This document shows positions 1-37,279 of a DNA stretch of 37,279 bases, one piece after another. Under the pieces are notes generated by a model. That model did not search any database, had not been told where the DNA came from, and saw only the letters and a list, made by a program, of their open reading frames with translations. The DNA lies in the IMG/VR virus record IMGVR_UViG_3300013126_000098, positions 1 to 37,279 of that record, one strand, 5' to 3'. The stretch comes from a virus. The position numbers and the translations under genes were made by a program. Within the stretch, counting starts at the first letter, position 1, and every line of letters starts with the position of its first letter.

Positions 1-129
1 TTATATAGAGACCTATATTCAAATTATAATATTGAAGAACATAAATTTTCATATGTTCAAAATTTTAAGGGGAATGCAATCAAAGATGGAAAAGTAAGTC
101 ACTTATACATTTCAAATAAAACATCATGA
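1..129 (+). CDS. C-terminal fragment of a DNA adenine methylase (D12 class, candidate)
   Basis: The frame starting at base 1 is open from the window edge to a TGA at 127-129, giving the last 42 residues of a gene that begins outside the window. The fragment has the pattern seen at the end of many D12-class N6-adenine methylases: a stretch like LYSNYNIEEHKFSY, then a GKV-x-HLYISN strand (known from the family; I matched it by memory, not by search). A Dam-like N-terminus lies at the far right end of the window (37147-37279), so both are probably parts of one gene in a circular genome. The stop overlaps the next start as ATGA, which indicates translational coupling. The methylase assignment is inference from a short tail. 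Confidence 0.55.
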   Translation, partial: LYRDLYSNYNIEEHKFSYVQNFKGNAIKDGKVSHLYISNKTS

Positions 130-374
130 AATACTTTCTATTACTTGTTTGGGTATTCTTTTCATTACTTCTGCTATTAGCTCCATTCCCACCAGCTGAA
201 GCAAAAGAAGTCATCATCAATGGGCAAAGATATATTATCAATTCAAGAACATTATCTAAACCTCCTCATATTACTCTAAAGCCAATATGTCAAACTACAA
301 ATTTATCAACAGTGAATTGGTTTCATTGCCTAACGCCTTATCATACAGTGTCATCACCAATCACAAAAAAATAA
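126..374 (+). CDS. Small exported protein with signal peptide, unknown function
   Basis: An 82-residue product whose first 26 residues form a classical Sec signal peptide: MKYF, a run of hydrophobic residues to about 19, PFPP, then AEA as a likely signal peptidase I site before K27. There is no lipobox cysteine. The mature part is only about 56 residues and has no family I recognise. It starts inside the stop of the upstream methylase fragment (ATGA) and its last 88 bases overlap the next gene in another frame. An exported phage protein of this size could act in lysis or superinfection exclusion, but nothing here decides that. The second half reads less like a protein than the first, so the real selection may be on the N-terminus. 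Confidence 0.5.
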   Translation: MKYFLLLVWVFFSLLLLLAPFPPAEAKEVIINGQRYIINSRTLSKPPHITLKPICQTTNLSTVNWFHCLTPYHTVSSPITKK

Positions 375-904
375 ATGAATTAGAAAGACAGCTTGAAGAT
401 TATTCAACAAGATTTGAATATGAGTATAATAATAAAGAAACAGATCCAACCGGTCAGCATTATAGATTTTCTATTATTTCACTAAGACACAGAATAAAAA
501 GAATCAAAGCTGATCTTATAAAAGCAAATGAAAGGTATGATAAACTTATAAAGAAACTTGATGAATTTGAAGAACTCAATAAAGAAGAGTTTGGAAGTTC
601 ATATCAAAAAATCCCTCCTCATGACTTATATGAAATGATTATAAGTATCCAAGATAACTCAATTCATTATTACAATAAAGCTATTCAAGCAAATTTAGAA
701 TATTGTTTTGATGAAAAGAAAGTTCTTCAAAAACATTCAAGATTGACAAAAGACATAAATCCTCCTCTATATTATGAATTGAATAAAAGATTACTTGTTA
801 TTCAAGAGATGATAAATAAATACATCAAAATCCAAACATTTATTATCAATTATGGACATGTTCCAAATAAAAAAGAAATTGATAATATGAATGATACAAT
901 ATAA
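287..904 (+). CDS. Coiled-coil protein of unknown function
   Basis: A 205-residue, highly charged, mostly helical protein. Heptad-like Leu/Ile patterns with many Lys and Glu run through about residues 25-100 and 140-190, which predicts coiled coils. There is no signal peptide or membrane segment, so it should be cytoplasmic or virion-associated. It begins inside the preceding small exported-protein gene in a different frame (88-base overlap) and has no strong Shine-Dalgarno sequence, so a downstream start is possible. It sits immediately before the terminase genes. I do not recognise the family. Confidence 0.65.
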   Translation: MSNYKFINSELVSLPNALSYSVITNHKKINELERQLEDYSTRFEYEYNNKETDPTGQHYRFSIISLRHRIKRIKADLIKANERYDKLIKKLDEFEELNKEEFGSSYQKIPPHDLYEMIISIQDNSIHYYNKAIQANLEYCFDEKKVLQKHSRLTKDINPPLYYELNKRLLVIQEMINKYIKIQTFIINYGHVPNKKEIDNMNDTI

Positions 905-926
905 CACAGTAAATTGACGGATAATT

Positions 927-1274
927 ATGGCAGGAAATTCAAATTCAGGAAAACATCTAATTGGAAATAAACCACCAAATAGTGGAAGACCTGTTGGTGG
1001 AAAAAATTACAAAACTATAATGATGGATGAGCTAATGTCTATTAGCGGATTCAAAGAGAAACTTGAAGATGGCACATTTGTAACTCCAGCAGTATTCTGG
1101 GCGGGTATTATGAATGACCCAACTAAAGATGATAATATCAAACAAGAATGTGCAAAAGCAATGGCTCCATTCTTGTATAGAAAGCAACCTCAGGTATTAG
1201 AGAATATTCATTCTGTTGAAGATAGTTCAACTACTGGTATTACATTCACAGTTATCAAAAAAGAAAATGATTGA
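927..1274 (+). CDS. terS: Putative terminase small subunit
   Basis: A 115-residue basic protein opening with a Gly/Asn/Lys-rich stretch (MAGNSNSGKH, then NSGRPVGGKN), typical of the DNA-contacting N-terminus of many phage small terminase subunits. A short helical middle part follows. It lies two short genes ahead of the large terminase, which is the usual position. Small subunits recognise the packaging site and feed DNA to the motor. No helix-turn-helix can be proved by eye, so the call rests on position, size and N-terminal composition. Its last bases overlap the next gene by 8 nt. Confidence 0.6.
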   Translation: MAGNSNSGKHLIGNKPPNSGRPVGGKNYKTIMMDELMSISGFKEKLEDGTFVTPAVFWAGIMNDPTKDDNIKQECAKAMAPFLYRKQPQVLENIHSVEDSSTTGITFTVIKKEND

Positions 1275-1449
1275 ACAAGAAATCAAAACTAAATTGCTAG
1301 AACTAATAACTAATTATGATCAAGCAGATTGGTTAGAGATAGCAGGTGTTATATTTCAAGAATCCGCTGAGTTATTGATTAGTTTAGAAAGTAGCTCTGA
1401 TATAATGAAAAAGTATATTGATTATCTGGTAGATGAACAAAAATCTTGA
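1267..1449 (+). CDS. Small acidic helical protein between terminase genes
   Basis: A 60-residue acidic protein (MIEQEIKTKLLE...). The frame stays open 17 codons further upstream, but the ATG at 1267 is preferred: it overlaps the small terminase stop by 8 nt, and the upstream stretch reads like a shadow of that gene. It overlaps the large terminase by 17 nt, so the three genes form a coupled terS-orf-terL unit. The predicted all-helical protein could be part of the packaging complex. I recognise no family. Confidence 0.55.
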   Translation: MIEQEIKTKLLELITNYDQADWLEIAGVIFQESAELLISLESSSDIMKKYIDYLVDEQKS

Positions 1450-2683
1450 TATACTTGAACATCAATATGAATTCTTATTAGATACAACAACTACATTCTT
1501 AGCATTAGTTGGAGGATATAGAAGCGGTAAGACATATATCCTTTGTATCAAAGCTCTTCAATTAGCATTAGCTAATACTGAATTACCGGGAATATTATGT
1601 GAGCCTACTCAGGCAATGATCACCCGGGTTCTAATTCCAACAATGAATGGTATCTTACATAAGTTGGGATTAGATTTCAAATTGCATAAGAGTGAAAAAA
1701 GTTATGAAATTGATTTCAAAGATCAATATGGATTGAGAAGGATTTGGTTATTATCTTCTGAGAATTATGAAAGAGCTGCAGGTATATCCGCATCTTGGTT
1801 TGGAATGGATGAAGCTGATATATCTAAACCTGAAATAGCAAAAGCTTCATTCAATTTGTTAGTATCCCGTCTAACAAGAGGGGAACAAATGCAAGGATTA
1901 GCTGTATCTACTCCAGAAGGATATGGCTTCATGTATAATACTTGGGTTGAAGAAGCAGGAGATGATAGAAGAATAATAAGAGCTTCAACAAGAAATAATC
2001 CATTCATTGATCAAAAGTACTTTGATAATATGGCTAAAACCCATACTTCAAAAGAACTTGAGGCATATCTTGATGGATACTTTGTTAATCTATTAACAAG
2101 TAATGTCTATTATGCATTTGATAGAGACTATAATAATACAAATCTCACCCTTGATTCTTGGCATTCAAGTTATCCTATTACTTGTGGGATTGACTTCAAC
2201 GTCAATATTATGGCTACTACTGTTGGCATTGTGGAAAATAATAGATACTATATTCTTGAAGAGCTCTCAGGTTGTAAGAATACTGAAGCACTAATCAAAA
2301 CTATAAAAGAAAGATATCCAAATAGAATCATTCATGTATATCCTGATTGCAGTGGTTCAGCTGACAAATCATCCGCATCATTATCTGATATTACTCAATT
2401 ACAACAAGCAGGATTTAAAGTATTTGCAAGAAAGAAGAATCCTCCAGTAAAAGATAGAATATCTTCTGTGAATGGATTATTTTGTAATTCAACTGGACAG
2501 CGGAATTGTTTTGTGAATATAAAACAATGCCCACAAATTACAAAAGGATTAGAACAACAAGGTTATGATAAGAATGGCCAACCTGATAAAGGAAGTGGAT
2601 TAGACCATTTTATGGATGCACTTGGATATCCAATTCATTTCTTATTTCCGGTAACAGGTAAAGCTACTGCAACAATTTATTAA
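1433..2683 (+). CDS. terL: Terminase large subunit (packaging ATPase-nuclease)
   Basis: 416 residues, a normal length for the family. It carries the full set of motor motifs: Walker A GGYRSGKT at 27-34, Walker B FGMDEAD at 123-129 with D126 and catalytic E127, and a coupling motif STPEG at 159-163. The RNase H-like nuclease half shows its acidic residues at D254 (GIDFN), around E276 and D305 (VYPD), and near the end at D391/D395 (GLDHFMDALGY). The protein pumps DNA into the prohead through the portal and cuts concatemers. It starts 17 nt inside the preceding small gene. Recognition is from motifs and is secure. Confidence 0.96.
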   Translation: MNKNLDILEHQYEFLLDTTTTFLALVGGYRSGKTYILCIKALQLALANTELPGILCEPTQAMITRVLIPTMNGILHKLGLDFKLHKSEKSYEIDFKDQYGLRRIWLLSSENYERAAGISASWFGMDEADISKPEIAKASFNLLVSRLTRGEQMQGLAVSTPEGYGFMYNTWVEEAGDDRRIIRASTRNNPFIDQKYFDNMAKTHTSKELEAYLDGYFVNLLTSNVYYAFDRDYNNTNLTLDSWHSSYPITCGIDFNVNIMATTVGIVENNRYYILEELSGCKNTEALIKTIKERYPNRIIHVYPDCSGSADKSSASLSDITQLQQAGFKVFARKKNPPVKDRISSVNGLFCNSTGQRNCFVNIKQCPQITKGLEQQGYDKNGQPDKGSGLDHFMDALGYPIHFLFPVTGKATATIY

Positions 2684-2692
2684 AGGAACAAT

Positions 2693-4144
2693 ATGACAAC
2701 AAAATTTTCAGATTATCTTAGTACTACTGTTGCAGAAGATGCAAGAAAGATTATTGATTATTATGATGGGAAACAAGATGATTATCTAAAAAAGCAATTA
2801 TCAGATATTCAATCAGGTAGAAAAGATTGGGAAACAAGAGGTCTTATTCCCAGAAAAAGAAATATTACTAAGATGATTATCAATAAGTCTGGGTTATTGA
2901 CATCTGACAAATTACCTAATATTGAAGTGCATAATATTAATGGAGATATTGATGAAGATGCAACTAATCTATTATCATCAATATTGTTGAAAGCAGATTA
3001 TGAAGATACAGTTAGAAATATAGATCCAATTATCAGAGCTATTGCTACTGCAAGGTGGTTAGTTCAATGGGATAATACAAAATCAAAATTTGTATTTGAT
3101 ATTCTTGGTCTTCATAATGCAGCTACTGTGATTGATGAATATAAGAATTTGATTATGCTGATTTATATGACAAGTCAGAGTAAAGCTAAGACTACTTATA
3201 GAGTATTCACAGATGAATTGATTCAAGATATTGAAATAAAAGAAAATGGTGTAGAAGCTATTACTAAATCAATACCAAATCAATACGGTATGATACCAAT
3301 GGCTACATTTCATGATACTATTAAACCAAGAATGGGGGATTATAATATACCTTCAACTGATATAGTTCAATTGAATGAAATCTATAATCTTCATATTACT
3401 GATTCTGAATATGCAATCAAATATATGAAGTATGGTACGTGGGTAACTAACTGTGAAGTACAAGGCACATCTCCAGTATCTAATTCAGTTCCAAGTGAAT
3501 CTTATAATAGAGCATTACCATTCCAAGCTCCTAATACAAATGAAACAGAAGTTATAATTGGCCCATCTCAAGTAGTTCATTTGAATACAATGGGAGTTGA
3601 TTCCGTCTATTTTGAATGGAAGTCTCCTGATATTCAATTACAACCACTTGATGATATTATTACTTCATGGGTTCATTCTTATGCAAATGACTGGTCTGTT
3701 AATATCAAAACAGCAGGTCAAGCAAGTGCTACTTCAGGATTCCAATTAGTAGTAGAAGAAATTGATAATCTTGAATTGAAAAAAACAAGAGCTAAACAAT
3801 TTTCAGCTGGATTAGAAGAAGTATGTAATCTTGTTATGAAGATTACTAATATGGTATCTCCTGGTACATTCAATGAAGAATTGAAACCAGTTATAATCTT
3901 TAGTAATCCAATATTGCCAGTTGATGAAACTCAAGAAGAAAATGTTTGGTCATTGAGATTACGTGAAGGTAGAGCATCAAGATTAGAATACTTTATGACT
4001 AAGTTTGATCTAACAAAAGAACAAGCAAAAGAAAGAATAAAAGAAATAGATGAAGAAAGAAACAATTCTCAAGTAGCTACATTAGCTCAAATGAAGAATG
4101 TACCAAATGCACCTAATGTACAAAAATTTACTGTAGGTAATTAA
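2693..4144 (+). CDS. Portal protein
   Basis: A 483-residue protein directly after terL and ahead of scaffold and capsid, the canonical place for the portal. The opening (KIIDYYDGKQDDYLKKQL..., then NITKMIINKSGLLT) matches the SPP1/phi29-like portal family pattern: a short N-terminal helix with Y-x-G, then a conserved N-x-x-K-x-I-I-N/D-x-x. The end is a charged helical barrel region (about residues 400-470). As a dodecamer it would form the DNA entry and exit vertex. It has an AAGGA ribosome site and its stop overlaps the next start (TAATG). Confidence 0.9.
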   Translation: MTTKFSDYLSTTVAEDARKIIDYYDGKQDDYLKKQLSDIQSGRKDWETRGLIPRKRNITKMIINKSGLLTSDKLPNIEVHNINGDIDEDATNLLSSILLKADYEDTVRNIDPIIRAIATARWLVQWDNTKSKFVFDILGLHNAATVIDEYKNLIMLIYMTSQSKAKTTYRVFTDELIQDIEIKENGVEAITKSIPNQYGMIPMATFHDTIKPRMGDYNIPSTDIVQLNEIYNLHITDSEYAIKYMKYGTWVTNCEVQGTSPVSNSVPSESYNRALPFQAPNTNETEVIIGPSQVVHLNTMGVDSVYFEWKSPDIQLQPLDDIITSWVHSYANDWSVNIKTAGQASATSGFQLVVEEIDNLELKKTRAKQFSAGLEEVCNLVMKITNMVSPGTFNEELKPVIIFSNPILPVDETQEENVWSLRLREGRASRLEYFMTKFDLTKEQAKERIKEIDEERNNSQVATLAQMKNVPNAPNVQKFTVGN

Positions 4145-4437
4145 TGCCAGGTGTTCATATAACAATTACTAATGTATATGATCTTGAAAAGAAAGATTTT
4201 TGGGACATAGTTAGTAGAATTTATGACAGACTAATAATCAGAACTCCATATGATACTGGTGAATGTACTAATGCATGGGAGATTGATTATGTTTCAAGAG
4301 ATGAAGTAGAGATATGGAATGATACTGAATATATTTCTTATCTTGAAGACGGCCATTCAAAACAAGCACCAAATGGATGGATTGAGAATACACTTAATTC
4401 ATACAAAGAAATTGTGTATGATTATTTCAATACGTGA
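4144..4437 (+). CDS. HK97 gp10-like head-tail/tail-completion protein
   Basis: A 97-residue protein with the short signature of the HK97 gp10-like family: TPYDTG at 34-39, W45, and a YLEDGHSKQAPNGW block at about 66-79. In that family this fold sits at the head-tail joint. It overlaps the portal stop by one base, so the two are co-translated. The position is odd: such proteins normally lie just before the tail terminator, and this genome has another gene of the same broad type there (12566-13003). A dedicated role at the portal or neck is possible. Confidence 0.7.
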   Translation: MPGVHITITNVYDLEKKDFWDIVSRIYDRLIIRTPYDTGECTNAWEIDYVSRDEVEIWNDTEYISYLEDGHSKQAPNGWIENTLNSYKEIVYDYFNT

Positions 4438-4445
4438 TAAATAGA

Positions 4446-4473
4446 TTTACATAAGTCTGAAATAAAATATCTA
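4446..4473 (+). promoter_or_regulatory. Possible promoter before scaffold/capsid genes
   Basis: In the 70-base gap before the scaffold gene there is TTTACA (4446-4451), a 16-base spacer, then TATCTA (4468-4473). The -35 box is identical to that of the early promoters further right in the genome, but the -10 box matches only partly. It would give scaffold and capsid an extra source of transcript, consistent with the terminator after the capsid gene. Confidence 0.35.
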
Positions 4474-4507
4474 ATATCAATCTTTTCCTGTAGGAGAACC
4501 ATTCTGT

Positions 4508-5149
4508 ATGTCAACAGAAAATAATACTAATGAGAAATCCACTCAAACCTCTGTAGAGGAATCAAAGGATGCAGCAACTAAAACTTATACTGAAGAAGCA
4601 TATTTGAAAGTGCTTTCTGAAAAAGATCAGCTAAAAAGTAAGTTGCGCAAATTGGAAGCAGATACTCAATCAATTGCTGATATTCAATCTAAGTATGATA
4701 CTTTATTATTAGAAAAAAGTAAATTACATGAAGATTTGACACAGGCAAGAAAAGAAAAAGTAGATGCAGTAAATGAATATAGAAACTTTAAATTAGATTC
4801 AGTTTTATCTACCGCCCTGGATGCAGCTGGAGCTAAATCAAAAAGTACTGTATTGAAATTACTTGATAAGAATCTAATCCAATTTGATGATAACGGAGAA
4901 GTTGTAACTGATTCCGTTGTAGCTGCTATTCAAGAATTACAAAAGACTGATAGTATCCTATTTGGAGATATCAAAGACCCAAAGTCATCATCAAGTGGGA
5001 ATCCACCCCCTGGGAAGAACTTCTCAGATACAGATGCAAAACGTGCGGGTCAAGGTGATACAAAGTCTGCATATATGACTGAATTAGCTGCAGCTAAAAC
5101 AAAAGAAGAATACATGGCCGTAGCTGAAAAGTACGGTATCATTTCATAA
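4508..5149 (+). CDS. Prohead scaffolding protein (putative)
   Basis: 213 residues, acidic and predicted to be almost wholly helical. A disordered Thr/Glu-rich start is followed by a coiled coil at about residues 28-95 (LKSKLRKLEAD..., LLLEKSKLHEDL), a compact middle part, a Ser/Gly/Pro linker (PKSSSSGNPPPG) and a helical tail. It lies directly between portal and major capsid protein. Composition and position are those of phage scaffolds, which nucleate capsid assembly and leave before DNA enters. The ribosome site is TAGGAG about 10 bases before the ATG. No specific family is proved. Confidence 0.75.
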   Translation: MSTENNTNEKSTQTSVEESKDAATKTYTEEAYLKVLSEKDQLKSKLRKLEADTQSIADIQSKYDTLLLEKSKLHEDLTQARKEKVDAVNEYRNFKLDSVLSTALDAAGAKSKSTVLKLLDKNLIQFDDNGEVVTDSVVAAIQELQKTDSILFGDIKDPKSSSSGNPPPGKNFSDTDAKRAGQGDTKSAYMTELAAAKTKEEYMAVAEKYGIIS

Positions 5150-5171
5150 ATTATTTTTGAGGTAATTCAAA

Positions 5172-6104
5172 ATGGCTTTTACTACAAACCTATCCGGTAC
5201 TGCTCAAGTTGATGACAGTATCATTGCTTTATATGATAAAGCATTCATTACAGAAGTTGCACAAAATGATGTTGTTGATCCATTTGTAACTGTAAAGAAA
5301 CAACTAAATGCTAAATCAATTTCATTCCCACGTTATGGCCAATTATCATTAGCTACTACACCATTAACTGAAACAGAAGATGTAGTATCTGAAGCACTTG
5401 GTGATTCTCCAATTCAATTGATTCCAGTTGAACATGGTAAAGTAGTTACTACTACTAAACTTGCTTCATTGCAAACTGGTGGAATAGTTGATATTGCGGC
5501 TGCTCAATTAGTTGGGCAAAACGTTGCAGCTACTTCAAATGCCCTTGCTGCTAATGCCTTACTTGCATCTACTAATACATTGACTGTGGATGGTGGAGCT
5601 ACTGCAGACTTTACTGCAGGTGACATTGTTACTCCTTCTTTCTTGAACAAATTGTACAACAAATTGTCACGTAATGGTAATGGAGTTCCTACTTTTGGTG
5701 GTCTTTATATCTTGATGGCACATGATGACGTAATCAATGACTTACGTGAAGGTGTTGATGCTGGCTCTTGGTATGACGTATCTAAGTACCAAAATGCACA
5801 AGCAATCTACAACAATGAAGTAGGTACATTCAAAGGCTTCCGTATCATCCGTAACAACTACTTAGCCGGTGTTGATCAATCAGGTGCAGGTACTGTTGAT
5901 GTATATCCAATTGTAGCATTTGGTTACAATGCATTGGGTAAAGCTGTTTCATATACACCTTCCATGGTTGCAACTGGCCCATTTGATAAATTGGCACGTT
6001 TTGCTAACTTAGGCTGGTATGGTGTCATGAAATATGGCATTATTGAACAAGACAACTTGTGGGTTGGTTATGTTGCTTCTTCAGTAGGCAATAACGCTGC
6101 ATAA
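5172..6104 (+). CDS. Major capsid protein, N4-gp56-like
   Basis: 310 residues. The start (ALYDKAFITEVAQNDVVDPFV), the ISFPRYGQLSLATTPLTET strand and the block GGLYILMAHDDVINDLREG...SWYDVSKYQNAQAIYNNEVGTFKGFRII are the recurring pattern of the N4-gp56 branch of HK97-fold capsid proteins. The protein would form the icosahedral shell. Codon use shifts in this gene: more C-ending codons (CGT, AAC, TTC) than its neighbours, as expected for the most abundant product. It has a good GAGG ribosome site and is followed at once by a terminator hairpin, so it is probably made in excess. Confidence 0.9.
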   Translation: MAFTTNLSGTAQVDDSIIALYDKAFITEVAQNDVVDPFVTVKKQLNAKSISFPRYGQLSLATTPLTETEDVVSEALGDSPIQLIPVEHGKVVTTTKLASLQTGGIVDIAAAQLVGQNVAATSNALAANALLASTNTLTVDGGATADFTAGDIVTPSFLNKLYNKLSRNGNGVPTFGGLYILMAHDDVINDLREGVDAGSWYDVSKYQNAQAIYNNEVGTFKGFRIIRNNYLAGVDQSGAGTVDVYPIVAFGYNALGKAVSYTPSMVATGPFDKLARFANLGWYGVMKYGIIEQDNLWVGYVASSVGNNAA

Positions 6105-6117
6105 TTGATAAGAATAG

Positions 6118-6150
6118 TGGAGAGGTATCTTTATGGTATCTCTCCATTCT
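6118..6150 (+). terminator. Rho-independent terminator after capsid gene
   Basis: TGGAGAGGTATC (6118-6129) pairs over 12 positions (two of them G-T) with GGTATCTCTCCA (6135-6146) around the 5-base loop TTTAT. A T-rich run follows (TTCTTATATT). It lies 14 bases after the capsid stop and probably acts as a partial terminator that lowers expression of the connector genes. Confidence 0.8.
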
Positions 6151-6167
6151 TATATTAGGAGTTATGC

Positions 6168-6344
6168 ATGGCAAGAAAATCAAAACAAGTAATTGAATCT
6201 TCTCCAAAAACACAATTATTCAAAGTAATATCTCCACTAAAAGGTAGATTCAATACTAAAAACTTAGATTATAAAGTTGGAGATATAATTGAATTGACTT
6301 TATTTGAGAAATACATTTATAGAAATTATATTGAGGAAGTATAA
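6168..6344 (+). CDS. Small head-tail connector-region protein (58 aa)
   Basis: A 58-residue basic protein (MARKSKQVIE...FEKYIYRNYIEEV) with a good ribosome site (TTAGGAG) 5-8 bases before its start. Its stop overlaps the next start (TAATG at 6342-6346), which supports it as a real gene. The core YKVGDIIELTLFEKYIYRNYIEE resembles the short phage proteins of the form 'Y-x-x-G-D-x-I-x-L...L...YI' often found near connectors. A similar small gene lies at 13000-13158. Function unknown; a minor connector or capsid-vertex component would fit. Confidence 0.7.
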   Translation: MARKSKQVIESSPKTQLFKVISPLKGRFNTKNLDYKVGDIIELTLFEKYIYRNYIEEV

Positions 6345-6853
6345 TGGCAATTGAATCTACATCAGGAAGTAATACAGCTAATAGTTATGTTAGTTATGCA
6401 GAATCTTTAGCATATATGATTACCCGCGTAGGTGCAAGTAAATGGGTTGATCTTGAACAAGTTGAAGCAGAAGCATATCTTATTACTGCTGCAAGACAAA
6501 TTGAATTAGCTCAATGGAGTGGATTCAAATCAAGTAAAACTCAATCTTTGAATTGGCCAAGATCTCAAGTATATGACTATGAGAATAATGTAATATCTGG
6601 AATTCCACAAAAACTAAAAGATGCTCAATGTGAATTAGCATATTGGTATTTTACAGAACCAGACAGATTCTTGAGTGATACTGATTTAACTCAAATCAGT
6701 TCATTATCAGCAGGACCATTGGATATCCAAGTAAATTCAAAACCTCAATTATATCCAGCAGTTGTAGATCAAATATTGAATGCAATTGGACCAGGATTAT
6801 TATTGAAATCAGCTAATAATTCAACTTTTACTCCTGTTAGATTTGTTATATGA
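6344..6853 (+). CDS. Head-tail adaptor (DnaT-like/Ad1-type connector)
   Basis: 169 residues. The first two thirds match the helical adaptor pattern often annotated 'DnaT-like ssDNA-binding' in phages: NTANSYVSYAESLAYM near the start, a block of helices with ITAARQIE, W at the turn (QWSGFKSS), then LNWPRSQVYD and IPQKLKDAQCELAYWYF. Despite the family label, proteins at this position attach to the portal ring and form the first connector layer. The C-terminal 50 residues are extended and may bind the next ring. It overlaps its neighbours at both ends by 1 and 4 bases. Confidence 0.75.
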   Translation: MAIESTSGSNTANSYVSYAESLAYMITRVGASKWVDLEQVEAEAYLITAARQIELAQWSGFKSSKTQSLNWPRSQVYDYENNVISGIPQKLKDAQCELAYWYFTEPDRFLSDTDLTQISSLSAGPLDIQVNSKPQLYPAVVDQILNAIGPGLLLKSANNSTFTPVRFVI

Positions 6854-7374
6854 CAGCAGCTTCTTCAATACAATTATTTGAATCAGTGAATGGATTAGTT
6901 ACTGAAGTCAATAATGTAAATTTCAAAAATAGTTCAGCCAATGCAGCTGAATATTATTTGTATCCAGTAAGAAGACCTGACACAGCTAATAGAGATTTGA
7001 CATACAGTTATGTCAAGCCAATATTCTTCAAATTCAAAAGTATTGGTCAAATAAAGAATTATGTAATTGAAGTATCATTGGGAGAAACTGGTGCAAGTGA
7101 ATCTCAATTATTTTATAGATTTCATAGTAATGATTCAGCATCAGGTGACGCTAATCATACTATGTCATATTTGAAAGATAGAAATATGAAGCTATTTCCA
7201 TTTGTATCAACAGTAAATCCTGGTTCAGCTACAACAAGACCAATAGTATTATCTCCTAATGTATTCTATTATACCAATTATTTGAAATTACAAACAAGAG
7301 TAATGTACAAAGAGAATGATACTGGTAATGGAGATAGTATCAAAGTAAAATTCAAATTTGATACTTTTTACTAA
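6850..7374 (+). CDS. Beta-rich virion protein of unknown function
   Basis: 174 residues, rich in Asn, Ser, Thr, Tyr and Phe with alternating hydrophobic strands (VIEVSLGETGASESQLFYRF, IKVKFKFDTFY) and no helices or membrane segments apparent. That composition suits a beta-sandwich structural protein such as a decoration or fibre-base subunit. It starts in the stop of the adaptor gene (ATGA), so it is co-translated with the head genes. It is the first of about nine genes that separate the two halves of the connector cluster. No family recognised. Confidence 0.6.
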   Translation: MTAASSIQLFESVNGLVTEVNNVNFKNSSANAAEYYLYPVRRPDTANRDLTYSYVKPIFFKFKSIGQIKNYVIEVSLGETGASESQLFYRFHSNDSASGDANHTMSYLKDRNMKLFPFVSTVNPGSATTRPIVLSPNVFYYTNYLKLQTRVMYKENDTGNGDSIKVKFKFDTFY

Positions 7375-7383
7375 GGAGGCAAT

Positions 7384-7719
7384 ATGCCAGCAGGTCAAGC
7401 AAATATACTAATTGAAAAAGGCACTGATTTTATTAGATCTTTTACAATTAGATCAAAATCAACTAATACTCCAATCAATCTTACTGGTTCTACTATTACA
7501 TTTGATGTAGCCCAAAAACAGGGTGGAGAAACAATCTTCTCTATTCCAATGTATATTATGAGTGCAGTAAATGGTACATTTGAAGCAAGATATTCTAAAA
7601 CTAATGTTGATGCAATTACTATAAAAGATGGATGGTATGTCATAAATATAGTTTGGAGTAATGGTATTACTGAACGTCTCATTGAAGGCAGAATAGTTAT
7701 TAGTAAAGGAGTCTTATGA
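7384..7719 (+). CDS. Ig-like fibre/baseplate-upper-type structural protein
   Basis: 111 residues preceded by a perfect AGGAGG site. The sequence follows a beta-sandwich pattern common in small phage structural proteins that join fibres to the virion: IEKGTDFIRSFTIRS, PINLTGSTITFDV, then NGTFEARYSKTNVDAITIKDGWYVINIVWSNG and a final RLIEGRIVIS strand. Similar N-terminal domains occur in BppU-type baseplate-upper proteins (known; matched from memory). It overlaps the next gene by 4 bases. Confidence 0.6.
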   Translation: MPAGQANILIEKGTDFIRSFTIRSKSTNTPINLTGSTITFDVAQKQGGETIFSIPMYIMSAVNGTFEARYSKTNVDAITIKDGWYVINIVWSNGITERLIEGRIVISKGVL

Positions 7720-7949
7720 GTAATAATATTGAAGTTATTATCACAGAAGGTAATAACTATATTCTTGAAGTTGGGGTTCAAGGCCCACCTGGAACCGGAG
7801 GTTCTGGCGGAGGCGGAGTTATTATTCAAGATAGCCAACCTCTAATTGGTTCTGAAGGAGAATTGTGGTTCAATGATTCAACAGATATATTAAAAGTATA
7901 TGCCAATGGTGCTTGGCAAGTTCAAACATTAGATGATGAATATTTCTAA
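7716..7949 (+). CDS. Short fibre-linker protein with collagen-like GPPG and SGGGG
   Basis: 77 residues in two parts joined by a flexible linker: a short beta domain (IEVIITEGNNYILEVGV), then GPPGTGGSGGGG, then EGELWFNDSTDILKVYANGAWQ. The last block is a motif often repeated in phage tail and head fibres. The overlap with the gene before and the tight spacing after suggest stoichiometric production with its neighbours. Confidence 0.6.
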   Translation: MSNNIEVIITEGNNYILEVGVQGPPGTGGSGGGGVIIQDSQPLIGSEGELWFNDSTDILKVYANGAWQVQTLDDEYF

Positions 7950-7965
7950 ATAGGAGAAACAAAAC

Positions 7966-8490
7966 ATGGCAATAAGAATCAAAAGAAGTTCTGGGAATGC
8001 GGCACCAAGTTCATTAGCAGGTGGTCAATTAGCATATACTGAAGGAACTAATAACACACTTTATATTGGTAAGATTGATGGTACAGTTATTCCAATTGGT
8101 GGTAATGCAGATCATACTAAATTAGCTGGTATTGAAAGCGGAGCACAAGTTAATACTGTTACTTCTGTAGCAGGCAAAACTGGATCAGTTACTTTAGCTG
8201 CTGGTGATATTAGCGGTCTTACTACTGCAATTGCAAATGAAATTACATCAAGTTCAATTACTGATTTAGCTGATGTAGTTATTACTACTCCAGCAAATGG
8301 CCAACAATTGACTTGGGATAATGCTACAAGTAAATGGATCAATACTGCTCCAGGAACTGGGGTTACTTCATTTGTTCAATTGAATGATGTTCCAAGTTCA
8401 TTTACAAGTCAAGATTTGAAATTTGTAAGAGTGAATAGTGGTGGTACTGCTCTTGAATTTGTTGCAGATATTGATGACGGCACATTCTAA
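7966..8490 (+). CDS. Fibre-like virion protein with MTD-N-like start
   Basis: 174 residues. The N-terminus (AIRIKRSSGNAAPSSLAGGQLAYTEGTNNTLYIGK) closely follows the N-terminal module of phage tropism-determinant/fibre proteins (K-R-S...L...G-E/Q-L-A-Y...LYIG). It is followed by a SVAGKTGSVTLAAGDISGL repeat unit and QLTWDNATSKW, both common in side fibres. It has a TAGGAG site. It lies between head connectors, so a capsid or neck fibre is as likely as a tail fibre. Confidence 0.7.
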   Translation: MAIRIKRSSGNAAPSSLAGGQLAYTEGTNNTLYIGKIDGTVIPIGGNADHTKLAGIESGAQVNTVTSVAGKTGSVTLAAGDISGLTTAIANEITSSSITDLADVVITTPANGQQLTWDNATSKWINTAPGTGVTSFVQLNDVPSSFTSQDLKFVRVNSGGTALEFVADIDDGTF

Positions 8491-8532
8491 ATAATTTCCA
8501 TATAAGCCTATTCAATTAATGAGGTAACTCTA

Positions 8533-8997
8533 ATGGCTATAAGACATAAAAGAAAATCAACTGCTAACTATGATTGGCAATCTGCTGATTTAGTTAGCGG
8601 TCAAATTGGTATCAATTTAATTAATGGTACACTTCATACTAAAAATGCTAATAATGAAATTGTAACAATTGGTCATTATCCAGCAATTCAACTTTTAGAA
8701 ACTCCAATAAGTACTCCTATTAGTATAAAAGATACTAATGTAGTAAGAATAGCACTAAATGGTTCAATTCCAACATTAGATTTTACTGGTGGATTACCTG
8801 GTCAAAAGATTATATTAGAACTTTTACAGGATTCAGTTGGTAATAGAACAGTTGGATTTGGCACTTCAATTAGATTTGGAACTGATATCACAGGAATTAC
8901 ATTGACAACTACAGCTTATAAGAAAGATAGGATTGGACTAATATATGATGCTGATGCTGGAAAGTATGATGTAATTGCATTTGCAAAAGGATTCTAA
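8533..8997 (+). CDS. Fibre-like virion protein, relative of the preceding gene
   Basis: 154 residues. The start (AIRHKRKSTANYDW...SGQIGINLINGTLHTKN) is a divergent version of the same MTD-N-like module as the previous gene, so the two probably arose by duplication. The remainder is beta-rich, with FTGGLPGQKIILELLQDSVGNRTVGF and a closing YDADAGKYDVIAFAKGF strand pair, a pattern known from trimeric fibre tips. It has a GAGG site. Its receptor or partner is unknown. Confidence 0.65.
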   Translation: MAIRHKRKSTANYDWQSADLVSGQIGINLINGTLHTKNANNEIVTIGHYPAIQLLETPISTPISIKDTNVVRIALNGSIPTLDFTGGLPGQKIILELLQDSVGNRTVGFGTSIRFGTDITGITLTTTAYKKDRIGLIYDADAGKYDVIAFAKGF

Positions 8998-8999
8998 TT

Positions 9000-11087
9000 A
9001 TGGCCATAAGATATGTAGATTTAGTCAATGGGAATGATTCAAATAATGGTACTACTTTTGCACTAAGAAAGAAAACTATTACAAGTGCTTCATCTGGATT
9101 AACTGGTGGAGATACTGTAAGAGTAATGAAATCTTCTGATCCTACTTCATTAGGATCTTGTACTTGGAGTAATTCAAATTCAAATGTTATTCTTCCAACA
9201 GCAGTAACAGCTGAAGTAAGTAAATCACAAAACACTAATTGGACAGTATCTGCTAATGTTACTAAAGCAAATTGGACATCAGTGGATGGTTTAAGAATAG
9301 GATCAAATGGTGTTGCAATGACAATAGCTGCAGCATTTACTACTGGTAAAGTTGCATATGCACCTTGTACCACTTCTGATTTGAGTGGGTATCAACAACT
9401 TTCATTTATTCTTAGTAATTCAATTTCAATTGCAGCAAATAGTATCTATATTGATTTATGTTCAGATTCAACAGGAGATGTTCCTGTAGTATCATTAGCA
9501 ATTCCAGCAGTTACTAATGCACCTTCATATGCATATCCTATAACACTTGATTATGGTGCAAATTTACCAAGTGGAATAAACTCAATAGCTATACGTTGTA
9601 CATCAGATCCAGGCTCATTAGTAATTAGATTCAATCATATTATTGCATGTAAAGATAAAACAGATAATTCAAGTTTAACACTTAATTCAATTATTGGTTT
9701 AAATACTACTGATGAGCCTGAATGGTATTCAATTTTTAGTATTGATGGAACTACAGTTTCTTTAGATATTCAACATAACTGGGCAGGAAGTGCTGGTTCA
9801 TTATCTACTTATAAGATACAACCATTATTATTTCAAAATTGGCAGCCTCTTCAAGCAAATGCAGCAGTTCCAACAGGATTTACAGGACCTTCAGGAACTA
9901 CCACTGCATTAGCTAACGTTGAATTTGGTTGGGATTCAACTGATATGAGCTCTCAAACAGGATATACTGCAATTGATTTTCAAACTCAAAATGCTAATCC
10001 TGCAATAGGTGGAACACATTGCAGATATAATAGAATAATTGCGGTTAGAAGTAGATCTTTCTTAGGAACTGCAAATTCTTTATATGAATTTGGAGAATAT
10101 CATTTAGTTAATCCGTCATATAATTTTTTTATAAGTGGAATAAATGCTCAACTTTTTGCTGATAAATTATATGTCACATGTTCATCATTTACTACTGGTA
10201 ATGGTTGGGCAAATAATTTTACAAGTAATATACATTCTCAAATGTATTGTAGTAGATCTGCTGGTATTGGACTATCCTATACCCCAGTACTTGAAGTAAA
10301 GAATTTAAATGTAAAGAATCTAAAAGTAGCAGGATGTAGAGCTCCTAATATTATAGCAGGTGAAGGAATAATTGAAAACTTTAAAGTATATCATTCAAAT
10401 GCAACTGGAATATCAGGGCATACCTGGAATTCATCAAATTATAGTTCAGGTAATTTGAAGATAAAGAATATGAATTTATATGGTAGCGTTGCCGCTACCC
10501 AATTATTTCATAGAGTGGGAGTTTCATCTTCTTCAACTTCAATTGAAAATCTTACTTTTCAAACTACACCTTTAGCTTTTGCATCATTTTCTGCATATGT
10601 TGGCAGAAATAAAGTTTTTGTTCAAAACTATAATAATACAAATATTGGAAAAGGAGCTGGAGATTTTTATACATTGAATCAAGTAACAACTCCTGTTCAT
10701 ACTGCTGGAGGTAATGCTTGGGAATTTATTATAAAAGTCAATTCACATATATATGTTCCATTATATCCTGACTATTATAAATCCCAGTCAATAAAAGTAT
10801 GTGATATTCCAGTCAAAGCAAACAAATTACATACTGTAAAGTTATGGGTTCAAAGAAAATTTACTACTACTAAATGTGCAGTATTTGTAAAACCTGAAGT
10901 TAGTGGAATATCTGATTATGTAGTATCTGAATCAAGTGCTGCTGCTAATACATGGGAAGAACTAACTATTACCTTTACTCCCACAGTAAATAGTGTAGTA
11001 CCAATATATTTTGGAGCTCAATATGATGCAACTAATGCATCACAAGCATTTTATTTTGATGATCTTTCAGTTACTATAGCGGATTAA
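9000..11087 (+). CDS. Large beta-helix-type virion surface protein
   Basis: 695 residues. The start YVDLVNGNDSNNGTTFALRKKTI is typical of right-handed beta-helix proteins of the pectate-lyase/tailspike superfold. The centre (about 400-560) has spaced short strands with NLNVKNLKV, IIENFKVYHSN and LKIKNMNLYGS, as in helix coils. The last 130 residues resemble a jelly-roll carbohydrate-binding module (EELTITFTPTVNSVVPIYFGAQYD...FYFDDLSVTI). No catalytic residues can be assigned. The ribosome site (AAAGGA) lies inside the previous gene. The likely role is a spike or fibre binding or degrading surface glycan. Confidence 0.65.
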   Translation: MAIRYVDLVNGNDSNNGTTFALRKKTITSASSGLTGGDTVRVMKSSDPTSLGSCTWSNSNSNVILPTAVTAEVSKSQNTNWTVSANVTKANWTSVDGLRIGSNGVAMTIAAAFTTGKVAYAPCTTSDLSGYQQLSFILSNSISIAANSIYIDLCSDSTGDVPVVSLAIPAVTNAPSYAYPITLDYGANLPSGINSIAIRCTSDPGSLVIRFNHIIACKDKTDNSSLTLNSIIGLNTTDEPEWYSIFSIDGTTVSLDIQHNWAGSAGSLSTYKIQPLLFQNWQPLQANAAVPTGFTGPSGTTTALANVEFGWDSTDMSSQTGYTAIDFQTQNANPAIGGTHCRYNRIIAVRSRSFLGTANSLYEFGEYHLVNPSYNFFISGINAQLFADKLYVTCSSFTTGNGWANNFTSNIHSQMYCSRSAGIGLSYTPVLEVKNLNVKNLKVAGCRAPNIIAGEGIIENFKVYHSNATGISGHTWNSSNYSSGNLKIKNMNLYGSVAATQLFHRVGVSSSSTSIENLTFQTTPLAFASFSAYVGRNKVFVQNYNNTNIGKGAGDFYTLNQVTTPVHTAGGNAWEFIIKVNSHIYVPLYPDYYKSQSIKVCDIPVKANKLHTVKLWVQRKFTTTKCAVFVKPEVSGISDYVVSESSAAANTWEELTITFTPTVNSVVPIYFGAQYDATNASQAFYFDDLSVTIAD

Positions 11088-11089
11088 TT

Positions 11090-11290
11090 ATGGCTCAATA
11101 TACTAAAGCTGAATTAGAAACATTAGATCTAATTGGACCTTTTGGGCCATTTGCTCCAGTATCTGGTAATACTAATTTTACTACTGATGATTTGATTGGA
11201 CCCTTTGGGCCATTCTTTTCAATTATTCCAAGTGGAGGAACACCACCACCTCCTACTTATGATGCAACCCGCATGTTCATGTTATTCTAA
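11090..11290 (+). CDS. Short protein with duplicated DLIGPFGPF motif
   Basis: 66 residues. The block DLIGPFGPF occurs twice (about residues 13-21 and 34-42), each followed by a short hydrophobic stretch; a SGGTPPPPTYDATRMFMLF tail follows. It starts 2 bases after the large surface protein and looks like a small structural adaptor or capping peptide. No family recognised. Confidence 0.5.
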   Translation: MAQYTKAELETLDLIGPFGPFAPVSGNTNFTTDDLIGPFGPFFSIIPSGGTPPPPTYDATRMFMLF

Positions 11291-11302
11291 ATGGAGAACT
11301 AA

Positions 11303-11578
11303 ATGGCAATACAATCAAGTTATTATGCAGCAAATCATGGACTAACTGCAACTAATGCATATACTAAAATTGCATCTTTTGTTGTAGAGAATATTGATCC
11401 AAAACATATTAGTATCTACACTGAAACATATTATGATACTGATGCAAGAACAATGAGCAAAACTCCAATTGGATATAATAGCTTTCAAATGAATTTCACT
11501 AATGAATTTACATTTGCTGATATGTATGAGTTCTTGAAATTACAAAATGAATTTAGTGGTGCAGTTGATGTATTATGA
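11303..11578 (+). CDS. Small protein of unknown function in the surface-gene block
   Basis: 91 residues, beginning MAIQSSYYAANHGLTATNAYTK. It mixes beta and helical character and ends with a FTFADMYEFLKLQNEFSG helix. A GGAG site precedes it and its stop overlaps the next start (ATGA). The tight packing suggests a structural role with its neighbours. I do not recognise it. Confidence 0.5.
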   Translation: MAIQSSYYAANHGLTATNAYTKIASFVVENIDPKHISIYTETYYDTDARTMSKTPIGYNSFQMNFTNEFTFADMYEFLKLQNEFSGAVDVL

Positions 11579-11940
11579 TAAGAAGAAATGGAAACCATTA
11601 TGATGATCCTTGGGATGGACAAGAAAGAAGACAAGTAGTGTATATTCAATCTGATTCAAAACCTGAACCTAAAGTTGAGGAAAAACCTATTAATTGGATG
11701 CCCTTTATTGGTCAAGCAATTACTTTACTTGTTGGATTAGTTACCATTTACGTCAATCTTCATGAAGAACAATTGAAGTTGGGTATCCAAATGACATCAT
11801 TTACTGAAAGATATAAAGAAGATACTGATAGGCATAATAAAACTCATACTGACATTTATCAAAAAGTAGATGTGATTACTCAACAAACACAATCTTTAGA
11901 GGAAACAGTATCACAAATGTTTAGTAGGAGAACTAAATGA
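11575..11940 (+). CDS. Single-membrane-span protein with coiled-coil tail
   Basis: 121 residues: a charged N-terminus (about 1-38), one membrane segment at about 41-60 (WMPFIGQAITLLVGLVTIYV), then a long charged helix with heptad spacing to the end. This layout resembles XhlA-like or Rz-like accessory lysis proteins and also some small phage membrane anchors. Its place between structural genes, overlapping both neighbours by 4 bases, is unusual for a lysis gene. A lysis accessory protein is my preferred guess. Confidence 0.5.
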   Translation: MIRRNGNHYDDPWDGQERRQVVYIQSDSKPEPKVEEKPINWMPFIGQAITLLVGLVTIYVNLHEEQLKLGIQMTSFTERYKEDTDRHNKTHTDIYQKVDVITQQTQSLEETVSQMFSRRTK

Positions 11941-12566
11941 GCGGAAGTACAATCAATTCAAAGATACAAAAAGTATTTGGAAAAGTTGCTAATAAAATTG
12001 GTTATCAGTTTGAAGTATATAGATCACTTGATTATGTCAATCCAATTCAAACAAAGAATTTTATTGGATATGTCAGTGCAGGTTATTCATTAGATGATGC
12101 ATTTGAAAAACAAAAAAGTTATTCATTTGCTCTTTATAATTTATGGGTAGATACTACTTCTTATAGACCTGGTGATATATTCAAAAATGATGATAAGACA
12201 TTTACTTTAGTAGCAAATGATCCAATAGCTACACCAAGTGCTATTTGTACAATATCAAAGATAAGTATCTACAGACCTACTTATAATAGTACAGGTGGAT
12301 TTTCAGCAAAAAGAACTTTACTATATTCAAGAATACCTGCTCAAGTAATATCAACAAATTCAAGTTCTAATCAAGGCAATGCTGGCGGATTTACTCAAAT
12401 AAAGAATCCAGTTCAAGAATGGGATATTTGGACCTGGTTACCTGAAGGCTCAATTCAACCAAGAGATGTTATTATTGATGATAGAGGTAATGATATGATT
12501 ATCACTTCTATTCAGCCTGCTGGGAATATGGGATATCAACTTCATACTATGACTACTAAATTATAA
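11937..12566 (+). CDS. Putative neck/head-tail joining protein
   Basis: 209 residues with an AGGAGAACTAA leader. The opening (INSKIQKVFGKVANKIGYQFEVYRS) is a pattern I associate with small neck proteins that directly precede tail-completion genes in proteobacterial phages. The rest is beta-rich, with LPEGSIQPRDVIIDDRGNDMIITSIQPAGNMGYQLH. It overlaps its neighbours by 4 bases and 1 base. It resumes the connector cluster after the surface-gene block, so a role in the neck is the best guess. The family assignment is tentative. Confidence 0.55.
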   Translation: MSGSTINSKIQKVFGKVANKIGYQFEVYRSLDYVNPIQTKNFIGYVSAGYSLDDAFEKQKSYSFALYNLWVDTTSYRPGDIFKNDDKTFTLVANDPIATPSAICTISKISIYRPTYNSTGGFSAKRTLLYSRIPAQVISTNSSSNQGNAGGFTQIKNPVQEWDIWTWLPEGSIQPRDVIIDDRGNDMIITSIQPAGNMGYQLHTMTTKL

Positions 12567-13003
12567 TGTTCAAATTTTTATTATCTGGTGCTGAAGCATT
12601 ATCAGCTAAACTAAAACAGATTCAAAAAGAACTTGAAGATCAAGAATATCTCAAAAAGATAGGGCAAGTAGTCAAAGAAGATATTCAAGATAGGATTAGA
12701 AGTACTAAAGCAGATCCACAAGGTATACCTTGGTCTCCGTGGAAGCAATCAACTTTGATGCAAAGAATAAAGCAAGGAACTGTTGATAGAGGATTACTTT
12801 ACAATTCAGGCAAATTACTCAATTCATTTGAAGTTATTACTGATAAGAAGTCATTTACTATTGGTACTAATGCACCATATTCAAAGTATCTTCAAAACGG
12901 AACTAATAGAATGGTAGCAAGACCTTTTATGGGAGTATCTCCTAAAGCAAAAGCTACTATTAAACAAATTCTTGATAAGAAAATAGGATTTACAATAAAA
13001 TGA
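12566..13003 (+). CDS. Phage virion morphogenesis / tail completion protein (Mu gpG-like)
   Basis: 145 residues. A helical N-terminus is followed by DIQDRIRSTKADPQGIPWSPWKQSTLMQRIKQG, LLYNSGKLLNSFEVI, IGTNAPYSKYLQNGTNRMVARPFMGVSP. This is the standard pattern of the virion-morphogenesis family (Pfam 'Phage_tail_S', Mu gpG/P2 S), which completes the tail end or neck. It overlaps the genes on both sides. It is a distant relative in fold of the HK97-gp10-like protein encoded next to the portal. Confidence 0.85.
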   Translation: MFKFLLSGAEALSAKLKQIQKELEDQEYLKKIGQVVKEDIQDRIRSTKADPQGIPWSPWKQSTLMQRIKQGTVDRGLLYNSGKLLNSFEVITDKKSFTIGTNAPYSKYLQNGTNRMVARPFMGVSPKAKATIKQILDKKIGFTIK

Positions 13004-13158
13004 AATTAATATTACAAGGTTCATTAGAATTGAATGGAGTATCATATCAGCCAGGTGAAGAAGTTGATATTGATGAAGAGCTATATGATCAATTAGTAGA
13101 AAGTTATTTGTCTGCAAGAGAAAATATATCAGATCAAATGGAGATAAATATACTATGA
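13000..13158 (+). CDS. Small acidic protein (52 aa) between tail completion and tail terminator
   Basis: A 52-residue acidic protein, MKLILQGSLELNGVSYQPG followed by EEVDIDEELYDQLVESYL and an amphipathic tail. Both ends overlap neighbours as ATGA (13000-13003 and 13155-13158), strong evidence for a translated, coupled gene. Its strand-G-strand-then-helix layout resembles the 58-residue protein at 6168-6344. It could be a minor connector component. No family recognised. Confidence 0.75.
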   Translation: MKLILQGSLELNGVSYQPGEEVDIDEELYDQLVESYLSARENISDQMEINIL

Positions 13159-13586
13159 TAGCAGAATTAATGACGGATATTATTTCAAAACTAAATTCTG
13201 TTACAGAATTACAGAATAAAGTAGGAGCTCAATTAGGAGGAACTGATACTGATGCAGCTATGTCTGATGCACCTGTTCCATTTGCTTGGGTTCTATTCAA
13301 TAACGGTGTTCCACTTGAATCTAATTTGCATAATGGGCGTAACTATGCAATTAATCAATTGGAATTTGTTGTGTTATTAGCTATTGAATATGGAGTAGCT
13401 ACTGAGGAAGATTTCATCCTAAATCATTTATCACTGATAGACAAGGCTGTAGGAGCGGTACATGCCTCTGAAGAAGTGACATATGCAGGCTTATGGGAAT
13501 ATACGGGATGTGCGTTACATGCAACATATCCCAACCGGTTGATTTATCAACTTGGTTTTTCAGCAAACGGTCATTACACATTTTAA
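13155..13586 (+). CDS. Tail terminator protein (putative)
   Basis: 143 residues with helix-strand alternation typical of the tail terminator fold: an N-terminal helix (MIAELMTDIISKLNSV), a central VPFAWVLFNNG, then LEFVVLLAIEY as an edge strand, DFILNHLSLIDKAV, and a final RLIYQLGFSA strand. It is encoded between the tail-completion genes and the tube gene, exactly where terminators (lambda gpU/Mu gp37-like) lie. The protein caps the tube and binds the head. Confidence 0.7.
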   Translation: MIAELMTDIISKLNSVTELQNKVGAQLGGTDTDAAMSDAPVPFAWVLFNNGVPLESNLHNGRNYAINQLEFVVLLAIEYGVATEEDFILNHLSLIDKAVGAVHASEEVTYAGLWEYTGCALHATYPNRLIYQLGFSANGHYTF

Positions 13587-13595
13587 GAGGTTAAC

Positions 13596-14336
13596 ATGGC
13601 AGACAAGTATTTTGCAGTTCCACAAGGGAAAGTATTCATTGCTTCCCGTAATACTACTGGCTTAACAAGTGGTTATGAATACATTGGAGATACTGATGGA
13701 TTCACTATTACTACAAGTCAGCAATTTTTAGATATTCAAGAAAGTTATTCTGGAAACAGGGTAACAGTTGCACATATTCCAACATCTACTGATATGGCAA
13801 TTGAACTTTCTATTATGAATGTTGATTCAGCTAATTTGGCAAGAGCATATAATGGAGATTTAGTTACTACTGCAGCAGGTAATGTTGTTGGAGAATCTCA
13901 TAAAGCTTATCTTGGCAAAACTATTCCATTGAAATATGGCAATGTTTCTTCAGTTGTTGTAAAAGAAGGTGCTACTACTTTGACGGCGGGCACTGATTAT
14001 ACAGTAAATGCAGCAGGTGGTTCTATTACTTTATCTGCTACTGCAACAGGTATTACTAATGGTGATACTATTACTGTTGATTATGCACATACTGGTGGAA
14101 CTAAAATGAGAGGTCTTGTCAATTCAGGTCAAGACTATTCATTATATTTTGAAGGAAAATCTAAATTTGACAATTTAGCTCAAAAAGCTTATATTCACCG
14201 TGCTTCATTAGAATTAGCTAAAACTATTTCTTTGATTGGAACTGGTGTTAATAAGTTAGTTGTTGGGGGTAAAGTATTACCTGCTCCTGAACAAACTGGC
14301 GGTGAATCTGAATACTTTACTTATTTCCAAGAATAA
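13596..14336 (+). CDS. Major tail tube protein
   Basis: 246 residues. The start (YFAVPQGKVFIASRN...SGYEYIGDTDGFTITTS) and the later GLVNSGQDYSLYFEGKSKFDNL...IHRASLELAKTISLIG are typical of tail tube proteins of long non-contractile tails. Residues about 125-172 (VVVKEGATTLTAGTDYTVNAAGG...NGDTITVDY) form an extra Ig-like or carbohydrate-binding-like loop domain inserted into the tube fold, as in several siphoviruses. It has a strong GAGG site and a terminator directly after, consistent with high expression. Confidence 0.9.
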   Translation: MADKYFAVPQGKVFIASRNTTGLTSGYEYIGDTDGFTITTSQQFLDIQESYSGNRVTVAHIPTSTDMAIELSIMNVDSANLARAYNGDLVTTAAGNVVGESHKAYLGKTIPLKYGNVSSVVVKEGATTLTAGTDYTVNAAGGSITLSATATGITNGDTITVDYAHTGGTKMRGLVNSGQDYSLYFEGKSKFDNLAQKAYIHRASLELAKTISLIGTGVNKLVVGGKVLPAPEQTGGESEYFTYFQE

Positions 14337-14360
14337 AGTTATTCAAATCTGAATAAAGAG

Positions 14361-14387
14361 AGGAGGAGTAATATCCTCCTTTTTCTT
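14361..14387 (+). terminator. Rho-independent terminator after tail tube gene
   Basis: AGGAGGA (14361-14367) pairs perfectly with TCCTCCT (14374-14380) around the 6-base loop GTAATA, followed by TTTTCTT. It lies 24 bases after the tube stop and would limit transcription into the tail chaperone and tape measure genes. Confidence 0.85.
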
Positions 14388-14409
14388 ATAACTAATCTAT
14401 AATCCACAT

Positions 14410-14775
14410 ATGAATGAATTAGAAATATTATATCCTGAAGGGAAAGAAGTATTATTACAAGGTCAATCTTTTGTAGTCAAACCATTTACATTTGGTCAAA
14501 TGCCAAAAGTAATCAAAGTTCTAAAATTAGCGGGAGCTCAGGTAGAGCAATTAAAACTTCAAGGTAAATCCGCTTCAGCTACTACTGCTCTAACTATTAT
14601 TGCGGAATGTGGTGAAGAACTAATCAAATTGATGGCAGAGATACTAAAAGTAGAAGAATCTTTTATTGCTGAAATATCTCAAGAAGAAGCTATTCAATTA
14701 CTCAAAACATTCTTTGAAGTCAATTCAGATTTTTTTCTAAAAAGAGTGATGCCACTCATAACACAAACGGCATAA
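14410..14775 (+). CDS. Tail assembly chaperone (gpG-like)
   Basis: 121 residues: a short beta start (LEILYPEGKEVLLQGQSFVVKPFTFGQMPKV) and an all-helical remainder, the usual pattern of gpG-type chaperones. It lies between the tube and tape measure genes. These proteins coat the tape measure before tube polymerisation. The ribosome slips near its end (see 14730-14736). The start has no Shine-Dalgarno sequence; a TATAAT at 14398-14403 ends 6 bases before the ATG without a matching -35 box, so a leaderless transcript is conceivable but unproved. Confidence 0.85.
   Translation: MNELEILYPEGKEVLLQGQSFVVKPFTFGQMPKVIKVLKLAGAQVEQLKLQGKSASATTALTIIAECGEELIKLMAEILKVEESFIAEISQEEAIQLLKTFFEVNSDFFLKRVMPLITQTA
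14730..14736 (+). promoter_or_regulatory. -1 ribosomal frameshift slippery site (T TTT TTT)
   Basis: A run of seven T sits in the exact phase needed for -1 slippage in the chaperone frame (third base of GAT, then TTT TTT). The -1 frame is open from just upstream (14718) through 14981 with a TTG but no ATG, so the downstream part can hardly be made any other way. This is the conserved lambda G/GT arrangement. Confidence 0.85.
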
Positions 14776-14981
14776 CATATTTTGACATTATTCTTTCATT
14801 GAAAGAATATAACTTTTCTATTGAAGAAATAAATAATCTAACAATGGAACAACTAAACCATTATTATGCGGCTATAATAAAGAAATCAATCTCTTCATAT
14901 CAAACTAATGTATCCGCTACACTTCTGGGATCAAGAGGATCTGCAGAACAAGTAAAACAAGTTTTTGAAAGGGGAAACTAA
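14736..14981 (+). CDS. T extension of the GT tail chaperone, made by -1 frameshift
   Basis: After slippage at F109 of the chaperone, translation would continue for 81 codons (SKKSDATHNTNGITYFDIILSLKEYNF...QVKQVFERGN), giving a GT fusion of about 190 residues. The T part has the usual YFDIILSLKEYNFSIEEINNLTMEQLNHYYAAI pattern, which in known phages recruits the tail tube subunit while the G part holds the tape measure. A separate start at a TTG (14799) is possible but lacks a ribosome site. The stop lies one base before the tape measure ATG. Confidence 0.8.
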   Translation, partial: SKKSDATHNTNGITYFDIILSLKEYNFSIEEINNLTMEQLNHYYAAIIKKSISSYQTNVSATLLGSRGSAEQVKQVFERGN

Positions 14982-14982
14982 T

Positions 14983-17478
14983 ATGGCTGATTCAAGTAAT
15001 TTCCTGCTAAAGATAGTTGGGGAATTTGAAGATAAGATTTCTGGCCCATTATCTCAATTGGGTACAGGTACTATTCCTGGTCTAATTGGAGGATTAGCCG
15101 CTTTAGCTACAGCTATTGGAGCTATTGGTTTATCTCAATTAGTTCTTGATGCCACTTTAGCAGGTGATGCATTAGAAGAACTTTCACATAAAACCGGCAT
15201 TGCAGTTGATGATCTTTCAGAATGGAAGACAAGTTTAGAAGTCAATGGGGTATCACTTGATGGATTTGCTACTGCAGTAGCAAGATTATCCAAGAATTTA
15301 GTAGAAGCACAAGATTCTACTTCAAATGCAGCTCAGTTATTCAACCAACTTAATATAGCTACTACTGATTCAGAAGGCAATATAAGAAATGCCTCTGATG
15401 TCATGAAAGAATTAGCAGACAGATTTAGTGCTTCTTCTAATGATGCAAATAAAGTAACTATATCAATGGAATTACTTGGAAGATCAGGTAGAGATTTGAT
15501 TCCAATGTTGAATGATGGCAGAGATAAGTTAGAAGAATTCAATAAAGCTGGAACAGATTTTGGTAAAGATTGGAATCTTGATCAAGCATCATCTGCAGCT
15601 GAATTCAATGATAACTTGAATCTATTATCTCAAGCAGCTGCAGGATTTTGGGAGATACTTGCAAAAGATATGCTTCCTACTTTAGTTACTATATCAAATG
15701 AATTTATCAAAAGTTATACTGAGGGCGGATTCCTAAGAGATATACTTGATGGATTAGCTGCTCTTGTATCTAATACAGTTATTCCTGCTTTGAAAATATT
15801 AGTTGAGATTGGCTCATTTATTACTGCAGTATTTCAACAAGCAGGATATGTTCTTGCTGGATTTATGGCAGCCGCCACATTAGCAGCTCAACTTGATTTT
15901 AGTGGAGCTAAAGCAGCATTGACTTCAATGTCAGATGATGTCTCTAAAGTAGGACAGGACTTTGCTGCATTCCATGATAAACTTTGGGGCCTAAATCAGA
16001 AGAAAGCAGAACAAGCATCTGATACAGTAAAGAAAACACTTGGTACTTTCAACCCAATAGCTAAGGGAGCTGCAGATGATGCTAAGAAAGTAGCAGATGA
16101 ATATGCTAAAGCTGAGACAAACATGATGAAAGCCTTATTCCAGATAAATGCAGCAGGTAAAGCATCTGAAGTAGCATGGAACAATCAATTTGGAACATTT
16201 GCAAAGTTTAGTGATAAGCAAAAAGAACATCTTCTTGATTTAGCAAGAGAGATAGATCTTCAGACTGAATTATCTGCATTAGCAAAACAAAAATTATCTT
16301 GGGAACTGGATAGAGAGAAAGCACAGAGAGAAGCTTCTAATAAATTAGTTAGCTTATCTACTGTTGAAGATCCAATCAAAAGAGCTGGGGATGAATCTGG
16401 TAGAGCTTATTTAGAAAATATCAAGAATTATGTTGAAGCACAAAGAGAGCTAATCAGTAATTATGAAGATGAAGCTAAAGCAAAAGCAGAAGCGGAAATT
16501 GCTCAATTTGAATTGAATAATACTACTGAAGATGCAATTGACAAATATGTAAGAGCTGGTGAATTAGTAGAAACATTATCTCAAAAAACAAAAGTATGGT
16601 CAGAGTATATTACAAGTAATAGGGATAAAGTAAAAGAACTTACATTTGCAAGAGAAGAACTTGATAAGTTATATGAATCTGGACAAATAACTTTAGAAGA
16701 ATATACTGGAGCTCTTGAAAAGAATTCAGGAGCAATGTTGGATGCATGGGCTAATCAAACAGAAGCAAATGATAGATTCAAATCATTAATAATAGATGAT
16801 AGGATAGCTCTTGATAGACTAACTAAATCTCAAGATGAACTAACTAAAGCATTTGAGAATGGTACTATTACTGCTGCAGAATATCAATATAAGATGCAAC
16901 AAGTAAATGATCAAATACAAAATATTGATCCTACTTATGCAACTGATATGATTGGTAAAATGAATGATGAAATGAAGAATGCTGCAGGTGCTTTTGAAGG
17001 AATGTTTGCTGATTACTTATTTGATGGAATGCAAGGTAAGTGGAATGATTTAGGTGATGCAGTCAAAAAGATTATTGATAGAATGGTAGCTAATATGATT
17101 GCTGCTCAATTACAAATGGCTCTATTTGGAGATATTGGAAACACTCCTACTGGAAAAACTGCAAATTCAACTGGAGTACTTGGTGGTATCTTTAGCAGTA
17201 TCTTTGGAGGCGGAGGTAGTATATTGGGTGATATATTCAGAGCAGAAGGCGGACCAGTATCTGCTGGTAAATCATATATTGTTGGAGAAAGAAGACCAGA
17301 ATTATTCACACCTTCTTCTGATGGAGTAATATCTTCTTCTGTTCCTAATTCAAATATTACATTCAATATTACTGCAATGGATGGCCAAGATGTTATGAGA
17401 ACTTTAGCTAATAACAAAAGAGATATAGCTGAAATGGTATTTGGAACAGGCCGTCAATATAACTTAATGGGAGCCTAA
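14983..17478 (+). CDS. Tail tape measure protein
   Basis: 831 residues from the ATG preceded by AAAGGGG; a TTG six codons upstream is in frame but unlikely. There is a hydrophobic stretch at about 32-60 (IPGLIGGLAALATAIGAIGL), then helices with DALEELSHKTGIAVDDLSEW, further hydrophobic segments at about 255-300, and long charged coiled-coil repeats (about 340-640). The C-terminus (AEGGPVSAGKSYIVGERRPELFTPSSDGVI) is the lambda gpH-type ending seen in tape measures. From the usual ~1.5 angstrom per residue, the tail would be about 125 nm. Confidence 0.95.
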   Translation: MADSSNFLLKIVGEFEDKISGPLSQLGTGTIPGLIGGLAALATAIGAIGLSQLVLDATLAGDALEELSHKTGIAVDDLSEWKTSLEVNGVSLDGFATAVARLSKNLVEAQDSTSNAAQLFNQLNIATTDSEGNIRNASDVMKELADRFSASSNDANKVTISMELLGRSGRDLIPMLNDGRDKLEEFNKAGTDFGKDWNLDQASSAAEFNDNLNLLSQAAAGFWEILAKDMLPTLVTISNEFIKSYTEGGFLRDILDGLAALVSNTVIPALKILVEIGSFITAVFQQAGYVLAGFMAAATLAAQLDFSGAKAALTSMSDDVSKVGQDFAAFHDKLWGLNQKKAEQASDTVKKTLGTFNPIAKGAADDAKKVADEYAKAETNMMKALFQINAAGKASEVAWNNQFGTFAKFSDKQKEHLLDLAREIDLQTELSALAKQKLSWELDREKAQREASNKLVSLSTVEDPIKRAGDESGRAYLENIKNYVEAQRELISNYEDEAKAKAEAEIAQFELNNTTEDAIDKYVRAGELVETLSQKTKVWSEYITSNRDKVKELTFAREELDKLYESGQITLEEYTGALEKNSGAMLDAWANQTEANDRFKSLIIDDRIALDRLTKSQDELTKAFENGTITAAEYQYKMQQVNDQIQNIDPTYATDMIGKMNDEMKNAAGAFEGMFADYLFDGMQGKWNDLGDAVKKIIDRMVANMIAAQLQMALFGDIGNTPTGKTANSTGVLGGIFSSIFGGGGSILGDIFRAEGGPVSAGKSYIVGERRPELFTPSSDGVISSSVPNSNITFNITAMDGQDVMRTLANNKRDIAEMVFGTGRQYNLMGA

Positions 17479-17479
17479 T

Positions 17480-17860
17480 ATGGCATATCACAACATATTC
17501 TTTCCAACTATAAAATTAGTTCATGATATTACTAAATCAATCTATAAGCCAACTATTATTGTAGCTAATGGCTATAAAGAATATAGATTACAAAGACAAT
17601 CTAATCCAAGAACTACATGGAAGATACCAGGTAAATCAATGTTATCATCTGACATTGATGCTATTACTTCATTCTTGAGTTCTGTCAATTATGGATTAGA
17701 TTCATTCAATTTCACATGCCCAAAAGATGGACTAACTTATGTAGTTAGATTTGATGGAAGCGGAATTGATTCTGTATTCTTAGCACTTGATAATAGCAAT
17801 ACTCCATTAGCAGAAAAAGTATCTGATATTACATTAGTACAAGTATTTGGTGAATCATGA
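17480..17860 (+). CDS. Distal/minor tail protein (gpM-like)
   Basis: 126 residues with PTIIVANGYKEYRLQRQSNPRTTWKIPGKSML, then an I-x-x-F helix and FNFTCPKDGLTYVVRFDG. This is a recurrent pattern of small minor tail proteins right after the tape measure in phages with GTA/lambda-like tips, where the protein forms the first ring below the tube. A GGAG site lies in the tape measure stop region and the gene overlaps the hub gene by 4 bases. Confidence 0.75.
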   Translation: MAYHNIFFPTIKLVHDITKSIYKPTIIVANGYKEYRLQRQSNPRTTWKIPGKSMLSSDIDAITSFLSSVNYGLDSFNFTCPKDGLTYVVRFDGSGIDSVFLALDNSNTPLAEKVSDITLVQVFGES

Positions 17861-18690
17861 GATCAATATCAAGCTTATTACAAACTGAAATTGATAATGG
17901 AAGAATATCAAATTGCATTCTTATTACCAGAAAAGATGGAGTAAAGTATGGATTTACTGATAATGAATCTAATATTACTGTTGGTAGTCAAGTATATCAT
18001 CCTGCTCCTGGGTTACAACGTCTAAGATTGACTACTACTGCTAATGCAGAGATATCAAATCAAGAATTTGGATCTGCTTGGGTAGATGTACCTGATACTG
18101 ATTTGAAAGGCGGCAAATTAGATAACTGCTTTGTTCAAGTATATTGGGTATCATGGGCACATCCTGAATATGGCTCACTTGAAGTATTCAGCGGGTATCT
18201 TGGTGATATAGTTTGGACAGATGAAGGATTCAAAGCAGATGTTGTATCTTTCATGAAGAATCTTGAAATGATAATTGGAAATACATATACTGCTCAATGC
18301 AGACATCAATTATTCAGTTCATCTAAAAATGGAGTAATTGGATTTTGCGGGGTAAATGAATCCGGGTATTCATTTACTGGTTCAATTACTTCAATCATTA
18401 CTTCTAAATGGAAATTTGGAATAAATGTTGTTCAAGCAAATAAGTATTTTGCAAATGGGCAAATTACATTTACATCTGGATTCAATAATGGATTATCAGC
18501 AGTCATCAAGATACATTCTTCTAATGAAATTGAATTATTCTTACCAACAGGTTTTGTTGTAAATGTTGGAGATACATTCATAATCAAAGCAGGATGTGAT
18601 AAGACAAAGAATACATGTAAAACAAAATTCAACAATATCATCAACTTTGGGGGATTTCCTCATATAAAACCTGATATTAATTTTAGATAA
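17857..18690 (+). CDS. Tail hub protein, DUF2163/BR0599 type with four conserved Cys
   Basis: 277 residues. The N-terminal half (LITRKDGVKYGFTDNES..., GLQRLRLTTTANAEISNQEF) and the C-terminal half (FNNGLSAVIKIHSSNEIELFLP...VGDTFIIKAGCDKTKNTCKTKFNNIINFGGFPHI) match the DUF2163 plus BR0599 architecture of GTA gp13-type hubs. Four cysteines (C148, C164, C247, C254) sit where hubs of the lambda gpL and GTA families bind an iron-sulfur cluster (known from those structures). That this protein binds one is inference. It acts at the tail tip between distal ring and hub-tip protein. Confidence 0.88.
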   Translation: MRSISSLLQTEIDNGRISNCILITRKDGVKYGFTDNESNITVGSQVYHPAPGLQRLRLTTTANAEISNQEFGSAWVDVPDTDLKGGKLDNCFVQVYWVSWAHPEYGSLEVFSGYLGDIVWTDEGFKADVVSFMKNLEMIIGNTYTAQCRHQLFSSSKNGVIGFCGVNESGYSFTGSITSIITSKWKFGINVVQANKYFANGQITFTSGFNNGLSAVIKIHSSNEIELFLPTGFVVNVGDTFIIKAGCDKTKNTCKTKFNNIINFGGFPHIKPDINFR

Positions 18691-18702
18691 AACGGAGATT
18701 AT

Positions 18703-18975
18703 ATGAACAAGTTTTGGTTAGTCATTGAAGCACTATATGCAGGTAAAGAACTAAAGAATCCTGGAGCATGGAAGCAATATGGATTATTAGTCAATGTCTT
18801 TGGTGTTATTATTACTGCATTGATTGGATTTGTACCTGATTTGACTGTGCTTGATGTAGATAAAAATAATATTGTAGAAGGATTTGCTACATTAGCATTT
18901 ATTCTAAATATGTACTTGACTACAGCTACTACTAAAAAGATTGGTTTGAAAAACAAAGATGTGAATAATGAATGA
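18703..18975 (+). CDS. Holin-like small membrane protein
   Basis: 90 residues: a short amphipathic start with ELKNPGAWKQ, two hydrophobic segments (about 25-45, GLLVNVFGVIITALIGFV; about 57-76, VEGFATLAFILNMYLTTAT) and a charged tail. Size and layout suit a class II-like holin, and the 'E-L-K-N-P-x-x-W-K' start recurs in small phage membrane proteins called holins. It lies within the tail-tip genes, next to the P60 peptidase, with an ACGGAG site. No canonical endolysin is seen nearby, so the lysis role is tentative. Confidence 0.55.
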   Translation: MNKFWLVIEALYAGKELKNPGAWKQYGLLVNVFGVIITALIGFVPDLTVLDVDKNNIVEGFATLAFILNMYLTTATTKKIGLKNKDVNNE

Positions 18976-18984
18976 ATATCTCTA

Positions 18985-19171
18985 TAATACTTATGATCTT
19001 GAGACAAGCTCAAGCCATGAATGAAGTATAAAGAAGAAAAAGAGAGGAGAACAGATCTAAAAATTATGTAAGTTGTAATAATATAAATTGTATTAATATA
19101 TTGTTTCACTTTTTTCTTATGGTCAAACTGCCTCCATGCTATACCAGATATACTCTGGAGTACTTTCAACA
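18985..19171 (+). repeat. Duplicated ~190-bp element, copy 1
   Basis: This 187-bp stretch is nearly identical to 35339-35528. The first 38 bases are the same, including the hairpin CTTGAG-ACAAG-CTCAAG; a GAGAGGA-rich middle and a 37-base AT-rich stretch ending in GTTTCACTTTTTTC are also conserved. Three single-base indels separate the copies, so the copies do not share an open frame. The end is a 29-bp segment framed by CTCCA and TGGAG, with an inner CCAGA-TATAC-TCTGG hairpin. It fills most of the 213-bp gap between the holin-like and P60 genes. Confidence 0.85.
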
Positions 19172-19188
19172 TTATTTTTATCTAAAGA

Positions 19189-19656
19189 ATGTGTTCTAAC
19201 TTATTGATTTTATTAGAAGCTGAATCCTGGCTCAATACACCTTATCATCATCAAGCAAAACTGAAGGGAGTTGGTGTTGATTGCTGCAATTTAATAGCTG
19301 CCATTGCTGAAAATACAGGTCTGATCCCACCAATTGAACTCAAACCTTACTCTCTTCAGTGGCATCTTCATTCAAGTCAAGAAATGATGCTGCAATTACT
19401 TGAAGAACATGGATGCAGAAGAATAGATGTTGATATGAATGATATTGATTCTTGGCCTCTTGGATCAATTCTTTGTTTTCAATATGGAAGAGCTTGTTCC
19501 CACATGGGATTATTAGTTGAAGATCATCAAGTTATTCATGCTTCTATTGAAACTAATAAAGTAGTAAAACATTATTTAGACAGTGATTTGATAAATAGAA
19601 TCAAATATATCTACTCTTACCCATCAAAATATTATGACAATTATCCCTTCATATGA
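19189..19656 (+). CDS. NlpC/P60-family tail-tip peptidase
   Basis: 155 residues matching the phage P60 peptidase of GTA gp14 type: WLNTPYHHQAKLKGVGVDCCNLI with catalytic C32 (DC-C), ACSHMGLLV with H105, and VIHA with H117 as third residue. Such enzymes cut peptidoglycan peptides and sit at the tail tip for DNA entry. The gene follows repeat copy 1 by only 17 bases and its ATG has no proper ribosome site (AAAG directly abuts it), unlike almost all other genes here. The start is therefore uncertain. Confidence 0.88.
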   Translation: MCSNLLILLEAESWLNTPYHHQAKLKGVGVDCCNLIAAIAENTGLIPPIELKPYSLQWHLHSSQEMMLQLLEEHGCRRIDVDMNDIDSWPLGSILCFQYGRACSHMGLLVEDHQVIHASIETNKVVKHYLDSDLINRIKYIYSYPSKYYDNYPFI

Positions 19657-19873
19657 AACTACAGATCTAACATTAGCTGCGGCATTACGCATGTTTGATG
19701 TTCAATTAGACCGCATTGTTCTTACTGATTCAAAATATGGTGGATTCTTCTTCAAAGATGTTCCAATCAAATTACTTGAAGAATATGATTTACAACATAT
19801 GAAAGTAGAACCATTTGCATTTCATAGAATGATTGTAGCACTTAGTTCTGCAGTCAAAAAACTAAGGGTATAA
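19634..19873 (+). CDS. Small tail-tip-region protein, unknown
   Basis: 79 residues, starting 23 bases inside the end of the P60 gene in another frame. It contains LAAALRMFDVQLDRIVLTDSKYGGFFFKDVPIKLLEEYDL, a mixed alpha/beta protein without known motifs, and ends one base before the TTG of the next gene. The position between a P60 peptidase and the hub-tip protein resembles that of lambda gpI-like proteins, but I see no sequence evidence for that. Confidence 0.55.
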   Translation: MTIIPSYETTDLTLAAALRMFDVQLDRIVLTDSKYGGFFFKDVPIKLLEEYDLQHMKVEPFAFHRMIVALSSAVKKLRV

Positions 19874-19874
19874 T

Positions 19875-20471
19875 TTGGCAAATCTATTAATTCCTGCTGG
19901 TTCTGCATTAGTAGGAGCATTCTTTGGCGGAGGAACAGGTGCATCACTTGGATGGATGGTTGGCTCTGCATTTGTTGGCTCAGATAATAAAGATCCCACC
20001 CAACAATCTATTGGAGACCTAAGAGTTCAAACTTGTCAATATGGTGGAACTATTCCATTTGTTATTGGTAAGCAAAGAGTATCTGGTAATATCATTTGGT
20101 CTCAAAACAAGAAAGCATATACTATTAAGAATAATGTCTCCAAGTATGGAACTACTTCAGGAGAGAGTACTGCTTACACTGTAAGTATGGCTATTGCAAT
20201 TTGTAAAGGACCTATTCTTGGAATATCAAGAGTATGGGCTAATGGGAAAGTAATAGTTGATAGTAGAACTACAAGCAAGAAACTAATTGGCACACTTCAT
20301 ACTGGATCAGATACCCAAAATCCTGATGCTACTATTACTGCTATAGAAGGAAGTGGGAATGTGCCTGCATATAGAGGATTAGCTTATATTGTATTGAAAG
20401 ATTTTGATTTAGGACCTACTGGTCAAATTCCACAATTTTCATTTGAAGTTATTAGTGAGAGTATCCTATGA
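19875..20471 (+). CDS. N-terminal part of a split tail hub-tip (gpJ/GTA gp15-like) protein
   Basis: 198 residues starting at a TTG with an AAGGG site. The start (LIPAGSALVGAFFGGGTGASLGWMVGSAFVG) is the glycine-rich hydrophobic N-terminus typical of the large tail-tip proteins, followed by LRVQTCQYGGTIPFVIGKQRVSGNIIWSQNK and AICKGPILGISRVWANGKVI, the usual first domain. In known phages this continues into a protein of 1000 or more residues. Here it stops after the first domain (...GLAYIVLKDFDLGPTGQIPQFSFEVI) and the rest appears in the gene after next (21901-24198). Confidence 0.75.
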   Translation: MANLLIPAGSALVGAFFGGGTGASLGWMVGSAFVGSDNKDPTQQSIGDLRVQTCQYGGTIPFVIGKQRVSGNIIWSQNKKAYTIKNNVSKYGTTSGESTAYTVSMAIAICKGPILGISRVWANGKVIVDSRTTSKKLIGTLHTGSDTQNPDATITAIEGSGNVPAYRGLAYIVLKDFDLGPTGQIPQFSFEVISESIL

Positions 20472-21901
20472 GTTTGAAATTTGAAAAGATGTGGAATGTA
20501 TCTCCAAATGGAACTCCAATAGACATGGTATCTGATGGAAGATATCTCTATGTTCTTACAAGTACTGGAGTAAATGTATATTCTTGGTGGGGAGAAAGAA
20601 CTGATAATGAGCCTACTTGGGAAAATTATGAAATGCTCAATTGGGCAAAAAATGCAGACAAATTATATTCAGAGAAGTTTGTTGCTGCTTCAGGATTCTT
20701 ATGGATATTCTTAGGTGATAATTGTATTTGGTTGGTTAGTTCAACTGCATCAATCAAGAAACTGATTATTGATCCAATTGATATTTTAAAAACTCCAACT
20801 GGAACATGGGCAACAGATTTTTCAATGACACCTCTTCATGGCCCAGTATCTCCAGTAGTATGTAATCCATGTTTTGCTGATAACAAGTTTTGGTTTTTAG
20901 AAAAGTATTTTGGAGAAAATGAACAGTATATCTTTTATGTTGATACTTCAAAAGCAATTACGTCATTTACATTTTCTGCAAGACACCAAGTAGTAAGAGC
21001 TGATATAGCATATGGATATAATGGGTATATCTATATCACTTCTTGGAATAATCATGCTGTTTTGAAATATGATTTATCAGGGCAAATGATTTCATTAATT
21101 TATGTTAATGGGAATCCTTATAAACTAAGAGTAGATCAATCTAATAGAAGAATTTATGTTGCATCCCATGCAGGAATGATTAGTTATATCAATGCTGATA
21201 CTGATGCAGTAACTCATGCTCATTCTACTGCTCAAGAATATGGGGATGCTCCATATAAGTCAATTAAATCAGATGGAATAGTTACTGATTTTGAATTAGC
21301 AGACGGGTATCTTTGGTATATTACTATAGATGAAAAATCTACTATAAAACCTTCATTGAAAGGGGATTGGACTACTGAAGGATTACCTATTACTACTGGT
21401 AAATGGGAAACATATGATCCTGAATCTATTAATAATGGAGATAATACTACTAATTCATTAGGAAGAATTACCCTTTCAAATAATAAACATGTTTTTACAA
21501 AATTATTTGATAAAACTGATTTGAATGTATTATCTCCTACAAGTACTGTTCAAACTATATTAGATAATCTTTTGCTAACAGAAGAAAAGACACAAGAAGA
21601 TATTGATGAATCAATTATTCCATTGAAGGAGGTTACACTTCCTGATAAAGATTACTATATTGCTTCTATTCCAGATGCAAAACCTGATAGAGTATTGATT
21701 ACAAAAGATTTTACTTATGCATATTGGAATGGAACTTCAATTGATACAATTACAGTATCTCCTTATCTATTTGTTCTTGGAGAATCAAAATTAATGGCAT
21801 CAAGATTAGTAAATGCATTATGTAGAGAAGGTTCTATTGAAGTAAATGGACATACTATGATTAGTGATACTACATATGATTACACAGGAGATATTGCCTA
21901 A
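20468..21901 (+). CDS. Beta-propeller-like protein inserted in the tail-tip gene cluster
   Basis: 477 residues. Between about 15 and 300 it has repeated blade-like units of the type 'D-G-x-Y-L-Y-V', 'GYNGYIYITSWNNHAVLKYDLSGQ', 'RRIYVASHAGMISYINADTD', 'LADGYLWYITID', characteristic of NHL/YVTN-type beta-propellers. The last ~110 residues are different and end in MASRLVNALCREGSIEVNGHT. It overlaps the tip N-terminal gene by 4 bases and the C-terminal gene by 1 base, so all three are made together. A receptor-binding or tip-decoration role is inferred. Confidence 0.7.
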   Translation: MSLKFEKMWNVSPNGTPIDMVSDGRYLYVLTSTGVNVYSWWGERTDNEPTWENYEMLNWAKNADKLYSEKFVAASGFLWIFLGDNCIWLVSSTASIKKLIIDPIDILKTPTGTWATDFSMTPLHGPVSPVVCNPCFADNKFWFLEKYFGENEQYIFYVDTSKAITSFTFSARHQVVRADIAYGYNGYIYITSWNNHAVLKYDLSGQMISLIYVNGNPYKLRVDQSNRRIYVASHAGMISYINADTDAVTHAHSTAQEYGDAPYKSIKSDGIVTDFELADGYLWYITIDEKSTIKPSLKGDWTTEGLPITTGKWETYDPESINNGDNTTNSLGRITLSNNKHVFTKLFDKTDLNVLSPTSTVQTILDNLLLTEEKTQEDIDESIIPLKEVTLPDKDYYIASIPDAKPDRVLITKDFTYAYWNGTSIDTITVSPYLFVLGESKLMASRLVNALCREGSIEVNGHTMISDTTYDYTGDIA

Positions 21902-24198
21902 TGTCAGCATGCCCAAGACCAGATATTTTATTAAAAGAAGTTGGATCTGATACTCCAGGTACATATACCGGGAATCCTCCTGAAGTAAGAACATTTGGAT
22001 GTAATAATGTTGCCCAAGAAACTATTAAACAGGGAACAGGAAGTACTTCTACTACTAATGTTTCTAATCCCTCTCCTCAAGCACCAGTTCCTTGCATATT
22101 AGGATTCAAATGGGAAGGAGAATGGGCTGAAGGAATTGAATATAAGAAACAAACTTGCTTTACTAATCCAAATGGTTCAGTAGTTGAACATGAAGGATCT
22201 TCTTGGCTTTGTATTCAAGATCATACTTCCACAAGTGGAGATGCACCTACAACTTTACCTCCTACTCCACCTTCAATCAATGGATCTTCTTTTTGGGAGC
22301 CATTATCAAAAGGTAGTATTACAACTGCTCAAGAAGAAGAATTGGCTGATGCAAATAAATCATGGTGGGATAAGATTACTGATTGGATAAAAGATATGGA
22401 TATTTGGGATTGGCTCAAAGTAGCTGCAGTAGCAGGTGGGCTAATCTATTATGGGGTAAAAGTATTAGATTCAATGGATGAAGATGGATCTAAAGACGGG
22501 AATGCAGATAAAAGATACAATGGAACTAATGGATATACTGGAAGTTATACTAAACCTAAATTGAAAAATACTTTAGCTAAATTATGTCAAATTGGGAATA
22601 TCAATTGTGATGTAACTGGAATTCCTGATGATGAAGTAATTGAATTTACATTAGCTTCTACTACTTCAATTAGAACTGTATTACAGCAACTTTCTAATGC
22701 ATTCAATTTTGACATGGTTAGTTCAGGTGGAGTATTGAAATTTGTAATGAGAACAGGTAATCCAAGTGGAACTATTACTTTATCTGATATTGGATATTCA
22801 GCTAATGTAAATCCTCCTGCTCCATTTACAAGTAAAAGATTTCAGGGGATATCATTACCAAGAAAAGTTATAGTAACTTATTTCTCTCCTTCATTGGATA
22901 TGAATAACTATACTCAAACTTCAGAACTTTTTACTTATCCTGAAGGCAATGAAATTAGTATCAATGTTCCTATTACTTTGACAGATCAACAAGCAAGAAA
23001 GATTGCTGAATTGAATTTGATAAATGCTCATCTTGAAAGAATGAATTACAAATTCACATGTTCATATAAAATGGTCAAGTATGAACCAGGTGATGTATTA
23101 GATTCTCCAATGGGTATCATTAGAATAACTAAAGTAAATGAAACAGATCCGGGATTACTTTCATTTGAAGCATGTGATGCAGGAGAGCCAAGTGTAACTG
23201 CATTATCTGATTTAGATTATACTATTCCAAGTGATACTGATAATAATGATTTGACATTAGGTTATTCACAAGCATTCTTTATTGATCCTCCTTGGATGGG
23301 AGAATATGATACAGGAACAAGACTATATGCTGTTATTCATGGCTATGGGAAACAAGGTTGGCCTGGAGCAATGATTTATATTTCAAGAGATGGAACTAAT
23401 TATTCCGCTTTGAAAACAGTCAATGAAGAAACAATTTGGGGTAAAGCAAATACTATTCTTGCTGCTCCAGTAATTGCTACTTCAGGTGCTGATACTGGAT
23501 GGGATGTTACTAATACTTTATCTGTTACTTTGAAAACTGGTCAATTATCTTCTGCTTCTGATACTGAAGTATTAGCAGGAGCTAATTGGATATTTGTTGG
23601 TCAAGAACTAATATCTTTTGGAATAGCTACATTGACAGCTCCTAATACATATACTCTTTCAAGACTAAGAAGAGGATTACAAGGAACTGAGAATTTTGGA
23701 GTATCTCATCAACCAAATGAATTAGTAAGTAAAGTGAGTTCATTAGTTAGAATTGATTTACTTGAAAGTGATATTGGCAAACAGCTTCATTTCAAAACTG
23801 TAACCATGGGTTCTGGATTAGATGTAGCAGATCTTGATACTATTACTGTGACATCCAATAACAATAAGTTATTTGCTCCAATCAATGGGCAGGCTATAAG
23901 ACAACCTGATAATAGCTGGCTAATTACATGGGAAGAAAACATAAGAATTCCTGATATTGTAAATAATAACGGAAGTACAATGAAACCAGTGGATAGTGAT
24001 CAATCAGGCTGGGGTGTTGCTATATTGGATTCAAGTGGAATAGTAAAATCATCAAGACCTTGCGGATTTACAAATTATACTTATACTGTTGCAGAACAAA
24101 ATACTGATTTTGGATCATTACAAAGTAATATCAAAGCAGTGATAGTTCCAATGAGTAAGAAATATGGTGGTGGGTATCCACTAACAATTAACGGCTAA
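21901..24198 (+). CDS. Tail hub-tip protein, C-terminal part (GTA gp15-like)
   Basis: 765 residues. At about 71-132 lies a small Trp/Cys-rich module (W71-E-G-E-W ... SSWLCIQDH ... FWEPL) like a CBM5/12 chitin-binding-type domain. A hydrophobic segment follows at about 171-190. From about 215 the sequence follows the tail-tip core: FTLASTTSIRTVLQQLSNAFNFDM, PRKVIVTYFSPSLDMNNYTQTSE, ITLTDQQARKIAELNLINAHLERMNYKFTCSYK, YEPGDVLDSPMGIIRITKV, then FVGQELISFGIATL and LSRLRRGLQGTE. That core is common to GTA gp15-type 'megatron' proteins, which close the tail tube and trigger DNA release. Confidence 0.8.
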   Translation: MSACPRPDILLKEVGSDTPGTYTGNPPEVRTFGCNNVAQETIKQGTGSTSTTNVSNPSPQAPVPCILGFKWEGEWAEGIEYKKQTCFTNPNGSVVEHEGSSWLCIQDHTSTSGDAPTTLPPTPPSINGSSFWEPLSKGSITTAQEEELADANKSWWDKITDWIKDMDIWDWLKVAAVAGGLIYYGVKVLDSMDEDGSKDGNADKRYNGTNGYTGSYTKPKLKNTLAKLCQIGNINCDVTGIPDDEVIEFTLASTTSIRTVLQQLSNAFNFDMVSSGGVLKFVMRTGNPSGTITLSDIGYSANVNPPAPFTSKRFQGISLPRKVIVTYFSPSLDMNNYTQTSELFTYPEGNEISINVPITLTDQQARKIAELNLINAHLERMNYKFTCSYKMVKYEPGDVLDSPMGIIRITKVNETDPGLLSFEACDAGEPSVTALSDLDYTIPSDTDNNDLTLGYSQAFFIDPPWMGEYDTGTRLYAVIHGYGKQGWPGAMIYISRDGTNYSALKTVNEETIWGKANTILAAPVIATSGADTGWDVTNTLSVTLKTGQLSSASDTEVLAGANWIFVGQELISFGIATLTAPNTYTLSRLRRGLQGTENFGVSHQPNELVSKVSSLVRIDLLESDIGKQLHFKTVTMGSGLDVADLDTITVTSNNNKLFAPINGQAIRQPDNSWLITWEENIRIPDIVNNNGSTMKPVDSDQSGWGVAILDSSGIVKSSRPCGFTNYTYTVAEQNTDFGSLQSNIKAVIVPMSKKYGGGYPLTING

Positions 24199-24209
24199 TA
24201 GGAGACATA

Positions 24210-27200
24210 ATGGCTTTAGCTACAAATTCAACATTAGGAACTATAGTATTAGCAGGTGACTTTTATGGAAGTGATCCTGCTAATCCGTCTTTAGCCCCAA
24301 GTGGAGTTACTCCCGGTCAATCTACTTTCTTTTATTCAATAGTAGTAGATACTAAAGGAAGAACTGTCTATTATAAAGATTATCCACAAAGTACTCCTGA
24401 AGATTGGACTAATATCAAAAACTTATTTGGTGGGGTTCCAATTGGACCTGCAACTCCAAGTTCAGTTGGAGGAATAAAAGCTGGAACTAATATTGATATT
24501 GATACAAATGGGCTAATATCAATTCCTGATGCAAGTGGATCAGCTAAAGGTTTAGTTCAAATTGGAACTAATATCAATTTGACAGGTAATACAATTTCAG
24601 TAGCTGATGCAAGTACTTCAGTAAAAGGTGTAGTTCAAATTGGAACTAATATCACAGCTACATCAGGTACAATATCAATTCCTAATGCAAGTTCATCAGC
24701 TAAAGGTTTAGTTCAAATTGGAACTAATATCAATTTGACAGGTAATACTATATCAGTAGCTGATGCAAGTACTTCAGTAAAAGGGTTGATTAAAATTTCT
24801 GAAGGAAATGCTTCAAATCAATATGTAATTGGAAGTGGGGTTTTTGATCTAAAAAGAGCTTCTTCATCTAATCTTGGAGCTGTTCAAATTGGAGATAATA
24901 TCAATGTATCTTCAGGTACTATATCAGCTGCTACTGCAAGTACTTCAATAAAAGGTTTAGTTCAAATAGGAGATAATATTACATCAACTAATGGTCTAAT
25001 ATCAGCTTCTAATGCCAGTACTTCTGCTAAAGGTGTAGTTCAAATTGGTTCCGGATTCTATAATACCGGGACTGGTTATTATATCTTCAAATTCCATATT
25101 GCTAATCCGCTAAATCATTCAGTAATTGAAACTTTATCATTTAGAACTGATACACAAGTATTATTCAATGAAACTTTGAATCAAATAGTTCCAGAATTGT
25201 CAAGAAGCGGAAATATCATAAGATATAATCTTTCATTAGACGATGCAATTGCAGCAGGAACTTTAGTATCTCCAGTTATTGAAACTCTAACAGTAAATGG
25301 AGATAATGTAAATGCTGGTTTTATTGTAGCTAGTGGAGATCCAGTTCCAACATCTGATGCAGCAATTTATTATGAAATTGGAATTGAAGATGGTATTATA
25401 TCTGGGCCACCTCATGCAACTAAAGATGGGGTAAATCCTGAAACTTATGGAACATTTTGTATAAGTGATACTACTGATTTAGAAGTAGTTAATAGAACAC
25501 TTCAAATCAAAATGGCTTCTACATCTCAAAAAGGATTATTTCAAATAGGAGATGGTTTTAGTGTAGCTCCATCAGGATCATATACTGAAGTATCTGCTAA
25601 TATTGCATCTGATACTACATTAGGTTTAATTAAGTATGATACTAATAATTTCTATTTGTCATCAGATATTTTAATGCCAAATTATGCTGGATCTTCAATG
25701 GCCGGTATTATGAAAGTGAATTCTGCTGCTGATTTTGGAATAAATTATACAAATGGAGCAATATCTTTCAAAACCGCAAGTCAATCAGTTTTTGGATTAT
25801 GTAAAAGTGGTCAATACTTAGAAATTACAAATGGGGTATTAGATGGAATAAAAGCAACTGATACTACAATTGGCTTATTTACTTTATATCAAGGATTTGA
25901 CACTTTAGTTCCTGGAACTCCAATAAAACCATTAGAGGCAAGTTACTCAACAAAAGGAGTATTCTCAGTTGGTAATGGATTTATTGCTACAACTAATCAA
26001 ATTGTTGCAAGAACTGCATTACCTTCATTAATAGGTCTTGTACAAATTGATACAACTAATTCTCTTTTACAAATAGATGCAAATGGGGTATTGAGTTCTA
26101 ATTTTACTAATTTAGCTTCTACAACTAATTATGGTTTAGTTCAACCATCAACAAGTGATTTTGATTTGATTGGTGGAGTATTATCACTAAAAGAATCAAA
26201 ATTTGCATCACATTCAAATTTTGGTTTTTTGAGACATGTTTATAATTATGGTGTTGGAACTGAAGGCGGTCAAACTGTAAGTAATATTGGATTTACTGCA
26301 TCAGGGGCATCTGATACTGCAACACTAATGTATGCAAAAGCATCAGCTTCTGCTCAATTTGGATTAGTGAAACCTAATTCTTCTTTTTCATATTTGAATG
26401 AAGGTCTAATATTAGCTAATCCAATAGCTTCTGCTTCTAATCTTGGTTTGGTAAAAGTAGGAACAGGATTAGAAATTTCTAATCAATCATTATCACGTAT
26501 TGGAGGATCTATTGCTTCTGCTTCTAATCTTGGTTTGATAAAAACAAAGACATATGATAATTTTGATTATAATACATCAACTGGAGAATTATCAAGAATA
26601 AATGCATCAACTTCAAAATTTGGATATTTTACTACTTCATCAAGTATATTAAAAGATGTAAATGATGAATTATATGCTGCAACTGCAACAGATGATGTTG
26701 CAGGACTTGTTATGACTGGAAGCGGACTTTTGAATGACGGTTTTGGAGTTATAACTTTACCTTGGGATTATGCTACTTCAAGTGTTGCTGGTAGATATTG
26801 TTTAGCAGATCCATACCCAACAACTACTACACAAACAGATACTTATAGGAATGAATATGTAAGTATTGGAACTACAGGTAATAAATCAATTGCTAATTTA
26901 GGATTTTTGTCTGAAGCAGAATCAAAAAGATCTACATTATGGCGTGATTACTTATCAGTTAATAGTGATGTGGATGGGAATTGTTATAATTTAAACCCAA
27001 TGAAACCTACGTATGATCTAAGAATACAAGATTCAACATCTCCAACACCAAAAACATTTTTGATATCATTTGATATGACAAACATTCCAATTGATACTAT
27101 ATTATTAAAAAATATCAGTAAGATTTACAAATATCCAGTTACCAACACTGGCATATATCAAACTGATTTTAATAATATTATTCCAGTTGAATCAGCAAGA

Positions 27201-27347
27201 TCAAAAACTAATGTGCGTTTTGATAATGTTAATAATGGGTCAAAAACTCAAAGAATGGACATATTAGTATTCCATTTTAATGATGGAATATCAGATAAAA
27301 CTGCAATCTTAGATTTAACTTTTACCAACAAAATTGGCCTTCTTTAA
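24210..27347 (+). CDS. Long repeat-rich tail fibre 1
   Basis: 1045 residues. The N-terminal ~60 residues (ALATNSTLGTIVLAGDF...VDTKGRTVYYKDYP) match those of the next fibre and probably form the virion anchor. From about 85 to 280 a ~20-residue unit of the form 'AS-S-KG-VQIG-NI...G-ISI/V-DAS' is repeated. The rest has more diverged units (SNLGLVKVG, STTNYGLVQPS), and the last ~200 residues are a different, probably globular, tip. Such units form trimeric beta-prism or beta-helical shafts. It has a TAGGAG site. Specificity is unknown. Confidence 0.85.
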   Translation: MALATNSTLGTIVLAGDFYGSDPANPSLAPSGVTPGQSTFFYSIVVDTKGRTVYYKDYPQSTPEDWTNIKNLFGGVPIGPATPSSVGGIKAGTNIDIDTNGLISIPDASGSAKGLVQIGTNINLTGNTISVADASTSVKGVVQIGTNITATSGTISIPNASSSAKGLVQIGTNINLTGNTISVADASTSVKGLIKISEGNASNQYVIGSGVFDLKRASSSNLGAVQIGDNINVSSGTISAATASTSIKGLVQIGDNITSTNGLISASNASTSAKGVVQIGSGFYNTGTGYYIFKFHIANPLNHSVIETLSFRTDTQVLFNETLNQIVPELSRSGNIIRYNLSLDDAIAAGTLVSPVIETLTVNGDNVNAGFIVASGDPVPTSDAAIYYEIGIEDGIISGPPHATKDGVNPETYGTFCISDTTDLEVVNRTLQIKMASTSQKGLFQIGDGFSVAPSGSYTEVSANIASDTTLGLIKYDTNNFYLSSDILMPNYAGSSMAGIMKVNSAADFGINYTNGAISFKTASQSVFGLCKSGQYLEITNGVLDGIKATDTTIGLFTLYQGFDTLVPGTPIKPLEASYSTKGVFSVGNGFIATTNQIVARTALPSLIGLVQIDTTNSLLQIDANGVLSSNFTNLASTTNYGLVQPSTSDFDLIGGVLSLKESKFASHSNFGFLRHVYNYGVGTEGGQTVSNIGFTASGASDTATLMYAKASASAQFGLVKPNSSFSYLNEGLILANPIASASNLGLVKVGTGLEISNQSLSRIGGSIASASNLGLIKTKTYDNFDYNTSTGELSRINASTSKFGYFTTSSSILKDVNDELYAATATDDVAGLVMTGSGLLNDGFGVITLPWDYATSSVAGRYCLADPYPTTTTQTDTYRNEYVSIGTTGNKSIANLGFLSEAESKRSTLWRDYLSVNSDVDGNCYNLNPMKPTYDLRIQDSTSPTPKTFLISFDMTNIPIDTILLKNISKIYKYPVTNTGIYQTDFNNIIPVESARSKTNVRFDNVNNGSKTQRMDILVFHFNDGISDKTAILDLTFTNKIGLL
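24460..25050 (+). repeat. Tandem coding repeats in fibre 1
   Basis: Six to eight units of about 60-78 bases, each carrying GTTCAAATTGGAACTAATAT or a close variant and ending in a GTACTTCAGTAAAAGGT-like stretch. A segment of about 50 bases around 24540-24593 is repeated almost exactly at 24697-24750. The same units occur in fibre 2. Confidence 0.8.
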
Positions 27348-27356
27348 GGAGATAAC

Positions 27357-29906
27357 ATGGCTCAAGCTACAAATTCAACATACGGTGAAATAAAACTTGC
27401 AGGAGATTTAGCCGGTAATAATAATGCGTTATCTCCTGCTCTAACTAATACTGGAGTAACGGCTGGAAATTATATTCTTCCTAAACTCACCATAGATGCA
27501 AAAGGAAGAATTACTTCATCTGTCAATGCCACATCTACTGATATAGCATCTTTAGTAGGTCTTGCTTCAAAAACTGCAATAGGTGTAGTTCAAATTGGAA
27601 CTAATATCAATGTATCTTCAGGTACAATTTCAGTAGCTGATGCCAGTACTTCAGTAAAAGGTGTAGTTCAAATTGGATCTAATATCAATGTATCTTCAGG
27701 TACTATATCAATTCCTGATGCAAGTGCATCTGCTAAAGGTGTAGTTCAAATTGGAACTAATATCAATTTGACGGGTAATACTATATCAGTAGCTGATGCC
27801 AGTACTTCAGAAAAAGGTGTAGTTCAAGTAGGAACTAATATCACGGCTACATCAGGTACTATATCAATTCCTGATGCAAGTGCATCTGCTAAAGGTGTAG
27901 TTCAAGTTGGGGAAAATATTATATCAACTAATGGTCTAATATCAGTACCTGCTGCTTCATCATCAGTAAGAGGTGTAGTTCAAGTAGGAACTAATATTAG
28001 TGTAGATGGGAATGGTCTAATATCAATTCCTGATGCCAGTACTTTAGTAAAAGGCACAGTTCAAGTAGGAGATAATATCAATGTATCTTCAGGTACTATT
28101 TCAATTCCTAACGCAACTTCTTCATCAAAAGGTGTAGTTCAAATAGGAGATAATATTACTAATGTAAATGGGCTAATATCAATTCCTACCGCTTCAACTA
28201 CTGAATATGGTGTAGCTAAAATTGGTAATGGTTTATCAATCAATGGTACTACTGGCAAACTTCAATTATTGACCCCTTATCCTTCTGCTACTAATTTACA
28301 AGCAGGTATAGCTAAAATTGGAACTAATATAAACGTAGATGCAAATTCAGTTATATCAATTCCTACAGCTTCAACTACTGTAGCGGGTGCTATTAAAATT
28401 GGATCATCATTACAAATAACTAATGGAGTATTATCAATTCCTGCAGCTACTGATACTGTAGCAGGTGTTATCAAATTAGGAGCCGGTTTATCTCTTTCAA
28501 ATAATACTCTAACAATTCCGCCTGCTACTAATAGTACATTAGGCGGAGTAAAAGTAGGATTTGGATTATCAGTTGATGGGGCTGGGACATTATCCGTTCC
28601 AGTTGGTGGAGCAAATTCTTTTGATAGTAATCATTTTACTGTTTCTAATGGTGCCGTTTCAATAAAAAGTGCAACATACACAGATAAAGGGATTTTGAGT
28701 ATATATGAAAATAAAGGTATTACTGTCAATAACGGACAAATATCAATTACACCTGCTTCTAATACTGCATTAGGTGGAATAAAAGTAGGAAGTGGATTAA
28801 CAGTTGATGGAAATGGATTATTATCAATTGATGTTCCTCTTGCAAGTACTACATCACCTGGAATAGTACAAATTGGAACAGGCATTTCAAATACAAGCGG
28901 TATTCTTAGTATTGCTTCAGTTGAACATGCTACAATTGGTACTGCGGGTATAGTTAAATTAGGTAATGATATTATACTTGATGCAAATGGAGGAATTAGT
29001 ATTCCTAAAGCATCTTCTACTGTATTTGGAGCAGTAAAACCTGATACTTCAAATGGTCTAACAATATCAAATGGGATATTGGGAATAGCCACTGCTTCTG
29101 ATTCTACGTTAGGTGCAGTGAAAGTTGGAAGTGGATTGTCTATTGATGGGAATGGTGTATTATCAACAACTCCATTATCAATTGCAAGTTCAACAGTATT
29201 AGGTGGAATAAAAATTGGATCAGGAATGACTATTGATGCTAATGGGGTATTAGATATTACTCCAATGGAAGTAGCAAAAGTTGCTAATTTAGGATCTATA
29301 CTTGTTGATGCATTAGGTGCTCTTTATGTTCCACCTGCAAGTACTACAACAAAAGGAGTAGTAAGAGTTCCTTCTGGAACAGGATTAGCAGTTGATGGAA
29401 CTGGGACTTTATCATTTGATCCTGCTTATGTACAAGAAGCAACACCATCAGTGCCAGGTGTTGCTAAATTAGGCCCTGGAGTAAAATTGAATGCAAGTAA
29501 TCAAATTGTTCAAGTAGCTCCATTTGCAGCATCAATGACAACAATATCTTATCCAACTACTGGCTCTGCTTGGAATCTAAATCTTACTGATTCATGTAAT
29601 AAAATTGATATTTCAGGGTCAATTGCAAATATAACTTCCACTTCAATATCTTATACTTTACCTGGCCCAACACTTGCTATGACATTTCCTGTTATGTTAT
29701 TATTCATAAACACATCAGGTTCTTCTAAATCTTTTGTAATTCCGTCAGGAACTAATGGTGCTACACCATATTCAGTTTCTCTAAATGGAACTACTGAAAA
29801 ATATTTAGTAGTAAAATATCCATTTTTACAAGCATCTGGTGGTGGTAGTACAGGAACATTATTAGTAACACCTAATATTCTTGATGATATCTGGATATTT
29901 GGATAA
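27357..29906 (+). CDS. Long repeat-rich tail fibre 2 (paralogue of fibre 1)
   Basis: 849 residues. The start (AQATNSTYGEIKLAGDLAGNN...TIDAKGRI) is the same anchor module as in fibre 1. Nearly the whole protein to about 730 is built from 'KGVVQIG-NI-VSSGTISIPDAS' units that become 'LGGVKVGSGLSVDGNGVLSI' units further on. The final ~130 residues form a separate domain with a beta pattern (SSISYTLPGPTLAMTFPVMLLFIN, KSFVIPSGTNG). An AAGGAG site follows fibre 1 by 9 bases. Two fibres of one type suggest hetero-assemblies or alternative receptors. Confidence 0.85.
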   Translation: MAQATNSTYGEIKLAGDLAGNNNALSPALTNTGVTAGNYILPKLTIDAKGRITSSVNATSTDIASLVGLASKTAIGVVQIGTNINVSSGTISVADASTSVKGVVQIGSNINVSSGTISIPDASASAKGVVQIGTNINLTGNTISVADASTSEKGVVQVGTNITATSGTISIPDASASAKGVVQVGENIISTNGLISVPAASSSVRGVVQVGTNISVDGNGLISIPDASTLVKGTVQVGDNINVSSGTISIPNATSSSKGVVQIGDNITNVNGLISIPTASTTEYGVAKIGNGLSINGTTGKLQLLTPYPSATNLQAGIAKIGTNINVDANSVISIPTASTTVAGAIKIGSSLQITNGVLSIPAATDTVAGVIKLGAGLSLSNNTLTIPPATNSTLGGVKVGFGLSVDGAGTLSVPVGGANSFDSNHFTVSNGAVSIKSATYTDKGILSIYENKGITVNNGQISITPASNTALGGIKVGSGLTVDGNGLLSIDVPLASTTSPGIVQIGTGISNTSGILSIASVEHATIGTAGIVKLGNDIILDANGGISIPKASSTVFGAVKPDTSNGLTISNGILGIATASDSTLGAVKVGSGLSIDGNGVLSTTPLSIASSTVLGGIKIGSGMTIDANGVLDITPMEVAKVANLGSILVDALGALYVPPASTTTKGVVRVPSGTGLAVDGTGTLSFDPAYVQEATPSVPGVAKLGPGVKLNASNQIVQVAPFAASMTTISYPTTGSAWNLNLTDSCNKIDISGSIANITSTSISYTLPGPTLAMTFPVMLLFINTSGSSKSFVIPSGTNGATPYSVSLNGTTEKYLVVKYPFLQASGGGSTGTLLVTPNILDDIWIFG
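27580..28470 (+). repeat. Tandem coding repeats in fibre 2
   Basis: About ten or more units of 60-80 bases with the core GGTGTAGTTCAAATTGGA and variants. A stretch of about 50 bases before and through GCATCTGCTAAAGGTGTAG occurs twice (about 27695-27748 and 27855-27905). Several units are nearly identical to those of fibre 1 (for example 27750-27830 and 24710-24790). Confidence 0.8.
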
Positions 29907-29914
29907 TATCATTT

Positions 29915-29950
29915 TGCCACCTTTATAAATACTATTTTATAAAGGTGGCA
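29915..29950 (+). promoter_or_regulatory. 15-bp hairpin enclosing the ribosome site of the next gene
   Basis: TGCCACCTTTATAAA (29915-29929) pairs perfectly over 15 bases with TTTATAAAGGTGGCA (29936-29950), loop TACTAT. The right arm contains AAAGGTGG, the only Shine-Dalgarno candidate for the ATG at 29955. There is no T run after it, so it is poorly suited as an intrinsic terminator. In long read-through transcripts it would hide the ribosome site. Confidence 0.8.
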
Positions 29951-29954
29951 CCTA

Positions 29955-30494
29955 ATGAATATCAATAATCTTATTATCAAATCTTTTCAAAATCCGCAAG
30001 ACAACTATATCTCACAATGGTCAATTGATTGGTCTCAATATACTGAAGCAGATCTTATCTCTACTTTCAATTATTGGATTGGCACATTATACAATATCCA
30101 AAAAGATCATGCTTCATTTATCAATCTAAAGAATGGCAGGGAACTATTATTAGGTCATTCTATTCCTTCATTAGTTGAAGGTAATTGTTTAGTATATCTC
30201 TCAGAAACTGACAGACTATATGGAATAATGGATTGGTGGATGCCTATTCCAGATGAAGCAAATTTCAAGCAAGGGGATAAGCTCCTCAAACACCTTTATC
30301 TTCTATGGCATAATGACAACCTCCCACTTAGGAAAGTAGCTCTTACTAAACAAGAAGCTTCTGATGCAAAACGTAAGCACTTTTCATTGAGCAAAATATC
30401 CATGCAACGTGGGTATGACATGCAAAATTGGCCTGATTACGGAGATAAATCATGGATTTTGCCTCCAACAAGCAAAATCATCAAATTTAGCTAA
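29955..30494 (+). CDS. Unknown protein at the end of the late region, translation probably hairpin-controlled
   Basis: 179 residues, Trp-rich (8-9 Trp, for example SQWSIDWSQY and IMDWWMP), with predicted mixed alpha/beta structure, an acidic first half and a basic second half (TKQEASDAKRKHFSL). No signal peptide or membrane segment. I do not recognise a family. It is the last gene after the fibres, a spot where phages often keep fibre-assembly chaperones or lysis genes, but I see no motif for either. The ribosome site lies in the arm of a 15-bp hairpin (29915-29950). Confidence 0.65.
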   Translation: MNINNLIIKSFQNPQDNYISQWSIDWSQYTEADLISTFNYWIGTLYNIQKDHASFINLKNGRELLLGHSIPSLVEGNCLVYLSETDRLYGIMDWWMPIPDEANFKQGDKLLKHLYLLWHNDNLPLRKVALTKQEASDAKRKHFSLSKISMQRGYDMQNWPDYGDKSWILPPTSKIIKFS

Positions 30495-30542
30495 AAACTT
30501 ATTACCAGTTAGCTATAAAAATGGGTGCATTTCAAAAACTCC

Positions 30543-30605
30543 AATAAAATCATATAGTTAGACTACTAACTGAAATGGAAAATCTGTAATAAAATCATAT
30601 AGTTA
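30543..30605 (+). repeat. Direct and inverted repeats in the 241-bp gap before the early genes
   Basis: AATAAAATCATATAGTTA occurs twice (30543-30560 and 30588-30605), 27 bases apart. Between and around them is a hairpin AGTTAG-ACTA-CTAACT (starting at 30556). Further right are AATTG-TGAAG-CAATT (30623-30637) and TTATCA-GTTT-TGATAA (30636-30651), just before the first early promoter. The arrangement looks like a set of binding sites for a regulator of early transcription. No open frame of note in the gap. Confidence 0.6.
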
Positions 30606-30658
30606 TAAAATGATGAACTAAAAATTGTGAAGCAATTATCAGTTTTGATAAGAGGCAA

Positions 30659-30686
30659 TTTACATCTGATCAAAAAAGTTTATAAT
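30659..30686 (+). promoter_or_regulatory. Early promoter D
   Basis: TTTACA (30659-30664), 16-base spacer, perfect TATAAT (30681-30686). The bases TTTACATCTGATCAAA and the leader ending TGATTATCACTGAGGAG are shared with the promoter before 32772, so the two are duplicates. It drives the gene at 30736. Confidence 0.8.
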
Positions 30687-30735
30687 GTACCCATATTCTG
30701 AAAAACATAGATGATTATCACTGAGGAGAACTACC

Positions 30736-31590
30736 ATGAACAGATATCAAAAAGCCCAAGCTGCAGCTTCTAAAGCAAGAAAAGAAGCAAAGAAAGCTGC
30801 TAAAATAGAAGCTCTTTATAATAATGAAGCTTCTAATGAAAGAAGATTTCCAGAGAATGTAAGAGTGATTGTTCATGGTGAAACTGATTATATTGAGTAT
30901 GTGTATTCCAAAGAAGATTTGGAAGATACAAAAATTTTATCTAAATCACAAATGGGTGATTTAGCAGGCTTTATTGGCTACAAATTAGATAGACCTGACC
31001 TTGGTTCTAAAACTCTAATGAATGTAATGTCAAAAGAAGAACATCATGAATTAGGTATATGTATTCTTACTTATGTGGCTAATACCCAAGCAATTGCTTC
31101 AGCTACATTAGTCAAATGCCCAGTAATGCATTATGTAGCAGCAAGGTCTAATATCAATAACATATGTGGTTATTCATTGAGAATTTGGGGTATAGCTTCA
31201 TTTGAACATTTGAGAGTTCATGCTCAAGTTGAATTGATGAGTATTGTAGGCAAACCACAAACTCAAGTCATTTTGAAAAAAGCATATTTGAATAATGAAT
31301 ATCATACTTCATCAATGTGGTACACAGTTTTGAACATGCTTTTTGGTGGAAATAAAAAAGCTACTAAATTTGAAGTTGATGTTGCAGACATACGTAATCC
31401 TATTCAAGAAGAAGTGAAAGTTGAAGTTCCTATTCAAGAAGAAGTTAAACCTGCAAGTGGTTGGCATTATGTAATGGCTGAAGAACACAAGAAACATATC
31501 AGTGAAGCATTGACAGGTATGAGATACAAAACTAAATCACGTGAAGGCATTGAATGGCATTATGTTGATGGTAAAAAAGAGTGGTTATAA
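30736..31590 (+). CDS. Early protein with NUMOD3-like C-terminal motif
   Basis: 284 residues. The first 30 are a basic Ala/Lys-rich helix. The middle part is alpha/beta without known motifs (EELGICILTYVANTQ-like core, IWGIASFEHLRVHAQVEL). A duplicated PIQEEVK linker (about 226-240) precedes a C-terminal segment EEHKKHISEALTGMRY (249-264), which resembles the NUMOD3 DNA-binding motif (KKKISEALKGK) of homing endonucleases. Flanking WHYV repeats (243-246, 274-277) are unusual. It has a GAGGAG site. A DNA-binding early protein is a reasonable inference; there is no nuclease domain visible. Confidence 0.65.
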   Translation: MNRYQKAQAAASKARKEAKKAAKIEALYNNEASNERRFPENVRVIVHGETDYIEYVYSKEDLEDTKILSKSQMGDLAGFIGYKLDRPDLGSKTLMNVMSKEEHHELGICILTYVANTQAIASATLVKCPVMHYVAARSNINNICGYSLRIWGIASFEHLRVHAQVELMSIVGKPQTQVILKKAYLNNEYHTSSMWYTVLNMLFGGNKKATKFEVDVADIRNPIQEEVKVEVPIQEEVKPASGWHYVMAEEHKKHISEALTGMRYKTKSREGIEWHYVDGKKEWL

Positions 31591-31687
31591 TCTGATACCT
31601 ACTTCACAAAATCCCAAGGACGGGATTTACATCTACATCAACCAGTATAAAATATACACATATTCAAACAACAGCGGAGACACTAAG
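31591..31687 (+). promoter_or_regulatory. Early promoter cassette A
   Basis: AAATCCC-AAGGAC-GGGATTT (31609-31628) is a perfect 7-bp inverted repeat whose right end overlaps the -35 box TTTACA (31626-31631). After 16 bases comes TAAAAT (31648-31653), then a leader ending AGCGGAGACACTAAG before the ATG. The whole ~95 bases recur as cassette B with very few changes. The inverted repeat is well placed for an operator. Confidence 0.8.
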
Positions 31688-32287
31688 ATGAAAGCATCAA
31701 AACAAAAAACCAATGTCAATAAACTTTTCAACAAAGAAAAAGATAAGTTGGTAAAACTTATTTCTGATTCAAGCAATGCATATGCACAAGAGTTATTTAG
31801 AAGTGTTGCTAAAGAGAAAGATATAGAACCTAAAGTGCTTTTTGAAAAAATTGGCAAGTTGCAGGCTATTACTACTTTTCAAGATGGAATTGATTATATG
31901 GAAAAAGAAGTTACTCCTGATAGGTTAGCTGAAATAAAAAATGATTATCAAAAAATTGAAGATATGCTTTATAAAATGGTTTTGGATTTTATGGAAAATT
32001 TCTTCCCTAAACACGGCATCATGCCCCCCACAGTTTGGAACTATAAAGGTGGTGCATCTTCAAAAAGATTGGTTGAATATTCATTTCAAGAATTATTTGA
32101 TTTGATGGTGGCTGTTGGTAAAGTTGACCTGAATACTCACAAAATGCCTAAAGATTTCTCAAAAATGCTCAATGATTTGATGAATGATAAAGAACTTTTG
32201 ACACAACTTGCAGTTGTTGAATTGCAAAGAACAAGTAATCAAACAATAAAAGAAAGAATGCGTAACATAATTAGAGCATCAGCATAA
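31688..32287 (+). CDS. Early helical protein, unknown
   Basis: 199 residues from the ATG that follows the cassette A leader (GGAG); the frame is open further upstream but only through the promoter. It is rich in Lys, Glu and Leu, nearly all helical, with a conserved-looking FFPKHGIMPPTVWNYKGG loop at about 108-126. No membrane segments, Cys clusters or known motifs. It would be made early from its own promoter. Function unknown. Confidence 0.75.
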   Translation: MKASKQKTNVNKLFNKEKDKLVKLISDSSNAYAQELFRSVAKEKDIEPKVLFEKIGKLQAITTFQDGIDYMEKEVTPDRLAEIKNDYQKIEDMLYKMVLDFMENFFPKHGIMPPTVWNYKGGASSKRLVEYSFQELFDLMVAVGKVDLNTHKMPKDFSKMLNDLMNDKELLTQLAVVELQRTSNQTIKERMRNIIRASA

Positions 32288-32385
32288 AAACTGATACTCA
32301 CTTCACAAAATCCCAAGGACGGGATTTACATCTACCCCAACCAGTATAAAATATACACATATTCAAACAACAGCGGAGTAATAAG
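32288..32385 (+). promoter_or_regulatory. Early promoter cassette B
   Basis: Near-identical copy of cassette A: inverted repeat AAATCCC-AAGGAC-GGGATTT (32308-32327), -35 TTTACA (32325-32330), 16-base spacer, -10 TAAAAT (32347-32352), leader with ACAGCGGAG before the ATG at 32386. Confidence 0.8.
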
Positions 32386-32661
32386 ATGAGCAAATACCTT
32401 GATATAACAATACACACAAACTTCAAAAATCTAAAAGCACAAAAGTTTTTTGATTTGCTTGATGAGTATGAAACAAACTACATCAATGAATGGTGTTATG
32501 CGGATATTTCTTTGAGGAATGGAGTTCTAAGTATCTTACTTGAGGTGGATCATGATGAAGAACATGATGATAGTGAAGTTCCACCTGAATGGATTGAAAA
32601 CTTCAAAAAAGAGTTACTTGAGTTTTTGGTTGAATATGACCTTGTCAAAATCAAAAAGTAA
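32386..32661 (+). CDS. Small acidic early protein
   Basis: 91 residues, strongly acidic (ILLEVDHDEEHDDSEVPPEW at about 51-69), with a strand-helix-strand start (YLDITIHTNFKNLKAQKFFDLLDEY). Acidic early phage proteins of this size are often DNA mimics or inhibitors of host factors (known for other phages). That is only a suggestion here. It is expressed from cassette B and followed by cassette C. Confidence 0.7.
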   Translation: MSKYLDITIHTNFKNLKAQKFFDLLDEYETNYINEWCYADISLRNGVLSILLEVDHDEEHDDSEVPPEWIENFKKELLEFLVEYDLVKIKK

Positions 32662-32771
32662 TCTGATCCCTACTTCACAAAATCTCAAGGACGGGATTTA
32701 CATCTGATCAAACTGGTTTATAATTTACACATATTCAAACAAACTGCTGATTATCACTGAGGAGAACTACC
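32662..32771 (+). promoter_or_regulatory. Early promoter cassette C
   Basis: Third copy: AAATCTC-AAGGAC-GGGATTT (32680-32699; one pair changed to T-G), -35 TTTACA (32697-32702), 16 bases, perfect TATAAT (32719-32724). Its first half matches cassettes A/B and its second half (TCTGATCAAA... TGATTATCACTGAGGAGAAC) matches promoter D, so it is a recombinant of the two cassette types. Confidence 0.8.
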
Positions 32772-33368
32772 ATGGCTACATCAAAACAAATCAAAATGTA
32801 TATGTCTGCTAATAATGCTACACGGGAGCAAGCAGAAGCACATTTCAATAATGTCAATAAACCTTCTGCTGAATATCTTGAAGCATCAAAAGAACAAGAT
32901 GCTCTGCAATTAGTGTCACCTGTAAGACAAATGCATCCTGGTGTAATGGCAATGCCCATCCTCATTGAATGCAATAAAACTCATCTTACTGATGGTGTAG
33001 TCAATTACATGATCTTGAAAGGCAAAAGCTCTAATGCATCATACACAGGAACTACTAAACGTGGTGCTTTATACAAATGTCATCAAGTAATATCTGATAT
33101 CAATGATAAGCAAGAGTGGTACATCACTCTTGAAAACATGGTTGATAAAAGTCAATTTATCATGGGATACATTGGTTCAAGAAAGCCAAAAAAAGAAGAT
33201 GCATTATCACATTTTCAAAAAGTGCTGCAAGCACTAGTATCAAATGATGATATTGAAGCAGTAAAATATATTATGAAAACCTTTACCCAACAACCTTTGG
33301 ATGTATTCATCATGGATGGCATACAAAGTGGTCTTGGAGCTCTTGGTTGGGCTGAACACAAAAACTAA
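32772..33368 (+). CDS. Early protein, unknown
   Basis: 198 residues. The N-terminus (TSKQIKMYMSANNATREQAEAHFN) looks like a small helical UBA-like or similar module. The centre is beta-rich (MPILIECNKTHLTDGVVNYMIL, RGALYKCHQVISDINDKQEWYITLENMV) and the end helical (DIEAVKYIMKTFTQQPLDVFIMDGIQ). It is preceded by GAGGAG and cassette C. I do not recognise a family. Confidence 0.75.
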   Translation: MATSKQIKMYMSANNATREQAEAHFNNVNKPSAEYLEASKEQDALQLVSPVRQMHPGVMAMPILIECNKTHLTDGVVNYMILKGKSSNASYTGTTKRGALYKCHQVISDINDKQEWYITLENMVDKSQFIMGYIGSRKPKKEDALSHFQKVLQALVSNDDIEAVKYIMKTFTQQPLDVFIMDGIQSGLGALGWAEHKN

Positions 33369-33410
33369 TTAGTTACACACACATGGACGTGACTTTTATT
33401 GGAGCAAAAA

Positions 33411-33764
33411 ATGAAGTATAATCCTCAACGCAGACAAATTACAATGGGTGATCTTGCTGATTTGGCAAGCTCATTTGATCCTAACTTGACTTTGCTATTC
33501 ACAAGTGAAGATAAAGATGATAAAGATTTCTGTTTTATTACCGGCTTCTGTGATCCAGGTAATACTCCATGGTGTGGAAATGATGAGTATGCAAAAAATA
33601 ACTCACTCATTATCATTCAAGATCATTGTCTTGTAAGTGATTATGAACGTTTGGGTGCTGATGCATTCATTGTTCAAGGTTCAACTAATGTCATGGAACT
33701 TCATGAAAAGATGAAAGAGTTCAATAAATCAAAAATTGAAATACATTTGGATAACATCTTATAA
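33411..33764 (+). CDS. Small early protein, unknown
   Basis: 117 residues from the ATG that has GGAG at a spacing of 6. It has a helix with TMGDLADLASSFDPNLTLLFTSED, a cysteine-containing loop (CFITGFCDPGNTPWCGND), then LIIIQDHCLVSDYERLGADAFIVQGST. The alternation of strands and helices suggests a small alpha/beta fold. It is followed directly by a long hairpin (33772-33833). Function unknown. Confidence 0.7.
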   Translation: MKYNPQRRQITMGDLADLASSFDPNLTLLFTSEDKDDKDFCFITGFCDPGNTPWCGNDEYAKNNSLIIIQDHCLVSDYERLGADAFIVQGSTNVMELHEKMKEFNKSKIEIHLDNIL

Positions 33765-33771
33765 AGTTAGA

Positions 33772-33833
33772 AAGAAGAGCTTGGAGCAAAAAGATATTCC
33801 TGCCAGGGTAAATCAAGTCTCCAAGCTCTTCTT
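33772..33833 (+). ncRNA. 15-bp perfect hairpin with 32-nt loop (RNA element or processing site)
   Basis: AAGAAGAGCTTGGAG (33772-33786) is perfectly complementary to CTCCAAGCTCTTCTT (33819-33833). The 32-base loop holds a small CCTG-CC-AGG-like hairpin. It is 7 bases after a stop codon and 10 bases before promoter E. No T run follows, so it is not a classical terminator. An RNase III-type processing site, a stable RNA or a 3' protector are possible. This and the next two entries cover the 380-bp gene-free stretch 33765-34144. Confidence 0.6.
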
Positions 33834-33843
33834 CATCTTCTGA

Positions 33844-33872
33844 TTTACATTCCTCTCACAATGTTTTATAAT
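33844..33872 (+). promoter_or_regulatory. Promoter E
   Basis: TTTACA (33844-33849), 17-base spacer, perfect TATAAT (33867-33872). The start of transcription would be near 33879, at the first base of the structured region. It lacks the cassette inverted repeat but uses the same -35 hexamer. Confidence 0.75.
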
Positions 33873-33877
33873 ATCTC

Positions 33878-34088
33878 CTAAATACAGAATAACATATTTG
33901 CAATGGCTCATGCAGCTCTGAAAGGCCGCCACTCCATTCAAAACCACAAGACAAGCAATTTGTCTATTTCATAATTATAAGATGACATCACCTCCTACGT
34001 AAAATAAGGTTGGCTGTGTGGGTCATTGCAAATATGTTATATTGTATCATTCACAGTTCTTGGCGGCTCTGTGCTCAACTTATTTTAC
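33878..34088 (+). ncRNA. Candidate structured RNA / leader upstream of the polymerase-like gene
   Basis: Immediately after promoter E lie three pairs of complementary arms. Arm 1 spans 33889-33917 and 34012-34040: 17 perfect pairs (TAACATATTTGCAATG core) continuing with G-T pairs to almost 29. Arm 2 is GCCGCCA (33925-33931) and TGGCGGC (34061-34067). Arm 3 is GTAAAATAAG (33999-34008) and CTTATTTTAC (34079-34088). Local hairpins AGACAA-GCAAT-TTGTCT and CACAG...CTGTG are also present. The order 1-2-3-1'-2'-3' is not nested, so arms 2 and 3 would form pseudoknots or alternatives. No good open frame fills it (a 23-codon ATG frame at 33903 lacks a ribosome site). Confidence 0.5.
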
Positions 34089-34144
34089 ACATGCTCAACT
34101 TCACATCAAAAACTTTCCAAAATAAGATTTCAAAATTACAATCA

Positions 34145-35341
34145 ATGGCTCTTTCCCAAATAGGAAGTGGGTTACATGTTGAGATCTATACCAATGACAT
34201 TAGAAAGGTTCTACCTCATTATAATGAAGACAATCATATTGATGAATATCTGTTTAGGTCAATGTTCAAAAGATGTCTGCATGTAAAATATAAAGTTACA
34301 GATGTAAAACTTGACATTCCAGGATATCCATACACATATCAATTTCAATGGGCAAATTTGCAATGGTTCTTACAAGAAGCAAAGCTAATCAAACCCAGAC
34401 TTGAACATAAAGTATCTTCTTTCATTGAACAAAAACTAACTTCTTCTGAAGTAGAGCTTGAACAAAATGTCAAGTCAAGAAATTACTTATATGCAAATCA
34501 TTTCAAGAAGAACTTTCCAAATTACAAAGCACAAAAGAAAAATCCACGGGTAAATGATAATTGCCCAAGATATATCCAACATACTGATCAGATACCAAAG
34601 GGTGCCATGAAATACTTATTTCCAAATGAATTTGAATATGACATAGAAGCAGCTGCTTATGCATTAGTTTTTCAACATGCTGTCTTATATGCTGAATGTG
34701 ATTATAATTTCCAGCTATTGCACATATGTCATCAAGATAAGAATATGATGAGGTTAGGCTTAGCAGAGGAACTGAATTGTTCTATTGATATTGCTAAGTT
34801 AGTTTTAGCAGCTGTGCTCTATAGAAGATCTATTCCTCAAATTGAATACTCACGTAATTTCCAAAAAGATCTTATCAAGAATAACTTTCATAGGTATAAC
34901 TGGCCTTATCTTCAAGAAGCAATGAGAAAGTCTGAAATACTAAACACATTGTGTTTTGAATTGAAAATCATGTGGGAATATCTTGAAGCAGAATGGGAAG
35001 ATACAAATGATCAAGTTGCAAAAGACAAGTTTGTAAAGTGGTATGAAAAAGAAGAAATGCATTATGATATAGATGAAGCTGAAATGAAAGAAGTAAAAGC
35101 AGGATCATGGAGATATTCCTCATGTGCATTTAGATCATACATTTATTTTGAACTTGAAAGAAAAATTATTGATATTTGTATTGATTGGTTAGAAGAACAT
35201 GGATATGACAAGTATTATACAAAGCATGATTCATTTTGGTGCCCGTATGATTTATCAATGAATGAACTAAATGATTTGCAAAAAAAGATTACAAATGAAA
35301 CTGGATATGATGTGCAATTCAGCAAACAGCAATTCAACTAA
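34145..35341 (+). CDS. Minimal family-A-like polymerase / replication protein (candidate)
   Basis: 398 residues from the ATG at 34145; no good ribosome site, and the frame is open upstream into the structured region. Three blocks are in the order and spacing of a polymerase palm/fingers: YDIEAAAYALVFQ (motif A-like, D166 and E168), IAKLVLAAVLYRRS (motif B-like, K218), and, after an ELERKIIDICIDWLEEHGYD helix, KHDSFWCP (motif C-like, H361, D362). HDSF also occurs in motif C of single-subunit RNA polymerases. There is no exonuclease domain. It is the only replication enzyme candidate in the window. Function is inferred from motif order. Confidence 0.5.
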   Translation: MALSQIGSGLHVEIYTNDIRKVLPHYNEDNHIDEYLFRSMFKRCLHVKYKVTDVKLDIPGYPYTYQFQWANLQWFLQEAKLIKPRLEHKVSSFIEQKLTSSEVELEQNVKSRNYLYANHFKKNFPNYKAQKKNPRVNDNCPRYIQHTDQIPKGAMKYLFPNEFEYDIEAAAYALVFQHAVLYAECDYNFQLLHICHQDKNMMRLGLAEELNCSIDIAKLVLAAVLYRRSIPQIEYSRNFQKDLIKNNFHRYNWPYLQEAMRKSEILNTLCFELKIMWEYLEAEWEDTNDQVAKDKFVKWYEKEEMHYDIDEAEMKEVKAGSWRYSSCAFRSYIYFELERKIIDICIDWLEEHGYDKYYTKHDSFWCPYDLSMNELNDLQKKITNETGYDVQFSKQQFN

Positions 35342-35528
35342 TACTTATGATCTTGAGACAAGCTCAAGCCATGAATAGAAGTATAAAGAAGAACAAGAGA
35401 GGAGGAACAGATCTAAAATTTTATGGGAGGTGTAATAATATAAATTGTATTAATATATTGTTTCACTTTTTTCATCAGTCAAAACTGCTTCCAGAGTATA
35501 TCTACCATAGCCTGGAGTGCTTTCAACA
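35339..35528 (+). repeat. Duplicated ~190-bp element, copy 2
   Basis: Starts at the stop codon of the polymerase-like gene and matches 18985-19171 over its whole length with about 85-90% identity (estimated by eye) except the 29-bp end segment (TTCCA...TGGAG). That segment matches the reverse complement of the copy 1 segment better (24 of 29) than the direct strand (18 of 29). A 73-codon frame starting at 35347 is open in this copy only. Confidence 0.85.
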
Positions 35529-35726
35529 AAGTTTTTATTTTCACATTTTTAGTTATACAACTTTATAATATGGAACTACTATATGTTCCACATACAGACT
35601 TATTGTCTTTTGCAAATATCATATAGAACATATACAATATCATCATTTTTAGATTATAATACCACCGTTATCAAGTCATAGATAACATTTATCAATATCT
35701 CACATCTCATATAGGAGTGGCAACTC
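35529..35726 (+). promoter_or_regulatory. Non-coding leader with inverted repeats and possible promoter
   Basis: With repeat copy 2 this makes up the 385-bp stretch without a supported gene. It contains TGGAAC-8-GTTCCA (35571-35590), a TATAAT at 35655-35660 with only a weak -35 (TATACA, 35631-35636, 18-base spacer), and GTTATC-8-GATAAC (35667-35686) just downstream of the -10, where an operator would lie. AGGAG precedes the ATG at 35727. Confidence 0.5.
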
Positions 35727-36521
35727 ATGGCATTATCATTAGAATTCATTGAACAAAACCTTGCATTTTGGAATGAACAAAAGTCAAAACATTCTCTTTC
35801 AAAATCAATTCTTGTTTTTGATACACCAAAAGAAGAGAGCAAATCAATTTTTGATTATCCCAGCCCAACATCTGCAAAACGTGGTTTCAATGAAAGCATA
35901 CATTTATCACTAAAACAAAAAATTCTTGATGTATTTGAAAATACAAATCTTAGTGTAGATAATTTTCCAATCAATACCTGGATAAAGAAACCTCTTCATA
36001 ATCCAGAATTCCCGCTTGTTCATGTTCTAAAAGATTCATTCTATTATGCCTTCTATGATGAACTTCACAAGGCACATCCTGAAATGAAAGTAATCAAAAG
36101 TAAAAAATGGCTTCCAAAGTTTTGTTTTGTTGAACTTGAAAAGTTACTTGCCAATGAAGAATTCCCAAGAAGACCTATAAGAGTTACTTTTTCAGAAAGA
36201 TTCAATTTAGACAAAATGACATATGAAATGGATGAAATTGAAACTTATATCAAAAGCAACCTTCCTTTGAATGATATGCGTTCTTGGATTGAGAATAATG
36301 AAAATTACTCAACACTTCAAGAATATATCAATAAGCATTATCCTTATTTTTCAAAACATGAAGCTTGGCATATTAGAGAAGTTATCCGTGATGTATGGGT
36401 AAATGGATTGGATAAACCAACTGTAAAGAATTCAGGTTCATTACAAAGATCTATAAACTATTATCCTAATCTTCTTATTGAAGCACTTATTCATTTGTTC
36501 CTTACTAAAAGAGGTCAATAA
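35727..36521 (+). CDS. Unknown protein following repeat copy 2
   Basis: 264 residues with a good AGGAG site. Charged, mixed alpha/beta, with aromatic-rich segments (SFYYAFYDELHKAHPEMK, YINKHYPYFSKHEAWHIREVIRDVWV). No signal peptide, membrane segment or cysteine cluster. The basic surface and position after a polymerase-like gene suggest a replication or DNA-handling role, but no motif supports a specific one. It overlaps the next gene by one base (TAATG). Confidence 0.7.
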   Translation: MALSLEFIEQNLAFWNEQKSKHSLSKSILVFDTPKEESKSIFDYPSPTSAKRGFNESIHLSLKQKILDVFENTNLSVDNFPINTWIKKPLHNPEFPLVHVLKDSFYYAFYDELHKAHPEMKVIKSKKWLPKFCFVELEKLLANEEFPRRPIRVTFSERFNLDKMTYEMDEIETYIKSNLPLNDMRSWIENNENYSTLQEYINKHYPYFSKHEAWHIREVIRDVWVNGLDKPTVKNSGSLQRSINYYPNLLIEALIHLFLTKRGQ

Positions 36522-36898
36522 TGGAAGATGTCAAATTAGAACTTATTAGAATATCAAATGAACTCAGTATTCTTGCTTCAAAGATTGAAGTCAATTCAAT
36601 CTTACTTTACTCAAATGCTGAAATAGCAAAAAGAGTTGTATCAAGACTATTACAAGAGTATCCTGATTATGCTAATGACAAGTTAGTGACATATCATGAA
36701 TACTTTTATTCATCAAATAGACCTATTTCAGATGAGCCTACTTGGACTACTTTATATGCTACAATCAACAAGATACTCAATAGACTTGGGTATAAGAAGA
36801 CATATGGGAATGGAAAAAAAATGCTTATCCCGTATTCAATACTAAAAGTATGGGATGAGGAATACTTTTCTGAAAGGCAGTCAAAAAAGACATTTTAG
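36521..36898 (+). CDS. Unknown protein, possible DNA-binding
   Basis: 125 residues, co-translated with the preceding gene. The N-terminal half is a helical hairpin (LELIRISNELSILASKIEVNSILL). The C-terminal half (TLYATINKILNRLGYKKTYGNGKKMLIPYSILKVW) has the look of a compact winged-helix: helix, then a basic turn, then a strand. The stop codon lies inside a palindrome (36894-36910). Function unknown; with its partner it may act in replication or its control. Confidence 0.65.
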   Translation: MEDVKLELIRISNELSILASKIEVNSILLYSNAEIAKRVVSRLLQEYPDYANDKLVTYHEYFYSSNRPISDEPTWTTLYATINKILNRLGYKKTYGNGKKMLIPYSILKVWDEEYFSERQSKKTF

Positions 36899-36910
36899 CA
36901 ATTTGCTAAA
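36894..36910. repeat. 17-bp palindrome overlapping a stop codon
   Basis: TTTAGCAA-T-TTGCTAAA is a perfect 8-bp inverted repeat around one base. The TAG stop of the preceding gene lies in its left half. Typical size and symmetry of a dimeric repressor site. Confidence 0.6.
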
Positions 36911-37052
36911 TACAATATCAGCATGAGGAATATGCATAAAATGAGAAGTTTTCATTTTCTAATAGGAGTTTGCTAATAATGCTAAGAGATAATGCGGTTA
37001 GCTTTGCCTGGGTCAAATTGGATTCCTCATGCTGTGATTACCAATCCAATTT
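36906..37052 (+). ncRNA. Structured region with two mutually exclusive hairpins before dam
   Basis: CAGCATGAGGAAT (36919-36931) is perfectly complementary to ATTCCTCATGCTG (37022-37034). AAATTGGATT (37015-37024) is perfectly complementary to AATCCAATTT (37043-37052). The two share 37022-37024 and the second encloses the right arm of the first in its loop, so only one can form. A local hairpin AAAATGA...TCATTTT lies inside. The layout is that of an attenuator or riboregulator upstream of the methylase. No promoter is obvious at its start. Confidence 0.45.
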
Positions 37053-37083
37053 ACCCGCTCCAAGTCAGTGTATAGTTTGTTAG
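36979..37083 (+). CDS. Possible 34-residue Cys-containing microprotein
   Basis: ATG with AGGAG ten bases upstream, 34 codons (MLRDNAVSFAWVKLD...PAPSQCIVC). A CC pair and a C-x-x-C end might bind a metal. The same bases form the complementary arms of the structured region, so the frame may be fortuitous. The ribosome site is the best argument for it. Confidence 0.3.
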   Translation: MLRDNAVSFAWVKLDSSCCDYQSNLPAPSQCIVC

Positions 37084-37115
37084 TTGTCTATATTATAATT
37101 ATCTTAACAACTAAC
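37079..37115 (+). promoter_or_regulatory. Inverted repeat flanking a -10 box before dam
   Basis: GTTAGTTGT (37079-37087) and ACAACTAAC (37107-37115) are a perfect 9-bp inverted repeat. TATAAT (37094-37099) lies between them. No strong -35 box is seen at 16-18 bases. A protein bound to both arms would cover the promoter. The methylase ATG at 37147 follows with a TGGAG site. Confidence 0.5.
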
Positions 37116-37146
37116 TTTTAATTTTAATTTCAACTGGAGTATAACA

Positions 37147-37279
37147 ATGAAGCAAATTTTTAAATATCCAGGTGGCAAACGTAGAGAGATAAAGAACATT
37201 ATACCATACATTTCAAAAAAAACTGAACGTATAATTGAACCTTTTGCAGGTGCTGCAGTGTTATCATTATATGCTGAAA
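37147..37279 (+). CDS. dam: DNA adenine methylase, N-terminal fragment (runs off the window)
   Basis: 44 codons: an FKYPGGKRREIKNIIPYI start followed by IIEPFAGAAVLSL. FKYPGGK is the FxxPGGK/AGGK motif I of D12-class Dam methylases and EPFAGAA is their SAM-binding loop (usually EPFxGGG/A). The enzyme methylates adenine in short DNA sites, in phages usually to evade restriction or to time packaging. The rest lies beyond the edge; the matching C-terminus is probably at 1-129. A TGGAG site precedes the ATG. Confidence 0.85.
   Translation, partial: MKQIFKYPGGKRREIKNIIPYISKKTERIIEPFAGAAVLSLYAE

Follow-up and report, generated by a model that had tools for sequence, protein, structure and literature searches.

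The locus at 33878-34088 raises the question of whether a stretch without an evident gene, lying between a promoter and a polymerase-like gene, encodes a structured RNA, and what such an RNA may do for the virus. The DNA analysed as a whole, hereafter the window, is a virus record of 37,279 bases, linear and possibly a fragment, with 33% G+C. Its siphovirus-like structural genes extend to ~30 kb, orphan early genes occupy 30.7-37.2 kb, and its terminase shares up to 40% identity with terminases of Salmonella and Escherichia siphoviruses. A sequence-only reading had proposed here a candidate new structured RNA driven by its own promoter. This proposal is supported and strengthened in this study, since the same architecture occurs in six contigs whose sequences cannot be aligned while the pairing is kept. 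Overall, it is highly probable that an early transcript begins with positions 33880-34088, that this part of it forms a conserved knotted RNA of ~120-210 nt, and that this RNA represents a new family present in at least six divergent, uncultivated phages.

The element, its promoter, and the gene that follows

The promoter (Table 1) places the predicted transcription start at ~33879, and the long helix P1 begins at 33882, ~3 nt further on. The promoter is of the same type as the early-region promoters at 30659 and 32697; with this resemblance and the near-complete consensus match, the claim that the element has its own promoter is supported, the start itself being predicted. No terminator candidates were seen in the window between the RNA and the downstream gene.

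Three complementary pairs at 33882-34088 interleave in the order 1-2-3-1'-2'-3' and end 2 nt 5' of the ATG. Arms, positions, and order are all as the sequence-only reading had described them. P1 has a core of 29 unbroken pairs including G-U (33889-33917/34012-34040), 17 of them consecutive and perfect, and reaches 36 positions, 35 of which are paired, when one mismatch is allowed. P2 has 8 bp (GGCCGCCA/TGGCGGCT) and P3 has 10 bp, all perfect (GTAAAATAAG/CTTATTTTAC). The GCCGCC and GGCGGC motifs that had been placed in two local hairpin loops were found there, in PA and PB, respectively; GGCGGC occurs four times in the window compared with 0.44 expected. The statement that the RNA has no open frame worth the name needs a small correction, as a 23-codon ORF without a ribosome site lies inside it at 33903-33974. 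A match to the 16S anti-Shine-Dalgarno sequence (ATCACCTCCT, at ~33987-33996) was rejected as a common element: the relatives lack it, and CACCTCC shows no enrichment. With no Rfam match, there is no indication of a ribozyme.

Table 1. Positions of the promoter, the RNA helices and hairpins, and the downstream gene in the window.
Feature	Position	Strand	Sequence	Basis or remark
Promoter	33844..33872	+	TTTACA-17-TATAAT	consensus match 11/12
P1, 5' strand (long helix)	33882..33917	+		complement analysis and topology scan
Local hairpin PA	33920..33939	+		loop displays GCCGCC (CCGCC)
P2, 5' strand	33924..33931	+	GGCCGCCA	complement analysis, topology scan, shuffle test
Local hairpin PC	33949..33965	+	AGACAA-GCAAU-UUGUCU	GCAAU pentaloop also in G33 and G44
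P3, 5' strand	33999..34008	+	GUAAAAUAAG	3 nt 5' of the P1 3' strand
P1, 3' strand	34012..34047	+		pairs with 33882-33917
Local hairpin PB	34052..34073	+	CACAG-UUCUUGGCGGCU-CUGUG	loop displays GGCGGC
P2, 3' strand	34061..34068	+	UGGCGGCU	complement analysis, topology scan, shuffle test
P3, 3' strand	34079..34088	+	CUUAUUUUAC	positions -12 to -3 relative to the start codon
Small family A-like DNA polymerase gene	34091..35341	+		416 aa, motifs YDIEA and KHDSF; homologues, G33 model

The nested fold of the element has an energy of -62.7 kcal/mol, compared with -40.2 +/- 3.8 in shuffles (z -5.9). With P1 given, P2 and P3 together contribute -30.8 kcal/mol by stacking energies against -18.3 +/- 3.2 in shuffles, one of which was as good among 1500; none of 1000 reached this value in a separate run. 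The element is also the best match in a scan of both strands of the whole contig (-84.9, the runner-up among independent places on the + strand scoring -48.9).

The window holds other repeated or complementary sequences. Three near-identical units, CTGATNCCTACTTCACAAAATCCCAAGGACGGGATTTACATCT...TA(T/A)AAT, at 31590-31660, 32290-32360, and 32660-32740, each precede one of three early genes, and in each a small hairpin (AAATCCC/GGGATTT) overlaps the -35 box. Immediately 5' of the promoter of the RNA, a 15-bp perfect hairpin occupies 33772-33848; its loop contains GTAAATCA, complementary to TGATTTAC 3' of the hairpin, as well as a copy of the leader TTGGAGCAAAAA, which precedes the gene 33399-33764. 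A second interleaved complement pair lies in 36914-37060, where 36914-36931 matches 37022-37039 (18 nt, 89%); the latter stretch sits in the loop of another hairpin, and a 34-codon ORF that has a ribosome site overlaps the region. Finally, 19 bases at 888-906, at the end of the gene 287-904, are perfectly complementary to 34035-34053, which is part of the P1 3' strand with its flank. A complement of at least 17 bases was seen in 1 of 100 control stretches, and this one has no counterpart in the other five members described below.

The gene at 34091 lacks a Shine-Dalgarno sequence, in contrast to its neighbours, as had been noted from the sequence. Its frame is open upstream to a TTG at 34010, and the homologues fit the ATG at 34091. 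Homologues were found in four other contigs (G13, G14, G33, and G35). The window protein matches that of G33 directly (23% over 229 residues, E 1.6e-5), and the small proteins of G13 and G14 share the window's motif A (Y-D-[IVM]) and motif C (H-D-[SG]-F). Four homologues carry Y-D in motif A and H-D-[SG]-F in motif C; G35 has E-Y-D-G-F. A model of the G33 homologue, built from four sequences (mean pLDDT 50), resembles residues 605-829 of Taq Pol I (Z 6.7 over 160 residues), a Z below 8 being no proof and the model confidence being modest. This match covers the palm and fingers, and the best 18 matches are all family A polymerases. The single-sequence AlphaFold model of the window protein is usable at the C-terminus only; Foldseek alone with the polymerase model gave nothing significant, and a Pfam search with the protein gave no match. 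Since motif A, motif C, and fold agree, the earlier description of the gene as polymerase-like is sound, and the model and homologues in other contigs suggest a family A (Pol I-type) DNA polymerase-like product. In NCBIfam, the protein matches incFII_RepA best, with E 0.045 and 12.9 bits where the cut-off is 446.9; this was regarded as a chance match. A retron non-coding RNA was also rejected: motifs A and C of the neighbouring gene (HDSF/HDGF) are of Pol I type, its model is Pol I-like, and no reverse transcriptase match was obtained.

Members with the same architecture in other phages

At the DNA and protein levels, neither the window RNA nor the polymerase had a match among cultured phages, plasmids, IMG/VR, or GTDB genomes. 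Twenty-nine other contigs were reached through capsid, terminase (TerL), and tail proteins and homologous polymerases, giving 30 with the window; polymerase searches from G13 and G14 led to G33 and then to G35, and profile searches with the polymerases added no more contigs. Rfam 15 gave no match at the gathering threshold for the whole window or for the loci that hold the other five members (L105, L047, L046, L108, and L110, the last from G44), and a permissive Rfam scan of the region returned only snoRNA and rli51 scores at chance level. The phage and pseudoknot passages of a 2010 survey of candidate structured RNAs describe no fitting RNA (PMC2864571).

In G14, G33, and G35, a long hairpin lies directly 5' of the polymerase gene, and its loop pairs with the following stretch in interleaved order. 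A topology scan of both strands of the 30 contigs ranked the window first among non-coding places and added G44 and G40; elsewhere, only repeats within the coding sequences of tail fibre and collagen-like genes scored comparably. Since G35, G44, and G40 were first seen using P2 and P3, a selection blind to the pseudoknot is a fairer basis for tests. It required a non-coding hairpin whose P1 has an energy of -35 kcal/mol or lower, preceded at 3-9 nt by a -10 hexamer with 5-6 matches, and over the 30 contigs it returned exactly the same six members, one each, with 21-29 Watson-Crick pairs. As the hairpin is palindromic, either strand could be the RNA; the opposite strand passes the thresholds in the window, G14, G35, and G44, there without a -10 hexamer and with a weaker pseudoknot.

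The five relatives, all from uncultivated phages, share the architecture of the window RNA. P1 spans 23-30 positions in them and starts no more than ~4 nt from the predicted start site, P2 forms between the loop of a tail hairpin and the P1 loop, and P3 is a second helix joining tail and loop. Members are 116-207 nt long, with P1 of 23-36 positions. In the common 5' part, the start is followed at once by the P1 5' strand, PA displaying the P2 5' strand, and often PC, whose pentaloop is common to three members. The common 3' part consists of the P3 5' strand, P1', 0-6 nt, PB, mostly 2-5 nt, the P3 3' strand, and the next gene. The P3 5' strand stands directly 5' of P1' in the window, G33, G35, and G44, an arrangement modestly above shuffles (chance 10-24% each).

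Over the six members, P1 has 149 Watson-Crick and 13 G-U pairs in 167 positions, P2 has 44 and 5 in 49, and P3 has 47 and 3 in 50. PB, a stem of 4-5 bp around the P2 3' strand, is present in all six with 29 of 29 positions paired. Between members, the P1 arms are at best 39-62% identical without gaps, and no stretch can be aligned. The sequence of P1 has thus turned over while its pairing has stayed, which is the opposite of the uncompensated breaks in relatives that would have spoken against the arms. The same knotted fold is written with different letters in five other phages, and therefore the shape is kept by selection.

When loop and tail were shuffled with dinucleotides preserved, the P2+P3 score was reached in 1 of 1500 shuffles for the window, 0 for G33, 4 for G35, 5 for G40, 27 for G44, and 51 for G14 (1500 each). 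The combined p is 2.7e-9 for the six members and 1.3e-7 for the five without the window. A hairpin at 25209-25292 of G47 was rejected as a seventh member, its P2+P3 being at chance (611 of 1500 shuffles). The length of P1 also rises with the total length of the tail linkers (r 0.87, n=6), a value that partly rests on the P3 helices picked by hand in G14 (UUUGUG/CACAAG) and G40 (UCAUUU/AAAUGA), where the automatic choice differs. A fold in cis needs such a relation, and therefore pairing in cis is favoured.

Genomic context and possible functions

The next gene encodes the small family A-like DNA polymerase in four of the six members (the window, G14, G33, and G35). In G44 and G40, other genes follow, each with a ribosome site of its own ~45 nt further on, and neither contig yielded a homologue of the polymerase; a gene downstream of the RNA in G44 (L110, ~5799-6410, minus strand) encodes a primase-like protein (IMIDVDNDI...), named by eye. 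In G13 and its near copy G71, the polymerase is present and no such element was found at the thresholds used, the RNA being either truly absent there or present in a far weaker form. Therefore, the tie to the polymerase is only partial. In G13 (L042), the polymerase gene lies at 4039-5106, the gap at 5106-5574 has no long ORF, and the terminase is the most similar to that of the window (60%). Contact of P3 with the start or ribosome binding region is seen in the window and G14, is partial in G33, and is missing in G35, where the ribosome site lies outside P3, and in G44 and G40. The RNA stands where gene direction switches in G33, G35, G44, and G40, and heads the transcription unit. Extremes of the cumulative GC skew do not coincide with its position.

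A cis-acting leader that sets how stable the message of the early (replication) operon is and how well it is translated appears to be the most likely function, although it may about as well prove wrong. The missing terminator before the gene in the window, the RNA at the head of the unit, and P3 at the start region in the window and G14 all point to it. In the proposed mechanism, the first strand of P1 would start at or within ~4 nt of the transcription start, P3 could stack atop P1, and P2 would run beside P1. Judging from its length, the tail may be just long enough to follow P1, pair as P2, and reach P3 if PB opens; the loops perhaps make their first contact while PB is still closed. Structure at the 5' end can protect a message from 5'-end-dependent decay, and a 5' end locked in P1 may shield this one. 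However, a long near-perfect RNA helix is a likely substrate of RNase III, and a helix of 23-36 bp therefore argues against simple stabilisation. The opening and closing of P3 beside the ribosome binding region would gate translation of the first gene where both meet, here the polymerase, possibly through binding of a phage protein, by analogy with the operators of T4 gp32 and gp43 mRNA. Such gating is not a shared function, because the genes of G44 and G40 differ and the ribosome site of G35 is free. G44, G40, G13, G71, and G35 speak against an operator specific for the polymerase, and therefore a leader of the whole message is favoured.

A more far-reaching reading is tentative, possible rather than probable: a new class of phage RNA that functions by three-dimensional shape alone. 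It would form a double pseudoknot from the first transcribed nucleotides before different early operons in a group of uncultivated siphovirus-like phages and act as an independent RNA, on RNA polymerase, the ribosome, or a phage polymerase, or by oligomerising. Rather unlikely in turn is a stand-alone RNA acting in trans, cut from the message with P1 as the RNase III site, which would act on a host or phage protein or form an oligomer through the complements of P2 and P3. Such a role is consistent with the persistence of the RNA where the downstream gene differs (G44 and G40), with a shape conserved without sequence, and with the precedent of the phage RNAs GOLLD and ROOL, which assemble by kissing loops (PMC12286853), but no terminator of its own was seen in the window, P3 adjoins the start codon there and in G14, and the fact that longer P1 helices come with longer linkers speaks for pairing in cis. 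A dimer or ring model, prompted by the scant room for P3 in cis beside PB and P1, is, given this relation, kept within the trans-acting alternative only.

The promoter and the neighbouring polymerase also suggest a replication primer or origin RNA. RNA II of ColE1 is extended by DNA polymerase I as a replication primer; the present RNA would similarly be extended by the adjoining Pol I-type polymerase, with its fold deciding whether the hybrid stays. Its own promoter, the family A-like polymerase next to it in four of six members, and the switch of gene direction at the RNA in four contigs are in line with this role. It is nevertheless improbable: a primase-like gene takes the place of the polymerase in G44, no homologue was detected in G40, and G13 possesses the polymerase but not the RNA. 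In addition, the extremes of GC skew lie away from the RNA, and an arrangement of G-rich and C-rich direct repeats like that of RNA II was not noticed.

In plasmid-type control of the kind seen in IncI/IncB/IncL/M, the pseudoknot is blocked by an antisense RNA that binds to the kissing loops. The logic is the same, with a replication gene preceded by two loops joined as a pseudoknot. UUGGCG(G) stands in one loop of the window and G40, and the window has a promoter-like site on the minus strand (34003-33974, 10/12). By eye, however, no comparable antisense promoter was seen in G33, G35, or G44, the loop sequence is not shared, and searches with the protein gave no replication initiator at a significant score. 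Thus, the earlier suggestion of a plasmid-type antisense regulator was not upheld, and we regard such control as very improbable. It is just as hard to expect that the RNA is a leader for processive antitermination, acting on the RNA polymerase of the host from the beginning of the early transcript, like HK022 put: it is promoter-proximal, structured, and independent of the next gene, but P1 alone has 23-36 bp without conserved sequence, against a put RNA of ~70 nt with two stem-loops and shared sequence, and no strong terminators that would need read-through were found downstream of the RNA in the window. Overall, the evidence favours the cis-acting leader over the trans-acting RNA, the latter over the primer, and the primer over both antisense control and put-like antitermination.

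Significance and comparison with known systems

Structured RNA families are usually found through sequence homology and covariance models. Such searches miss the present family because topology is kept with essentially no alignable sequence, and it could be reached only by phage gene synteny and a topology scan. Phage early regions thus hold knotted RNAs that have not been described, in this case coupled to a putative minimal family A-like DNA polymerase. The six natural variants are ready for tests of structure and function.

Several known systems share features with this RNA. In phage T4, gp32 and gp43 repress their own translation, through a pseudoknot and through a hairpin plus ribosome site, respectively (PMC3014915). 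As in these operators, a structured leader of an early replication gene touches the ribosome binding region in the window and G14 and partly in G33; however, the T4 operators comprise a few tens of nt, whereas the present RNA has 120-210 nt, a long 5' P1, and two interleaved helices, and precedes other genes in two members. Kissing RNAs take part in replication control of I-complex plasmids (PMC10724649). Like the rep leaders of IncI/IncB/IncL/M, the RNA lies upstream of a replication gene and has a loop-loop pseudoknot (PB loop with P1 loop/PA), kept in six contigs, with a UUGGCG-type loop in two members; unlike them, it has a long 5'-terminal P1, no homologue of a RepA/RepZ-type initiator, no conserved loop sequence, and, on inspection of the other members by eye, no conserved antisense promoter.

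Found 3' of early promoters, put RNAs work on RNA polymerase by themselves (PMC9378689). Like that of HK022, the present RNA is structured, opens a predicted early phage transcript, and has no fixed downstream gene, whereas its length, its P1, and its lack of conserved sequence set it apart from the put RNA, as described above. GOLLD and ROOL are likewise phage-encoded structured RNAs with kissing loops (PMC12286853), but many GOLLD RNAs exceed 800 nt and the present RNA is much smaller; both families are in Rfam, which has no entry matching the RNA described here. Therefore, the T4 operators, the I-complex RNAs, put, and GOLLD/ROOL each share a feature with this RNA, and none of them fits it in full.
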